Shown here piece by piece: positions 1 through 64,000 of a stretch of 64,000 bases of DNA. A model generated the notes under the pieces. That model had not been told where the DNA came from and did no database searches. It worked only from the letters and a program-made list of their open reading frames with translations. Origin of the DNA: Pseudomonas sp. LFM046 (GTDB taxonomy: Bacteria; Pseudomonadota; Gammaproteobacteria; Pseudomonadales; Pseudomonadaceae). How positions within the stretch are numbered: the first letter of the stretch is position 1; each line of letters opens with the position of its first letter. The position numbers and the translations under genes were made by a program. The stretch covers positions 824,161 to 888,160 of the forward strand of contig NZ_JYKO02000001.1 of the NCBI RefSeq assembly GCF_000949385.2, read 5' to 3'.

Positions 1-1
1 T

Positions 2-256
2 CTGGATTCACGCCTCGCCCTGCCGCGCCGGAGCAGCCCGCGCATTCGTGTGCCCGCGGGCAGCCTGGCCATCGCCGAACGCCAGACGGCCATCTATCCA
101 CAGGCCTCCCCCGGCGGCTGGCACCTGCTCGGGCTCTGTCCCTGGGTTCTGTTCGATGCCCATCGCGAGCCGCCTTGCCCGCTGGCGCTGGGGGACAGGG
201 TGCGCTTCGTCGCCATTGACGAAGCCCGCTACCGCGCTGAAGGAGGCGAAGCATGA
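2..256 (+). CDS. pxpB: 5-oxoprolinase subunit B (KipI family), C-terminal part only
   Basis: Only the last 84 residues are present; the gene enters from the left edge with no start in view. The C-terminus has the usual KipI/PxpB tail, with a PGGWHLLG stretch followed by LFD and a GDRVRFV ending. In characterised bacteria PxpB works with PxpA and PxpC to open 5-oxoproline (pyroglutamate) to glutamate using ATP in the cytoplasm. Its stop overlaps the start of the next gene by 4 nt (ATGA), typical of the pxpB-pxpC pair. Family assignment is firm from the tail and the neighbour; the N-terminal domain cannot be judged here. Confidence 0.85.
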   Translation: MDSRLALPRRSSPRIRVPAGSLAIAERQTAIYPQASPGGWHLLGLCPWVLFDAHREPPCPLALGDRVRFVAIDEARYRAEGGEA

Positions 257-1173
257 GCGGCTTGCGGGTGGTCAAGGCCGGCCCCCTGAGCCTGCTGCAG
301 GACGCCGGCCGACTGGGCTGGCAACACCTTGGCGTCTCTCCGGCCGGTCCCATGGACCCCTTGGCCGCGGCGTGGGCCAACCGGCTGCTGGACAATTCCC
401 GGACGTGCGCGGTGCTGGAAATCGCCCTGGGCGGAGTGGAACTGGAGGCGGAAGAGGCGCTCTGGGTGGCGCTGGCCGGTGCCGACATGCCGCTGACGGT
501 GGACAACGAACCGCGCCTCAACTGGTCGAGATTCCGCCTGGAAGCGGGTCAGCGCCTGCGGATCGGGTTCGCCCGCAGTGGTCAGCGGATTTACCTGGCG
601 CTGGTGGACGGCATTCGCGCCGAACCGGTACTGGGCAGCGTCGCCTGCCAGATGCGCGAGGGCCTTGGCGGGCTGGATGGCGAAGGTAGCCGACTGGTTG
701 AGGGTGATGTGCTCATGGGCGGTGCCGGTGAGTTCTCCTCGGGCGCCAGCGTGCCCTGGCCGTGGCAGCCGGACTACAAGGCCGCGCAACTGCTACGGGT
801 GCTGATCGGCGGTGACGCGGCCAGCTTCGCTGAGGAACAGGCGCGGGCATTCTTCGAACAGCCCTGGCAGCTCAGCCCGCAGTCCGACCGAATGGGCGCG
901 CGGCTCCAGGGGGACCCCATCCTCGCCCCGCATCGGCAGTGGTCTCAAGGCGTGGTCAGCGGCGCGATCCAGGTGCCGCCGGACGGACAGCCCATCGTGC
1001 TCATGGCCGACCGCCAGACCATGGGCGGCTATCCCATCCTCGGCTGGGTACACCCGCTCGACCTTGGGCGCCTGGCGCAATGCCCGGCGAACCAGGTGCT
1101 GCGTTTCATCGCCATGAGCCTGGAAGATGCCCAGGACGAGTTGCGGGAGTTCTATCGGTTCTTTGGGCGGTAG
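253..1173 (+). CDS. pxpC: 5-oxoprolinase subunit C (KipA / biotin-dependent carboxyltransferase-like)
   Basis: A protein of 306 residues, the normal length for PxpC/KipA. The N-terminal LLQDAGRLGWQHLGVSPAGPMD stretch is a family hallmark (aligned around residues 14-35), and so is the late GQPIVLMADRQTMGGYP segment near residues 240-260. PxpC is the partner of PxpB in the ATP-dependent 5-oxoprolinase. The ATG overlaps the pxpB stop, so the two are translationally coupled. The 3' end converges on an Lrp-type regulator gene with 37 nt between. Older annotations call such proteins urea amidolyase-related or allophanate hydrolase subunit 2; the tandem small-subunit arrangement favours PxpC. Confidence 0.88.
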   Translation: MSGLRVVKAGPLSLLQDAGRLGWQHLGVSPAGPMDPLAAAWANRLLDNSRTCAVLEIALGGVELEAEEALWVALAGADMPLTVDNEPRLNWSRFRLEAGQRLRIGFARSGQRIYLALVDGIRAEPVLGSVACQMREGLGGLDGEGSRLVEGDVLMGGAGEFSSGASVPWPWQPDYKAAQLLRVLIGGDAASFAEEQARAFFEQPWQLSPQSDRMGARLQGDPILAPHRQWSQGVVSGAIQVPPDGQPIVLMADRQTMGGYPILGWVHPLDLGRLAQCPANQVLRFIAMSLEDAQDELREFYRFFGR

Positions 1174-1210
1174 GATTTCACCCCCCTGCAGAAGAGCAGT
1201 TCTCCCCTGT

Positions 1211-1693
1211 CTATTTCGGCAGGTGATTTAGCGGCAAAGGCGACGGCGCCTTCACTGTCTGGATGGCGAAGTTGCTGCGGATATCGCTGACCCCGGGAAG
1301 CCTGAGCAGGGTGCCGGTGAGGAAGTGTTCGTAGGCGCGCAGGTCCGGCACCACCACCTGCAGCAGGAAGTCCGACTCCCCCGAAACCAGATGCACCGAG
1401 ATCACTTCCGGCAGGTTGATCACCGCCTCGCGGAATGCATCGGCCTGTTCCTGATGGTGGCGCTCCACCTTGATCCCGACGAATACCGTCAGCCCCAGGC
1501 CGACTTCGTCGCGGTCCAGGCTGGCGTGGTAGCCACGGATCACTCCGGCCTCTTCCAGTAGACGTACCCGACGCAGGCAGGGGGAGGCGGACAGGCCGAT
1601 TTCATCTGCCAGTTGCACGTTGCTGAGGCGCCCGTCGCGCTGCAGGGCGGCGAGAATCCGGTGGTCCAGAGCGTCGAGTTTGAGTTTTGGCAT
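1211..1693 (-). CDS. Lrp/AsnC-family transcriptional regulator
   Basis: A 160-residue protein with the standard Lrp plan. An N-terminal winged helix-turn-helix (about residues 5-60; LDALDHRILAALQRDGRLSN, then a recognition helix with SASPCLRRVRLLEE) is followed by a RAM/AsnC ligand-binding domain (about 65-150). The start at 1693 has an AGG element about 7 nt upstream. It is divergent from a LysE-family exporter gene 134 nt away, a common pairing in which the regulator senses an amino acid and controls its export. The effector is not visible from sequence. It is not the global Lrp by any evidence here. Confidence 0.85.
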   Translation of the reverse strand: MPKLKLDALDHRILAALQRDGRLSNVQLADEIGLSASPCLRRVRLLEEAGVIRGYHASLDRDEVGLGLTVFVGIKVERHHQEQADAFREAVINLPEVISVHLVSGESDFLLQVVVPDLRAYEHFLTGTLLRLPGVSDIRSNFAIQTVKAPSPLPLNHLPK

Positions 1694-1826
1694 ATATGGC
1701 CTGAGCTGATTTGATTTGTTGGCAGGAAATGCCAGAAATCATGACTGTGCTAGTCAAATACGCAAGCACCTGCCCCGGTCTTCAGCCCTAGAATTTTTCC
1801 TCCAATCACCGATTCGGAGTGAAGAA
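1694..1826. promoter_or_regulatory. Divergent control region between the Lrp-type regulator and LysE exporter
   Basis: 133 nt separate the two divergent starts. It holds a perfect inverted repeat TGGCA-GGAAA-TGCCA at 1720-1734, with 5-nt arms and a 5-nt loop, which could be half of an Lrp-family site. GGAG at 1816-1819 is the ribosome binding site of the exporter. Binding by the neighbouring regulator is inference from gene arrangement. Confidence 0.4.
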
Positions 1827-2444
1827 ATGACCGGCTTTCTCATCGCCCTGGCGGTGGTCTACCTGCTACCCGGGCCGGACATGATCCTCCTGCTGCAAAC
1901 CGGCGCCCGCGAAGGGCGAAGCATGGCCCTGGCCACCGCCCTGGGCCTTGCGCTGGCTCGCAGCTGCCATGTGGCGCTCGCCGGGCTCGGCCTGGCCGTT
2001 CTGTTCAAGACCGCCCCCTGGACCTTCGACCTGGTTCGCCTGGGCGGCGCCGGCTACCTGCTCTGGATCGGTATGCGCCTGCTCCAGTCACAGACTTCCG
2101 TCCTGGCGATCGAAGGCGGGCAACCGCCATCGCGGGCCTATTGGCAGGCCCTGCGTCGGGGCCTGTTCACCAACCTGTTGAACCCCAAGGCGCTGGTGTT
2201 CTGCTCGGTGCTGCTGCCGCAGTTCGTCAGCCCGGAGGCTGGGCCGCTGGCCATGCAGTTCGCCCTGCTGGGCGCGGTGCTGGTGGTCGTGGGGCTGCTT
2301 TTCGACGCCGTCTATGCACTGACGGGAGAGGGGCTGGGCCGCTGGTTGGGAAGCCGGCCGCTGGTGCAGCGGGTGCAGCAGTGGATGTTCGGCGGGGTGC
2401 TGGTGGGGTTCGGGGTGAGGTTGGCGGTGTTGCGGGATCTTTGA
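1827..2444 (+). CDS. LysE/RhtB-family amino-acid exporter
   Basis: 205 residues from the ATG at 1827, which has GGAG 7 nt upstream. The frame is open further upstream, but that would run through the promoter. The family signature PGPDMILLLQTGAREGRS lies at about residues 13-30, where LysE/RhtB proteins carry their conserved PGP motif. A later FTNLLNPKALVFC segment is also typical. Five to six hydrophobic segments are visible. Such proteins export amino acids or homoserine-type compounds from the cytoplasm. Control by the divergent Lrp-type regulator is likely; the substrate is unknown. Confidence 0.85.
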   Translation: MTGFLIALAVVYLLPGPDMILLLQTGAREGRSMALATALGLALARSCHVALAGLGLAVLFKTAPWTFDLVRLGGAGYLLWIGMRLLQSQTSVLAIEGGQPPSRAYWQALRRGLFTNLLNPKALVFCSVLLPQFVSPEAGPLAMQFALLGAVLVVVGLLFDAVYALTGEGLGRWLGSRPLVQRVQQWMFGGVLVGFGVRLAVLRDL

Positions 2445-2475
2445 ACACCGTGCTTTTCCCTTGCGGGGTCGAACT

Positions 2476-2604
2476 CATTCGCGATGATCCGTAGGTTGGG
2501 CCGGGTGGCGTTCCGCTGAGGTACGAAGCCCAGCGTAGCGGTGCCCCAGGAACCGTTGGGCCTCGCTACGCTCGGCGCCAACCTACGAAGACACTTCGCG
2601 AATG
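2476..2604. repeat. REP-like paired inverted repeat between lysE and dppF genes
   Basis: Outer arms CATTCGCGA (2476-2484) and TCGCGAATG (2596-2604) are exact reverse complements. Inner arms CGTAGGTTGG (2490-2499) and CCAACCTACG (2578-2587) are too. The layout is that of two REP units in inverted orientation (a BIME-like pair) filling the space between convergent genes. The CATTCGCGAATG core recurs elsewhere in this window. No RAYT transposase gene is present here. Confidence 0.7.
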
Positions 2605-2613
2605 CATTCGGCC

Positions 2614-3585
2614 CTACACGTTGATCGTCTCCACGTTGTGGCACGCCACCTGGCGGGCGTCGATCAGGCGCAGTTCCGGCACTTCCACCTTGCAGCGCTC
2701 GGTCGCGTACGGGCAGCGCTTGTGGAAGGCGCAGCCGGGCGGCGGGTCCAGGGGGTTGGGCAGTTCGCCGGCGATCTTGATCTTCGGCTTGCTCGGGTCC
2801 GGGTGGATGGCGGGCGTGGCCGACAGCAGGGCCTTGGTGTAGGGGTGCAGCGGACGTTCGTAGATCAGCTCGCTGGGGCCCATTTCCGCCGGGCGGCCGA
2901 GGTACATCACCAGCACGTCGTTGGCGACGTGGCGCACCACCGCGAGGTTGTGGGAGATGAACACGTAGCCGGTGTTGTAGCGCTCCTGCAGGTCCATGAA
3001 GAGGTTGAGCACCTGGGCCTGGATCGACACGTCCAGGGCCGAGGTGGGCTCGTCCGCCACCAGCACCTTGGGGTTGAGCATCATGGCGCGGGCGAGCGCG
3101 ATGCGCTGGCGCTGGCCGCCGGAGAACATATGCGGGTAGCGCTGGTAGTGCTCGGGGCGCAGGCCCACTTGCTGCATCATCGCCTGCACCTGTTCGCGGC
3201 GTTCATTGCGCGACAGGCTGGTGTTGATCAGCAGCGGCTCGGCCAACTGGTCGCCCACCTTCTGCCGCGGGTTGAGCGAGGCATAGGGGTTCTGGAAGAC
3301 CATCTGTACGTCGCGGCGCAGCTGCTTGAGTTGGTCCTTGCTGGCGCCTGTCACTTCCTGGCCGGCGATCTGCAGGGAGCCGGAGCTGGGCTCTTCGATC
3401 AGCGTCAGGGCACGGGCCAAGGTGGACTTGCCACAGCCGGATTCGCCGACCACGGCCAGGGTCTTGCCGGCTTCCAGGTCGAAGGAAACCCCATTCAGGG
3501 CGCGAACCAGCGCGTTGGGCTTGAACATGCCACGGGCGATTTCGTAGTGGCGGTGCAGGTCGCGGGCGGTCAATACGGCACTCAT
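2614..3585 (-). CDS. dppF: Dipeptide ABC transporter ATP-binding protein DppF
   Basis: 323 residues with a complete ABC ATPase: Walker [10 protein letters not shown] at 47-55, signature FSGGQ at 154-158 and Walker B VLVADEP at 174-180. The C-terminus carries the Cys-rich oligopeptide-transporter extension (CAFHKRCPY). Its N-terminus ([20 protein letters not shown]) is DppF/OppF-like. Its ATG overlaps the dppD stop by 4 nt. Together with DppD it energises dipeptide import through DppB-DppC. It is the last gene of the minus-strand operon dppA-dppB-dppC-dppD-dppF. Confidence 0.92.
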
Positions 3586-4556
3586 CGCGCCACCTCGATC
3601 AGGTTAAGGGGATAGAAGCAGCGCACCGCGCCATGGGCGTGCGGTTCCAGCGTCGGGCGCTGGGCCACGCAGTTGGATTGGCCGTAGGGGCAGCGCGGCG
3701 ACAGCAGGCAGCCGTGAGGCCGGTCGTAGCGGCCGGGAACGATGCCCGGCAGGGTGGACAGGCGATGGGCGCCCAGGCTGTGCTCGGGAATGGCCTTGAG
3801 CAGGGCTTCGGTATAGGGGTGGGTGGGGGCGTCGAACAGGCGCGGCACTTCGCCGATTTCCACGGCCTGCCCGGCGTACATCACGCAGACGCGGTCGGCG
3901 GTTTCGGCCACCACGGCGAGGTCGTGGGTGATCAGCACCAGGCCCATGCCCTGGTCCCGCTGCAGGTCCAGCAACAGGTCCATGATCTGCGCCTGGATGG
4001 TCACGTCCAGTGCGGTGGTGGGCTCGTCGGCGATCAGCAGCTTGGGCTCGGCAGCGATGGCCATGGCAATGGCCACGCGCTGGCTCATGCCGCCGGAGAG
4101 CTGGTGCGGGTAGGCGTCGAGTCGGCTGGCGGCGCCGGGAATCTCCACCCGTTCCAGCAGTTGCAGCGCGCGCTGGCGGGCGGCCTTGCCCTTGAGCCCC
4201 AGGTGCTGGTGCAGCACTTCCTCGATCTGGAAGCCCACGGTGTAGCTGGGGTTGAGGGCGGTCATCGGGTCCTGGAAGACCATGGCCAGGTCCTTGCCGA
4301 CGATATGGCGGCGCTGCTTGCCCTTGAGGCTGAGCATGTCGTGGCCGTCAAAGCGCAGGCTGTCGGCGGTCACGCGGCCGGGGGCGTCGATCAGGCCCAT
4401 CAGGGCCATCATGGTCACGGACTTGCCGGAGCCGGACTCGCCGACGATGGCCAGCACTTCGCCCTTGTTCACCGACAGGTCGAGGCCGTCGACCACAGGT
4501 ACCGCATTGGCGTCGCCGAAGCGCACGCTGAGGTTCTTGATGTCCAGAAGGCTCAT
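3582..4556 (-). CDS. dppD: Dipeptide ABC transporter ATP-binding protein DppD
   Basis: 324 residues from the ATG at 4556. That start has GAGGAG 6 nt upstream and leaves 10 nt to the dppC stop; an in-frame ATG at 4577 would overlap dppC and has no such site. Walker A GESGSGKS, an LSGGM-type signature and Walker [13 protein letters not shown] are visible, followed by the OppD-type Cys cluster [14 protein letters not shown] near the C-terminus. It pairs with DppF as the second nucleotide-binding subunit. Both subunits are encoded head-to-tail in the operon. Confidence 0.92.
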
Positions 4557-4566
4557 GGCGGGCTCC

Positions 4567-5472
4567 TCAGACTGCATTCTTGAGTTTCGGGTCGAGCGCG
4601 TCGCGCAGGCCGTCGCCCATCAGGTTGATCGCCAGTACGCTGAGCAGGATGGTCAGGCCGGGCAGCGAGACCACCCACCAGGCGCGTTCGATGTAGTCGC
4701 GCGCGGAGGCCAGCATGGTGCCCCACTCGGGGGTGGGCGGCTGTACGCCGAGGCCGAGGAAGCCCAGGGCGGCGGCGTCGAGGATCGCCGAGGAGAAGCT
4801 CAGGGTGGCCTGGACGATGAGCGGCGCCATGCAGTTGGGCAGCACGGTGACGAACATCAGGCGCAGCAGGCCGGCGCCGGCCAGGCGCGAGGCCGTCACG
4901 TAGTCGCGATTCAGCTCGCCCATGACCGAGGCGCGGGTCAGGCGCACGTAGGAGGGCAGGGAGACGACGGCGATGGCGATCACGGTGTTGATCAGGCCTG
5001 GGCCGAGGATGGCGACGATGGCCACCGCCAGCAGCAGCGAGGGCAGGGCCAGCATGATGTCCATCAGGCGCATGATCGACGGGCCCAGCAGGCGCGGGAA
5101 GAAGCCCGCAACCAGACCGAGGAGGATGCCGGGGATCAGCGACATGAGCACCGAGGTCAGGCCGATCAGCAGGGACAGCCGGGCGCCGTGGATCAGGCGC
5201 GAGAGTACGTCGCGGCCCAGTTCGTCGGTGCCGAGGAGGAACTGCGCGTGGCCGCCTTCCAACCAGGACGGCGGGGTCAGCAGGAAGTCGCGGAACTGCT
5301 CGCTGGGGTCATGGGGTGCGACCCAGGGGGCGAAGAGGGCGCAGATCACGATCAGGATCATGAAGGCGAGGCCGCCGACAGCGCCCTTGTTGTGGGAGAA
5401 GGCCTTCCAGAACTCCTTCAGCGGGGACGGGTAGAGGATGCTCGGGTCGACCTGGGGTTGCATTGTGGTCAC
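4567..5472 (-). CDS. dppC: Dipeptide ABC transporter permease DppC
   Basis: 301 residues. A cytoplasmic N-terminus is followed by a membrane segment at about 35-55, a periplasmic loop with [24 protein letters not shown] (typical OppC/DppC) and further helices. The EAA-loop region [13 protein letters not shown] typical of DppC lies near residue 220. It forms the translocation pore with DppB. It begins 11 nt after dppB. Confidence 0.92.
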
Positions 5473-5483
5473 GTCAGGTCTCC

Positions 5484-6494
5484 TTAACGCTGATGGCGGA
5501 TGCGCGGGTTAACCAGGCCGTAGAGGATGTCCACGACGAAGTTCACCAGGATGACCAGGCAGGCGATCAGCAGGATGCCGTTCTGCACCACCGGGTAGTC
5601 GCGGGCGCCAATGGCCTCGATCAGCCATTTGCCGATGCCGGGCCAGGAGAAGATGGTTTCCGTCAGCACGGCACCGGCGAGCAGGGTGCCCACCTGCAGG
5701 CCGAACACGGTGATCACCGGGATCAGCGCGTTGCGCAGGCCATGGACGAAGACTACGCGGGCCGGCGACAGGCCCTTGGCGCGGGCGGTGCGCACGTAGT
5801 CCTCGCGCAGCACTTCGAGCATCGCCGAACGGGTCATCCGGGCGATCACCGCCAACGGGATGGTACCCAGCACGATGGCGGGCAGGATCAGGTGACGCAG
5901 GGCGTCGACGAAGGAGCCTTCCTCATCGCTGAGGAGGGTGTCGATGAGCATGAAGCCGGTCTTCGGCTCGATGTCGTAGAGCAGGTCGATGCGCCCGGAC
6001 ACCGGCGTCCAGCCCAGGCCCACGGAGAAGAACATGATCAGCAGCAGGCCCCACCAGAAGATCGGCATGGAGTAACCCGCCAGCGAGATGCCCATCACGC
6101 CGTGGTCGAATAGCGAACCGCGCTTGAGCGCAGCGATTACCCCGGCGAGCACCCCGAGGGTGCCGGCGAAGATCAGCGCGGCGATGGCCAGTTCCAGGGT
6201 GGCGGGGAAGAGGGTGAGGAATTCGTGCCAGACGCCTTCGCGGGTGCGCAGCGATTCGCCCAGGTCGCCCTGTGCCAGCTTGCCGACGTAGTCCAGATAC
6301 TGTTGCGGCAGCGGTTTGTTGAGGCCGAGGCGTTCCATGGCCTGGGCGTGCATTTCCGGGTCGACCCGGCGCTCACCCATCATCACTTCCACCGGATCGC
6401 CGGGGATCAGGCGGATCAGGGCGAAGGTGAGCAGGGTGACGCCGAAGAAGGTGGGGATCAGAAGCCCCAGTCGGCGTGCAATGAAACTCAGCAT
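5484..6494 (-). CDS. dppB: Dipeptide ABC transporter permease DppB
   Basis: 336 residues, the usual DppB length. It starts with a membrane segment (MLSFIARRLGLLIPTFFGVT) and shows the conserved LIPGDPVEVMMG motif. The EAA-like stretch SPARVVFVHGLRNALIPVITV lies near residues 245-265. It forms the inner-membrane channel with DppC. It is the first of the core genes; a 203-nt gap with strong hairpins separates it from the binding-protein gene upstream. In P. aeruginosa (from memory) opdP and dppA4 occupy that position. Confidence 0.92.
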   Translation of the reverse strand: MLSFIARRLGLLIPTFFGVTLLTFALIRLIPGDPVEVMMGERRVDPEMHAQAMERLGLNKPLPQQYLDYVGKLAQGDLGESLRTREGVWHEFLTLFPATLELAIAALIFAGTLGVLAGVIAALKRGSLFDHGVMGISLAGYSMPIFWWGLLLIMFFSVGLGWTPVSGRIDLLYDIEPKTGFMLIDTLLSDEEGSFVDALRHLILPAIVLGTIPLAVIARMTRSAMLEVLREDYVRTARAKGLSPARVVFVHGLRNALIPVITVFGLQVGTLLAGAVLTETIFSWPGIGKWLIEAIGARDYPVVQNGILLIACLVILVNFVVDILYGLVNPRIRHQR

Positions 6495-6572
6495 TTGAGC
6501 GAATCACTCCTCATCATTTTGATGCCGGCCGGTAAATCTGGCCGTTCCCAGCAGTTTAGGCCGCGTGGGTAA

Positions 6573-6606
6573 AGGCGCCGCCCCGACAGTGTCGGGGGCG
6601 GCGCCT
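6573..6606. terminator. Large GC-rich hairpin between the binding-protein gene and dppB
   Basis: An inverted repeat with 16-nt arms and one bulged G: AGGCGCCGCCCCGACA, then TGTCGGGG-G-CGGCGCCT. There is no U-tract on the minus-strand transcript side, so it is more likely an mRNA stabiliser or attenuator than a full intrinsic terminator. Such hairpins often set a high ratio of binding protein to permease in ABC operons; that role is inference here. Confidence 0.55.
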
Positions 6607-6670
6607 GGCGTTCGTTGTGGCAGGTGAGATAAGCCTCGTCCGGTCTGATGCCGGTCTGAGGTATGCAAGA

Positions 6671-6692
6671 AGAGGCCGGTTGCCCGGCCTCT
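6671..6692 (-). terminator. Hairpin just after the dppA3-type gene
   Basis: Read on the minus strand: AGAGGCCGG-GCAA-CCGGCCTCT followed by TCTTGC. It starts 6 nt after the stop of the binding-protein gene. The following tract is only partly T-rich, so it may be a leaky terminator that lets some transcripts continue into dppB. Confidence 0.6.
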
Positions 6693-6697
6693 TTGGC

Positions 6698-8299
6698 TTA
6701 GCGCTGGCTGGAGACGCCGTAGAAGGAGTTCAGACCGAACGGGCTGATCTTGTAGTCCTGTACGTCTTTGCGCATCGGCTGGTAGACGGTGGAGTGGGCG
6801 ATCGGGGTGATCGGCACCGCGTCTTTCAGGAGGTGCTGGGCCTGCTTGTACATCTCGGTGCGCTTGGCCTGGTCCGGGGTGGCCTTGGCCTGCTTGATCA
6901 GCTTGTCGTAGGCGGGGTCGCACCACTTGGAGAAGTTGTTGCCGCTGACCGCGTCGCAGCCGTACAGGGTGCCCAGCCAGTTGTCCGGGTCACCGTTGTC
7001 GCCGCTCCAGCCGATCAGCATGGCGTCGTGCTCGCCGCCCTTGGAGCGCTTGATGTACTCGCCCCACTCGTAGCTGACGATCTTCGCCTTGATGCCGACC
7101 TTGGCCCAGTCGGCCTGGAGCATTTCGGCCATCAGCTTGGCGTTGGGGTTGTACGGGCGCTGCACCGGCATGGCCCAGAGGGTGATTTCGGTGCCTTCGG
7201 CCACGCCGGCGGCCTTCAGCAGCTCCTTGGCCTTTTCCGGGTTGTAGCCGGCGTCCTTGATGGTCTCGTCGTAGGACCACTGGGTCGGCGGCATGCCGTT
7301 CACCGCCAGTTGGCCGGCGCCCTGGTAGACGGCGTCGATGATGGCTTTCTTGTTCACCGCCATGTCCAGCGCCTGACGCACTTCCAGCTTGTCGAACGGC
7401 TTGTGGGTGACGTTGTAGGCGATGTAGCCGAGGTTGAAGCCCGGCTGCGACGGCATCTTCAGGTTCGGGTCCTGCTTCAGCGCGTCCAGGTCGGCCGGGC
7501 GCGGGAACAGGGTGACCTGGCACTCGCCGGCCTTGAGCTTCTGCATGCGCACCGAGGCGTCGGTGTTGATGGCGAAGATCAGGTTGTCGATCTTCACGTC
7601 ACCGGGCTGCCAGTACTCCTTGTTGCCGGTGAAGCGGATCTGCGCGTCCTTCTGGTAGCGCTTGAAGACGAAGGGGCCGGTGCCCACGGGCTTCTGGTTG
7701 ATGTCGGCGGCCTTGCCGGCTTTCAGCAGCTGGTCGGCGTATTCGGCGGACTGGATCGAGGCGAAGCTCATCGCCAGGTTCTGGATGAAGGCGGCGTCGA
7801 CGCTGTTGAGGGTGAACTTGACGGTCTGGTCGTCGAGCTTCTCCACCTTGGCGATGTTGGCGTCCAGGCCCATGTCGGTGAAGTAGGGGAATTCGGTGGG
7901 GTACGCCTTCCGGAACGGGTGGTTCTTGTCGAGCATGCGCTGGAAGGTGAAGACCACGTCGTCGGCGTTGAAGTCGCGGGTCGGCTTGAAGTACTCGGTG
8001 GTGTGGAACTTCACGCCCGGGCGCAGGTGGAAGGTGTAGCTGAGGCCGTCGGAGGAGATGTCCCATTTCTCGGCCAGGCCCGGAATCACCGCGGTGCCGC
8101 CGCGTTCGAACTGGGTGAGGCGGTTGAAGATGGTCTCCGCGGTGGCATCGAAGTCGGTGCCGGTGGTGTATTGGCCCGGGTCGAAGCCGGCGGGGCTGCC
8201 TTCGGAGCAGAACACCAGGTTATTGGCGGCGTGGGAGAGGCCGGAGCCGAGCAGCAGGCCGGCGGCGATCATGGTCTTGAGCTTGTTTTTCTGACGCAT
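6698..8299 (-). CDS. dppA3: Periplasmic dipeptide-binding protein (SBP family 5), DppA3-like
   Basis: 533 residues with a Sec signal peptide (MRQKNKLKTMIAAGLLLGSG, cleavage expected after SHA). The family-5 solute-binding signature is present, including FNADDVVFTFQRMLD and the GWSGDNGDPDNWLGTLYGC ligand-pocket region. It delivers di- or tripeptides to DppBCDF. It is about 90% or more identical by eye to the 12196-13797 product, but shares only moderate similarity with the 10554-12140 product. Its position between psdR and dppB matches P. aeruginosa dppA3. An AACAACAACAAC run abuts GAGG upstream, and predicted PsdR operators lie near the promoter. Confidence 0.9.
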   Translation of the reverse strand: MRQKNKLKTMIAAGLLLGSGLSHAANNLVFCSEGSPAGFDPGQYTTGTDFDATAETIFNRLTQFERGGTAVIPGLAEKWDISSDGLSYTFHLRPGVKFHTTEYFKPTRDFNADDVVFTFQRMLDKNHPFRKAYPTEFPYFTDMGLDANIAKVEKLDDQTVKFTLNSVDAAFIQNLAMSFASIQSAEYADQLLKAGKAADINQKPVGTGPFVFKRYQKDAQIRFTGNKEYWQPGDVKIDNLIFAINTDASVRMQKLKAGECQVTLFPRPADLDALKQDPNLKMPSQPGFNLGYIAYNVTHKPFDKLEVRQALDMAVNKKAIIDAVYQGAGQLAVNGMPPTQWSYDETIKDAGYNPEKAKELLKAAGVAEGTEITLWAMPVQRPYNPNAKLMAEMLQADWAKVGIKAKIVSYEWGEYIKRSKGGEHDAMLIGWSGDNGDPDNWLGTLYGCDAVSGNNFSKWCDPAYDKLIKQAKATPDQAKRTEMYKQAQHLLKDAVPITPIAHSTVYQPMRKDVQDYKISPFGLNSFYGVSSQR

Positions 8300-8307
8300 G
8301 CGAACCT

Positions 8308-8320
8308 CGTTGTTGTTGTT
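8308..8320 (-). promoter_or_regulatory. Hfq/Crc-type A-rich motif at the dppA3 ribosome binding site
   Basis: On the minus strand AACAACAACAAC runs directly into GAGG (positions 8308-8305), 5 nt before the ATG at 8299. It contains perfect AAYAAYAA matches, the known Hfq/Crc catabolite-repression target in Pseudomonas. Translational repression during growth on preferred carbon sources is the expected effect, by inference. Confidence 0.65.
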
Positions 8321-8484
8321 CTGAGGGGCGGCGTACCAGGTGCCGGGACGGTCACCTGAACCTGGGCCTTTGTGGGCGCAGGCTGCCCGTCAATCGCAAG
8401 CCAAGGGGCCGGGTGCCGGCGTTCCGGGGCTGGCGATGGCGGCGGAGGGATACAGGATGCTGGAGCCTCGGCCGACCGTGGCCG

Positions 8485-8521
8485 AACTTAAGTGATGCTG
8501 AAATTAAGGTCAACTTAAATT
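8485..8521 (-). promoter_or_regulatory. Predicted PsdR operators overlapping the dppA3 promoter
   Basis: On the minus strand AATTTAAGT-TGA-CCTTAATTT (8521-8501) matches the mdpA operator at 16 of 18 arm positions. A second, weaker overlapping copy, AATTTCAGC-ATC-ACTTAAGTT, lies at 8505-8485. A promoter-like TTGACC (8513-8508), a 17-nt spacer and TAAGTT (8490-8485) lies inside the operators. The -10 match is weak. The link to PsdR is inferred from the repeat being shared by the two promoters flanking psdR. Confidence 0.6.
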
Positions 8522-8551
8522 CAGTAAGGCTTACTTCCTGGAACCGATCGG

Positions 8552-9115
8552 TCAGGGCGTGGCGTGGTCGTCGAAAAGGCCCATGGTGGTCACACTCAAC
8601 ACCTCGGCCACATCGTCCCCGGTGTTGGCCAGGCAATGGGGTTTGCCGGCGTCGAAATGCACCGAATCACCCGGGCCGAGCGGATAGCTGCGGCCTTCGA
8701 TCGTGTAGACGATGTGCCCGGAGAGCACGTAGGCGAATTCGGAGCCTTCGTGGGAGATGAGTTCGGACTGGTAGCCCACCGGCATGCTCATCTTCACGGC
8801 GTTGATCAGGTTGCCGGGGAAGTTGCTGGACAGCCGCTCGTAGGCCAGGGGCTGGCCGCCGATGGTGTAGCGCACGCGCTGGCCCTGGTGAGAATCGGGT
8901 TGGGGCTGGGTGGGCTGATCGAACAGGGCGTTGAGGGGAATCCCCAGTGACTTGGCAATATTGGCCAGGGACGAGATGGATACGCCGGTGAGGTTGCGTT
9001 CCGCCTGGGACAGGAAGCTGGCCGTGAGACCCGATTCGGCGGCGACTTGGTTCAGGGTCTTGTTGGCGGCGCGGCGATAGCGACGCAACCGTTCGCCGAT
9101 CTGTTCTACGGTCAT
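8552..9115 (-). CDS. psdR: XRE-cupin transcriptional repressor PsdR (dipeptide metabolism)
   Basis: 187 residues. An N-terminal XRE helix-turn-helix (about 6-62; LNQVAAESGLTASFLSQAER) is joined to a C-terminal cupin (about 105-178; HEGSEFAYVLSGHIVYTIEG and GDSVHFDAGKPH). It lies between mdpA and dppA3 exactly as P. aeruginosa psdR (PA4499), the known repressor of dipeptide uptake and hydrolysis; that gene order is recalled, not searched. It is divergent from mdpA with a 162-nt shared control region. The cupin probably senses a small peptide or amino acid. PuuR-type regulators share the architecture, but the context favours PsdR. Confidence 0.85.
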   Translation of the reverse strand: MTVEQIGERLRRYRRAANKTLNQVAAESGLTASFLSQAERNLTGVSISSLANIAKSLGIPLNALFDQPTQPQPDSHQGQRVRYTIGGQPLAYERLSSNFPGNLINAVKMSMPVGYQSELISHEGSEFAYVLSGHIVYTIEGRSYPLGPGDSVHFDAGKPHCLANTGDDVAEVLSVTTMGLFDDHATP

Positions 9116-9189
9116 GGTTGTGGCTCTTGTTCTGAAGGGCGCCAGTATAACGAGCGGCGCATTGTAGAAAAGGCTTGTCGCATTGTTGA

Positions 9190-9244
9190 AATTTAAGTCT
9201 CACTGAAAAATAGCTTTGACGTGAATTTAAGTACAACTTAAATT
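9190..9244 (+). promoter_or_regulatory. mdpA promoter with tandem PsdR-type operators
   Basis: A perfect palindrome AATTTAAGT-ACA-ACTTAAATT lies at 9224-9244. It falls within a sigma-70-like promoter: TTGACG at 9216-9221, a 17-nt spacer and TAAATT at 9239-9244. Occupancy would therefore block RNA polymerase. A second imperfect copy, AATTTAAGT-CTC-ACTGAAAAA, lies at 9190-9210, centred 34 nt upstream. The region also lies ahead of psdR on the other strand, so autoregulation is possible. Repressor identity is inferred. Confidence 0.65.
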
Positions 9245-9277
9245 TTGCGAACTGCAACATTCATTCAGGAGCACAAG

Positions 9278-10495
9278 ATGGCAGTGGGCGTAGGTGGCAA
9301 GACCCAGGAGCAGGCACTGGCCGCGCTGGCCAACATGACTGCGGGCGTCGAGCCCATCGGTCTGGGCGAGTATCAGGCACGCATCAACAGGGCCCAGGGC
9401 CTGATGCGGGAGCAGGGCGTCGCGGCCATCTACCTGAATGCCGGGAGCAACCTGCGCTACTTCACCGGGGTGAAATGGAGCCCCAGTGAGCGCATGGTGG
9501 GCGCTGTGCTGCCGGCCAATGGTCCGCTGGCCTACATCGCCCCGGCCTTCGAGGAAGGCACCATCCGTGATTTTCGCGAAGTGGAGGGAGATATCCACAC
9601 CTGGCACGAGCACGAGAGCCCTTACGGCCTGCTGCTGCAGATGCTGGGCGCCATGGGCATCGCGTCCGATGCACGGGTGGGGCTGTGCCCGTCCCTGGCC
9701 TTCTTCATGTTCGACGGCATTCGTCGCCTGGGTGCGGGCTACAACTTTGTCGACGCGTCCTGCGTGATCAACCCCTGCCGCTTCCACAAGTCCGCCCATG
9801 AACTGGCGCTGATGCAGCGCGCCAAGGACATGACCCTGGACGTGCACAAGGCTGCCGCCAGCATCCTGCGCGCAGGCATCAGCACCACCGAGGTGGCCGA
9901 GTTCATCCACCAGGCGCACCGCAAGGTGGGTGCGCCGGGTTCCACGTTCTGCATTGTGCTGTTCGGCGAAGCCAGTGCTTTCCCTCACGGCGTGAAGCAC
10001 GCCCAGGTGCTGAAGGACGGCGACATGGTGCTGATCGATACCGGGTGCCAGCTGTACGGCTACCAATCGGATATCACCCGCAGCTATGTGTTCGGCAAGC
10101 CCAGCGAGCGCCAGCGTGCCCTCTGGAGTCTGGAGAAGGCGGCCCAGCAAGCAGCCTTCGACGCGGCCCGCCTCGGCGCTCCCTGCGGCTCGGTGGACGC
10201 TGCCGCCCGCCGTTGCCTGGAGGCCGGCGGCCTGGGCCCGGACTACCAGTTGCCCGGCCTGCCGCATCGCACCGGTCACGGCATCGGTCTGGACATCCAC
10301 GAAGGGCCCTACCTGGTGCGCGGTGACGAGACGCCGCTGGCCGAGGGCATGTGTTTCTCCAACGAGCCGATGATCTGCGTGCCGGGCGAGTTCGGCATTC
10401 GCCTGGAAGATCACTTCTACATGACGGCGGAAGGTCCGCGCTGGTTTACCCAACCGAGCCATTCCATCGACGATCCGTTCGGGTTGGAGGCGTAA
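9278..10495 (+). CDS. mdpA: M24-family metallo-dipeptidase MdpA
   Basis: 405 residues from the ATG at 9278, chosen because AGGAG (9267-9271) sits 6 nt upstream; the frame extends to a TTG at 9245 inside the operator. The pita-bread fold metal ligands of M24 peptidases are all present: D254 (LIDTG), D265 (QSDITR), H334 (RTGHGIG), E363 (SNEPMI) and E377 (RLEDHF). It has no signal peptide, so it would cleave imported dipeptides in the cytoplasm. Position next to psdR matches P. aeruginosa mdpA (PA4498). Xaa-Pro peptidase, creatinase and ectoine hydrolase share the fold; exact specificity cannot be read. Confidence 0.87.
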   Translation: MAVGVGGKTQEQALAALANMTAGVEPIGLGEYQARINRAQGLMREQGVAAIYLNAGSNLRYFTGVKWSPSERMVGAVLPANGPLAYIAPAFEEGTIRDFREVEGDIHTWHEHESPYGLLLQMLGAMGIASDARVGLCPSLAFFMFDGIRRLGAGYNFVDASCVINPCRFHKSAHELALMQRAKDMTLDVHKAAASILRAGISTTEVAEFIHQAHRKVGAPGSTFCIVLFGEASAFPHGVKHAQVLKDGDMVLIDTGCQLYGYQSDITRSYVFGKPSERQRALWSLEKAAQQAAFDAARLGAPCGSVDAAARRCLEAGGLGPDYQLPGLPHRTGHGIGLDIHEGPYLVRGDETPLAEGMCFSNEPMICVPGEFGIRLEDHFYMTAEGPRWFTQPSHSIDDPFGLEA

Positions 10496-10513
10496 CGGGC
10501 AGGCCTTCGGCCC

Positions 10514-10541
10514 GCTTGGCGAATGAATTCGCCCCTACAGA
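10514..10541. repeat. Single REP-like unit between mdpA and dppA2
   Basis: This unit is identical over 28 nt to 17008-17035. The core GGCGAAT-GA-ATTCGCC is a near-perfect hairpin. It lies between the convergent mdpA and dppA2 genes and has no inverted partner nearby, unlike the other REP loci. A smaller hairpin (GGGC-AGGCCTTCG-GCCC) precedes it at about 10498-10513. Confidence 0.65.
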
Positions 10542-10553
10542 CGCCAAGCCGCC

Positions 10554-12140
10554 CTATTTCACCAGCCTCACCCGCGCGAAGTTGTTCGACCCCAGCGGAT
10601 TCAGCTGAAACCCTTCCACACCCTTGCGCACCGCCGCGAATTGCTTGGGGTGGGCCAGGGGAATCCACGGCGCCTGCTCGTGGAAGATCGCCAGGGCCTG
10701 GCGATACAGCTCGGCACGGCGGGCGGGATCTGTCTCGGCGCGAGCCTGACGGATCAGCCCGTCGAACGCCTGGTTGCACCAGCCGGCCTGGTTCTCCCCG
10801 GAGATTGCCGCAGCGCAGGACAGGTTGGGGGTCAGGAAGTTGTCCGGGTCGCCGTTGTCGCCGGCCCAGCCCATGAACACCAGATCGTGCTCGCCGTTCT
10901 TGGCGCGCTTGATCAGTTCGCCCCATTCATACACACGAATCTCCGCCCTGATGCCGATGGCCGCCAGGTCAGCCTGGAGCATCTGCGCGCCGATGCCGGG
11001 GTTGGGGTTGGTCGGACCACCGCCGGGGCGGGTCCAGATGGTCAGCTTGAAACCGTCCTTGTAGCCCGCCTCGGCCAGTAGCTGGCGAGCCCTTTCCGGG
11101 TCGTGAGGCCAGGGCGACAGCGTGTCGTTGAAGCCCAGCAGGGTGGCCGGGTAGGGCGCCACGGCGATGCTCGCGTTGCCTTCGCCGAACTGGGCGCGCA
11201 GGTAGGCGTGGGTGTCGAAGGCGAGGTTGATGGCTTGGCGTACCCGCACGTCGTCCAGCGGCGGGTGGCGGGTGTTGATGCCGACGTAGGCGACCAGCAG
11301 GGAGTCGAGCTCAAGGATGTTCAGTGCCGGGTCCTTGCGCAGGCTCGCGATATCCGTGGGGCGGGGGTAGACCGCGATCTGGCAGGCGCCGGCCTTGAGT
11401 TGCTGCACTCGGACGTTGGGATCGGGGGTTATGGAGAACAGCAGCCGGTCAATCGCCGGCTTGCCTGCCCAGTATTCAGGGTTGGCGCGGTAGCGCACCT
11501 GGGCGTCCTTGCTATAGCGCTCGAAGACGAAGGGGCCGGTGCCCACTGGCTCCCGATTGAGTTGCTCGGGTTTGCCGGCTTTCAGCAACTGGTCGGCGTA
11601 CTCGGCCGAATAGAGGGAGGTGAAGCCCATGGCCAGGTCGGCGAGGAAGGGCGCCTCAGGGTGTTTCAGGGTGAAGCGCACGCGATGATCGTCCAGCTTT
11701 TCGATGCGCTCGATCAGTTGCGCCAGGGCCATGGATTCGGCGTAGGGAAACCCGCGTGGGGAGAGCGTGTGCCAGGGGTGGGTCGGATCGAGCTGGCGCT
11801 GGAAGCTCCAGATTACGTCGTCGGCATTGAACTCGCGGCTTGGGGTGAACCAGGGCGTGCGGTGGAATTTCACGCCCTTGCGCAGCTGGAATTCGTAGAT
11901 GAGGCCGTCAGGGCTGATGCTCCAGCTTTCCGCCAAGGCGGGCTGTAATCGAGTGCTGCCGGGAGCGAATTGCACCAGGCGATCGAAGATGGTCTCGGCC
12001 GAGGCATCGGCCGTGGTGGCAGCGGTGTACTGGACGATGTCGAAGCCTTCGGGGCTGGCTTCGGTGCAAACCACCAGGGATTGGCTGGCTGCGGCGTAGA
12101 GGGGAAGGCAGAGAGCGAGGGACAGCAGGCTTCGACGCAT
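10554..12140 (-). CDS. dppA2: Periplasmic peptide-binding protein (SBP family 5), DppA2-like
   Basis: 528 residues with a signal peptide (MRRSLLSLALCLPLYAAASQ). It shares the SBP-5 scaffold with its neighbours, including FNADDVIWSFQRQLD and GWAGDNGDPDNFLTPNLSCAA. It is far more diverged than the other two, with a different pocket region (LLVAYVGINTRHPPL), suggesting a different peptide range. It follows the 12196-13797 gene in the same direction after an intrinsic terminator, so expression may depend on readthrough. The start has AAGGAAG upstream. Placement fits P. aeruginosa dppA2 (PA4497). Confidence 0.85.
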   Translation of the reverse strand: MRRSLLSLALCLPLYAAASQSLVVCTEASPEGFDIVQYTAATTADASAETIFDRLVQFAPGSTRLQPALAESWSISPDGLIYEFQLRKGVKFHRTPWFTPSREFNADDVIWSFQRQLDPTHPWHTLSPRGFPYAESMALAQLIERIEKLDDHRVRFTLKHPEAPFLADLAMGFTSLYSAEYADQLLKAGKPEQLNREPVGTGPFVFERYSKDAQVRYRANPEYWAGKPAIDRLLFSITPDPNVRVQQLKAGACQIAVYPRPTDIASLRKDPALNILELDSLLVAYVGINTRHPPLDDVRVRQAINLAFDTHAYLRAQFGEGNASIAVAPYPATLLGFNDTLSPWPHDPERARQLLAEAGYKDGFKLTIWTRPGGGPTNPNPGIGAQMLQADLAAIGIRAEIRVYEWGELIKRAKNGEHDLVFMGWAGDNGDPDNFLTPNLSCAAAISGENQAGWCNQAFDGLIRQARAETDPARRAELYRQALAIFHEQAPWIPLAHPKQFAAVRKGVEGFQLNPLGSNNFARVRLVK

Positions 12141-12166
12141 CGGGCTTCCTTATTGATTGCAAAGAA

Positions 12167-12188
12167 AACGGGGCCCGAAGGCCCCGTT
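12167..12188 (-). terminator. Intrinsic terminator after the dppA1-like gene
   Basis: On the minus strand AACGGGGCC-TTCG-GGCCCCGTT followed by TTCTTTGC: a 9-bp stem with a stable UUCG-type loop and a T-rich tail. It starts 8 nt after the stop and precedes the dppA2-like start by about 27 nt. Confidence 0.75.
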
Positions 12189-12195
12189 TGCCGGC

Positions 12196-13797
12196 TTACT
12201 TGCTGATGCTCACGCCATAGAAGGAGTTGAGGCCGAACGGGCTGATCTTGTAGTCCTGCACGTTCTTGCGCATCGGCTGGTAGACGGTGGAGTGAGCGAT
12301 CGGGGTGATCGGCACATTCTCCTTCAGGAGGTGCTGGGCCTGCTTGTACAGCTCGGTGCGCTTGGCCTGGTCGGTGGTGCGTTTGGCCTCTTTTATCAAT
12401 TTGTCGTAGGCGGGGTCGCACCACTTGGAGAAGTTGTTGCCGTTTACCGCGTCGCAGCCGTACAGGGTGCCTAGCCAGTTGTCCGGGTCACCGTTGTCAC
12501 CGCTCCAGCCGATCAGCATGGTGTCGTGTTCGCCGCCCTTGGCACGCTTGAGATATTCGCCCCATTCGTAGGTGACGATCTTCGCCTTGATGCCGACCTT
12601 GGCCCAGTCGGACTGGAGCATTTCGGCCATCAGCTTGGCGTTGGGGTTGTACGGGCGCTGCACCGGCATGGCCCAGAGGGTGATTTCGGTGCCTTCCTTG
12701 ACGCCAGCGGCCTTCAGCAGCTCCTTGGCTTTTTCCGGGTTGTAGCCGGCGTCCTTGATGGTCTCGTCGTAGGACCACTGGGTCGGCGGCATGCCGTTCA
12801 CCGCCAGTTGGCCGGCGCTCTGGTAGACCGCGTCGATGATGGCTTTCTTGTTCACCGCCATGTCCAGCGCCTGGCGCACTTCCAGCTTGTCGAGCGGCTT
12901 GTGGGTGACGTTGTAGGCGATATAGCCATCGTTGAAGCCCGGCTGCGATGGCATCTTCAGGTTCGGGTCCTGCTTCAGGGCTTCCAGGTCGGCCGGGCGT
13001 GGGAACAGGGTGATCTGGCATTCATTGGCCTTGAGCTTCTGCATGCGCACCGAGGCATCGGTGGTGATGGAGAAGATCAGGTTGTCGATCTTCACGTCCT
13101 CGGGTTTCCAGTAGTCCTTGTTGCCGGTGAAGCGGATCTGCGCGTCCTTCTGGTAGCGCTTGAAGACGAAGGGGCCGGTGCCCACGGGCTTCTGGTTGAT
13201 GTCGGCGGCTTTGCCTTGTTTCAGCAACTGGTCGGCGTATTCGGCGGACTGGATCGAGGCGAAGCTCATCGCCAGGTTCTGGATGAAGGCGGCGTCGACG
13301 CTGTTGAGGGTGAACTTGACGGTCTGGTCGTCGAGCTTCTCCACCTTGGCGATGTTGGCGTCCATGCCCATGTCGGTGAAGTAGGGGAATTCGGTGGGGT
13401 ACGCCTTCCGGAACGGGTGGTTCTTGTCGAGCATGCGCTGGAAGGTGAAGACCACGTCGTCGGCGTTGAAGTCGCGGGTCGGCTTGAAGTAGTCCGTGGT
13501 GTGGAACTTCACGCCCTTGCGCAGGTGAAAGGTGTAGTTGAGGCCGTCGGGAGAGACGTCCCACTTCTCGGCCAGGCCCGGAATCACCGCGGTGCCGCCG
13601 CGTTCGAACTGGGTCAGGCGGTTGAAGATGGTTTCCGCGGACGCATCGAAATCGGTGCCGGTGGTGTATTGGCCCGGATCGAAGCCGGCGGGGCTGCCCT
13701 CGGAGCAGAACACCAGGTTATTGGCGGCGCTGGCGAATGGAACGCTGGCAATCAGCCCAGCCGCGACAAGTGCCTGGATGACGGCGTTTTTACGCAT
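12196..13797 (-). CDS. dppA1: Periplasmic dipeptide-binding protein (SBP family 5), DppA1-like
   Basis: 533 residues with a signal peptide (MRKNAVIQALVAAGLIASVP, cleavage after ASA). It has the same length as the 6698-8299 product and is nearly identical from the mature N-terminus onward. The signal peptide and the last residues differ most. Parts of the two genes are almost identical at DNA level (13228-13491 against 7730-7993, one mismatch). It supplies peptides to DppBCDF. Its leader lacks the PsdR-type palindrome; only a half-site, AATTAAGT at 13899-13906, is visible. Position at the outer end of the cluster fits dppA1 (PA4496). Confidence 0.87.
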   Translation of the reverse strand: MRKNAVIQALVAAGLIASVPFASAANNLVFCSEGSPAGFDPGQYTTGTDFDASAETIFNRLTQFERGGTAVIPGLAEKWDVSPDGLNYTFHLRKGVKFHTTDYFKPTRDFNADDVVFTFQRMLDKNHPFRKAYPTEFPYFTDMGMDANIAKVEKLDDQTVKFTLNSVDAAFIQNLAMSFASIQSAEYADQLLKQGKAADINQKPVGTGPFVFKRYQKDAQIRFTGNKDYWKPEDVKIDNLIFSITTDASVRMQKLKANECQITLFPRPADLEALKQDPNLKMPSQPGFNDGYIAYNVTHKPLDKLEVRQALDMAVNKKAIIDAVYQSAGQLAVNGMPPTQWSYDETIKDAGYNPEKAKELLKAAGVKEGTEITLWAMPVQRPYNPNAKLMAEMLQSDWAKVGIKAKIVTYEWGEYLKRAKGGEHDTMLIGWSGDNGDPDNWLGTLYGCDAVNGNNFSKWCDPAYDKLIKEAKRTTDQAKRTELYKQAQHLLKENVPITPIAHSTVYQPMRKNVQDYKISPFGLNSFYGVSISK

Positions 13798-14010
13798 GTT
13801 GACCTCATGTCTGTTTTGTTTGTCGTCGTGCGGGGCCCCTTGCGGGGGGCCTTGCGGAAAGCAATGCAGGACATATGCCCTGCGTGACAGCGGAACAGAA
13901 TTAAGTGTAGTCGGCGGAATAACGCTGCAAGTGCGGGGCGCACGTGTGTATGTCGCGATTGGAGGAGGGGGAGGGCGCCGCGCCGTTGCGGAGCGGCGCC
14001 CGATGCGGGA
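13798..14010. promoter_or_regulatory. Leader and upstream region of the dppA1-like gene
   Basis: 213 nt with no gene. ATGAGGTC precedes the ATG and gives a GAGG ribosome site. Upstream on the minus strand is GACAAACAAAACAG, an imperfect relative of the Hfq/Crc motif. A GC-rich hairpin (GGGGCCCC...GGGGGGCC, about 13834-13850) lies in the leader. The SIMPL-domain gene ends at 14011. No clear sigma-70 promoter was identified by eye. Confidence 0.35.
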
Positions 14011-14727
14011 TCAGGGCATCTGCACTTCGATGGTGCCGTCGGCGCTGACCAGGACGCGGCTGGTGCCTGCCTCGATTTCCGGCACGGCAGCACCGTCGGC
14101 GTAACCTTTGGCCGCCATGGCGCGCATCATGATCGGTTGCGGCGGCTGGAAGCCGGCGCTGTTCAGGCTCAGGTTGACCAGCTTGTAGCCCTTGCCGCCG
14201 AGCGCGTCGGTTGCCAGCTGGGCGCGGGCCTTGAAGGCGTCCACGGCCTGCTTGATCAGTTCGTCCTCGTGGGTCTTGCGGGTCTTCTCGGCGATGCTGA
14301 AGTTCATCCCGGCCATCTTCAGCTGGCCCAGCAGATCGGCGCTGAGCTGGGATAGAGTGGCGAAGTCGGCGCTTTCCAGGCGCAGCTCGGCGCGCTCGCG
14401 CCAGGCGGTGATCTTCTGGCCCTTTTCGTCATAGACCGGGTAGCTGTTGCGGCTGCCCAGGCTGACGGTGACCCCCTTGGTTTTGCGTGCCTTCTCGACG
14501 GCGCTGTTGAGGGTACGGGTGATCTCATCGGCCAGCTTGGCCGGGTCGGTGTTCTGCGACTCGCTGTAGAGGGTGACGTGCATCAGGTCGTGGGCCACCT
14601 CCTGGCTGACCTCGGCGCGCACCGCCACCTGGTTGTAATGGACGTCCTCCGCTGCCTGGGCAGAGAGGCTGCCGAGGCTGGCGGCGCAGAGGGCGAGGGC
14701 GGCGGCGAGGCGGGTGAACTTGGGCAT
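14011..14727 (-). CDS. SIMPL-domain (DUF541) exported protein
   Basis: 238 residues from the ATG at 14727, which has AAGGAG 5-6 nt upstream and opens a clear signal peptide (MPKFTRLAAALALCAASLGS, cleavage near AQA). The open frame upstream of this is not coding. The mature part is a SIMPL/DUF541 domain: alternating strands, KTRKTHEDELIKQAVDAFKARA, and the MMRAMAAKGYADGAAVPEIEAG region near the C-terminus. The family includes periplasmic proteins of unclear role such as E. coli YggE, linked to oxidative stress. It sits between the dpp cluster and roxSR and is transcribed away from the latter. No specific function can be assigned. Confidence 0.8.
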   Translation of the reverse strand: MPKFTRLAAALALCAASLGSLSAQAAEDVHYNQVAVRAEVSQEVAHDLMHVTLYSESQNTDPAKLADEITRTLNSAVEKARKTKGVTVSLGSRNSYPVYDEKGQKITAWRERAELRLESADFATLSQLSADLLGQLKMAGMNFSIAEKTRKTHEDELIKQAVDAFKARAQLATDALGGKGYKLVNLSLNSAGFQPPQPIMMRAMAAKGYADGAAVPEIEAGTSRVLVSADGTIEVQMP

Positions 14728-15067
14728 GACGACTCCTTGTGGGACAGACATCCGCGCGGATTGCGCAGTCATTCTCCGTGTTGGACGAGGGTAAACGGCC
14801 ATTCGGGTTAACGACGCGGAAATTGACCAGAAATCGGGACGGATGTTCCAGCTTCGGTGTGGTGGATGATCAACGTGTAGGAGCGATTTCATTCGCGATG
14901 CAGGGCGAACTCCGGCCCCTGGGACGACCATGGGGCCACTACGCGCCCATTCGCGAATGAATTCGCTCCTACAAAAAGGGGCGATTCACATCCACTGCGG
15001 CGAGTTGCCGCACAGGGGCGGGCCGGCGCATGCCTTGGTTATACTCCGCCGATTACAGGGAGTGCCC
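14728..15067. promoter_or_regulatory. 340-nt intergenic region upstream of roxS and the SIMPL gene
   Basis: No gene is supported here. The region carries divergent promoters by position, a REP-like inverted pair (14876-14973), a TATACT box at about 15040-15045 ahead of roxS and the roxS ribosome site AGGGAG at 15057-15062. No convincing -35 or operator could be defined by eye. Confidence 0.45.
14876..14973. repeat. REP-like inverted pair upstream of roxS
   Basis: TGTAGGAGCGATTTCATTCG (14876-14895, continuing CGATG) faces the near reverse complement ending GAATTCGCTCCTACA at 14973, with about 47 nt between the units. The core CATTCGCGAATGAATTCG is shared with the other REP loci. The outer ends are GTAGGAGCG rather than GTAGGGGCG, so at least two REP subtypes occur in the window. 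Confidence 0.7.
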
Positions 15068-16324
15068 ATGCTCGAACCCGTGCAATTGCTGTCCGGTAGC
15101 CGCCAGAACCTGCTGCGGCTGACCCTGATCCGTATCCTCGTCCTGGCCGCCCAAGCCGGCTCGGTCGGTCTTGCCTACAAGGCCCAACTGCTGCCTCTGC
15201 CCTGGCTGGCCCTGAGCATTACGCTCGGCGTGTCGCTGGTGCTTTGCCTCGCCACGGCGCTGCGCCTGCGCGGGCCCTGGCCGGTGACCGAGCTGGAGTA
15301 TTCGGTTCAGCTGGGGTTCGACCTGGTTATCCACAGCGTGCTGCTGTATTTCTCCGGGGGCTCGACCAACCCCTTCGTGTCCTATTACCTGGTGCCGCTG
15401 ACCATCGCCGCGGCCACGCTGCCCTGGCTCTACACCCTTACCCTGGCCGGTATGGCTCTGGGGGCGTACACCCTGCTGCTGGTGCTCTTTCACCCGCTGG
15501 AAATGCCCGCCGGGCAGCGCGAATCCCTGCTGGTCTATGGCATGTGGCTGAGCTTCGCCCTGGCGGCGGCGCTGATCACCTTCTTCGTGGCGCGCATGGC
15601 CGAGGAGCTGCGCAGGCAGGATCAACTACAGGCCGTGCGCCGTGAAGAGGGCATGCGCGACCAGCAACTGCTGGCCGTGGCCACCCAGGCCGCTGGTGCC
15701 GCCCACGAGCTGGGCACCCCCCTGGCGACCATGAGCGTGCTGCTCAAGGAACTGCGCCAGGAACATGGTGACAAGGCCGATCTGCAGGACGATCTGGCCC
15801 TGCTGCAGGAGCAGGTGATGCTCTGCAAGGACACCCTGCAACATCTGGTGCGGGCCGCTGAAGCCGATCGCCGCCAGGCAGTTGTGGAGCAGTCGGTGGT
15901 CGAGTGGCTGGAAACCGCCCTCAATCGCTGGCACCTGATGCGCCCGGAAGCCACCTATCGCTACCAGTGCCTGGGCCTTGGCATGGCGCCGCGGATCAAG
16001 CCCCCGGCAGACCTGACCCAGGCGCTGCTGAACCTGCTCAACAACGCCGCCGATGCCTGCCCGGAAGATCTGGATATCCGTGTCAATTGGGACCACCAGT
16101 GGATGGTTCTGACCATCCGCGACCACGGCGCCGGCGTGCCCCTGGCCATTGCCGAACAGATTGGCCGACCTTTCTTCACCACGAAGGGCAAGGGGTTCGG
16201 CCTCGGACTGTTCCTGAGTCAGGCCAGCGTCACCCGTGCCGGCGGGACGGTTAAACTTTATAACCATGAAGAGGGCGGCACCCTCACTGAGCTGCGCTTG
16301 CCGCGCGCTTATGGCGTCGCCTGA
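15068..16324 (+). CDS. roxS: Redox sensor histidine kinase RoxS (RegB/PrrB family)
   Basis: 418 residues from the ATG at 15068 with AGGGAG 5 nt upstream. Six membrane segments fill about residues 18-175. The quinone-binding heptapeptide GGSTNPF (GGxxNPF in RegB) is at 97-103. The H-box AAHELGTPLATM has the phosphorylated histidine at 213, and a cysteine at 253 sits exactly 40 residues later, as His225/Cys265 do in RegB. The N, G1 and G2 boxes (NLLNNAADA, GAGV, TKGKGFGLGLF) follow. It senses ubiquinone redox state and signals to RoxR, encoded 24 nt downstream. In P. aeruginosa the pair controls the cyanide-insensitive oxidase. Confidence 0.92.
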   Translation: MLEPVQLLSGSRQNLLRLTLIRILVLAAQAGSVGLAYKAQLLPLPWLALSITLGVSLVLCLATALRLRGPWPVTELEYSVQLGFDLVIHSVLLYFSGGSTNPFVSYYLVPLTIAAATLPWLYTLTLAGMALGAYTLLLVLFHPLEMPAGQRESLLVYGMWLSFALAAALITFFVARMAEELRRQDQLQAVRREEGMRDQQLLAVATQAAGAAHELGTPLATMSVLLKELRQEHGDKADLQDDLALLQEQVMLCKDTLQHLVRAAEADRRQAVVEQSVVEWLETALNRWHLMRPEATYRYQCLGLGMAPRIKPPADLTQALLNLLNNAADACPEDLDIRVNWDHQWMVLTIRDHGAGVPLAIAEQIGRPFFTTKGKGFGLGLFLSQASVTRAGGTVKLYNHEEGGTLTELRLPRAYGVA

Positions 16325-16348
16325 ATGCCTTGACGAAGAGGAAGTGAG

Positions 16349-16909
16349 ATGACTGACGAACCCCTGATCGAAGGCGAAGAACAACCCCACCTGCTGCTGG
16401 TGGATGACGACGCCACCTTTACTCGCGTGATGGCCCGGGCCATGGCGCGTCGCGGTCTGCGGGTGTCGGTGGCCGGTTCCGCCGAAGAAGGCCTGCAGAT
16501 GGCCAAGGAAGACCTGCCGGACTACGCCGTGCTGGACCTGAAGATGGACGGTGACTCCGGCCTGGTGCTGCTGCCCAAGTTGCTGGAGCTGGATGCGGAA
16601 ATGCGCGTGGTGATCCTCACCGGCTATTCGAGCATCGCCACGGCTGTGGAGGCCATCAAGCGCGGCGCCACCAACTACCTGTGCAAACCGGCCGACGCTG
16701 ACGACGTGCTGACCGCGCTGCTCTCCGAGCACGCGGACCTGGACAGCCTGGTTCCGGAAAATCCCATGTCGGTGGATCGTCTGCAGTGGGAGCACATCCA
16801 GCGTGTGCTGGCCGAGCACGATGGCAACATCTCCGCCACCGCCCGCGCCTTGGGCATGCACCGCCGGACCTTGCAGCGCAAGTTGCAGAAGCGGCCGGTG
16901 AGGCGCTGA
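16349..16909 (+). CDS. roxR: Response regulator RoxR (RegA/PrrA family)
   Basis: 186 residues. The receiver domain (about 12-125) has the acidic pocket in LLVDDD, the phospho-acceptor Asp in AVLDLKMDGDSG, and conserved LTGYSS and CKPAD (Thr and Lys). A short linker leads to a Fis-type helix-turn-helix (about 143-182; NISATARALGMHRRTLQRKL), as in RegA/PrrA. It is the cognate partner of the upstream kinase, in the same transcript, and would act as a global redox regulator of respiration genes. Confidence 0.92.
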   Translation: MTDEPLIEGEEQPHLLLVDDDATFTRVMARAMARRGLRVSVAGSAEEGLQMAKEDLPDYAVLDLKMDGDSGLVLLPKLLELDAEMRVVILTGYSSIATAVEAIKRGATNYLCKPADADDVLTALLSEHADLDSLVPENPMSVDRLQWEHIQRVLAEHDGNISATARALGMHRRTLQRKLQKRPVRR

Positions 16910-16937
16910 GCCGATCTCGATCTGCCTCGCTCTTTTG

Positions 16938-17032
16938 TGGGGGCGAATTCATTCGCCAAGGGACACGCAGTGTCCCCCTTCAATCCAGCGAGGCAGACCT
17001 TCGACCTGCTTGGCGAATGAATTCGCCCCTAC
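16938..17032. repeat. REP-like inverted pair between roxR and the AEC transporter
   Basis: GGGGGCGAATTCATTCGCCA (within 16938-16960) and its reverse complement at 17009-17032 form two inverted REP units about 48 nt apart. Between them lies a small palindrome GGGACAC-GCA-GTGTCCC (16960-16977). The right unit is identical over 28 nt to the single unit at 10514-10541. Confidence 0.75.
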
Positions 17033-17110
17033 AGATAGCCCCGCGAAAGCCACTTTTCCCTCGCAGTTGGTATCCTTAGCCGCCTAACTATTCCCGCGCC
17101 AAGGTTGCCC

Positions 17111-18052
17111 ATGCTCGCCGTCGTCCAGCAGACCCTCAGCATCACCGCGCCGGTGTTCTCCATGCTGTTCCTGGGCGTGGGCCTGAAGCGTCTTCGCTGG
17201 ATCGATGCCGCCTTCATCAACACGGCCTCCTCGCTGGTGTTCAAGGGCACCATGCCGACGCTGCTGTTCCTCGGCATCGTGCAGGCCGACCTGCGCGCGG
17301 CGTTGCAACCGGCGCTGATCGCCTATTTCGTCGCTGCAACCCTGGTGTGCTTCCTGATCGGTTGGGGCTGGGCGATCCTGCGTTGCCCACTGGAAGACCG
17401 GGGCATCTACACGCAGGGCGCGTTTCGCGGCAACAACGGCATCGTCGGCCTGGCACTGGCCACCAGCATGTACGGCGACTACGGCCTGTCGGTGGGGAGT
17501 ATCCTCGGCGCGGTGGTGATCCTCAGCTACAACACCCTGTCTTCCATCGTCCTGGCCATCTACAGCCCGAATGCCAAGACCGACCCCCTGAGCCTGGCCA
17601 AAAGCATCTTCAGCAACCCGCTGATCATCGGCGTGCTGGTCGCAATTCCGGTGGCGTACTGGCAATTGCCATTGCCGCACTGGTTGATCACCTCGGGTGA
17701 ATACTTTGCCCAGATGACCCTGCCGCTGGCGTTGATCTGCATTGGCGGCACGCTGTCGCTGGACTCCCTGCGCTCCAGTGGCAGGATCGCCATCAGTGCC
17801 AGTCTGATGAAGATGGTCTGGCTGCCGATCCTGGCGACATTGGGGGCCTGGCTGTGCGGATTCCGTAATGCCGACCTGGCAATCCTGTTCCTCTACTTCG
17901 CCAGTCCGACCGCTGCTGCAAGTTTCGTGATGGCTCGGGCGGTGAACGGCAACCACGAGCTGGCGGCAGCCATCATCGTGGTGACCACTCTGGCGGCGGT
18001 GGTGACCACCAATATCGGGTTGCTCGTGCTGCAGTGGGCGGGCTGGGTCTGA
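17111..18052 (+). CDS. AEC (auxin efflux carrier)-family transporter
   Basis: 313 residues from the ATG at 17111; a TTG two codons upstream is possible. About ten hydrophobic segments split into two halves around a polar middle loop (YSPNAKTDPLSLAKSIFSNP), the standard AEC layout. GAFRGNNGIVGLALA near residues 103-117 is typical of the family. Bacterial members export or take up dicarboxylates such as malate or malonate; the substrate cannot be told. It stands alone between roxR and a convergent gene. Confidence 0.8.
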   Translation: MLAVVQQTLSITAPVFSMLFLGVGLKRLRWIDAAFINTASSLVFKGTMPTLLFLGIVQADLRAALQPALIAYFVAATLVCFLIGWGWAILRCPLEDRGIYTQGAFRGNNGIVGLALATSMYGDYGLSVGSILGAVVILSYNTLSSIVLAIYSPNAKTDPLSLAKSIFSNPLIIGVLVAIPVAYWQLPLPHWLITSGEYFAQMTLPLALICIGGTLSLDSLRSSGRIAISASLMKMVWLPILATLGAWLCGFRNADLAILFLYFASPTAAASFVMARAVNGNHELAAAIIVVTTLAAVVTTNIGLLVLQWAGWV

Positions 18053-18076
18053 GGCCGGCGCGAGCGGGTTACGGTA

Positions 18077-18096
18077 GGGTGGGCTGAAGCCCACCC
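18077..18096. terminator. Hairpin between convergent AEC and CMD genes
   Basis: GGGTGGGC-TGAA-GCCCACCC, an 8-bp GC-rich stem 25 nt after the AEC stop. No T-tract follows on either strand, so intrinsic termination is uncertain. Confidence 0.35.
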
Positions 18097-18107
18097 TGCG
18101 GGGAATT

Positions 18108-18485
18108 TCAGGCCTTCTGGTAGTCGTCGATGACTTCCTGGGCGGCGCGGAAGGCGTCGATGGCGGCGGGAACACCGGCATAGACGGCGCAATGCAGCAG
18201 GGCTTCGCGGATTTCTTCGACGGTGCAGCCGTTGTTCAGCGCGCCGCGCACGTGGCCCTTGAGTTCCTGGGGGCATTTCAGGGCGGTGAGAGCAGCCAGG
18301 GTGATCAGGCTGCGGGTCTTGCGCGGCAGGCCATCGCGATTCCACACGCCACCCCAGGCGTGTTCATTGACGAAGTCCTGCAGCGGCTGGGTGAACGCGG
18401 TGGCGTTGCCCATGGCGCGGTCGACGAAGGCGTCTCCCATCACTTCGCGACGGACTTGCAGGCCGGGTTTGCGTTCTTCGCTCAT
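18108..18485 (-). CDS. Carboxymuconolactone decarboxylase-like (AhpD-fold) protein
   Basis: 125 residues from the ATG at 18485, which has GGAG 7 nt upstream; the ATG at 18491 is too close to that site. The sequence has the PcaC-like pattern DFVNEHAWGGVWNRDGLPRKTRSLITLAAL and a single helical-pair Cys/His region (LKCPQELKGHVRGALNNGCT, then LLHCAVYAG). True gamma-carboxymuconolactone decarboxylase acts in protocatechuate breakdown, but no pca genes lie nearby, so the role may differ. A stand-alone role in ring-lactone or peroxide chemistry is possible. Confidence 0.75.
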   Translation of the reverse strand: MSEERKPGLQVRREVMGDAFVDRAMGNATAFTQPLQDFVNEHAWGGVWNRDGLPRKTRSLITLAALTALKCPQELKGHVRGALNNGCTVEEIREALLHCAVYAGVPAAIDAFRAAQEVIDDYQKA

Positions 18486-18498
18486 TGTCATTCTCCAG

Positions 18499-18891
18499 TC
18501 AGTCGAGGGATTCCACTCGCACCGGCGCCACGCCGCTACGCAGCATGCCGAGGGCTTCGGCGGCCTTGCGGGAAAGGTCGATGATGCGCGAGCGGGAATA
18601 GGGGCCGCGATCGTTGATGCGGACGACGACGGACCGGTCGTTCCGCAGATTGGTGACCCGCACGCGGGTGCCGAAGGGCAGGGTGCGATGGGCGGCGGTC
18701 AGGTCATTCTGGTTGAAGCGCTCGCCGCTGGCGGTGCGTTTGCCCTGGTGCCGGGCGCCGTAATAGGACGCCTTGCCTTCGGCGCGGTATTCACCGGAGG
18801 GCGTTTCGCTTTCACGTTCGCGTTCGAAGGGTGAATAGGCGCAGCCGACCAGCAGGCTGGTGAAGGCAAGAAGACAGAGCAGACGCTGCAT
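18499..18891 (-). CDS. RlpA-like double-psi beta-barrel lipoprotein
   Basis: 130 residues from the ATG at 18891 with AGGAG 8 nt upstream. A lipoprotein signal ([11 protein letters not shown], Cys16) is followed by an RlpA-type barrel: [22 protein letters not shown], then [30 protein letters not shown], with the catalytic-type Asp in INDRGP. RlpA cleaves denuded glycan strands at the septum. This protein lacks a C-terminal SPOR domain and is short, so it is a second, minimal RlpA-like protein rather than the main septal RlpA. Confidence 0.8.
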
Positions 18892-18989
18892 GCTGAAGGC
18901 TCCTATCGAATCCTGGGGGCGATCGAAAAGGGGAGGTGGCATTTGCCCATCTCCCCTTCAGGTTTCGACCGTCCCCAGTGCTGTCAGAT

Positions 18990-20435
18990 TCAGCTTTCGA
19001 GCTTCTTCTTCAGCAATTCGTTCACCTGGCCCGGGTTGGCCTTGCCTTTGGACGCCTTCATGGCCTGGCCGACGAAGAAACCGAACATCTTCGCGCGCTT
19101 GGCTTCGTCGCTGGCACGGTACTGTTCGACCTGGGCGGCGTTGGCGGCCAGCACTTCATCGAGCATGGTTTCGATGGCGCCGGTGTCGGTGACCTGCTTC
19201 AGGCCTTTCTTCTCGATGATCTCGTCGGCGGAGCCTTCACCGGCGGCCATGGCTTCGAAGACCATCTTGGCGATCTTGCCGGAGATGGTGTTGTCCTTGA
19301 TGCGCAGGATCATGCCGCCCAGTTGATCGGCGGAAACCGGCGACTGGTCGATCTCCAGGCCGTCCTTGTTGAGCAGGCTGGCCAGTTCGACCATTACCCA
19401 GTTGGCGGCCAGTTTGGCGTCGCCGCAGGCCTTGAACACGGCTTCGAAGTAGTCGGCCATCTCGCGGCTGGCGGACAGCACGCTGGCGTCGTAGGTGGAC
19501 AGGCCGAACTCGCTCTGGAAGCGCTCGCGCTTTTCGGTCGGCAGCTCCGGCAAGCCCGCGCGGATTTCTTCGAGGAAGCTCTTCTCGATCACCACCGGCA
19601 GCAGGTCGGGGCAGGGGAAGTAACGGTAGTCGTTGGCTTCTTCCTTGCCGCGCATGGAGCGGGTCTCGTCCTTGTTCGGGTCATACAGGCGGGTTTCCTG
19701 GACGACCTTACCACCATCCTCGATCAGCTCGATCTGGCGCTGGATCTCGTGGTTGATGGCCTTCTCGATGAAGCGGAAGGAGTTGACGTTCTTGATCTCG
19801 GCGCGGGTGCCGAACTCGGCCTGGCCTTTCGGGCGTACCGAGACGTTGCAGTCGCAACGCAGCGAGCCTTCGGCCATGTTGCCGTCGCAGATGCCGAGGT
19901 AGCGCACCAGCGCGTGGATGGCTTTGACGTAGGCCACGGCTTCCTTGGCGCTGCGGATGTCCGGCTCGGAAACGATCTCCAGCAGCGGAGTGCCGGCGCG
20001 GTTCAGGTCGATGCCGCTCATGCCGTGGAAGTCTTCGTGCAGGCTCTTGCCGGCATCTTCTTCCAGGTGCGCGCGGGTGATGCCGATGCGCTTGACGGTG
20101 CCGTCTTCCAGGGTGATGTCCAGATGACCCTTGCCGACGATCGGATGCTCGAACTGGCTGGTCTGGTAGCCCTTGGGCAGGTCCGGATAGAAGTAGTTCT
20201 TGCGGGCGAAGACGTTCTTCTCGGCGATTTCGGCGTCGATGGCCAGGCCGAACTTGCAGGCCATGCGCACGGCTTCCTCGTTCAGCACCGGCAGGGTGCC
20301 GGGCATGCCGAGGTCAACCAGGCTGGCCTGGGTGTTGGGCTCGGCACCGAAGGTGGTGGCGCTGCCGGAGAAGATCTTCGATTGGGTGCTGAGCTGTGCG
20401 TGGATTTCCAGCCCGATCACTGTTTCCCATTGCAT
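18990..20435 (-). CDS. gatB: Asp-tRNA(Asn)/Glu-tRNA(Gln) amidotransferase subunit B
   Basis: 481 residues from the ATG at 20435 ([20 protein letters not shown]), the usual GatB start; the open frame extends 14 codons upstream without support. The cradle domain has [16 protein letters not shown] and [12 protein letters not shown]. The C-terminal YqeY-like tail (about 330-481) ends in [13 protein letters not shown]. GatB activates mischarged Glu-tRNA(Gln) and Asp-tRNA(Asn) with ATP and accepts ammonia from GatA. It is last in gatC-gatA-gatB. Confidence 0.95.
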
Positions 20436-20446
20436 GTGAGTCGTCC

Positions 20447-21898
20447 TCAGAATCCGGCCGGAGCGTGTTTGTGCCAATCGGTCGCCTGCTGGTACTGGTG
20501 GGCGACGTTGAGCAGGCGGCTTTCCTGGAAGTAGGGCGCCAGCAGCTGGACGCCGACCGGCAGGCCATCGACGAAACCGGCGGGCATGGAGAGCCCTGGC
20601 AGGCCAGCGAGGTTCGCGGTGATGGTGTAGATGTCTTCCAGGTATTGCGCGACCGGGTCGTTGTTCTTCTCGCCGAGTTTCCAGGCCGGGTTGGGCGTGG
20701 TTGGCCCGAGGATCACGTCGACTTCGCCGAAGGCTGCCATGAAGTCGTTCTTGATCAGGCGGCGAATCTTCTGCGCCTTCAGGTAGTAGGCGTCGTAGTA
20801 GCCGGCGGAGAGGGCATAGGTGCCCACCATGATGCGGCGCTTCACTTCGGTGCCGAAGCCTTCGGCGCGGGAGCGCTTGTACAGGTCTTCCAGGTTCTGC
20901 GGGTTTTCGCAGCGATAGCCAAAACGCACGCCGTCGAAACGCGACAGGTTGGAGGAGGCTTCCGCCGGTGCGATCACGTAGTACGCCGGGATGGCGTGCT
21001 GCATGTTCGGCAGGCTGACTTCCTTGACGGTGGCGCCGAGCTTCTTCAGCTCTTCGACCACGGCGAGCACGGCGTCGGCGATGCGGCTGTCGAGACCAGC
21101 ACCGAAGTATTCCTTCGGCAGGCCGATGCGCAGGCCGGCGAGCGGCTGGTTCAGGCTGGCCAGGTAGTCATCGACCGGCTGGTCGACGCTGGTGGAGTCC
21201 TTGGGGTCGAACCCGGCCATGGCGCCCAGCATCAGGGCGCAGTCCTCGGCGGTGCGAGCCAGCGGGCCGCCCTGATCGAGGCTGGAGGCGTAGGCGATCA
21301 TGCCCCAGCGGGAAACCCGGCCGTAGGTGGGCTTGATGCCGGTGAGGTTGGTGAAGGCGGCCGGCTGGCGGATCGAGCCGCCGGTGTCGGTGCCGGTGGC
21401 GGCAGGGACCAGGCGCGCGGCCACGGCCGCGGCGGAACCACCGGAGGAGCCGCCAGGCACGCGGTCCAGGGCCCAGGGGTTCTTCACCGCGCCGTAGTGG
21501 CTGGATTCGTTGGAGGAGCCCATGGCGAACTCGTCCATGTTCAGCTTGCCGAGGCTGACGGCGCCGGCGGCCTTGAGGCGGGCGACCACGGTGGCGTCGT
21601 AGGGCGCCTTGAAGCCGTCGAGGATCTTCGAGCCGCAGCTGGTCAGCACGCTTTCGGTGCAGAACAAGTCCTTGTGGGCGATGGGGGCGCCGAGCAGGGC
21701 GCCTTGCTCACCAGCGGCGCGCCGTGCGTCGGCTGCCTTGGCCTGGTCGATGGCCGGCTCGTCGGTGATGCTGATAAAGCTGTTCAATTGCGGATCGAGC
21801 TGATGGATGCGTGCCAGCAGGCTGCGGGTCAGCTCTTCGGCGGAGAATTCCTTGGCGGCGAGGCCGCGGGCGATCTCGGCGAGGGTCAATTGATGCAT
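20447..21898 (-). CDS. gatA: Asp-tRNA(Asn)/Glu-tRNA(Gln) amidotransferase subunit A
   Basis: 483 residues with the complete amidase-signature catalytic triad: Lys in APIAHKDLF (about residue 78), the cis-Ser in [12 protein letters not shown] and the nucleophile Ser in the Gly/Ser-rich [14 protein letters not shown] region (about 150-180). GatA hydrolyses glutamine and channels ammonia to GatB. It starts 14 nt after gatC and ends 11 nt before gatB, so the three genes form one operon. Confidence 0.95.
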
Positions 21899-21912
21899 GG
21901 GAAACCCTTTCC

Positions 21913-22200
21913 TTATTCGATGACTTTGGGCACGAGGTACAGACCGTCTTCGACGGCCGGCGCGATGGACTGGTAGGCGTCGCGGCGATTTACCTCGGTG
22001 ACGCGGTCGGCGCGCAGGCGCTGGGTGGCGTCCAGCGGGTGGGCCATGGGCTCGATGCCGTCGGTGTTCACGGCTTGCATCGCGTCAATCAGGCCGAGGA
22101 TGTTGTTCAGGGTCTCGGTGGTACGCGGGATATCGGCCTCGTTCAGGCCCAGTCGGGCGAGATGGGCGATTTTTTCCACGTCGGAGCGTTCAAGCGCCAT
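21913..22200 (-). CDS. gatC: Asp-tRNA(Asn)/Glu-tRNA(Gln) amidotransferase subunit C
   Basis: 95 residues, the normal size. The N-terminal [20 protein letters not shown] and the late [20 protein letters not shown] are typical of GatC, which wraps around the GatA-GatB interface. It is the first gene of the gat operon and is divergent from mreB across a 218-nt region. Confidence 0.93.
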
Positions 22201-23456
<1,256 letters not shown>

Positions 23457-23489
23457 CGGTGGGGAGCTTCAGTGCCATAGGAGCGGGCT

Positions 23490-24551
23490 ATTAAACCGCT
23501 ATTCGCTAAGGGACCTTCGCTCGGCGTGCGCCTGTTGGTGTTCGCCGTGCTCTCGGCTGCGCTGATGGTAGTCGACGCCCGGTTCGAAACCCTGAAGCCA
23601 GTGCGCAGCCAGATGGGGCTGGTCCTCACGCCTTTCTATTGGCTGGCTGACCTGCCGGTTCGCGTCTGGGACGGGGTGAGCGACCAGTTCACCAGCCGCA
23701 GCACGCTGATCGCCGAGAACGAGAAGCTCAAGGCCGAAGCCCTGCTGATGCAGCGCCGCCTGCAGAAGCTCGCCACCCTGACCGAGCAGAACGTGCGCCT
23801 GCGCGAACTGCTCAACTCCTCCGCGCTGGTGGACGAGAAAGTGCTGGTTGGGGAGCTGATTGGCGTCGATCCCAACCCCTTCACCCACCGCATTCTGATC
23901 GACAAGGGCGAGAAGGACGGCGTGTTCCTTGGCCAGCCGGTGCTCGATGCCCGCGGCCTGATGGGCCAGGTGGTGGAGGTGATGCCTTACACCGCCCGTG
24001 TCCTGCTGCTGACCGATACCACGCACAGCATCCCGGTGCAGGTGAATCGCAACGGCCTGCGCGCCATTGCCAGCGGCACCGGTAATCCCGAGCGCCTGGA
24101 GCTGCGCCACGTGGCCGACACCGCCGATATCAAGGAAGGCGACCTGCTGGTCAGCTCCGGCCTTGGCCAGCGCTTCCCGGCGGGTTACCCGGTGGCCACG
24201 GTCAAGGAAGTCATCCACGACTCCGGCCAGCCTTTTGCCATCGTTCGCGCCGTGCCCACTGCCGCATTGAACCGCAGCCGCTACATGCTGCTGGTGTTCA
24301 GCGACACCCGCAGCCCGGAAGAGCGCGCCAACGACGCGGCCAAGGCCCAGGAGGCCGCCGATCGAGAGGCTGCGGCGCAACCTGCCGAGGGTAGTGCGCC
24401 GCTGGCTGGTCAGGCGACGACCGCTGCACCCAATGCAGCTGCTACGCCCGCCGCACCGGCTGCCGGGACGCCAGCGCCCGCGTCCGGCGCGTCTGCCCCC
24501 GCCGCTCCCGCCAAGCCGCAGGCTGCACAGAACACCCAGGAGAGTCACTGA
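23490..24551 (+). CDS. mreC: Rod-shape determining protein MreC, probable ATT start
   Basis: 353 residues if translation starts at ATT 23490. An in-frame TAG at 23478-23480 closes the frame just upstream, and the only other candidate is GTG at 23526. AGGAG (23479-23483) is spaced 6 nt from the ATT, while the GTG has no good site. The extra 12 codons encode an IKPLFAKGPSLG-type N-terminus that I recall as conserved in Pseudomonas MreC. Then come a membrane segment, a coiled coil (about 70-110) and the MreC beta-domains. The C-terminal 60 residues are a low-complexity Ala/Pro tail. MreC links MreB to PBP2 in the periplasm. Confidence 0.9.
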   Translation: MKPLFAKGPSLGVRLLVFAVLSAALMVVDARFETLKPVRSQMGLVLTPFYWLADLPVRVWDGVSDQFTSRSTLIAENEKLKAEALLMQRRLQKLATLTEQNVRLRELLNSSALVDEKVLVGELIGVDPNPFTHRILIDKGEKDGVFLGQPVLDARGLMGQVVEVMPYTARVLLLTDTTHSIPVQVNRNGLRAIASGTGNPERLELRHVADTADIKEGDLLVSSGLGQRFPAGYPVATVKEVIHDSGQPFAIVRAVPTAALNRSRYMLLVFSDTRSPEERANDAAKAQEAADREAAAQPAEGSAPLAGQATTAAPNAAATPAAPAAGTPAPASGASAPAAPAKPQAAQNTQESH

Positions 24552-25039
24552 TGGTCGGCCAGCGTTCGAGAAATGGCTGGGTCATCTGGGTCAGCCTGAT
24601 CCTGGCCCTGGTGCTGAGCGTCGGGCCGGTACCCAGCTTCATGGAAATGGGGCGGCCGCTCTGGCTGGCACTCTTCCTCACATACTGGACCCTCGCCCTG
24701 CCGCATCGTGTGGGCATGACCACCGCCTGGGTGCTGGGGCTGGCGGAAGACGTGCTCTACGGCACCCTGCTCGGGCAGAACGCCGCGATCCTCACCCTGA
24801 TCACCTTCCTGGTGCTGACCCTGCACCAGCGCCTGCGTATGTTCCCCATGTGGCAGCAATGCCTCGTGCTCCTCGTTGTCTTCGGCCTGGCCCAGCTGGT
24901 GCAGCTGTGGCTCAATGCCCTCACCGGTAATCGTCCCCCGACCCTGGTCTTCCTGCTGCCCGCACTGGTCAGCGCGCTGCTCTGGCCTTGGGTGTATGCC
25001 GCCTTGCGCGGTACGAGTCGCCGCCTCAACGTCAACTGA
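24551..25039 (+). CDS. mreD: Rod-shape determining membrane protein MreD
   Basis: 162 residues, almost wholly hydrophobic with five to six membrane segments. ALPHRVGMTTAWVLGLAEDVLYGTLLG is typical of MreD. Its ATG overlaps the mreC TGA by one base, so it is translationally coupled. It is part of the elongasome with MreB and MreC. Confidence 0.93.
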   Translation: MVGQRSRNGWVIWVSLILALVLSVGPVPSFMEMGRPLWLALFLTYWTLALPHRVGMTTAWVLGLAEDVLYGTLLGQNAAILTLITFLVLTLHQRLRMFPMWQQCLVLLVVFGLAQLVQLWLNALTGNRPPTLVFLLPALVSALLWPWVYAALRGTSRRLNVN

Positions 25040-25090
25040 TCGGCTTGCGGCCATGTCGCAAGCCTCTGTCTTCGACAGGGAGAAGTCCGC

Positions 25091-25681
25091 ATGGCCACGC
25101 TGTATCTGGCTTCGGGGTCGCCGCGCCGGCGCGAATTGCTGGCGCAGATCGGCGTTCCCCATGTCACCCTGATCGCCTCCATCGATGAATCCATCCTGTC
25201 CGGCGAAGGTGCGTCCGCCTATGTAGAGCGCCTGGCCCGGGAGAAAGCCCTGGCCGGCCTCGCCAGCCTGGCTGAGCCTGGCGACGCCTGCGTGCTGGGT
25301 GCCGATACCGCGGTGGTGCTGGAGGGGCGCATCCTCGGCAAGCCAGCGGACCGGGAGGATGCCCTGGCTACCCTGGCGCTGTTGTCCGGTCGCGAGCACG
25401 AGGTGCTTACCGCCGTCGCCTTGGCCGACCGGGATCGCTGCGAGTCGCAAGTCGTGTCCAGCCGGGTTCGTTTTCGCCCCATTTCCCGAGCCGAGCTGGA
25501 GTCCTATTGGGCCAGCGGCGAGCCCGCCGACAAGGCAGGCAGCTACGCTATCCAGGGGCTGGGTGCGGTTTTCGTCAGTCGCGTCGAAGGTAGTTATTCA
25601 GCGGTGGTGGGATTACCGCTGCTGGAAACGGCCGAGATGCTCGCCGGGTTCGGCATTCCTGTTTGGCAGCACCTGGGATAG
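25091..25681 (+). CDS. Maf-family nucleotide pyrophosphatase (YhdE type)
   Basis: 196 residues. It starts with the Maf hallmark [18 protein letters not shown], followed by the catalytic Asp region [18 protein letters not shown] and, late, the [14 protein letters not shown] motif. The mreD-maf-rng position corresponds to E. coli yhdE, a dTTP/UTP pyrophosphatase thought to remove non-canonical nucleotides and influence division. It begins 51 nt after mreD. Confidence 0.9.
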
Positions 25682-25687
25682 GTCAGC

Positions 25688-27145
25688 ATGAGCGAAGAGA
25701 TTCTGATCAATATCACGCCGATGGAATCGCGCGTGGCAGTGGTGGAAAACGGTGTGCTGCAGGAGGTGCATGTCGAGCGCACCCAGCGTCGCGGCATCGT
25801 CGGCAACATCTACAAGGGCAAGGTGGTGCGGGTGCTGCCGGGCATGCAGGCGGCCTTCGTCGACATCGGCCTGGACCGCGCGGCCTTCATCCACGCCTCC
25901 GAGATCAGCACCCGTGAAGGGAGTGCGGTGGAGAGCATCAGCGCCCTGGTCCACGAGGGCCAGAGCCTGGTGGTGCAGGTCACCAAGGACCCCATTGGCA
26001 GCAAGGGCGCGCGCCTGACCACCCAGCTGTCCATTCCGTCCCGTTACCTGGTGTACATGCCGCGCACCAGCCATGTCGGCATTTCGCTGAAGATCGAAGA
26101 CGAAGCCGAGCGCGAGCGCCTCAAGCAGGTTGTGGCCGATTGCATCGCCGCCGAGGGCATCGAAGAGGCCGGCGGCTTCATCCTGCGCACCGCCGCCGAC
26201 GGCGCCCGTGCCGACGAAATCCTGGTGGACATCCGCTACCTGCGCCGTCTCTGGGAGCAGATCTCTTCCCAGATGCAGACCGCCCCCGCGCCTTCGGTCA
26301 TCTATGAGGACCTCAGCCTGGCCCTGCGTACCCTGCGGGACCTGGTGAATCCGCGCATCGAAAAGATCCGCATCGACTCGCGGGAGACCTTCCAGAAGGT
26401 CAACCAGTTCGTTGATGAACTGATGCCGGAAATTGCCGACCGCCTGGAACACTACCCCGGCGAGCGGCCGATCTTCGACCTCTATGGCGTCGAGGACGAA
26501 ATCCAGAAGGCCCTGGAGCGCAAGGTTCTGCTGAAGTCCGGCGGCTACCTGATCATCGACCCCACCGAGGCGATGACCACCATCGACGTGAACACCGGCG
26601 CCTTCGTCGGTCACCGCACCCTTGAAGAAACCATCTTCAAGACCAACCTGGAGGCCGCCACCGCCATCGCCCGCCAACTGCGCCTGCGCAACCTGGGGGG
26701 AATCATCATCATCGACTTCATCGACATGGAAGATGAAGAGCACCAGCGCCAGGTGCTGCGGACCCTGGAAAAACAGCTGGAACGCGACCACGCCAAGACC
26801 AACATCATCGGCATCACCGAGCTCGGCCTGGTGCAGATGACCCGCAAGCGTACCCGCGAAAGCCTGATCCAGGTGCTTTGCGAACCCTGCTCCAGTTGCC
26901 AGGGCCGGGGGTTGCTGAAGACTGCGGAAACCATCTGCTACGAGATCTTCCGCGAGATCCTCCGGGAGGCCCGCGCCTACCAGGCAGAAGGTTATCTGGT
27001 GCTGGCCAACCAGAAGGTCGTGGACCGTCTTCTGGATGAAGAGTCGGGGAACGTCGCCGATCTTGAAGCCTTCATTGGGCGACCCATCAAGTTCCAGGTG
27101 GAAACCATGTATTCCCAGGAACAGTACGATGTGGTCCTGCTCTGA
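25688..27145 (+). CDS. rng: Ribonuclease G
   Basis: 485 residues, the RNase G length (no long RNase E scaffold tail). An S1 RNA-binding domain (about 37-125; GNIYKGKVVRVLPGMQAAFVDIGLDRAAFIHASE) is followed by a DNase I-like catalytic domain with metal-binding Asp in TTIDVNTGAF and IIDFIDMEDEEH. The zinc-link cysteines are in CEPCSSC. It matures the 5' end of 16S rRNA and degrades some mRNAs. It begins 6 nt after maf. Confidence 0.95.
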   Translation: MSEEILINITPMESRVAVVENGVLQEVHVERTQRRGIVGNIYKGKVVRVLPGMQAAFVDIGLDRAAFIHASEISTREGSAVESISALVHEGQSLVVQVTKDPIGSKGARLTTQLSIPSRYLVYMPRTSHVGISLKIEDEAERERLKQVVADCIAAEGIEEAGGFILRTAADGARADEILVDIRYLRRLWEQISSQMQTAPAPSVIYEDLSLALRTLRDLVNPRIEKIRIDSRETFQKVNQFVDELMPEIADRLEHYPGERPIFDLYGVEDEIQKALERKVLLKSGGYLIIDPTEAMTTIDVNTGAFVGHRTLEETIFKTNLEAATAIARQLRLRNLGGIIIIDFIDMEDEEHQRQVLRTLEKQLERDHAKTNIIGITELGLVQMTRKRTRESLIQVLCEPCSSCQGRGLLKTAETICYEIFREILREARAYQAEGYLVLANQKVVDRLLDEESGNVADLEAFIGRPIKFQVETMYSQEQYDVVLL

Positions 27146-27158
27146 GGCGCTGAACTGA

Positions 27159-30100
27159 GTGGAAGCCTTCGCTCGTGGGTTGATGCGCCTGCTGCGCTGG
27201 CTGCTGGCACTCTGCGCCCTGTTCCTGGTACTGGCGGCGCTTTACGTCAGCCTGGGGCGCGAACTGGTGCCGCTGGTGGCCGAATATCGCGCCGAAGCGG
27301 AAGCCAAGGGCTCGGCCGCGCTTGGGCGCACCTTGAAGATCGGCAGCCTGGAAGGGCGCTGGAACGACCTGTCACCGCTGCTGATCGCCCATGACGTCCA
27401 GTTAGGGGACGGCGACGGTGCGTTGCGCCTGGACCAGCTCCGCGTAGTGCCCGACGTGCTTGGCAGCCTGTTGGCCCGGCAACCACGCATCGCCCGCCTG
27501 GAACTGGATGGCGTACAGCTGCGCCTGAGCCAGGACGCCGGCGGGCAATGGCAGCTGGAAGGCTTTGAAGTCAGTCCGGCCAGCCCGGCTCCTGGTCCCG
27601 GACAGGTGCTAGGCCTGCTGCAGCTCGTCAGTCAGGTTTCGGTGCTGAACAGCCAGCTCACCCTGGCGCCCCACGGCCAGGAGCCGGCCAACTTCACACA
27701 GGCCAGTCTCAGCGTGCGAGCCAGTGGGAGCCGCCAGCGACTGGACGGCCGCATCACGCTGCCCGACGGATTGCCATTGTCCCTGCGCCTGAGCACCCGC
27801 CTGGATCGGGAATCCTGGCTGCAGAGCGAGGCTGAGCTCTACCTCAGCCTGCCGCAGAGTGACTGGACGCGCTGGCTGCCCGCCGGCCTGACCCGCGACT
27901 GGCACCTGCAGCGTCTGCAGGCAGGTGGCGAAACCTGGCTGGAGTGGGCGCGGGGTGGCCTGCAGCGGGCCGTCGCCAGGTTGCATGTGCCTGAAGCGCG
28001 AGGCGCCTATGCCGACCGCAAACCGGTGACCCTGAGCAACCTGGGCCTGAACGCGTACTTCACGCGCAGCGAGGAGGGATTCCAGGTCCTGCTGGACTCC
28101 CTGGCGCTGAACATCGGCAAGGAGCGCTGGGGCGAGGCCCATATCCGCCTTGATCACAAGGCGGGCGAACAGCCCGAGTGGAGCCTGGGAGCCGACCGCC
28201 TGGACATCGCGCCGCTCCTGCCGCTGGTGGACGCCCTGGTGCCCCTGCCCGAGCCGGCTGCCGCTGCGGTGGCGGGCCTGGCGCCCCGCGGTGCCTTGCG
28301 CAACGTCAGCCTGCACTATCGGCCGCAGCAGGAAGGCGCCAAGCGGCTGGAGTTCAGCAGTAACCTGAGTGCCGTCAGTATCAATGCCTATCATGGCGCG
28401 CCCGCGGCGGAGAACGTCAGCGGCAGCCTGGTGGGTGACCTTCAGCAAGGTGAACTGCGCCTGGATTCGAACGACTTCGCGCTGCACCTGGACCACCTCT
28501 TTCCCAAACCCTGGCGCTACCGGGAGGCTCGCGCGCGGCTGACCTGGAAGCTGGACGACACAGCCTTCACCCTGGCCAGCCCCTACATGCGTCTGGAGGG
28601 CGAAGAGGGCAAGATCGCCGGCGACATGCTGATCCGCCTGATGCACGATCCCGCAGCCGAGGACTACATGGACCTGCGAGTCGGCCTGCGAGACGGCGAC
28701 GCCAGCTACACCGAAAAATACCTGCCGACCCTTTCGCCAGGTCTCAAGCCCACCCTGGCCAAGTGGCTCAAGGAGGCCATCAAGGGCGGGGCGGTGGACG
28801 AGGGCTTCTTCCAGTACCAGGGCTCCCTGGCGCATGCCGCCGAGCCCGAGGCCCGATCCCTCAGCCTGTTCTTCAAGGTGCATGACGCCGAACTGGCGTT
28901 CGAGCCCGGCTGGCCGGAGCTGCGCGAGGCCCGTGGTGACGTGTTCATCGAAGACGCCGGCGTGCGGGTCAACGTGCCGGAAGGGCGCATCCTCGACAGC
29001 CGCGTGAGCGATGTCGAAGCCGCGGTGCCTCATGTAGAGCAGGGACAGGTGCCGCGTCTGCAATTGGAGGCACGGCTGGATAGCAGCTTTGCCGATGGTC
29101 TCAAGATTCTTCAGGAAGCGCCCATGGGGACGGCATCCACCTTTGCCGGCTGGCAGGGGAAGGGAACTCTCGACGGCAGCTTGAAGTTGGATATCCCCCT
29201 GGAAAAAGGCGAGACGTCTCATGTGGTGGTGGATCTCAGCACGGCCGATGCCCAGCTGAAGATTGCCCGCCCCGATCTGTCGTTGACCCAGCTGAAGGGC
29301 TCTTTCCGCTACGACACGGCGACCGGCCTCAGCTCCCGGGACATCCGTGGACAGGCCTTTGGCCGGGAAGTGCGCGCGAAGGCACAGGCTGAAGGTCGCG
29401 ATGGCAAGGCCCGTTCGCGCATTCTCGCCAACGGCAGCATCGCCCTGAACGACCTCACCACCTGGCTCGGTGTCACCCAGCCCATTCCAGCCTCCGGCAC
29501 GCTGCCTTACAGCCTGAACCTCGTCCTTGATGGCAAGGACAGCCAGCTGCGCGTCGATTCCAACCTCAAGGGCCTGGCCATCGACCTGCCCGCGCCCTTT
29601 GGCAAAGCGGCAGCGGAGTCCCGCGACACCAGCTGGCGCATGACCCTCGATGGCGATGAGCGACGCTACTGGCTGGACTACGGGGCCCTCGCCAGCCTTG
29701 CGCTGGCGACACCCGTGGGCAAGCTGGAAGAGGCCCGTGGCGACCTGGTGCTGGGCGGCGGCACGGCGGCCCTGCCGGCTAACAAGGGGCTGCGTGTGCG
29801 TGGCCGCGTCGAGGAACTGGACGCAGACCCCTGGATGGCGCTGGCCAGGCAGTACGTGCCAAAGGAAAGCGCCGAAAAGGCCCGCATGCTCAACAGTGCC
29901 AACCTGGAAATCGGCAAGTTCACGGGGTTCGGCACGAGCCTGGAGAATCTCAAGGCCAGCCTGGAGCGCTCTGCGAACGGCTGGACCCTGGGGCTGAACA
30001 GCCCGCTGATGCAGGGCAGCGTGACGGTGGCGGATGCCGGGGACGCGCCCATCGTTATCCACATGAAGCAGGTGCGCCTGCCCAAGCCGCCAGAGAATGA

Positions 30101-30977
30101 CGCTGAAGCCGATGCCAAGCCCGATCCGTTGAAGGGGGTGGACCCGCACCAGGTGCCGGCGCTGGATGTGCGCATCGACCAGGTGGTGCTGGGCGACTCA
30201 CCGCTGGGCGCCTGGTCCTTCAAGGCGCGGCCCTCGGAGAACGGTATCGCCTTCAAAGAACTCAACCTCGAGCTCAAGGGGCTAAAGATCACGGGATCGG
30301 CCGGCTGGGAAGGCACCGCCGAGAGCAGCAGCTCCTGGTACAAGGGGCGGATGGAAGGCAAGAACCTCGCGGATGTACTCAAGGCCTGGAACTTCGCCCC
30401 GTCAGTCACCAGCAAGCGCTTCCGTGCGGACGCCGATGGCCGCTGGCCGGGCTCGCCGGCCTGGGTCAGCCTCAAGCGCTATTCCGGTTCCCTGGATGCC
30501 AGCATGCGTGATGGCCAGTTCGTCGAGGTGGAAGGCAGCGCCCAGGCCCTGCGGGTGTTCGGCCTGCTCAACTTCAACTCGATCCGCCGCAGGCTGCGCC
30601 TGGACTTCTCCGACCTGGTCGGCAAGGGGCTGGCCTATGACCGGGTCAAGGGACTGCTGGTCGGCAGTGACGGACGTTTCGTGACCCAAAAGCCCATTAC
30701 GGTCGAAAGCCCCTCCAGCGGCCTGGAGATGAACGGTACCCTGGACCTGGCCGCCGACCGTATCGACGCCAAGCTGCTGGTGACCCTGCCGGTGACCAAC
30801 AACCTGCCGCTGGCCGCGCTGATCGTCGGTGCGCCGGCCATCGGTGGGGCGCTGTTCGTGGTGGACAAGCTGCTGGGCAACCAGGTGGCGCGCTTCGCCA
30901 GTGTGCAGTACAAGGTTGAAGGCTCCTGGAAGGACCCCAAGATCTCCTTCGACAAGCCTTTTGAAAAGCCTCATTGA
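27159..30977 (+). CDS. yhdP: YhdP-family AsmA-like envelope protein
   Basis: 1272 residues, the normal YhdP size, from a GTG at 27159. A membrane anchor (about 10-32; LLRWLLALCALFLVLAALYV) leads to a very long, repetitive beta-strand region (DUF3971/AsmA-like). The C-terminal conserved part (VFGLLNFNSIRRRLRLDFSDLVGKGLAYDRVKG) is characteristic. YhdP, TamB and YdbH are lipid-bridge proteins thought to move phospholipids to the outer membrane. Only a weak GAGG site precedes the GTG at 12-13 nt, so the start is less sure than the rest; ATG 27183 is the alternative. Confidence 0.9.
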   Translation: MEAFARGLMRLLRWLLALCALFLVLAALYVSLGRELVPLVAEYRAEAEAKGSAALGRTLKIGSLEGRWNDLSPLLIAHDVQLGDGDGALRLDQLRVVPDVLGSLLARQPRIARLELDGVQLRLSQDAGGQWQLEGFEVSPASPAPGPGQVLGLLQLVSQVSVLNSQLTLAPHGQEPANFTQASLSVRASGSRQRLDGRITLPDGLPLSLRLSTRLDRESWLQSEAELYLSLPQSDWTRWLPAGLTRDWHLQRLQAGGETWLEWARGGLQRAVARLHVPEARGAYADRKPVTLSNLGLNAYFTRSEEGFQVLLDSLALNIGKERWGEAHIRLDHKAGEQPEWSLGADRLDIAPLLPLVDALVPLPEPAAAAVAGLAPRGALRNVSLHYRPQQEGAKRLEFSSNLSAVSINAYHGAPAAENVSGSLVGDLQQGELRLDSNDFALHLDHLFPKPWRYREARARLTWKLDDTAFTLASPYMRLEGEEGKIAGDMLIRLMHDPAAEDYMDLRVGLRDGDASYTEKYLPTLSPGLKPTLAKWLKEAIKGGAVDEGFFQYQGSLAHAAEPEARSLSLFFKVHDAELAFEPGWPELREARGDVFIEDAGVRVNVPEGRILDSRVSDVEAAVPHVEQGQVPRLQLEARLDSSFADGLKILQEAPMGTASTFAGWQGKGTLDGSLKLDIPLEKGETSHVVVDLSTADAQLKIARPDLSLTQLKGSFRYDTATGLSSRDIRGQAFGREVRAKAQAEGRDGKARSRILANGSIALNDLTTWLGVTQPIPASGTLPYSLNLVLDGKDSQLRVDSNLKGLAIDLPAPFGKAAAESRDTSWRMTLDGDERRYWLDYGALASLALATPVGKLEEARGDLVLGGGTAALPANKGLRVRGRVEELDADPWMALARQYVPKESAEKARMLNSANLEIGKFTGFGTSLENLKASLERSANGWTLGLNSPLMQGSVTVADAGDAPIVIHMKQVRLPKPPENDAEADAKPDPLKGVDPHQVPALDVRIDQVVLGDSPLGAWSFKARPSENGIAFKELNLELKGLKITGSAGWEGTAESSSSWYKGRMEGKNLADVLKAWNFAPSVTSKRFRADADGRWPGSPAWVSLKRYSGSLDASMRDGQFVEVEGSAQALRVFGLLNFNSIRRRLRLDFSDLVGKGLAYDRVKGLLVGSDGRFVTQKPITVESPSSGLEMNGTLDLAADRIDAKLLVTLPVTNNLPLAALIVGAPAIGGALFVVDKLLGNQVARFASVQYKVEGSWKDPKISFDKPFEKPH

Positions 30978-31033
30978 AGCGAGCTATCGCAGCTTGGGTT
31001 AGCATGCTTCCCATGCCCCGAGCGGAGATTCCG

Positions 31034-31888
31034 ATGTCCCTTGCCGTGATTCAGATGGTCAGCCAGGACGATGTCCTGGCCAACCTCGCCAGTGCCCGCC
31101 ACCTGCTGGAGCAGGCTGCCGAAGGTGGCGCGCGCCTGGCGGTGCTGCCGGAAAACTTCGCTGCCATTGGTCGCCGTGACCTGGCTGATCTGGGGCGTGC
31201 CGAGGCGGAGGGCACCGGCCCGATCCTGCCCTGGCTGCGCCAGGCGGCCCGCGACCTGAAGTTGTGGATCGTGGCCGGCACGCTTCCCCTGCCGCCGGAT
31301 GGCCGCCCCCAGGACAAGCCCAATGCCTGCTCGCTGTTGATCGACGAGCAGGGCGACCGTGCGGCCCGCTACGACAAGATTCACCTGTTCGATGTGGACG
31401 TCACCGACAACCGTGGCCGCTACCGCGAGTCCGATGACTATGCCCATGGCGCGCAGGTGGTCGTGGCCGATACGCCAGTGGGGCGCCTGGGCCTGACTGT
31501 CTGCTACGACCTGCGTTTCCCCGAACTCTATGGCGCCCTGCGTGAAGCGGGCGCTGAACTGATCAGCGCGCCTTCGGCCTTCACCGCCGTCACCGGCGCG
31601 GCCCACTGGCAGGTGCTGGTGCGCGCCAGGGCCATCGAAACCCAGTGCTATCTGCTGGCGGCCGGGCAGGGTGGCGTGCATCCCGGCCCGCGCGAGACCT
31701 TCGGCCATTCGGCCATCGTCGACCCCTGGGGCCGGGTACTGGCCGAACACGCCACGGGCGAGGCGGTGCTGCTGGCCAGCCGCGACGCCGAGGAGCAGGC
31801 GGCGATCCGCCAGCGCATGCCCGTGAGCCACCACCGAAGATTCATTACGCCGGCCAACCCCGGGCCGGCGCGAACGGAGAAGTTATGA
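31034..31888 (+). CDS. Nitrilase-superfamily amidohydrolase (Nit1/Nit2-like)
   Basis: 284 residues from the ATG at 31034 with GGAG 6 nt upstream. The Glu-Lys-Cys triad is visible: Glu in VLPENFA (about 43), Lys in [10 protein letters not shown] (about 114) and Cys in [13 protein letters not shown] (about 157). This matches the Nit/NIT2 branch, which repairs deaminated glutathione or hydrolyses omega-amides. Its stop overlaps the tldD start by 4 nt, and the yhdP-nit-tldD order is the usual Pseudomonas arrangement. Confidence 0.88.
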
Positions 31889-33327
31889 GCGACCTCTTGT
31901 TATCCGTCAGCGAGCATCTGCTGGCCCCCGGTGACCTCAGCATCGAGCACCTGCCGGAAATCCTCGGCGAGCTCGCCGGTCCGGGCATCGATGCCGCCGA
32001 TCTCTATTTCCAGGGCCAGGTTTCGGAGTCCTGGGTGCTGGAGGACGGTATCGTCAAGGAAGGCAGCTTCCACCTCGATCAGGGCGTGGGCGTGCGTGCC
32101 CAGTCCGGCGAGAAAACTGGATTCGCCTATAGCAATGCCATTACTTCCGATGCCCTGCGCCAGGCTGCGCGGGCGGCACGATCGATCTCCCGCGCCGGTC
32201 AGGAAGGCCGGGTACAGGCCTTTGTCAGTCCGCAGATCACCCGCCTCTACGATTCCAGTAGCCCGCTGGACGTGATCAGCCGTGCCGAGAAAGTAGAGTT
32301 GCTGAAGAAGGTGGATGCCGCCACCCGTGCCCTGGACTCGCGTATCAAGCAGGTGACCGTGAGCATGGCCGGCGTCTGGGAGCGCATCCTGATCGCCGCC
32401 AGCGATGGCAGCCTGGGTGCCGATGTGCGCCCGCTGGTGCGATTCAACGTCAGCGTGATCGTCGAGCAGAACGGTCGCCGCGAGCGCGGTGGTCACGGCG
32501 GTGGCGGGCGTACGGATTATCGGTATTTCCTTCAGGAAGACCGCGCCATGGGTTATGCCCGAGAGGCGCTGCGCCAGGCATTGGTGAACCTGGAAGCCGT
32601 TCCGGCCCCGGCCGGTACCCTGCCGGTGGTCATGGGCGCAGGCTGGTCAGGCGTGCTGCTGCACGAGGCGGTGGGCCACGGCCTGGAAGGGGACTTCAAC
32701 CGCAAGGGCAGCTCGGCCTACAGCGGCCGCATTGGTGAGAAGGTGGCTTCCAGCCTCTGCACTATCGTGGACGACGGTACCCTGGCCTACCGTCGAGGTT
32801 CCCTCAGCGTCGACGACGAGGGCACCCCGACCCAGTGCACCACGCTGATCGAGAATGGCGTGCTCAAGGGCTACATGCAGGACAAGCTCAACGCCCGCCT
32901 GATGAAAGTGGCGCGCACTGGTAACGGCCGTCGCGAGTCCTACGCGCACCTGCCCATGCCGCGCATGACCAATACCTACATGCTGGCCGGCAAGAGCGAC
33001 CCGCAGGAGATCATCGCCTCGGTGGAGCGCGGTATCTACTGCGCCAACCTTGGCGGCGGCCAAGTGGATATCACCAGCGGCAAGTTCGTGTTCTCCACCA
33101 GCGAGGCCTATCTGATCGAGAACGGCAAGATCACCACACCGGTGAAGGGCGCTACCCTGATCGGCAACGGCCCGGAGGCCATGAGCCGGGTGTCCATGGT
33201 GGGCAACGACCTGGCGCTGGACAGCGGTGTGGGTACGTGTGGCAAAGACGGGCAATCGGTGCCGGTTGGCGTTGGCCAGCCGACCCTGAAGATCGATGCG
33301 ATGACGGTAGGTGGGACGGGGGCCTGA
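31885..33327 (+). CDS. tldD: Metalloprotease TldD
   Basis: 480 residues from the ATG at 31885 (ATGA overlap with the previous gene). The zinc site [11 protein letters not shown] (HExxxH, about residues 256-266) is present, as are the [11 protein letters not shown] segment and [15 protein letters not shown]. TldD forms a heterodimer with TldE/PmbA that degrades unfolded peptides and matures microcin B17-type or antitoxin substrates. pmbA follows at 34011, with a convergent gene between. Confidence 0.94.
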
Positions 33328-33345
33328 AGACGGCCCCCGGAAGGA

Positions 33346-33867
33346 TCAGCGCAGGCCGCGCTTGGTTTCGTCCAGGTCGCGGATGTATTTGAACACCTTG
33401 CGCGCGGCGGCTGGCGGTTTGTTGTGGGCCGCTTCGTGCTGGGCATGACGGATGAGACCGCGCAGGTGTTGGCGGTCGGTGTCCGGGTAGTCGGCGACGA
33501 AGCTTTCCAGGGCGGCATCGCCACCCTCGATCAAGCGATCGCGCCAGCGCTCCAGGGCGTGGAAACGCTCGTTGTATTCGCGGGTGGAGCTGTCGAGCTG
33601 GTCGATCAGGCTGACGATGGCCTCGATGTCCTGCTCGCGCATGAGCTTGCCGATGTACTGGATGTGCCGTTTGCGGGCGACGTGCGCCTTGTGCTTGGGC
33701 GCCTCCGCCAGGGCCTTTTGCAGGGCGTCGGTCAGCGGAAGCTTGGCCAGAACGTCGGCCTTGAAAGTGGTCAGGCGCTCGCCGAGTTCCTGCAGGGCAT
33801 GAAGCTCGCGCTTGACCTGGGTTTTACTCTTCTCTCCGGAGAAGTCGTCGTCGAAGAATTCAGACAT
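33346..33867 (-). CDS. yjgA: YjgA/DarP ribosome-associated protein
   Basis: 173 residues, highly charged and helical, of the DUF615 family. Typical segments are [39 protein letters not shown] and the C-terminal [12 protein letters not shown]. In E. coli YjgA (DarP) binds late 50S assembly intermediates. The gene is antisense-oriented between tldD and pmbA, as in other pseudomonads. Confidence 0.9.
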
Positions 33868-34010
33868 GGGGGTGGTCCAGTGGGAAACGCCGCCATGATA
33901 ACCAGTCGGGGCCGTGTTGTCCGGCCCGGCTGGCGCCGCCGGAGCGCGGTACGTGCGGTGAGGCGCCAGGTTGCTTCCCCGCGTCGAAGAATTTTTGAAC
34001 TGGAGTGGCT

Positions 34011-35357
34011 ATGAGTGAAGTAGAAGTGGTCGGCCCGGAAGCATTGCCGGAACTGCAGGCGCGGGTCGAGCGCATCCTCGCCGAGGCCCGACGCCAGGGG
34101 GCCAGTGCCTGTGAGGTGGCTGTTTCAGTGGAGCAGGGGCTGTCCACCACCGTTCGCCAGGGCGAAGTGGAGACCGTCGAATTCAATCGTGACCAGGGCT
34201 TCGGCATTACCCTGTACGTCGGGCAGCGCAAAGGCTCGGCCAGTACCTCGGCGAGCGGCGAAGACGCTATCCGCGAAACCGTGGCAGCGGCCCTGGCCAT
34301 TGCCAAGCACGCGTCCGAGGACGAGTGCGCCGGCCTCGCCGACGCTGCGCTGATGGCTCGCGAGTTGCCGGAACTGGATCTCTATCATCCCTGGTCCATC
34401 ACCCCCGAGCAGGCGGTGGAGCAGGCGCTGATCTGCGAAACAGCGGCCTTTGAGACCGACAAGCGCGTCACCAAGGCTGACGGCACCACCCTCAATACCC
34501 ATCAGGGCTGCCGGGTGTACGGCAACAGCCATGGTTTCGTTGGTGGCTACGCCAGCACTCGCCACAGCCTGAGTTGCGTGATGATTGCCGAACAACAGGG
34601 GCAGATGCAGCGGGACTACTGGTACGACGTCAGCCGCATCGGCAGTCAACTGGCCGACCCGGCCAGCATTGGCCGCCGCGCTGCCGAGCGCACCGCAGCT
34701 CGCCTGGGCGCACGCCCGGTGCCCACCTGTGAGGTGCCGGTGCTGTTCGCTGCGGAATTGGCTACCGGGCTGTTCGGCAGCTTCCTCGGGGCAATCTCCG
34801 GCGGGAACCTGTACCGCAAGTCCTCCTTCCTCGAAGGTGCCCTCGGCCAGCGCCTGTTCCCCGAATGGCTGTCCATCGACGAGCGTCCGCACATCCCACG
34901 CGCGATGGCCAGTGCCGCCTTCGACAATGACGGTCTGGCCACCTACGCCAAGCCATTCGTGGAGAAGGGCGAACTAGTGTGCTACGTGCTCGGCACCTAT
35001 TCCGGCCGCAAGCTTGGTCTGCCCAGCACCGCCAACGCCGGTGGTGTGCACAATCTCTTCGTGACTCACGGCCAGGAAGATCAAGCGGCGCTGCTGCGAC
35101 GCATGGGCCGCGGCCTGCTGGTGACCGAGCTGATGGGGCAGGGGCTGAATATGGTGACCGGCGATTACTCCCGAGGTGCCGCCGGTTATTGGGTGGAGAA
35201 CGGTGAGATCCAGTTCCCGGTGCAGGAAGTCACCATTGCCGGCAACCTGAAGGACATGTTCCGCCAGATTCTCGCAGTCGGCAGCGACCTGGAACTGCGC
35301 GGCAATATCCGCACAGGCTCGGTCCTGATCGAAAGGATGACGGTGGCCGGCAGCTGA
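34011..35357 (+). CDS. pmbA: TldE/PmbA metalloprotease subunit
   Basis: 448 residues from the ATG at 34011 with TGGAG 5 nt upstream. It is a TldD/PmbA-family protein lacking the HExxxH site, as expected for the non-catalytic TldE partner. Conserved stretches include VETVEFNRDQGFGITLYVGQRKGSAST near the N-terminus and TNAGGVHNLFV and GYWVENGEIQFPVQEVTIAGNL late. It forms the proteolytic chamber with TldD. Confidence 0.93.
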   Translation: MSEVEVVGPEALPELQARVERILAEARRQGASACEVAVSVEQGLSTTVRQGEVETVEFNRDQGFGITLYVGQRKGSASTSASGEDAIRETVAAALAIAKHASEDECAGLADAALMARELPELDLYHPWSITPEQAVEQALICETAAFETDKRVTKADGTTLNTHQGCRVYGNSHGFVGGYASTRHSLSCVMIAEQQGQMQRDYWYDVSRIGSQLADPASIGRRAAERTAARLGARPVPTCEVPVLFAAELATGLFGSFLGAISGGNLYRKSSFLEGALGQRLFPEWLSIDERPHIPRAMASAAFDNDGLATYAKPFVEKGELVCYVLGTYSGRKLGLPSTANAGGVHNLFVTHGQEDQAALLRRMGRGLLVTELMGQGLNMVTGDYSRGAAGYWVENGEIQFPVQEVTIAGNLKDMFRQILAVGSDLELRGNIRTGSVLIERMTVAGS

Positions 35358-35376
35358 TTTCCAAATGCCCTGAACG

Positions 35377-35408
35377 AAAAAACGCGCCCGATTGGGCGCG
35401 TTTTTTTT
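35377..35408. terminator. Bidirectional intrinsic terminator between pmbA and npr
   Basis: A-tract, then CGCGCCC-GATT-GGGCGCG, then eight T. A-rich and T-rich flanks make it work in both directions, serving convergent pmbA (plus) and the rpoN-hpf-ptsN-rapZ-npr group (minus). Confidence 0.9.
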
Positions 35409-35419
35409 GGTGAGGCGGG

Positions 35420-35692
35420 TTACTCGCCTTCGTCGAACTTGTTGTTGATCAGCTCGATCAGCGCGTTCAGGGCGTCGTCGTCCTGTTCACCTTCTGTGTG
35501 CAGGTGAATCGGGGTGCCCTTGCCGGCGGCCAGCATCATCACGGCCATGATGCTCTTGCCGTCGACCAGGCTTTCCGGAGAGCGGCCCACACGAATCTGG
35601 CAGGGGAAACGACCCGCCACGCCGACGAACTTCGCCGCCGCCCGGGCATGCAGGCCGAGCTTGTTGATGATGGTGATTTCGCAGGCTGGCAT
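35420..35692 (-). CDS. ptsO: Nitrogen-PTS phosphocarrier protein NPr
   Basis: 90 residues from the ATG at 35692 (MPACEITIINKLGLHARAAA). HPr-family fold with phosphorylatable His15 in KLGLHARAA and the Ser46-region motif SLVDGKSIMAVMMLAA. It transfers phosphate from EI-Ntr to PtsN (EIIA-Ntr) and is not part of sugar uptake. AAGGA lies 11 nt upstream, a rather long spacing; the gap to rapZ is 16 nt. It closes the minus-strand rpoN cluster. Confidence 0.93.
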   Translation of the reverse strand: MPACEITIINKLGLHARAAAKFVGVAGRFPCQIRVGRSPESLVDGKSIMAVMMLAAGKGTPIHLHTEGEQDDDALNALIELINNKFDEGE

Positions 35693-35708
35693 CGCGTTTT
35701 CAATCCTT

Positions 35709-36566
35709 CTAACTGAGGTCGCGGTGGCGAACCTGGACATTCTTCAGACTGGGTTTCAGCGCCGCCCCCAAGCGCTCGGCCAGGTATACAGAGCGGTGGT
35801 GACCACCGGTGCAGCCGATGGCGATCGTGACGTAGGCACGGTTGCTCGCGGCGAACCGCGGCAGCCATTTGTTCAAATAGCCGAGGATATCCTGATACAT
35901 CTCCTCGACATCCGGTTGAGCGGCGAGGTATTCGGCGACGGTCGGCTCCAGACCGGAACAGTCGCGTAGCTCGGGCTTCCAGTAGGGATTGGGCAGGCAA
36001 CGAACATCGAACACCAGGTCGGCATCCACCGGCATGCCGCGCTTGAAGCCGAACGACTCGACCAGGAACGCGGTGCCGGGCTCGGGCTGGTTCAGCAGGC
36101 GCAGTTTGATGGCATCGCGTAGCTGGTAGAGGTTGAGGTGCGTGGTGTCGATCTTCAGGTCAGCGAGATCGGCAATGGGCGCCAGCAGCGCTTCCTCGTC
36201 GCGGATGGCTTCGGCGAGAGAGCGGTTGTCATTGGTCAGCGGGTGGCGCCGGCGAGTCTCAGAGAAGCGCTTGAGCAGGGTGTCGTGCTCGGCGTCGAGG
36301 TAGAGGACATCGCATTTGATATGGCGCTTGCGGGCTTCGTCGAGCAATTCGGGAAAACGCTGCAACTGGCTGGGCAGGTTGCGCGCATCGATCGACACCG
36401 CGACCTGGGGCTCCAGCAGTTCGGTATGCAGCAGAGCCCGTTCGGCGAGCTCGGGCAGCAGGCCGGCAGGCAGGTTGTCGATGCAGTAGAAACCGTGATC
36501 TTCGAGGACGTCCAGGGCGGTGCTCTTGCCCGACCCGGAGCGGCCGCTGACGATGATCAGGCGCAT
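35709..36566 (-). CDS. rapZ: RNase adapter protein RapZ
   Basis: 285 residues. Walker A GRSGSGKS at 8-15, then the AKR-like KhpC-terminal domain with [25 protein letters not shown] and the late [12 protein letters not shown] motif. In E. coli RapZ guides RNase E to the GlmZ sRNA and senses glucosamine-6-phosphate; in pseudomonads the exact target is less settled. The gene lies between ptsN and npr, with 9-16 nt gaps. Confidence 0.94.
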
Positions 36567-36575
36567 GGCGAAACC

Positions 36576-37040
36576 CTAGCGTCCGCTCTGCACGTCCACG
36601 ACCACCTGGTACAGGCTGGTGCTGTCGGGAGCATGGCGGAGCCGCTCGCGTACATCGCTGCGGTCGAGCATGCTGGCGATCTGACGGAGCAGTTCAAGGT
36701 GCTCATCGGTGGCGGCTTCCGGGACCAGCAGAACGAACAGCAGGTCCACGGGGGCGCCATCGATGGCGTCGAAATCGACTGGAGCATCCAGGCGAAGCAC
36801 TGCGCTGATGGGCGACGTGCAGCCTGTGAGGCGACAGTGGGGAATGGCGATGCCATTACCGAAGCCGGTGGAGCCGAGCTTCTCCCGGGAAACCAGGCTT
36901 TCGAAAATGTCCTGGTTGTCGAGGTCGGGAAGGTCACGGGCAACCAGCTTGGCGATCTGTTCCAGAACGCGTTTCTTGCTGCCGCCCGGCACGTTCACGA
37001 GGGAACGGCCGGGGGTCAGGATTTGCTCAAGTCGAATCAT
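36576..37040 (-). CDS. ptsN: Nitrogen regulatory EIIA protein PtsN (EIIA-Ntr)
   Basis: 154 residues from the ATG at 37040 (MIRLEQILTPGRSLVNVPGG), the conserved start. His68 in GIAIPHCRL is the phosphorylation site. EIIA-Ntr adjusts potassium transport, sigma-54-linked metabolism and stress responses by its phosphorylation state. No Shine-Dalgarno is visible before this ATG (the preceding bases are pyrimidine-rich), so translation may depend on coupling to hpf, which ends 13 nt upstream. A GTG at 37070 would overlap hpf. Confidence 0.93.
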   Translation of the reverse strand: MIRLEQILTPGRSLVNVPGGSKKRVLEQIAKLVARDLPDLDNQDIFESLVSREKLGSTGFGNGIAIPHCRLTGCTSPISAVLRLDAPVDFDAIDGAPVDLLFVLLVPEAATDEHLELLRQIASMLDRSDVRERLRHAPDSTSLYQVVVDVQSGR

Positions 37041-37053
37041 ATAGAGGGGAGGT

Positions 37054-37362
37054 TCAGCGGGCAGTGGCACCCTGCTGGCGGTTTAGCTGCTTTTCCTTGT
37101 GCTTGATCAGTTGGCGATCGAGCTTGTCGGTGAGCAGGTCGATGGCAGCGTACATGTCCTCATGCTCCGCGTTGGCAACGACTTCGCCGCCGGCGACGTG
37201 CAAAGTGGCTTCGATTTGCTGTTTGAGTTTCTCGACCTGCATGATCACCTGCACATTAGTGATTCGGTCGAAATGGCGCTCCAGACGGTCGAACTTCTCG
37301 ACAACGTAGTTGCGCAGGGCGTCGGTCACATCCAGTTGATGTCCACTGATGTTGACTTGCAT
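37054..37362 (-). CDS. hpf: Ribosome hibernation promoting factor (short HPF)
   Basis: 102 residues, the short-HPF/YfiA fold (MQVNISGHQLDVTDALRNYV at the start, HVAGGEVVANAEHEDMYAAIDLLTDKLDRQL late). There is no long C-terminal dimerisation domain. It binds the decoding centre of idle ribosomes and, with RMF, forms 100S particles. In Pseudomonas it lies directly after rpoN. AAGGAG precedes the ATG with suitable spacing. Confidence 0.93.
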   Translation of the reverse strand: MQVNISGHQLDVTDALRNYVVEKFDRLERHFDRITNVQVIMQVEKLKQQIEATLHVAGGEVVANAEHEDMYAAIDLLTDKLDRQLIKHKEKQLNRQQGATAR

Positions 37363-37444
37363 ACCGCTTTCTCCTTATTGCCCGTGTATAAGAGACAGGC
37401 TAACGGGCCTGCCACCGGAACACTTTGGCGTGGGTCTATCCGCG
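37363..37444 (-). promoter_or_regulatory. rpoN-hpf spacer with possible hpf promoter and Tn5-end-like 15-mer
   Basis: 82 nt between the rpoN stop and the hpf start. On the minus strand CTGTCTCTTATACAC (37398-37384) contains a TATAC box that could be the -10 of an hpf promoter. The same 15 nt is identical to the inner part of the Tn5/Nextera mosaic end. The hpf ribosome site AAGGAG lies just downstream. No clear -35 was found. Confidence 0.45.
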
Positions 37445-38941
37445 TCACATCAGTCGCTTTCGTTCGCTGGAAGGTGCTATCCCAAGGGATTCGCGGTACT
37501 TGGCTACTGTGCGACGGGCCACTTGAATGCCCTGTGCCTCCAGTAAACCAGCGATCTTGCTGTCGCTCAACGGCTTTTTCGGATTTTCCGCCGCGACCAG
37601 TTTTTTGATGATGGCGCGGATCGCGGTTGACGAGCATTCGCCGCCTTCCGAGGTGCTGACGTGGCTGGAGAAGAAGTACTTCAGCTCGTAGATGCCGCGG
37701 GGAGTGTGCATGTATTTCTGGGTGGTCACACGCGAGATGGTGGACTCGTGCATGCCCACGGCCTCGGCGATGTCGTGCAGGACGAGGGGCTTCATCGCCT
37801 CTTCGCCATACTCAAGAAAGCCGCGCTGGTGCTCGACGATCTGGGTGGCGACCTTCATCAGGGTTTCGTTGCGGCTCTGCAGGCTCTTGATGAACCAGCG
37901 TGCTTCCTGGAGCTGGTTGCGCATGAAAGTGTTGTCGGCGCTGGAGTCCGCGCGACGGACGAAACCTGCATAGTGCGGATTGACCCGCAGGCGCGGTACG
38001 GCTTCCTGGTTCAGTTCCACCAGCCAGCGCTCGTTGTGCTTGCGGACGATGACGTCCGGCACCACGTACTCGGGCTCGCTGGCTTCGATCTGGGAACCGG
38101 GACGTGGATTCAGGCCCTGGATCAGTTCGATGATCTGGCGCAGGTCATCTTCCTTGACCTTCATGCGGCGCATCAGCTGGCTGTAATCGCGGCTGCCGAG
38201 CAGGTCCAGATAGTCGCCTGCCAGGCGCTGGGCTTCGCTGAGCCAGGGGGTGCCCGGGGGCAGCTGGCGCAGTTGCAGAACCAGGCACTCGCGCAGGTCG
38301 CGGGCGCCGACGCCAGCGGGCTCGAACTGCTGGATGCGATGCAGTACCACCTCGACCTCATCCAGCTCGATGCCGAGCTCAGGGTCGAAGGAGTCGGCGA
38401 TCTCGGTCAAAGGCTCTTCGAGATAGCCGTCGTTGTTGATGCAGTCGATCAGGGTGACGGCGATCAGGCGATCGGTGTCGGACATCGGGGCCAGGTTGAG
38501 CTGCCAAAGCAGGTGGCTCTGCAGGCTCTCGCCAACCGAGGTACGCGAGGTGAAATCCCACTCGTCGTCATCGTTGCTCGGCAGGCTGCTGGCGCTGGTC
38601 TGGTAAACATCTTCCCACGCGGTGTCGACGGGGAGTTCGCTGGGAATGCGGTCATGCCATTCGCCATCATCCATGGCTTCGGCATTGGTCTCGACGCTGG
38701 ACTCCTGGAAGGCCACTTCCTGGCTGCCGGGATTGGGCAGTTGGTCGCCTTCTGCCATGGGGTCTGCGTTGTCGAAATCGTCGCCGTCCTCCTGCCGCTC
38801 GAGCATGGGATTGGATTCCAGCGCTTCCTGGATCTCCTGCTGGAGGTCCAGGGTAGAGAGTTGGAGCAGGCGGATGGCCTGTTGCAGCTGCGGTGTCATC
38901 GTCAGCTGCTGGCCCATCTTTAGGACTAGCGATGGTTTCAT
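37445..38941 (-). CDS. rpoN: RNA polymerase sigma-54 factor RpoN
   Basis: 498 residues. Region I is Gln/Leu-rich ([25 protein letters not shown]), region II is acidic (about 50-120), and region III carries the core-binding part and the helix-turn-helix ([31 protein letters not shown]). The RpoN box [10 protein letters not shown] lies near the C-terminus. It directs transcription from -24/-12 promoters with enhancer-binding proteins, controlling nitrogen use, flagella and much else. It leads the group with hpf, ptsN, rapZ and npr. Confidence 0.97.
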
Positions 38942-39088
38942 GGCAGAGGGCTTAGCACCTTATTCGCCGGCGCTCGCGCGCCATCCACTACAGGGCGCCG
39001 AGGCGCCACCAGGAAGCAAATTATATGCCTGACCTTGAAGGTTTTTCCTAGCTCTCGCAATCCCTCGTGGAGGAGAAATTGCGGAGGG

Positions 39089-39814
39089 TTACAGGCGAAA
39101 CTCGTGGCCCAGGTAGACTTCCTTCACCAACTGGTTGGCCAGGATGGCTTCCGCGTCGCCTTCGGCGATCAACTGGCCGTCACTGACAATGTAGGCTGTC
39201 TCGCAGATATCCAGGGTCTCACGGACGTTGTGGTCGGTGATCAATACGCCGATCCCCTTGGCCTTGAGGTGGTGGATGATCTGTTTGATATCGCCTACGG
39301 AAATCGGGTCCACACCGGCGAAGGGCTCGTCCAGCAGGATGAATTTGGGGGCGGTGGCCAGTGCACGGGCAATTTCCACCCGACGGCGCTCGCCGCCCGA
39401 CAGGCTCATGCCGAGGCTGTCGCGGATGTGGCTGATGTGGAATTCCTGCAGGAGGCTTTCCAGCTCCTTGCGGCGCTCGGCGCGATCGAGGTCCTTGCGG
39501 GTCTCGAGGATCGCCATGATGTTGTCCGCGACGCTGAGCTTGCGGAAGATCGAGGCTTCCTGCGGCAGGTAGCCGATGCCGGCTCGAGCGCGGCCATGCA
39601 TGGGCTGGTGGGTGACGTCATTGGAGTCGATCAGGACGCGGCCCTGATCGGCTTTGACCAGGCCGACGATCATGTAGAAGCAGGTGGTCTTGCCGGCGCC
39701 GTTGGGGCCGAGAAGGCCGACGATCTGGCCGCTGTCGATGGACAGGCTGACGTCGCGAACCACCTGACGGCTCTTGTAGCTCTTGGCCAGGTGCTGGGCT
39801 TTGAGAGTCGCCAT
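39089..39814 (-). CDS. lptB: LPS export ABC transporter ATPase LptB
   Basis: 241 residues. Walker [24 protein letters not shown] signature and Walker [14 protein letters not shown] are all present, plus the LptB-typical [15 protein letters not shown]-loop region. It powers LPS extraction by LptF-LptG (not in this window) with LptC. Its start overlaps the last base of the lptA stop. The lptC-lptA-lptB order follows kdsD-kdsC, the usual arrangement. Confidence 0.96.
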
Positions 39815-40350
39815 TACTGTGCTTTCTGCTCTTTCTTCTTCGGCTGGATGACCATGTCGATCCGCGGGCGCGGGGTGCTGACATTGGCGCCAGTGGCGCG
39901 ACCTGCGTTTACGATCTGGCGCTGGGTGTCGTAGACGATCTTCTCGCCTTCGAAGGTATTGCCTTCCTGGACAACCTTGGCCTGGTCGAGCAGGATGATG
40001 CGCTCGTTGGCGGCGAAGTACTGGATGGTCAGGCCGTAGGCCTTGACGATTTCCTTGTCTACCGCCGGCTTCTGCTCGTAGTAGGCGGGCTTGCCGACCG
40101 AGGTGAAGACTTCGATGTCACCGCTGGCGTTCTGGGTGATGGTGACGGTGTCACCGGTGATCTTCAGGGTGCCCTGGGTGATCACCACGTTGCCACGGTA
40201 GACCGCGACGCCTTGCTTGTCGTCGAGCTCGGCACTGTCGGCCTGGACGCGGATCGGCTGATCGCGGTCCGTGGGCAGTGCCCAGGCGGTGGCACTTCCG
40301 AGTGCGATGCCCAGGCTGAACAACAGGGGGAGGGTGTTAACGAACCTCAT
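39814..40350 (-). CDS. lptA: LPS transport periplasmic protein LptA
   Basis: 178 residues with a signal peptide ([20 protein letters not shown], cleavage after AWA). The OstA/LptA beta-jellyroll follows: [40 protein letters not shown]. It forms the periplasmic bridge carrying LPS from LptC to LptD. Its start overlaps lptC by 14 nt, so the two are tightly coupled. Confidence 0.95.
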
Positions 40351-40906
40351 GCTGGCCTCTTACGTTGGACTGCAGGATCATCCTGCTGTCATTCAAGTAC
40401 GCTTTCATTCCTTGTGCCGTGGTCACCCCATTGGCCGCCTCGATTCTAACGGCTTGCTGGGTCTGAGCATATTCCTTGTCGGGAAACACGGTCAGGCGGG
40501 TGGTGGTCAGAACGGTCGGACGACCCTTGGCGTCGGTCCGGGCGACCTTGACGTTGTCGATCAATTCGACCTCTTTGCCCTCGGGGCCGACTTCGCCGCG
40601 ATCGCTCTGTACGTGCCACGGAAAATCGGTGCCACGGTGCAGGAACAGGTCCGGAGTGGTCACGAGGGTGATGTCCGTAGCCTTATAGTGTTCGAGGCGC
40701 TTGCCTGTCATCTCGTAGTGGAGTTTGCCGTCCGGCTGGAACTGAGTGCTCTTGCCGTTCTCCACGTAGAAGTCGATGGCGTTGTCGCTGCCGTTAACCG
40801 GCGCTCGGTCCATGAAACTTTCCGGGCGGATATTCCAGTAGCCAAGGGCGATCAGCAGCGCCGCGATGGGCGTGAAGATCAGGGCCAGTCGAAGATTTCT
40901 GGGCAT
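40337..40906 (-). CDS. lptC: LPS export inner-membrane-anchored protein LptC
   Basis: 189 residues. An N-terminal membrane anchor (about 6-25; LALIFTPIAALLIALGYWNI) and a periplasmic jellyroll with FYVENGKSTQFQPDGKLHYEMTG typical of LptC. It receives LPS from LptB2FG and passes it to LptA. It starts 9 nt after kdsC. Confidence 0.93.
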   Translation of the reverse strand: MPRNLRLALIFTPIAALLIALGYWNIRPESFMDRAPVNGSDNAIDFYVENGKSTQFQPDGKLHYEMTGKRLEHYKATDITLVTTPDLFLHRGTDFPWHVQSDRGEVGPEGKEVELIDNVKVARTDAKGRPTVLTTTRLTVFPDKEYAQTQQAVRIEAANGVTTAQGMKAYLNDSRMILQSNVRGQHEVR

Positions 40907-40915
40907 GGGCAGGCC

Positions 40916-41440
40916 TCAGAGATAGGCGGCTTGTGCCGCTTCCAGGGCACCCTGGGCGCGCAGGATGAATTCGCAGAACTCACGGGCCGCCCCCTCACCA
41001 CCGCGCGCCTGAGTCACGCCATGGGCGTGCTGGCGCACGAAGGCGTCGGCGTTGGCCACGGCCATGCCCAGGCCGACACGGCGAATCACCGGAAGGTCGG
41101 GCAGGTCGTCGCCAAGATAGGCGACCTGGTCATAGGTCAGGCCGAGTTCGGCGAGCAGGCCGTCGAGCACCACCAACTTGTCTTCACGGCCCTGGAACAG
41201 GTGCTGGATGCCGAGGTTCTGCGCGCGGCGCTCGACCACCTCTGACTGGCGGCCACTGATGATCGCGGTGCGCACGCCGGCGTTCATCAGCATCTTGATG
41301 CCGTGGCCGTCGAGGGTATTGAAGGTCTTGAATTCGCCGCCGCCGGGCAGGAAATAAAGGCGGCCGTCGGTCAACACGCCATCGACGTCGAATACGGCCA
41401 GGCGGACCGCCTTGGCACGGGCGAGGAGTTCGTTGCTCAT
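40916..41440 (-). CDS. kdsC: 3-deoxy-D-manno-octulosonate 8-phosphate phosphatase KdsC
   Basis: 174 residues, HAD superfamily with no cap domain. The catalytic motif I DVDGVLTDG sits at about residues 18-26, with SGRQSEVVERRA (motif II) and GDDLPDLPVI (motif IV). It releases Kdo from Kdo-8-phosphate for lipid A core synthesis. Its start base overlaps the end of kdsD. Confidence 0.95.
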   Translation of the reverse strand: MSNELLARAKAVRLAVFDVDGVLTDGRLYFLPGGGEFKTFNTLDGHGIKMLMNAGVRTAIISGRQSEVVERRAQNLGIQHLFQGREDKLVVLDGLLAELGLTYDQVAYLGDDLPDLPVIRRVGLGMAVANADAFVRQHAHGVTQARGGEGAAREFCEFILRAQGALEAAQAAYL

Positions 41441-42414
41441 CAGATCACTCCGGCTCGGGTCAGGTCGTGGATGTGCAGGGCGCCGACGGGGCGATCGGCT
41501 TCGTCCACCACCACCAGCACATTGATCTTGTGGTCATCCATGATTTTCAGCGCTTCAGCGGCGAGCATCTCCGGGCGCACGGTCTTGCCGTGGACGGTCA
41601 TGACGTCGTCGATGCTGGCATGGCGTACGTCGATACCCTTGTCCAGGGTCCTGCGCAGATCGCCGTCGGTGAAGATACCGGCGAGGCGGCCGTCATTTTC
41701 CAGGACCGCGGTCATGCCCAGGCCTTTGCGGGTCATTTCCAGCAGCGCTTCGCGCAGCGGCGTGCGGCGGGCAACGCTCGGCAGGCTGTCGCCGGCGTGC
41801 ATGATGTTTTCCACTTTGAGCAGCAGGCGTCGTCCAAGCGCGCCGCCCGGGTGGGAGAAGGCAAAATCTTCTGCGGTGAAGCCGCGAGCCTCCAGCAGGG
41901 CAATGGCCAGTGCGTCGCCCAGTACCAGCGACGCCGTGGTGGAGGAGGTGGGTGCCAGGTTCAGCGGGCAGGCCTCCTGGGCCACGCGAGCGTCGAGATT
42001 GGCGGCAGCGGCCTTGGCGAGCGGTGAGTCCGGATTGCCGGTAAGGCTGATCAGGGTGATGCCCAGGCGCTTGATCAGCGGCAGCAGGGTGACGATTTCG
42101 GCGGTCGAGCCGGAGTTGGACAGGGCGAGGACCACATCTTCACGGGTGATCATGCCCATGTCGCCATGGCTGGCTTCGGCAGGGTGGACAAAGAAGGACG
42201 GGGTGCCGGTGCTGGCCAGCGTGGCGGCGATCTTGTTGCCGATATGCCCCGACTTGCCCATCCCCACCACGACGACCCGTCCCTTGCAGGCCAGAATCAG
42301 CTCGCAGGCGCGAACGAAATCGGCGTCGATGCGCGGCATCAGGGCGTCGATGGCCTCGCGTTCGAGTTGGATAGTGCGTTGTGCGGACTTGATCAGATCG
42401 CTGGATTGGCTCAT
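41440..42414 (-). CDS. kdsD: D-arabinose 5-phosphate isomerase KdsD
   Basis: 324 residues from the ATG at 42414 (MSQSSDLIKSAQRTIQLERE). An N-terminal SIS domain (about 40-180; GKSGHIGNKIAATLASTGTPSFFVHPAEASHGD) is followed by two CBS domains (about 205-320; MHAGDSLPSV and VMTVHGKTVRPE). It converts ribulose 5-phosphate to arabinose 5-phosphate, the first step of Kdo synthesis. The ribosome site is weak. The gene is divergent from mlaF. Confidence 0.95.
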   Translation of the reverse strand: MSQSSDLIKSAQRTIQLEREAIDALMPRIDADFVRACELILACKGRVVVVGMGKSGHIGNKIAATLASTGTPSFFVHPAEASHGDMGMITREDVVLALSNSGSTAEIVTLLPLIKRLGITLISLTGNPDSPLAKAAAANLDARVAQEACPLNLAPTSSTTASLVLGDALAIALLEARGFTAEDFAFSHPGGALGRRLLLKVENIMHAGDSLPSVARRTPLREALLEMTRKGLGMTAVLENDGRLAGIFTDGDLRRTLDKGIDVRHASIDDVMTVHGKTVRPEMLAAEALKIMDDHKINVLVVVDEADRPVGALHIHDLTRAGVI

Positions 42415-42526
42415 GAGGGCGTGCAGTTGCCGAAGGAAAAGGCAGCGATTATAGCGACAAAGGTGATTTAGCTCACGCACGAATGCCGAGGAAGCTGTCG
42501 CAAAGCTGAATGGAGAAAGTGCGGCC

Positions 42527-42556
42527 TTGGGAGGCGCATTTGCGCAGTGATATAGT
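42527..42556 (+). promoter_or_regulatory. Candidate sigma-70 promoter of the mla operon
   Basis: TTGGGA (42527-42532), an 18-nt spacer and TATAGT (42551-42556) lie about 88 nt upstream of the mlaF start, in the 229-nt kdsD/mlaF divergent region. AAGGAG at 42632-42637 is the mlaF ribosome site. Prediction by eye only. Confidence 0.45.
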
Positions 42557-42643
42557 TCGCGACTTGTTCGGCCCGTCCTGGCCGGGGTGTCCTTGCGTTG
42601 GGGCGCGTCGTCTTTCAGGGAGGCTGTATCGCAAGGAGTCTAG

Positions 42644-43453
42644 ATGAGCGCCGAAAACGCCTACGCCGTGGAGTTGAAGGGGGTCACCTTCAAGCGCGGC
42701 ACGCGAAGCATTTTCCAGGATGTCGATATCCGCATCCCGCGCGGCAAGGTGACGGGCATCATGGGGCCATCCGGTTGCGGCAAGACGACATTGCTGCGTC
42801 TGATAGCTGCCCAGCTCAAGCCGGCCAGCGGCGTAGTCTGGGTCAATGGCCAGAATCTGCCGAAGCTCTCCCGCGCTGACTTGTTCGACATGCGCAAGCA
42901 GTTCGGTGTGCTGTTCCAGAGCGGTGCGCTGTTCACTGACCTGGATGTCTTCGAGAACGTTGCCTTTCCCCTGCGGGTGCATACCAAGCTTCCCGAAGAA
43001 ATGATTCGTGACATCGTTCTGATGAAACTCCAGGCAGTCGGCCTGCGCGGTGCCATCGAACTGATGCCAGACGAGCTTTCCGGCGGTATGAAACGCCGTG
43101 TGGCGCTGGCTCGCGCCATCGCTCTCGATCCGCAGATCCTGATGTATGACGAACCGTTCGTCGGCCAGGACCCCATCGCCATGGGCGTGCTGGTACGGCT
43201 GATCCGCCTGCTCAACGATGCACTGGGCATCACCAGCATCGTGGTCTCCCACGACCTGGCCGAAACCGCGAGCATCGCCGACTACATCTATGTGGTGGGT
43301 GACGCGCAAGTGCTGGGGCAGGGGACTCCCGACGAATTGATGAACTCCGATAACCCGCGTATCCGCCAGTTCATGAAAGGTATCCCGGATGGCCCGGTAC
43401 CCTTCCATTTCCCGGCACCGGATTACCGTAAAGACCTGCTGGGGGGGCGCTGA
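42644..43453 (+). CDS. mlaF: Phospholipid-transport ABC ATPase MlaF
   Basis: 269 residues. Walker [14 protein letters not shown], signature [14 protein letters not shown] and Walker [14 protein letters not shown] are complete. The C-terminal tail ([14 protein letters not shown]) corresponds to the MlaF extension that embraces the neighbouring subunit. It drives the MlaFEDB complex that handles phospholipids at the inner membrane. Its stop overlaps the mlaE start by one base. Confidence 0.95.
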
Positions 43454-44250
43454 TGCGCAAGAAGTCCTTGCTCGAGCGCATTCGGCTGCTCGGGCGTTCC
43501 GGTCTGGATGTGTTGGAATCCCTCGGGCGTTCCACCCTGTTCCTGCTCCATGCCCTCTTCGGGCGCACCGGTGTGGGGCAGGGGTTCCACTTGCTGGTCA
43601 AGCAGCTCTACGCCGTCGGCGTGCTGTCGCTGGCGATCATCGTGGTTTCGGGCATCTTCATCGGCATGGTGCTGGCCCTGCAGGGCTATAACATCCTGGT
43701 GGATTACGGCTCCGAACAGGCGGTGGGCCAGATGGTCGCCCTGACCCTGTTGCGTGAGCTGGGGCCGGTGGTGACCGGCCTGCTCTTTGCCGGCCGTGCG
43801 GGCTCCGCCCTGACTGCCGAAATCGGCAACATGAAGTCCACCGAGCAGTTGTCCAGCCTGGAAATGATCGGCGTCGATCCGCTCAAGTACATCATTGCGC
43901 CGCGCCTGTGGGCGGGTTTCATCTCGATGCCGCTGCTGGCCATTATCTTCAGCGTGGTGGGCATCTGGGGTGGTGCCATGGTGGCGGTGGACTGGCTCGG
44001 GGTCTACGAGGGCTCCTTCTGGTCCAACATGCAGAACAGTGTTCAATTCACCGAGGATGTGCTGAACGGCGTGATCAAGAGCGTCGTATTCGCCTTCGTG
44101 GTGACCTGGATCGCCGTGTTCCAGGGCTATGACTGCGAGCCGACCTCGGAAGGGATCAGCCGCGCAACCACTAAAACCGTGGTCTATGCCTCTCTGGCCG
44201 TGCTGGGGCTGGACTTCATCCTGACCGCCTTGATGTTTGGAGATTTCTGA
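43453..44250 (+). CDS. mlaE: Phospholipid-transport permease MlaE
   Basis: 265 residues with five to six membrane helices and the MlaE-typical [33 protein letters not shown] and [12 protein letters not shown]-like ([17 protein letters not shown]) segments. It is the channel of MlaFEDB. It is coupled to mlaF and mlaD by one-base overlaps. Confidence 0.95.
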
Positions 44251-44717
44251 TGCAAATCCGCACCTTGGAAATTGGTGTCGGCCTGTTCCTCCTGGCCGGT
44301 CTGTTGGCCTTGCTGCTTCTGGCTCTGCGGGTCAGCGGGTTGTCCTACGGCGCCAGTGACGATACGTATAAGCTCTATGCTCATTTTGACAATATTGCCG
44401 GTCTGACTGTCAGAGCGAAGGTAACCATGGCTGGCGTCACCATCGGCAAGGTCACCGCCATCGACCTGGATCGCGACAGCTACACCGGCCGTGTGACGAT
44501 GGAAGTCGAGAAGCGTGTGGATAACCTGCCTGTGGATTCCACCGCCTCCATCCTCACTGCGGGTCTGCTGGGTGAGAAGTACATTGGCATCAGCGTTGGC
44601 GGCGACGAAGAACTGCTCAAGGACGGCGGCACTATTCGTGATACCCAGTCGGCCCTGGTGCTGGAAGACCTGATCGGCAAGTTCCTGCTGAACTCGGTCA
44701 ACAAAGAGAGCAAATGA
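44250..44717 (+). CDS. mlaD: Phospholipid-transport MCE protein MlaD
   Basis: 155 residues: a membrane anchor (about 7-27; IGVGLFLLAGLLALLLLALR) and one MCE domain (DNIAGLTVRAKVTMAGVTIGKVTAIDLD). A hydrophobic C-terminal helix region LVLEDLIGKFLLNSVNK follows. MlaD hexamers form the periplasmic pore that exchanges phospholipid with MlaC. Confidence 0.95.
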   Translation: MQIRTLEIGVGLFLLAGLLALLLLALRVSGLSYGASDDTYKLYAHFDNIAGLTVRAKVTMAGVTIGKVTAIDLDRDSYTGRVTMEVEKRVDNLPVDSTASILTAGLLGEKYIGISVGGDEELLKDGGTIRDTQSALVLEDLIGKFLLNSVNKESK

Positions 44718-44728
44718 GGACTAGAGAT

Positions 44729-45373
44729 ATGATCAAAGCCCTGCGAAATGGCCTGCTGGTGCTGCTGGCAGCCCTGCCAATGCTGGCCAATGCTGCACCC
44801 AGCGCACACGAAGTGGTCCAGCAGACCACCAACCAGCTGCTGGCAGACCTCAAGGCGAACAAGCAGCAGTATCGCAGCGATCCCAATGCCTTCTACGACG
44901 CCCTGAACCGTATCCTCGGGCCGGTGGTGGACTCTGATGGTATTTCCCGCAGCATCATGACGGTGAAGTACTCCCGGAACGCGACTCCGGAGCAGATGGC
45001 CCGCTTCCAGGAGAGCTTCAAGCGCAGCCTGATCCAGTTCTACGGCAACGCGCTGTTGGAGTATGACAACCAGGACATCCGCGTGCTGCCAGCCAAGAAG
45101 GAAGACCCCGAACGCACCAGCGTTGGCATGGAGGTCAAGGGCAGCAACGGCGCCATCTATCCGGTTTCCTACACCATGGTGAACGTCAACGGGCAGTGGA
45201 TGCTGCGTAATGTGATCATCAACGGCATCAACATCGGCAAGCTCTTCCGCGATCAGTTCGCCGACACCATGCAGAAAAACGGCAACGATCTGGACAAGAC
45301 CATCAACGGTTGGTCCGAAGTGGTTGCCAAGGCCAAGGACTCCGAAGAAGCCAAGAAGGCGGGCGGCCAATGA
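44729..45373 (+). CDS. mlaC: Periplasmic phospholipid-binding protein MlaC
   Basis: 214 residues from the ATG at 44729 with AGGA 8 nt upstream; ATG 44714, overlapping mlaD, is also possible. Signal peptide (MIKALRNGLLVLLAALPMLA, cleavage after ANA), then the MlaC fold (SRSIMTVKYSRNATPEQMARFQESFKRSLIQFYGNAL). It shuttles phospholipid between MlaA-OmpC at the outer membrane and MlaD. Confidence 0.94.
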   Translation: MIKALRNGLLVLLAALPMLANAAPSAHEVVQQTTNQLLADLKANKQQYRSDPNAFYDALNRILGPVVDSDGISRSIMTVKYSRNATPEQMARFQESFKRSLIQFYGNALLEYDNQDIRVLPAKKEDPERTSVGMEVKGSNGAIYPVSYTMVNVNGQWMLRNVIINGINIGKLFRDQFADTMQKNGNDLDKTINGWSEVVAKAKDSEEAKKAGGQ

Positions 45374-45678
45374 GCGAGGCCCGTATCGAGCAGGCCGCTC
45401 CTGGCGAGTTGCGCCTGGTCGGCGTGCTCGACTACAGCACCGGGCCGCAATTGCGTGAGCAGGGCAGTAAGCTGATCCGCGCAAGCAATGGTGCGAGCCT
45501 GCTGGTGGACTGCTCGGCGGTGGAGAAGACCAGTAGCGTGGGGCTCGCCCTGCTGCTGGCCTTCATGCGCGATGCTGAGGCTGCCGGCAAGGCAGTGAAG
45601 CTGCGCGGACTGCCCAACGATATGCGGCAGATCGCCGAAGTGTCTGGAATGACCGAGCTCCTGCCCCTGGAGGCTTGA
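45370..45678 (+). CDS. mlaB: STAS-domain protein MlaB
   Basis: 102 residues from the ATG at 45370, overlapping the mlaC stop (ATGA). STAS domain with DCSAVEKTSSVGLALLLAFMRDAEAAGKAVKLRGLP, carrying the conserved Ser/Thr pair in the loop. It binds MlaF and is needed for complex assembly. Last gene of mlaFEDCB, followed by a terminator. Confidence 0.93.
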   Translation: MSEARIEQAAPGELRLVGVLDYSTGPQLREQGSKLIRASNGASLLVDCSAVEKTSSVGLALLLAFMRDAEAAGKAVKLRGLPNDMRQIAEVSGMTELLPLEA

Positions 45679-45690
45679 GCCGGTCCAACA

Positions 45691-45741
45691 GCCCTCCGTC
45701 AGGCCCCGAGCGCGCGGGGTTCGCAGGCGGAGGGCTTTTTT
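45691..45741 (+). terminator. Intrinsic terminator of the mla operon
   Basis: GCCCTCCG (45691-45698) pairs with CGGAGGGC (45728-45735), followed by six T. A nested GCCCCG...CGGGG element lies in the loop. It begins 13 nt after the mlaB stop. Confidence 0.85.
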
Positions 45742-45787
45742 GTATCATGGCCGACCCGCGCGCGTTGGGCGCCGATTGAGGTTGAGC

Positions 45788-47313
<1,526 letters not shown>

Positions 47314-47403
47314 GTCACATGTCCGGCCGGCCCTGAACGGGGCCGGCGCGGGTTGACCGTGCATCAGGCCCCGAATGGGCCTTAGCCAAGGAAATCCAGT
47401 TTC

Positions 47404-48039
47404 ATGCTCACCATCGCGCTGTCCAAGGGCCGCATTCTCGATGACACCCTGCCGCTTCTCGCAGAGGCTGGCATTGTGCCCACCGAGAATCCGGACAAGA
47501 GCCGCAAGCTGATCATCCCCACCACCCAGGAAGATGTGCGCCTGCTCATCGTCCGCGCCACCGACGTGCCAACCTATGTGGAAAACGGCGCTGCCGACCT
47601 CGGGGTCGCCGGCAAGGACGTGCTGATGGAATACGGTGGCCAGGGGCTGTATGAGCCTCTGGACCTGAAAATCGCTTGCTGCAAGCTGATGACGGCGGGT
47701 GCGGTCGGTGCCCCCGAGCCCAAAGGCCGTCTGCGGGTGGCCACCAAGTTCGTCAACGTCGCCAAGCGCTACTACGCCGAGCAGGGGCGCCAGGTGGACG
47801 TGATCAAGCTCTACGGCTCCATGGAGCTGGCCCCGCTGGTCGGGCTGGCCGACAAGATCATCGACGTGGTCGATACCGGAAACACCCTACGTGCCAACGG
47901 CCTGGAGCCCCAGGAACTGATCGCCACCATCAGCTCGCGCCTGATCGTCAACAAGGCATCGATGAAGATGCAGCACGCGCGCATCCAGGCACTGATCGAA
48001 GTGCTACGCAGCGCCGTCGAGTCTCGACACCAAAGCTGA
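47404..48039 (+). CDS. hisG: ATP phosphoribosyltransferase HisG (short form)
   Basis: 211 residues, the short HisGS form, which lacks the C-terminal regulatory domain and needs HisZ (not in this window). Starts [18 protein letters not shown] and carries [17 protein letters not shown], the phosphoribosyl-binding signature. First step of histidine synthesis. It lies 90 nt after murA and is followed by hisD and hisC. Confidence 0.95.
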
Positions 48040-48161
48040 CACCTTGAGTGCGGCCCCGTGCCGCACGCGCCTATCCGTGTCATAGCCAATATTCTCGGGT
48101 GCCCGCACGGTGGGCTTGCTACTCTAGCGGCGCCCGAGCAATTGCCAATAAGAGGCCCGCT

Positions 48162-49475
48162 ATGACTGCTCCAATCGCCATCCGCCGACTCAATGCCGCT
48201 GATCCGGATTTCGCGCGACACCTGGATCATCTGCTGAGCTGGGAAAGCGTGTCGGACGACGCGGTCAACCAGCGGGTCCTCGATATCATCCAGGCCGTGC
48301 GTGAGCGCGGCGATGCTGCGGTGGTTGAATTCACCCAGCGTTTCGATGGCGTCCAGGCGACCTCCATGGCCGACCTGATCCTGCCCCGTGAGCGTCTTGA
48401 GCTGGCCCTGACCCGCATCACTGCCGAGCAGTGCAAGGCGCTTGAAACCGCAGCAGCTCGCGTGCGCAGCTACCACGAGAAGCAGAAACAGGAATCCTGG
48501 ACCTACACCGAGGCCGACGGCACCGTGCTGGGCCAGCAGGTCACCCCGCTGGACCGCGCCGGTCTCTACGTGCCGGGTGGCAAGGCGTCCTATCCGTCCT
48601 CCGTGCTGATGAACGCGATCCCGGCCAAGGTTGCCGGCGTCGCCGAAGTGGTGATGGTGGTGCCGACGCCCCGTGGCGAGATCAACGAGATCGTCCTTGC
48701 CGCCGCCTGCGTGGCCGGCGTCGACCGCGTCTTCACCATCGGCGGTGCCCAGGCCGTGGCCGCGCTGGCCTATGGCACCGAGAGCGTACCCCAGGTGGAC
48801 AAGATCGTCGGCCCGGGCAACATCTATGTCGCCACCGCCAAGCGCCACGTGTTCGGCCAGGTGGGCATCGACATGATCGCCGGCCCCTCGGAAATCCTCG
48901 TGGTCTGCGATGGTGGCACCGATCCGGACTGGATCGCCATGGACCTGTTCTCCCAGGCAGAGCACGACGAGGACGCCCAGGCCATCCTGGTCAGCCCCGA
49001 TGCGGCGTTCCTCGACAAGGTCGCCGCCAGCATCGACAAGCTGCTGCCTACCATGGAGCGCGCCGAAATCATCCGCACTTCCTTGCAGAACCGCGGGGCG
49101 CTGATCCTCGTCGCCGACCAGGCCCAGGCCTGCCAGGTGGCCAACCGCATCGCCCCCGAGCACCTGGAACTGTCCGTGGCCGATCCGCAGGCCTGGCTGC
49201 CCAGCATTCGCCACGCCGGCGCCATCTTCATGGGGCGCTACACCGCCGAAGCCCTGGGCGATTATTGTGCCGGCCCGAACCACGTGCTGCCCACTTCGGG
49301 CACCGCGCGCTTCTCCTCGCCGCTCGGTGTGTATGACTTCCAGAAGCGCTCTTCGATCATCTTCTGCTCGGCCGACGGTGCGTCCGAACTGGGCAAGACC
49401 GCGTCCGTGCTGGCCCGTGGCGAGTCCCTGACCGCCCACGCCCGCAGCGCTGAATTCCGAATCAAGGGGGAGTGA
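48162..49475 (+). CDS. hisD: Histidinol dehydrogenase HisD
   Basis: 437 residues from the ATG at 48162 with AGAGG 6 nt upstream; the frame is open back to 48048 but without such a site. Signature segments are [46 protein letters not shown] and the zinc/catalytic region [15 protein letters not shown] with [15 protein letters not shown]. It oxidises histidinol twice to histidine with NAD. Confidence 0.95.
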
Positions 49476-49477
49476 GC

Positions 49478-50530
49478 ATGAGCAAGTTCTGGAGTCCTTT
49501 CGTCAAGGACCTGGTGCCCTATGTACCGGGTGAACAGCCCAAGATCGCCAATCTGGTGAAGCTGAACACCAACGAGAACCCCTATGGCCCATCGCCGAAA
49601 GCGGTGGCGGCCATGCAGGCTGAAGTAGGCGACAGCCTGCGTCTTTATCCGGACCCGAACAGCGACCGGCTCAAGCACGCTGTGGCCGACTACTACGGCG
49701 TGCAGCCAAACCAGGTGTTCGTCGGCAACGGCTCGGATGAGGTCCTCGCCCACGCCTTCTACGGCCTGTTCCAGCATGGCAAGCCGCTGCTGTTCCCGGA
49801 CGTGACCTACAGCTTCTACCCGGTCTACTGCGGTCTCTACGGCATTCCCTTCGAGGCGGTGCCGCTGGATGAGCAATTCCAGATCCGCGTGAAAGACTAC
49901 GCACGTCCCAATGGCGGCATCATCTTCCCCAACCCCAACGCACCCACCGGCCGCCTGTTGCCGCTGGAGGCCGTGGAGCAGCTGCTCAAGGCCAATCCGG
50001 ATACGGTGGTGGTGGTGGATGAGGCCTATATCGACTTTGGTGGCCAGACCGCCATTGTCCTGGTGGACCGTTATCCGAACCTGCTGGTGACCCAGACCCT
50101 GTCCAAGTCACGCTCCCTCGCGGGGCTGCGGGTGGGGCTGGCGGTAGGGCATCCGGATCTGATCGAGGCGCTGGAGCGAATCAAGAACAGCTTCAACTCC
50201 TACCCGCTGGATCGCATGGCTATCGTGGGTGCAGCGGCGGCCTTCGAGGACAAGGCGTACTTCGAGGAAACCTGCCGCAAGGTGATCGACAGTCGTGAGG
50301 TGCTGGTGGCCGAGTTGGGCAAGCTGGGCTTCGAAGTGCTGCCCTCTGCGGCCAACTTCATCTTCGCCCGTCACCCGCAGAAGGACGCCGCCGGCATCGC
50401 CGCTGGCCTGCGCGAGCAGGGCGTGATCGTGCGTCACTTCAAGCAGGAGCGAATCGCTCAGTTCCTGCGCATCACCATCGGCACGCCTGAGCAGAACCAG
50501 GCACTGGTGGAGGCACTGGGCAAGCTCTGA
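49478..50530 (+). CDS. hisC: Histidinol-phosphate aminotransferase HisC
   Basis: 350 residues from the ATG at 49478, preceded by AAGGGGGAG; the hisD stop lies just upstream. Fold-type I aminotransferase with the PLP lysine in [18 protein letters not shown] and [12 protein letters not shown] near the N-terminus. It makes histidinol phosphate. Last gene of the local his group, followed by a terminator. Confidence 0.94.
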
Positions 50531-50546
50531 GCCCAGTTCCAGAAAC

Positions 50547-50586
50547 AAGAAAGCCGAGGACGGGTCACCGCCTCGGCTTTTTTCTT
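50547..50586. terminator. Intrinsic terminator between hisC and algW
   Basis: GCCGAGG (50553-50559) and CCTCGGC (50571-50577) form the stem, with AAGAAA before and TTTTTTCTT after. The A-rich left flank also allows use by the convergent algW gene. Confidence 0.88.
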
Positions 50587-50618
50587 GGGCGCCTATCCAT
50601 GGCGCGAGTCTGGGCCGG

Positions 50619-51770
<1,152 letters not shown>

Positions 51771-51881
51771 CGAGGGAGAATCCTGAGGGTTGCGGGGGGC
51801 AGGGGTGCCCCTTAAGGTGGCGCCATTATACGAGGGCGTCCGTTAAAAACGAGTCGTCCGCAACAGCTTGTGAGGAATCCC

Positions 51882-52640
51882 ATGGCCATTGCCCTGAACA
51901 CCTTGGTGGAGGAAGCGGATCGCTACCTGAACGCCTCCCGTATCCAGGATTACTGCCCCAACGGCCTGCAGGTGGAGGGTCGCCCTCATGTCAGCCGGAT
52001 CGTGACCGGCGTCACCGCCAGCCAGGCGCTGCTGGATGCCGCGGCCGAGGCTGAAGCGGACGTGGTCCTGGTGCACCATGGATACTTCTGGAAGGGGGAG
52101 AATCCCTGCGTGGTAGGTATGAAGCAGCGCCGGCTGAAGACCCTGCTGGCCAATGACATCAGCCTGCTGGCCTATCACCTGCCCCTGGACCTGCACCCCG
52201 ACGTGGGCAACAACGTGCAACTGGCACGTCAGTTGGACATCATCGTGGAAGGTCCGCTGGAGCCGGACAACCCGCGTACCGTCGGTCTGATCGGTTCCCT
52301 GGCCGAGCCCATGACTGCCTCGGATTTCGCTCGCCGTGTGCGTGAGGTCCTGGGCCGCGAGCCGCTGCTGGTGGAGGGGGACCGGATGATCAGCCGCATC
52401 GGTTGGTGCACGGGCGGCGGCCAGGGCTACATCGATACTGCCATCGCCGCAGGCGTCGACCTTTACCTCACCGGGGAGGCTTCGGAGCAGACCTTCCACA
52501 GCGCACGCGAGAATGGCGTCAGCTTCATCGCTGCCGGTCATCACGCCACTGAGCGCTATGGCATCCAGGCCTTGGGAGATTACCTGGCCAAGCGCTTCGC
52601 GCTCGAACACCTGTTCATAGATTGCCCGAACCCCGTGTGA
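51882..52640 (+). CDS. Nif3/YbgI-family dinuclear metal-binding protein
   Basis: 252 residues from the ATG at 51882 with GAGG about 6 nt upstream (a GTG at 51870 is also open). The metal ligands of the family are visible: HHGYFWKGE (two His), AYHLPLDLHPDVGNN (His and Asp region), and the late GHHATERYGIQALG (His and Glu). It is the standard GTP cyclohydrolase 1 type 2 / NIF3 fold. The true reaction is not established for the family. Divergent from algW. Confidence 0.88.
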   Translation: MAIALNTLVEEADRYLNASRIQDYCPNGLQVEGRPHVSRIVTGVTASQALLDAAAEAEADVVLVHHGYFWKGENPCVVGMKQRRLKTLLANDISLLAYHLPLDLHPDVGNNVQLARQLDIIVEGPLEPDNPRTVGLIGSLAEPMTASDFARRVREVLGREPLLVEGDRMISRIGWCTGGGQGYIDTAIAAGVDLYLTGEASEQTFHSARENGVSFIAAGHHATERYGIQALGDYLAKRFALEHLFIDCPNPV

Positions 52641-52789
52641 GGGGCGGCCGGCGGCATCTATCCTGCTGGTATATCGCTAGATTGTTTCGTTCTAAAAGGG
52701 CTCCCTCAATAGAATGAGAGGCTGTGTTAGAGTGCCCGTTCGTCCACGGCCCGCCGGCCGTCGTATCAGAAAGACCTTTGTGAGTAGCC
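52641..52789 (+). promoter_or_regulatory. cysD upstream region, probable CysB-dependent promoter
   Basis: 149 nt without a gene. TAGAGT at 52728-52733 is a possible -10; the hexamer 17 nt upstream (CTCAAT, 52705-52710) is a poor -35, as expected for an activator-dependent promoter. An A/T-rich tract, AGATTGTTTCGTTCTAAAAG (about 52679-52698), lies where a CysB site would be. The CysB link is inference from gene function only. Confidence 0.35.
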
Positions 52790-53707
52790 ATGCTCGATAA
52801 ACTGACGCACCTGAAACAGCTGGAGGCGGAGAGCATCCACATCATTCGTGAAGTGGCCGCCGAATTCGACAACCCGGTGATGCTCTACTCCATCGGCAAA
52901 GACTCCGCCGTGATGCTTCACCTGGCGCGCAAGGCCTTCTTCCCGGGCAAGCTGCCGTTCCCGGTCATGCATGTCGACACCCGGTGGAAGTTCCAGGACA
53001 TGTACCGCTTCCGCGACAAGATGGTCGCCGAAATGGGCCTTGACCTGATCACCCACGTCAACCCGGAAGGCGTCGCCCAGGGCATCAACCCCTTCACCCA
53101 CGGTAGCGCGAAGCACACCGACGTGATGAAGACCGAGGGTCTCAAGCAGGCCCTCGACAAGTACGGCTTCGATGCGGCCTTCGGCGGCGCCCGCCGTGAC
53201 GAAGAGAAATCCCGTGCGAAGGAGCGTGTGTACTCCTTCCGCGACAGCAAGCACCGCTGGGACCCGAAGAACCAGCGCCCCGAGCTGTGGAACGTCTACA
53301 ACGGCAAAGTGAAGAAGGGCGAGTCGATCCGCGTCTTCCCACTGTCCAACTGGACCGAGCTGGACATCTGGCAATACATCTATCTCGAGCAGATCCCGAT
53401 CGTGCCGCTGTACTTCGCTGCCGAGCGTGAAGTCATCGAGATGAATGGCGCGCTGATCATGATCGACGACGAGCGCATCCTCGAACACCTCAGCGACGAG
53501 CAGAAGGCGAGCATCCAGACGAAGATGGTGCGCTTCCGTACCCTCGGCTGCTATCCGCTCACCGGTGCAGTGGAGTCCACCGCCACCACGCTGCCGGAAA
53601 TCATCCAGGAAATGCTCCTGACCCGTACTTCCGAACGCCAGGGCCGCGTCATCGACCATGACCAGGCCGGTTCGATGGAAGAAAAGAAACGTCAGGGCTA
53701 TTTCTAA
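52790..53707 (+). CDS. cysD: Sulfate adenylyltransferase subunit 2 CysD
   Basis: 305 residues of the PAPS-reductase/CysD PP-loop family, with SIGKDS at 34-39 and [22 protein letters not shown] later. It adenylates sulfate with ATP to give APS, driven by GTP hydrolysis in CysN. The gene precedes cysNC by 12 nt in one operon. Confidence 0.96.
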
Positions 53708-53719
53708 GGATTCCGCATC

Positions 53720-55621
53720 ATGAGCCACCAATCCGATCTGATCAGCCAGGACATCCTCGCGTACCTGGCTCAGCACGAGCGCAAGGAACTCCTGCGCTTC
53801 CTCACCTGCGGCAACGTCGACGACGGCAAGAGCACCCTGATCGGGCGCCTGCTGCACGACTCCAAGATGATCTACGAGGATCACCTGGAAGCCATTACTC
53901 GCGACTCCAAGAAGGTCGGCACCACCGGTGACGACGTGGACCTGGCGTTGCTGGTGGACGGCCTGCAGGCCGAGCGCGAGCAGGGCATCACCATCGACGT
54001 GGCGTATCGCTACTTCAGCACCGCCAAGCGCAAGTTCATCATCGCCGACACCCCCGGCCATGAGCAGTACACCCGCAACATGGCCACCGGCGCGTCCACC
54101 TGCGACCTGGCGATCATCCTCGTCGATGCCCGCTACGGCGTGCAGACCCAGACCCGCCGCCACAGCTTCATCGCGTCGCTGCTGGGGATCAAGCATATCG
54201 TCGTCGCCGTTAACAAGATGGACCTGAAGGATTTCGACCAGGGCGTCTTCGAGGCGATCAAGGCCGACTACCTGCAGTTCGCCGAGCGAATCAAGCTCAA
54301 TCCCACCTCGATTCACTTCGTGCCGATGTCGGCGCTGAAGGGTGACAACGTGGTCAACAAGAGCGAGCGTTCGCCCTGGTACTCGGGCCAGTCGCTGATG
54401 GAAATCCTCGAGACCGTGGAAATCGCCGGCGACCGCAACGTCTCCGACATGCGTTTCCCGGTGCAGTACGTGAATCGTCCGAACCTGAATTTCCGTGGTT
54501 TCGCCGGCACCCTGGCCAGCGGCATCGTGCGCAAGGGTGACGACGTGGTCGCCCTGCCATCGGGCAAGGGCAGCCGGGTCAAGTCCATCGTCACCTTTGA
54601 TGGTGAGCTGGAGCAGGCCGGTCCGGGCCAGGCCATCACCCTGACCCTGGAAGACGAGATCGACGTATCCCGTGGCGATATGCTGGTGCATGCCGACAAC
54701 GCCCCGGTGGTCACCGACAGCTTCGACGCCATGCTCGTATGGATGTCTGAGGAGCCGATGCTCCCGGGCAAGAAATACGACATCAAGCGCGCCACCAGCT
54801 ACGTACCGGGTTCCATCCCGAGCATTGCGCACAAGGTGGACGTGAACACCCTCGAGGAAACGGCTGCAAGCAGCCTGCAGCTGAACGAGATCGCCAAGGT
54901 CAAGGTCAGCCTGGATGCGCCCGTCGCCCTCGACGGCTATGAGCAGAACCGCACCACCGGTGCTTTCATCGTCATCGATCGCCTCACCAACGGCACCGTT
55001 GGCGCTGGCATGATCATCGCCGACGCCCAGGTAGGGCGTAACATCGACGGTCACCATGGCAAGCAGGCCCACGTATCGCCCGAAGAGCGGGCCGCGCGAT
55101 TCGGCCAGAAGCCGGCCACTGTCCTGTTCAGCGGTCTGTCCGGCGCTGGCAAGAGCACCCTGGCCTACGGCGTGGAGCGCAAGCTGTTCGACATGGGCCG
55201 TGCCGTGTACGTGCTGGATGGCCAGAACCTGCGCCATGACCTGAACAAGGGGCTGCCGCAGGATCGTGCCGGCCGTACCGAGAACTGGCGCCGTGCCGCC
55301 CACGTTGCCCGCCAGTTCAACGAAGCCGGCATGCTGACCCTGGCAGCCTTCGTCGCACCGGATGCCGAGGGCCGCGAGCAGGCGAAGGCACTGATCGGCG
55401 CTGAACGCCTGATCACCGTCTACGTCCAGGCGTCGCCCATGGCCTGCCGTGAGCGCGATCCCCAGGGCCTCTATGCGGCCGGCCAGGACAACATCCCGGG
55501 CGAGTCCTTCCCCTACGACATCCCCCTGGATGCCGACCTGGTGATCGACACCCAGTCCGTGAGCGTTGAAGACGGCGTGAAACAGGTGCTTGATCTGCTC
55601 CGCACCCGCGGCGTGATCTAA
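53720..55621 (+). CDS. cysNC: Bifunctional CysN-CysC: sulfate adenylyltransferase GTPase and APS kinase
   Basis: 633 residues, a fusion. The N-terminal GTPase (about 25-440) has P-loop GNVDDGKST at 31-39, [11 protein letters not shown] and NKMD, followed by EF-Tu-like beta-barrels. The C-terminal APS kinase (about 455-633) has P-loop GLSGAGKST near 471-479 and [14 protein letters not shown]. The fusion makes PAPS from sulfate in two steps with CysD. It is common in Pseudomonas, so not unusual here. Confidence 0.96.
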
Positions 55622-55630
55622 GCAAGCGCC

Positions 55631-55666
55631 CAATAAAAAGCCCCGCAATCGCGGGGCTTTTTATTG
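55631..55666. terminator. Bidirectional intrinsic terminator between cysNC and zapG
   Basis: A perfect 16-nt inverted repeat, CAATAAAAAGCCCCGC and its reverse complement, with a 4-nt loop AATC. GC core flanked by A and T runs gives a terminator in both directions for two convergent genes. Confidence 0.92.
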
Positions 55667-55711
55667 GTTTCCTATTCGGCCGGCCGGGGTATCCGGACCG
55701 GCCGAATGGAC

Positions 55712-56152
55712 TTAGTACTTGCCCTTCAGGCCGAAGGTCTCGTCCAGGGTGCCGGGGGCGTCCGGAGCCTTGGGGGCGTAATCCTTGGGCGCTTCGTTGC
55801 TCTTCGGAGGCGTCAGGCGTTCGCGCGGGCTGGCGGCTTCGTCAGCGTGCAGCGCGGCCAGCAGGCGCTGGCGGGTCAATTCGTCCAGGGCCAGGCGGCT
55901 GGCGCCTTCGGAGAGGTGCTCCTGCACGTCCTGGTAGCTCTGGGTGAGCTTCTTCACCAGGTTGGCGGTGGTGTTGAAGTGAGTGACCACCTCGCTCTGG
56001 TAGGTATCGAAACGTTCCTGCAGGTCATCCAGTTGGCGCTGCGTCCGGCCAGGAGCCGCATTGGGCGCCAGGCGGGCGATCAGGAAACCGATGCCGATAC
56101 CGGCGAGCAGGGTCAAGACTGGTAGCAACCAGATGATGAGCGACTGTTCCAC
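55712..56152 (-). CDS. zapG: YhcB/ZapG-family inner-membrane protein (DUF1043)
   Basis: 146 residues: one membrane segment (about 5-27; LIIWLLPVLTLLAGIGIGFLIARL) followed by a coiled coil (RQLDDLQERFDTYQSEVVTHFNTTANLVKKLTQSYQDVQEHL) and an extended Pro/Ala-rich tail. It matches YhcB/ZapG, which links cell division, wall synthesis and cell length in Enterobacteria. Its gene lies opposite cysNC. Confidence 0.85.
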   Translation of the reverse strand: MEQSLIIWLLPVLTLLAGIGIGFLIARLAPNAAPGRTQRQLDDLQERFDTYQSEVVTHFNTTANLVKKLTQSYQDVQEHLSEGASRLALDELTRQRLLAALHADEAASPRERLTPPKSNEAPKDYAPKAPDAPGTLDETFGLKGKY

Positions 56153-56278
56153 GAGTCCTTCCTCTATAAGCGGCTTTGCTTTACGTTAACGGCTCGAATC
56201 CGCGCTGTATACCGCGACGCAAGCCCTGTTGTGCTAATCCAAGACGAGTCGACCCGTCACGGGGTCACGGAGTTTCAT

Positions 56279-56908
56279 TTGTCGATCCGCGAAAATCCTC
56301 TTCTTCTCGATGGCCCCTGCGGCCAGCTCGAGGCGCTGCATCTTGATCTGCCTGAGGCCAGGGGCCTGGCGCTGATCTGTCATCCGAACCCCGTACAGGG
56401 CGGCACCATGCTCAACAAGGTGGTCTCCACCCTGCAGCGCACCGCCCGTGACGCCGGTTACAGCACCCTGCGCTTCAACTACCGTGGCGTTGGCGCCAGT
56501 GCTGGCAGCCACGACATGGGCACCGGAGAAGTGGACGACGCCGAAGCTGTCGCCCACTGGTTCCGCGCCCAGCGCGCGGAGCTGCCATTGGCGCTGTTCG
56601 GTTTCTCCTTTGGTGGCTTCGTGGCCGGTAGCCTCGCCGGTCGCCTGGAGCGGCAGGGCATCGCCGTACCGCGCCTGTTCATGGTGGCACCTGCGGTGAT
56701 GCGCCTGGACGAGAGCAATCCGCTGCCCGAAGGCGGTGAACTGACAGTGATCCAGCCCGACGCCGATGAAGTCGTGCCGCCCCAGGCGGTCTATGACTGG
56801 TCGGCGGGCCTCGCGCGCCCCCATGAGCTGCTGAAAGTGGCAGAATGCGGGCACTTCTTCCACGGCAAGCTGACCGACCTCAAGGACCTGGTCCTGCCGC
56901 GTCTCTGA
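56279..56908 (+). CDS. Alpha/beta-hydrolase fold protein (YcjY/osmC-type esterase family)
   Basis: 209 residues if it starts at the TTG at 56279, which has CGGAG 6 nt upstream; a GTG at 56231 has no such site. The nucleophile elbow GFSFGGF has Ser at about residue 107, with the oxyanion-type [11 protein letters not shown] and the late His in CGHFFHGK. An Asp in [10 protein letters not shown] completes the triad. It is a small cytoplasmic hydrolase with no known substrate, conserved next to trpS in Pseudomonas. Confidence 0.8.
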
Positions 56909-56937
56909 TTCCGAACGAAGTCCGACAAGCGAACATC

Positions 56938-58287
56938 ATGACCACTCGTATCCTCACCGGTATCACCACCACCGGCACGCCGCACCTCGGCAACTATGCG
57001 GGCGCCATCCGCCCGGCCATCGTTGCCAGCCGCGCCAGCGACGTCGATTCCTTCTACTTCCTGGCCGACTACCACGCCCTGATCAAGTGCGACGACCCGG
57101 CCCGCATCCAGCGTTCCCGCCTGGAGATCGCCGCCACCTGGCTGGCGTGCGGTCTGGATACCGACAAGGCGACCTTCTACCGCCAGTCCGACATCCCCGA
57201 GATTCCCGAGCTCACCTGGCTGCTCACCTGCGTCAGCGCCAAGGGCCTGCTCAATCGCGCCCACGCCTACAAGGCTTCGGTGGACAAGAACCTGGAAAGC
57301 GGCGAAGACCCAGACGCGGGCGTCACCATGGGCCTGTACAGCTACCCGGTGCTGATGGCGGCGGACATCCTGATGTTCAACGCGCACAAGGTGCCGGTGG
57401 GGCGCGACCAGATTCAGCACGTGGAAATGGCCCGCGACATCGGCCAGCGCTTCAACCATCTGTTCGGCGCCGGTCGTGAATTCTTCACTCTGCCGGAAGC
57501 CGTGATCGAGGAAGAAGTGGCGACCCTGCCTGGCCTCGACGGTCGCAAGATGTCCAAGAGCTACGACAACACCATTCCGCTGTTTGGCAGTGCCAAGCAG
57601 CTGAAGGACGCCATCGCGCGAATCGTCACCGACTCCCGCGCCCCCGGCGAACCGAAGGACCCGGACAATTCCCATCTCTTCACCCTCTACCAGGCCTTCG
57701 CCACTCCGGCACAGCTCGCCGAGTTCCGCGCCGACCTGCTGGCTGGCCTGGCCTGGGGCGAAGCCAAACAGCGCCTGTTCCAGTTGCTCGACAACGAGCT
57801 GGGCGAAGCCCGCGAGCGCTACCACGCGCTGATCGAGCGTCCGTCCGACCTGGAGGACATCCTCCTGGCCGGCGCCGCCAAGGCACGCAAGATCGCCACG
57901 CCGTTCCTCAATGAGCTGCGCGAAGCGGTGGGGCTGCGCTCTTTCCGCACCAGCGCGCAGGCCGGCGGCGAGACCAAGGCCAAGAAGGCCGCCAAAAGCG
58001 CCCGATTCGTCAGCTTCCGCGACGAGGACGGCAGCTTCCGTTTCCGCCTGCTGGACGCCGACGGCGAGCAACTGCTGCTGTCCCGCTCCTTCGCCGATGG
58101 CAAGGCTGCCGGCCAGGTCAGCAAGCGCTTGCAGTCGGGCGATGAGCTGGACCTGCGCGTCGAAGGCGACGCGTTCGGCATCTGGCTGGACGACGAACAG
58201 GTGGCGTCGAGCCCTGCCTTCACCGATGACGCCGCCCGCGATGCGGCCATCCAGCGCCTGTACGCGGCCCTCGCACCTCAGGAATAG
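56938..58287 (+). CDS. trpS: Tryptophanyl-tRNA synthetase with a C-terminal extension
   Basis: 449 residues, about 100 longer than E. coli TrpRS. The class I signatures are the HIGH-type TPHLGNY at 14-20 and KMSKS at 204-208. The catalytic core ends near residue 335. After an Ala/Lys-rich linker, a compact extra domain (about 358-445; [40 protein letters not shown]) follows. It resembles, by pattern only, the small DUF1508/YegP beta-domain. The start at 56938 follows the hydrolase gene by 29 nt. Confidence 0.95.
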
Positions 58288-58382
58288 GTGTCTTTCCAGC
58301 GGCCGGCGTTGCCGGCCGATTGCCAATCCACGGGGCAGGCTCTAAAGTACCCGCCCCGTTTTTCGTTGCCTTGCTACCGATC

Positions 58383-59477
58383 ATGACCCCCCTCGAGCGC
58401 TACCAGGCCGATCTCAAGCGGCCGGATTTCTTCCACGATGCCGCGCAGGAAAACGCAGTTCGCCACTTGCAGCGGCTGTATGACGACCTGATCGCCGACG
58501 ACCGCAGCAAACCCGGCCTGCTCGGCAGCCTGTTCGGCAAGAAGCGCCAGGGCCCGGTGAAGGGCCTGTACTTCTGGGGTGGCGTGGGTCGCGGCAAGAC
58601 CTATCTGGTGGATACCTTCTACGACGCGTTGCCGTTCAAGCAGAAGATGCGTACCCACTTCCACCGCTTCATGAAGCGCGTGCACGAGGAGATGAAGACC
58701 CTCAAGGGCGAGAAGAATCCGCTGACCATCATCGGCAAGCGATTCGCCGACGAGGCGCGAGTCATCTGCTTCGACGAATTCTTCGTGTCCGATATCACCG
58801 ACGCCATGATCCTGGCCACGCTCCTGGAGGAGCTGTTCAAGAACGGCGTCAGCCTGGTGGCGACCTCCAACATCGTGCCGGACGGCCTCTACAAGGACGG
58901 CCTCCAGCGTGCGCGCTTCCTGCCGGCCATCGCGCTGCTCAAGGAACACACCGACATCGTCAACGTCGACAGCGGCGTGGACTACCGTCTGCGAGCTCTG
59001 GAGCAGGCCGAACTGTTCCATTTCCCGCTGGATACTGAGGCCGAAGCAAGCCTGAGCCGCAGCTTCAAGAGCCTGCTGCCGGACTGCACCATGGCCCAGG
59101 AAAACGAAGTCCTGATGATCGAGAATCGCGAAATCCGCGCCGTGCGCGTCTGTGAAGACGTCGCCTGGTTCGAATTCCGTGAGCTCTGCGACGGTCCGCG
59201 CAGCCAGAACGACTACATCGAGCTGGGCAAGATCTTCCACGCCGTGATCCTCGCCAACGTCGAGCAGATGGGCGTGACCAAGGACGACATGGCGCGGCGC
59301 TTCATCAACCTGGTGGACGAGTTCTACGACCGCAACGTGAAGCTGATCATCTCCGCCGAGGTGGAGCTGAAGGACCTGTACTCCGGTGGTCGCCTGAACT
59401 TCGAGTTCCAGCGCACCCTGAGCCGCCTGCTGGAAATGCAGTCCCACGAATTCCTCTCCAGGCCGCACAAGCCCTGA
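58383..59477 (+). CDS. zapE: Cell division ATPase ZapE (AFG1-like)
   Basis: 364 residues from the ATG at 58383. AFG1-like ATPase with Walker A GGVGRGKT at 66-73 and Walker B ICFDEFFVSDITDAM. ZapE joins the Z-ring and is needed under low oxygen or heat; its eukaryotic kin act in mitochondrial protein quality control. It is followed by a terminator. Confidence 0.92.
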   Translation: MTPLERYQADLKRPDFFHDAAQENAVRHLQRLYDDLIADDRSKPGLLGSLFGKKRQGPVKGLYFWGGVGRGKTYLVDTFYDALPFKQKMRTHFHRFMKRVHEEMKTLKGEKNPLTIIGKRFADEARVICFDEFFVSDITDAMILATLLEELFKNGVSLVATSNIVPDGLYKDGLQRARFLPAIALLKEHTDIVNVDSGVDYRLRALEQAELFHFPLDTEAEASLSRSFKSLLPDCTMAQENEVLMIENREIRAVRVCEDVAWFEFRELCDGPRSQNDYIELGKIFHAVILANVEQMGVTKDDMARRFINLVDEFYDRNVKLIISAEVELKDLYSGGRLNFEFQRTLSRLLEMQSHEFLSRPHKP

Positions 59478-59494
59478 GGATCAGGTGCAAACAG

Positions 59495-59521
59495 AAAAGG
59501 CTGCCCAAGGGCAGCCTTTTT
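59495..59521. terminator. Bidirectional terminator after zapE
   Basis: AAAAGGCTGCCC-AA-GGGCAGCCTTTTT, a 12-bp stem with A and T flanks. It serves zapE (plus) and the convergent exported-protein gene (minus), 17 nt to its right. Confidence 0.88.
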
Positions 59522-59537
59522 CATTCCCGGCGGGGAG

Positions 59538-60503
59538 TCAGTTCTGCGCCACCTTCAGTTCCTGCTGCTTCAGCAACTGCTGTGCGTGGGCCACTTCCAG
59601 GGCTTCCATGGCATTGATCGGCTTGATCGCCACCGCCTTCTTCAGGTGGTCCAGTGCCTTGGCCTCTTCGTCGTCGCCATACACGTATTCCAGGGCGTTG
59701 GCGTATTCGTAGTGGCCGATAGGCAGATCGCTGGTGGCTTTGAAGGAGCGAGCAAAGTACTGCTCCATCTTCTCGGAGCTGACCCCGTAGGTCATCTTGC
59801 CCACCAGCTTGCCCACCTTGCGGATCACCCCGGCCTCGTAGCCGCCATACAGGGCGAGGGCGAACGGCTGCTGCGGTTGACTCCTGAGTAACGCATCCAG
59901 CTCTTCCGGGATCTGGCTGGTGTAGCCGCGTTTGAGCACGACCGGTACCGGCAATTCTTCGCCCAGGCGGGCTTTCGCATAGGCTCGGCCGAACTGTGCA
60001 ACCACGTCTGCCTTGACCAGGTCGCCGGCCTCGTCGGTGTAGCGGATTACTTCCTCAAGCAGGCGATGTTTTTCCGCCTGGTCCGGCACCAGGAACATGG
60101 CATAGACCACCTGGGCGAACATCGCGGGTACCTGGCCACCGACGCCCAGGGCCAGGCCTTGTTTCTTGGCCTCGGCGAAATCACCACGGAACATCAGTCT
60201 CCAGACGTCCTGCAACCTGGCCGCATAGGCTTCGGCCTCCTCGGGCTTGCCGGTGAATCCGGTATTACCCGCCACGGTCAGCTCCAGGGCCTTGGGGTAT
60301 TTCGTGGCCATGGTCACCACCCAGTCGGCGTCCGGGTACGGGTAGTTCGGGCCGAAGCCGCGGGTCAGGCGTGGCCAGGCTTCGCGGAGCTTGTCGCCGG
60401 AGTAGTCGTAGGCGGCCTTGTCGTAGGGAAAGGGTTTCCAGGTGTCGTCCGCCACAGCGGTAAGGCTGCAGGCGGCCAGCAGGGCAAGCAGATAGCGGCG
60501 CAT
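59538..60503 (-). CDS. Exported TPR-like helical protein of unknown function
   Basis: 321 residues from the ATG at 60503, with AAAAGG upstream. Signal peptide MRRYLLALLAACSLTAVADD. The mature protein is helical, with repeat-like pairs (GDFAEAKKQGLALGVGGQVPAMFAQVVYAMFLV and DEEAKALDHLKKAVAIKPINAMEALEVAHAQQ) suggesting tetratricopeptide-type packing. I do not recognise a function. It lies between zapE and a GlxA-type regulator. An AACAACAA motif lies just before the ribosome site, so carbon-source (Hfq/Crc) control is likely. Confidence 0.78.
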   Translation of the reverse strand: MRRYLLALLAACSLTAVADDTWKPFPYDKAAYDYSGDKLREAWPRLTRGFGPNYPYPDADWVVTMATKYPKALELTVAGNTGFTGKPEEAEAYAARLQDVWRLMFRGDFAEAKKQGLALGVGGQVPAMFAQVVYAMFLVPDQAEKHRLLEEVIRYTDEAGDLVKADVVAQFGRAYAKARLGEELPVPVVLKRGYTSQIPEELDALLRSQPQQPFALALYGGYEAGVIRKVGKLVGKMTYGVSSEKMEQYFARSFKATSDLPIGHYEYANALEYVYGDDEEAKALDHLKKAVAIKPINAMEALEVAHAQQLLKQQELKVAQN

Positions 60504-60519
60504 GGCGATGGACCTTTTC

Positions 60520-60527
60520 TTGTTGTT
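60520..60527 (-). promoter_or_regulatory. Hfq/Crc-type AACAACAA motif before the exported TPR-like gene
   Basis: On the minus strand CAACAACAAG-AAAAGG: a perfect AAYAAYAA match 2 nt ahead of the AAAAGG ribosome site (60518-60513). It is located where Hfq/Crc binding would block translation. Confidence 0.5.
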
Positions 60528-60630
60528 GTCCTCCCGCGCCGGGCAGGCGCGGGTGCGGGCGTCCCGTTCGGGCATGGGTCGATCATAGGGAGGTGAGGGC
60601 GGAGGCCAACCCATCCTTGGGATGGCGACG

Positions 60631-61629
60631 TCATTCACCTTTCTGCTGGTACTGGCGCCGGTACTGGTTAGGCGAAAGCTGAGTGTGCTGGCGAAACAGC
60701 CGGGCAAAGAAGCTGGCGTCGTCGTAGCCGACTTCGTAGCTGATGGTCTTGATGCTCTTGCGCGTGGCCGACAGGAGGCCCTTGGCCGTTTCGATGCGTA
60801 AGCGCTGCAGGTAATGCAGGGGCTTGTCGCCAGTGGCGGCCTGGAAGCGGCGCATGAAGTTGCGGATGCTCATGCCGTGTTCGCGGGAGACGTCTTCGAA
60901 GCGGAACTTGTCGGCGAAGTGGTCCTCCAGCCATTGCTGGATTTGCAGGATGGTCATGTCGTGGTGCAGCTTCTGCCCGCCGAAGCCGATGCGGCCCGGG
61001 GTGTAGCTGCGCTGCACTTCATAGAGGATGTCGCGGGCCACTGCCTGGGCGATGCCGGCGCCGCAGAAGCGCTCGATCAGATAGATATAAAGGTCGCAGG
61101 CGGAGGTGACGCCGCCGGCGCAGAACAGATTGTCGGCGTCGGAGAGGTGCTTGTCCTGATTCAGCAGCACCTTGGGGAAGCGCTCGGCGAACTCGCGGAA
61201 GAATCGCCAGTAGGTGGTCGCTTCCTTGCCATCCAGAAGGCCGGCCTGGGCGATCCAGAACACGCCGGTAGCTTCGCCGCAGATGACGCTGCCGGCAGCG
61301 TGGCGTTCCCGCAGCCAGGCGCAGACCTGTGGATAACGCGCCAGCAGGGAATCGAAATCACCCCAGAAGGCGGGGACTATGATGACTTGTGCATCGTCCA
61401 GCGGTCCGTCGACGGGAACGCGTACCTCGCTGAAGCTGCGCACCGATTGGCCGTCGGGGCTGACCAGTCTGGTCTGGAAGGCGGGGGTGAGGCCTTTGCC
61501 CTGGAGCTTGCCGAAGCGAAGGCTGGCCATATGGAAGAAGTCCTTGGCCTGCATCAGGGTGGAGGAGAAGACACCTTCGATGGCCAGGATGCTGACCTGG
61601 CGAAGGTCGGGCGACTGCGTATTGCTCAT
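60631..61629 (-). CDS. GlxA-family regulator: DJ-1/PfpI domain plus AraC helix-turn-helix
   Basis: 332 residues. The N-terminal DJ-1/PfpI-like domain (about 12-195; VIVPAFWGDFDSLLARYPQVCAWL and CGEATGVFWIAQAGLLDGKEATTYW) is followed by two AraC helix-turn-helix motifs (about 225-325; VSREHGMSIRNFMRRFQAAT and ISYEVGYDDASFFARLFRQHTQLSP). Members control arginine, choline, glycine betaine or carnitine use in Pseudomonas (ArgR, GbdR, CdhR). The target here is unknown; the divergent acyl-CoA dehydrogenase gene is the natural candidate. Confidence 0.85.
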   Translation of the reverse strand: MSNTQSPDLRQVSILAIEGVFSSTLMQAKDFFHMASLRFGKLQGKGLTPAFQTRLVSPDGQSVRSFSEVRVPVDGPLDDAQVIIVPAFWGDFDSLLARYPQVCAWLRERHAAGSVICGEATGVFWIAQAGLLDGKEATTYWRFFREFAERFPKVLLNQDKHLSDADNLFCAGGVTSACDLYIYLIERFCGAGIAQAVARDILYEVQRSYTPGRIGFGGQKLHHDMTILQIQQWLEDHFADKFRFEDVSREHGMSIRNFMRRFQAATGDKPLHYLQRLRIETAKGLLSATRKSIKTISYEVGYDDASFFARLFRQHTQLSPNQYRRQYQQKGE

Positions 61630-61779
61630 GGTGTTGTTCTTATAAGGGGAAAGCGGTCATTCTGCGGCTGGATCGTCTTATTTTTTGTCCTAAGTGTCCA
61701 GTGTGGCGGAGGAGGGGACTGGCCTAGAGTCGGTGGCCTCCGAACCTGCACGACCACAGTGCCATTCCAAGGTGATGCC
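61630..61779. promoter_or_regulatory. Divergent region between the GlxA-type regulator and acyl-CoA dehydrogenase
   Basis: 150 nt. On the minus strand AACAACAC (61638-61631) lies 1 nt before the regulator ATG, a near match to the Hfq/Crc motif, and no clear Shine-Dalgarno precedes that ATG. On the plus strand AAGGTGA (61769-61775) is the dehydrogenase ribosome site. A T-rich patch (TTATTTTTTGTCC, about 61678-61690) may hold the promoters. Confidence 0.4.
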
Positions 61780-62919
61780 ATGATCCCGAGAACCCTGTTC
61801 AGCTCCGATCACGAACTCTTCCGCGACAGCGTGCGCAAGTTCCTCGAGCAGGAGGCGGTGCCCTATCACCACCAGTGGGAGAAGGACGGCCATATCGACC
61901 GCGCACTGTGGAACAAGGCTGGCGAGGCCGGGATGCTCTGCTCCCATATTCCGGAGGAATATGGCGGCATGGGGGCCGATTTCCTCTACAGCGCAGTGGT
62001 GATCGAAGAGATCGGTCGCCTGGGCCTGACGGGTATCGGCTTCTCGCTGCACTCGGACATCGTCGCCCCGTACATCCTTCATTACGGCTCCGAGGCGCAG
62101 AAGAAAAAGTACCTGCCCAAGCTGGTCAGCGGCGAGTTGGTGACCGCCATCGCCATGACCGAGCCCGGTGCCGGCTCCGACCTTCAGGGAGTGAAGACCA
62201 CTGCCGTCCTGGATGGCGACGAGTACGTCATCAACGGCTCCAAGACCTTCATCACCAACGGTTTCCTTGCCGACCTGGTGATTGTGGTGGCCAAGACCGA
62301 TCCCAAGGCTGGCGCCAAGGGCACCAGCCTGTTCCTGGTGGAAGCGGACACCCCGGGCTTCGCCAAGGGCAAGCGCCTGGAGAAGGTCGGCATGAAGGCC
62401 CAGGACACGTCCGAGCTGTTCTTCCAGGATGTGCGCGTGCCGAAGGAGAACCTGCTGGGCCAGGCAGGCATGGGCTTCGCCTATCTGATGCAGGAACTTC
62501 CCCAGGAGCGTCTGACCGTGGGCATCGGCGCCCTGGCTTCGGCCGAGGCGGCGCTCAACTGGACCCTGGATTACACCCGCGAGCGCAAGGCCTTCGGCAA
62601 GTCCATCGCAGAGTTTCAGAACACCCGCTTCAAGCTGGCGGAGATGGCCACCGAGATCCAGGTCGGGCGCGTCTTCGTCGACCGCTGCCTGGAACTGCAC
62701 CTCGAGGGCAAGCTGGATGTACCGACGGCGGCCATGCTCAAGTACTGGGGCACCGACCTGCAGTGCAAGGTCCTGGACGAATGCGTCCAGCTGCACGGTG
62801 GCTACGGCTTCATGTGGGAATACGCGGTGGCGCGGGCCTGGGCGGACGCGCGGGTTCAGCGCATCTATGCCGGCACGAATGAGATCATGAAAGAGATCAT
62901 TGCCCGTTCCCTGGTTTGA
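61780..62919 (+). CDS. Acyl-CoA dehydrogenase (LCAD/isovaleryl-type)
   Basis: 379 residues from the ATG at 61780. FAD-binding MTEPGAGSDLQGVKTTA, RERKAFGKSIAEFQNTRFKLAEM and QLHGGYGFMWEYAVARAWADARV are classic. The C-terminal motif reads IYAGTNEIMKEI: Ala replaces the catalytic Glu of the medium-chain class, so the base is probably the Glu in LPQERLT, as in isovaleryl-CoA and long-chain enzymes. It oxidises an acyl-CoA to its 2-enoyl form in the cytoplasm. Substrate chain type cannot be read. Divergent from a GlxA-type regulator. Confidence 0.9.
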   Translation: MIPRTLFSSDHELFRDSVRKFLEQEAVPYHHQWEKDGHIDRALWNKAGEAGMLCSHIPEEYGGMGADFLYSAVVIEEIGRLGLTGIGFSLHSDIVAPYILHYGSEAQKKKYLPKLVSGELVTAIAMTEPGAGSDLQGVKTTAVLDGDEYVINGSKTFITNGFLADLVIVVAKTDPKAGAKGTSLFLVEADTPGFAKGKRLEKVGMKAQDTSELFFQDVRVPKENLLGQAGMGFAYLMQELPQERLTVGIGALASAEAALNWTLDYTRERKAFGKSIAEFQNTRFKLAEMATEIQVGRVFVDRCLELHLEGKLDVPTAAMLKYWGTDLQCKVLDECVQLHGGYGFMWEYAVARAWADARVQRIYAGTNEIMKEIIARSLV

Positions 62920-62931
62920 TCACGGGAAACC

Positions 62932-62958
62932 AAAAGCCCGGCGATTGCCGGGCTTTTT
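62932..62958. terminator. Bidirectional terminator after the acyl-CoA dehydrogenase
   Basis: AAAAGCCCGGC-GATT-GCCGGGCTTTTT, an 11-bp stem with A and T flanks, 12 nt after the dehydrogenase stop and next to the convergent reductase stop. Confidence 0.9.
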
Positions 62959-62962
62959 CAGT

Positions 62963-64000
62963 TCAGGGTGCCGGGTTTGGCTGGTCCTTGTGGATGGCGG
63001 CAATGCCATCCAGTACTGCGTCGGACAATGTCAGCTCGGTGCTGCGCAGATCAGCCTCCAACTGCTCCATCGACGTGGCGCCAATGATGTTGCTGGTCAC
63101 GAACGGCTGGGCGGTGACAAAGGCGAGGGCCATTTGCGCCGGGTCCAGGCCGTGCTCCCGGGCTAGCTGTACATAACGTGTGCAGGCTGATTGGGACTGT
63201 GGATTGGTATAGCGGGTGAAGCGGCTGAACAGGCTGATCCGCGCATTGGCGGGGCGGGCGCCGTTCTCGTATTTGCCGGAAAGCATGCCGAAGGCCATGG
63301 GCGAGTAAGCCAGCAGTCCGCACTGTTCGCGGATCGCCACTTCAGCCAGGCCGACTTCGAAGCTGCGGTTGAGCAGGTTGTAGGGATTCTGGATGGACAC
63401 CGCGCGGGGCAGGCTGAGCTGGTCGGCCAGCTGCAGGAACTTCATGGTCCCCCAGGGCGTTTCGTTGGACAGGCCAATATGGCGGATCTTGCCGGCCTTG
63501 ACCTGCTCGCTGAGGACTTCAAGGGTTTCCCGCAGCGGGGTGAAGTCTTCTTCCTTGTGCTGGTAGCCGAGCTGGCCGAAGAAGTTTGTGCTGCGCTCGG
63601 GCCAGTGCAGCTGGTAGAGGTCGATCCAGTCGGTCTGCAGGCGTTTCAGGCTGGCGTCCAGGGCTGCGGTGAGGTGCTCGCGGTTGTGCTTCAGGTTGCC
63701 GCCTCGGATATGGCTGATACCGTTGCCGGGGCCGGCCACCTTGCTCGCCAGGATCCAATCTGCGCGGTCGCGACGTCGGGCGAACCAGTTGCCGATGATG
63801 GTTTCAGTGGCGCCATAGGTCTCGGCCCTTGGCGGCACGGGGTACATCTCCGCCGCGTCCATGAAGTTGATTCCGTAGGCCTTGGCGCGCTCGATCTGCT
63901 GGAAAGCTTCCGCTTCGGTGTTCTGCTCGCCCCAGGTCATGGTCCCCAGGCAAAGGCTGCTGACCTTGAGGTCGGTGCGTCCGAGTTGGCGGTATTCCAT
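62963..64000 (-). CDS. Aldo/keto reductase, Tas-like
   Basis: 345 residues, starting exactly at the last base of the window (ATG read on the minus strand at 64000-63998), so the start cannot be checked against upstream sequence. The (beta/alpha)8 reductase shows the tetrad region GINFMDAAEMYPVPPRAETYG (Asp, Tyr) and the Lys in ILASKVAGPG, with IQNPYNLLNRSFEVGLAE later. The layout and sequence are those of E. coli Tas, an NADP-dependent reductase. The physiological substrate is not known. Confidence 0.87.
   Translation of the reverse strand: MEYRQLGRTDLKVSSLCLGTMTWGEQNTEAEAFQQIERAKAYGINFMDAAEMYPVPPRAETYGATETIIGNWFARRRDRADWILASKVAGPGNGISHIRGGNLKHNREHLTAALDASLKRLQTDWIDLYQLHWPERSTNFFGQLGYQHKEEDFTPLRETLEVLSEQVKAGKIRHIGLSNETPWGTMKFLQLADQLSLPRAVSIQNPYNLLNRSFEVGLAEVAIREQCGLLAYSPMAFGMLSGKYENGARPANARISLFSRFTRYTNPQSQSACTRYVQLAREHGLDPAQMALAFVTAQPFVTSNIIGATSMEQLEADLRSTELTLSDAVLDGIAAIHKDQPNPAP

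Follow-up and report, generated by a model that had tools for sequence, protein, structure and literature searches.

The repressor gene psdR lies between two promoters that it probably controls, and the locus raises the question of whether each of them is governed by a single PsdR site or by several sites that act together. The first study of PsdR is reportedly that of Kiely in 2008. PsdR of P. aeruginosa binds and represses at mdpA and dppA3 according to DAP-seq, RNA-seq, RT-qPCR, and EMSA (Trouillon et al. 2021, PMC7901475; here and below, papers are cited for passages of their text), and its core palindrome has been given as TTAAG-N5-CTTAA (Qiu et al. 2024, PMC10965056). The published model places a dimer on one palindrome, with two binding regions around psdR; the two shifted EMSA bands were interpreted as a PsdR monomer and a PsdR dimer on that palindrome, and a probe mutated in half of the palindrome gave a faster band (PMC7901475). 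We addressed the question in a 64,000-nucleotide stretch of the Pseudomonas sp. LFM046 genome (the window) and at psdR loci from other genomes.

RESULTS

The psdR locus

The psdR gene (8552..9115, minus strand) encodes a repressor of 187 aa with an N-terminal XRE-type helix-turn-helix (HTH_3, 34.1 bits against a cut-off of 23) and a C-terminal cupin domain (Cupin_2, 76.1 bits against a cut-off of 27.2), and the protein is 87% identical to PsdR of P. aeruginosa PA7. The gene sits between the divergent mdpA (9278..10495, plus strand), which encodes an M24 metallopeptidase and whose ATG at 9278 is in frame with the open reading frame at 9245-10495, and dppA3 (6698..8299, minus strand), which encodes a family 5 solute-binding protein. 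Beyond mdpA, domain profiles identified two more genes for family 5 solute-binding proteins, followed by dpp permease genes. An AlphaFold2 model of PsdR (mean pLDDT 79.4, pTM 0.55) had 1Y9Q as its best full-length PDB match, the title of which names an HTH_3 regulator without DNA, and none of the best 50 PDB matches listed for the model had a DNA complex in its title. No Rfam family was found in 6400-14200.

Operator copies in the two flanking promoters

The initial annotation had proposed that both promoters flanking psdR share a palindromic PsdR operator that could be sought genome-wide. The pattern AATTTAAGTNNNACTTAAATT, allowing up to 3 mismatches counted over 18 positions, matched the window at exactly four places, namely, 9224-9244 (0 mismatches), 8501-8521 (2), 9190-9210 (3), and 8485-8505 (3), and the same four were the sole matches at this threshold in the whole genome (5,972,904 bases). 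There were no matches in 100 dinucleotide shuffles of the window, nor did AATTTAAGTNNNACTTAAATT reversed match its own genome anywhere. The published core is exact at 9227-9241 and 8504-8518, that is, within 9224-9244 and 8501-8521, and P. aeruginosa PsdR binds both promoters, which bears out the assignment of the palindrome to PsdR. With the exact core and the similar protein, the main part of this finding is already in print, both operator and regulator, for the close relative P. aeruginosa, with which the window has in common the regulator family, the neighboring genes, and the core.

To describe the copies, we call site C the one that starts 2 nt after the TTG(AC) of the −35 element and ends in the −10 element, site B the one that lies one step (16 to 17 bp) upstream of C, and site A the one that lies two steps (32 to 34 bp) upstream. 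At mdpA, site C is the perfect palindrome AATTTAAGT-ACA-ACTTAAATT at 9224..9244 (plus strand), situated between the −35 TTGACG (9216..9221) and the −10 TAAATT (9239..9244), which forms its final 6 bp; pattern search and promoter positions agree here with the earlier description of a perfect palindrome within TTGACG-17-TAAATT (9216-9244, plus strand) ahead of mdpA. Site A at 9190..9210 (plus strand) lies 34 bp upstream, with 3 mismatches and the core TTAAG-N5-CTGAA. It directly adjoins the −35 element of a putative psdR promoter, TCAACA-17-TACAAT (9161..9189, minus strand; 9 of 12 positions, by consensus match only), so that the mdpA site pair could autoregulate psdR as well.

The same layout of −35, 2 nt, and operator is found at dppA3, where the promoter TTGACC-17-TAAGTT runs from 8513 to 8485 on the minus strand (−35, 8508..8513; −10, 8485..8490, a weak match). 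Site C at 8485..8505 (minus strand; 3 mismatches) starts 2 nt after the −35 and has the −10 as its final 6 bp, and site B at 8501..8521 (minus strand; 2 mismatches) lies 16 bp upstream and straddles the −35. A degenerate third copy with 6/18 mismatches occupies site A (8517..8537, minus strand), 32 bp upstream of C, and its counterpart has 3 to 5 mismatches at L009, L021, L032, L035, L038, L041, and L042. The earlier reading of 8501-8521 as a 16-of-18 match is accurate, but its placement inside the dppA3 promoter spacer is not, and the roles of the two dppA3 sites have to be reversed because it is 8485-8505, previously taken as the weaker second copy, that stands where the perfect palindrome stands at mdpA, while the better-matching 8501-8521 overlaps the −35. 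A consensus promoter scanner reported the mdpA promoter and a psdR promoter; the dppA3 promoter was absent from its output, TAAGTT matching TATAAT at 3/6 positions.

The dppA3 transcript would have a leader of about 180 nt (8300-8478, minus strand), and this carries AACAACAACAA immediately 5′ of the ribosome-binding site (8320-8310, minus strand), a sequence resembling the A-rich Hfq/Crc motif. If it is such a motif, it would put catabolite control on top of PsdR control at dppA3.

Operators follow their target genes

We found 89 psdR loci, of which 80 were scored on both sides; one of these, L083, is on a contig that begins within psdR and does not enter the mdpA-side table, which leaves 79 loci with upstream sequence. 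A site with at most 5 mismatches was present at 68/68 loci with a divergent mdpA (67 at ≤3 mismatches, one at 4 to 5) and at 0/11 loci that lack mdpA. On the other side, 70/71 loci with a binding-protein gene within 1,500 bp downstream had a site, the sole exception being L084, which has a shortened psdR reading frame, and 8 of the 9 loci without a downstream binding-protein match had none, with L012 being the one that did. The operators thus track their target genes, and chance matching is rejected both by the shuffles and by this dependence of the sites on their targets.

The conservation expected upstream of mdpA across Pseudomonas was also observed: all 18 genomes of the same genus had a site within one mismatch of TTTAAGTNNNACTTAAA, and all 21 matches fell in the psdR-mdpA interval (18 loci checked), three of them being second matches 34 bp from the first. 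The control with TTTAAGTNNNACTTAAA reversed gave 6 matches in the same 18 genomes.

Two groups of loci deserve mention in their own right. Ten loci of a P. protegens/chlororaphis-type group (L025, L029, L031, L036, L039, L040, L043, L045, L046, and L074) have psdR and a downstream dppA gene, with neither mdpA nor an upstream operator. In Stutzerimonas stutzeri RM2 (L084:4001-4369), the psdR frame has only 122 codons and flanking operators are still present.

Second sites keep a fixed register

Of the 160 region slots (80 loci by two sides), 124 have a primary site with at most 3 mismatches and entered the register count; the other 36 comprise 21 without any site and 15 with a best site of 4 to 5 mismatches. 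All 116 secondary copies with at most 5 mismatches within 66 bp of the primary site stood 16, 17, 32, 33, or 34 bp from it, and 0 at any other distance; 43 of them belong to mdpA-side regions and 73 to dppA3-side regions. When the flanks were shuffled with the primary site kept, a mean of at most 0.75 such copies was obtained per set; a neighbor at 16 to 17 bp gains about 4 positions by self-overlap, and keeping the primary site in the shuffles allows for that. Further sites therefore lie in a fixed register beyond chance. At 6 mismatches, 167 of 184 copies were on register and 17 off, 14 of the latter at 11 bp, a distance at which the palindrome partly matches a shifted copy of itself. After thinning to <60% identity, an on-register partner was retained in 20/33 mdpA-side and 19/20 dppA3-side regions. 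The weaker second copies of the initial annotation, 9190-9210 and 8485-8505, are thus real and belong to a phasing seen across loci.

Base conservation pointed in the same direction. In the 22 dereplicated mdpA-side regions, the left-half G of site A was kept in 95% and the right-half C in 86%, and both were kept in 100% of the 27 dereplicated dppA3-side regions, while no site with ≤5 mismatches was found at the five groups of control offsets on either side. Counted by locus, on-register partners (≤5 mismatches) occur at 42/68 mdpA-side and 67/71 dppA3-side loci that have a site; the remaining 26/68 (including Stutzerimonas and relatives of P. nitroreducens) and 4/71 have a single site at this threshold, so that the phased partner is not indispensable. 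At an offset of −50 bp from the mdpA-side primary site, which would be the third step of the same register, matches were seen in 1 region at six mismatches and in 6 regions at seven.

The tandem register looks like the new part of the finding: the P. aeruginosa operator is described in the passages covered as one palindrome per promoter (PMC7901475, PMC10965056), unlike the phased copies found here, and no description of a tandem register of PsdR sites was found in the titles, abstract openings, and text passages covered.

Arrangements differ between lineages

Site C was anchored, with TTG 2 nt before it, at 47/80 loci on the mdpA side and 69/80 on the dppA3 side. The anchored dppA3 promoters consisted of 40 with A+C at 32 bp, 17 with A+B+C, 8 with B+C at 16 bp, 1 with A+C at 34 bp, and 3 with C alone; 2 further loci had sites with C not anchored, and 9 had no sites. 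Among the anchored mdpA promoters, A+C at 33 bp (17) and at 34 bp (16) prevailed, followed by C alone (9), B+C at 17 bp (4), and A+B+C (1), the rest being 21 loci with sites but an unanchored C (17 single sites and 4 pairs at 17, 33, or 34 bp) and 12 with none. The window combines A+C (34 bp) at mdpA with B+C (16 bp) and a degenerate A at dppA3. The locus is laid out in the same way in PA7, where the mdpA partner lies at 34 bp and the dppA3 partner at 32 bp, so that the two differ in the dppA3 partner, which lies at 16 bp in the clade of the window.

The start-to-start spacings of 34 and 16 bp noted initially are therefore correct, but as a contrast between the two promoters they do not hold, being a feature of the clade only: most relatives have a spacing of 32 bp on the dppA3 side, and a common set of steps serves both promoters. 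The 34/16 combination of the window is lineage-specific. A tree of 79 PsdR proteins (L083 and L084 left out) requires at least 14 changes of dppA3 arrangement when all classes are counted, a number that partly reflects the mismatch threshold, as with L028 versus L030, which have identical PsdR proteins. At the mdpA promoter of Tahibacter and relatives, A+C (L076 and L080) and B+C (L079 and L081) both occur. The window clade shares the 16-to-17-bp arrangement, with a palindrome over the −35, with the P. nitroreducens group, Lysobacterales, and an alphaproteobacterium.

Lone sites in P. aeruginosa

The PA7 genome has 11 matches to TTAAG-N5-CT(T/G)AA, and the three at psdR each have a phased partner (1 or 4 mismatches). 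Another lies upstream of a LasR-type gene. This site, with 5 mismatches overall, has the same core, TTAAG-N5-CTGAA, as 9190-9210 of the window but, unlike it, is lone, as no neighbor better than 10 mismatches was found within 60 bp. PsdR bound the lasR site in EMSA, and the lasR peak was about one-third of the mdpA and dppA3 peaks (PMC10965056). The lone state of the site, as read from the PA7 sequence, would agree with that weaker signal. A further lone PsdR-like site (L128, PA7 4281220-4281234; 3 mismatches), away from psdR and lacking a phased partner, lies between two genes, oppositely placed or co-oriented.

DbuR and other XRE-cupin regulators

For DbuR, an XRE-cupin repressor of P. putida, the authors describe, in the passages covered, a protected region of 44 bp in which they name one palindrome of 20 bp, and their EMSA has an intermediate band at low protein. 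We collected 17 DbuR loci, consisting of 7 genomes with the palindrome (298 searched), 9 loci found by protein similarity (119 genomes), and the PA7 homologue. A second palindrome was located at exactly 16 bp in 17/17, with 2 to 4 mismatches over 14 arm positions, about 4 of which come free by overlap, and a four-half-site scan of two DbuR loci scored above 30/30 shuffles. With a 16-bp step, the two palindromes together cover 36 bp and so account for the 44-bp footprint better than a single palindrome does. The DbuR operator thus resembles that of PsdR in having an XRE-cupin repressor, a palindrome over the −10, and a second palindrome one 16-bp step away, whereas its AATTCT arms and its targets are different.

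A blind four-half-site scan beside XRE-cupin genes, in which operator positions were not given (15 regions, 30 shuffles each), recovered the registers of PsdR (34 and 32 bp) and DbuR (16 bp). Among the other 11 regions, scores above all shuffles were obtained at 15 bp (ErfA-like) and 30 bp (L120); L118 gave 21 bp in a scanned region that did not include its true second palindrome, which lies at 16 bp. The remaining regions, where operators had not been located beforehand, did not score above their shuffles. By eye, no such register was seen in the PA4985-PA4986 intergenic region (L121 and L122). In E. coli puuA-puuD, the two best matches to a PuuR box lie 95 bp apart, with no 16-bp register. 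The register as a trait of all XRE-cupin regulators is thus not supported, being seen neither at PuuR nor by the blind scan in those other regions, although the scan carries little weight in either direction. Both PA7 and the window genome have retained an AGTAAAAAAACAAGTTGATTTTTTACT-like sequence between the PA4985-like and PA4986-like genes (L121 and L122, about 1010-1060 in each), which is a candidate operator for the XRE-cupin regulator resembling PA4987.

DISCUSSION

Tandem repressor operators with phased neighboring dimer sites are familiar from phage CI, controller proteins, and the DtxR/IdeR type, in which dimers sit on opposite faces of the DNA, although these have other protein architectures and other step lengths than PsdR. 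We consider it probable that PsdR operators work by a dimer at site C that blocks RNA polymerase, in cooperation with neighboring dimers on 16-to-17-bp steps. As site C lies exactly between the −35 and −10 elements, a PsdR dimer bound there would exclude the polymerase. Sites B and A, one or two steps upstream, would be occupied by a second dimer and, in the case of dppA3, possibly by a third, and adjacent dimers would stabilize each other, making repression tight and release sharp; release would follow when dipeptide ligands load the cupin domains. A step of 16 to 17 bp is about 1.5 helical turns and should put adjacent dimers on nearly opposite faces of the DNA, while 32 to 34 bp, about 3 turns, should return to one face. 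Two cooperating dimers per promoter are what the conserved site pairs suggest, and the two-site layout, perhaps together with the faster band of the half-palindrome mutant, makes it natural to read the two shifted bands as one versus two dimers.

The published model, with its dimer on one palindrome and two binding regions around psdR (PMC7901475), would instead have one dimer per promoter and leave the second copies as decayed remnants or chance AT-rich sequence, and some loci do have only one recognizable site. Remnants would not hold one register, as the copies do (116 on and 0 off, against a shuffle mean of at most 0.75), nor would they be expected to keep the G and C of site A at 86 to 100% in the dereplicated sets while control offsets have no sites; we therefore regard this explanation as improbable. 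About equally doubtful is that the 32-to-34-bp spacing is mere packing of two operators around the −35, with dimers that make no contact. The arithmetic suits it on the dppA3 side, where the 32 bp are made up of 3 nt, the −35, 2 nt, and a single operator of 21 bp, but the 16-to-17-bp version lies over the −35 itself in the four lineages named above, and the DbuR step of 16 bp is not bound to the −35.

That site A is an UP element for the alpha subunit of RNA polymerase rather than a repressor site might be supposed from its AT-richness and its place upstream of the −35, where UP elements usually lie. Its dyad symmetry and the conservation of the G and C that mark the operator lead us to reject this reading, to which we give very little credence, all the more so as partners also occur over the −35 (site B), one step downstream (L077), and starting at the −10 (DbuR). 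Looping of PsdR across the approximately 720 bp between the two promoters, with the flanking operators as one unit, would explain why two operators flank one gene, but it is most unlikely, since either operator occurs without the other where the other target is missing (eight loci without the downstream and eleven without the upstream operator) and so works alone.

Beyond PsdR, the chances seem about even that a class of XRE-cupin repressors, at least PsdR and DbuR, binds not as a lone dimer but as stacked dimers, arranged like the rungs of a ladder at intervals of 16 to 17 bp and on alternating faces. If so, lineages would keep the ladder and change which of the rungs A, B, and C bear strong sites, the published two-band shifts would represent one versus two dimers and not a monomer and a dimer, and a lone site, such as the one at lasR, would be a weak target bound without cooperativity.

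For PsdR and DbuR, the register amounts to a concrete change in the model of DNA binding that can be put to the test, and it gives another reading of the published gel shifts (PMC7901475; PMC12724383, both cited for passages) and of the 44-bp DbuR footprint. A phased partner also provides a sequence criterion that separates the psdR-flanking promoters from the lone lasR site in PA7. Since psdR is repeatedly targeted during the evolution of P. aeruginosa on casein (PMC10965056, PMC12021273), the true range of PsdR targets matters.
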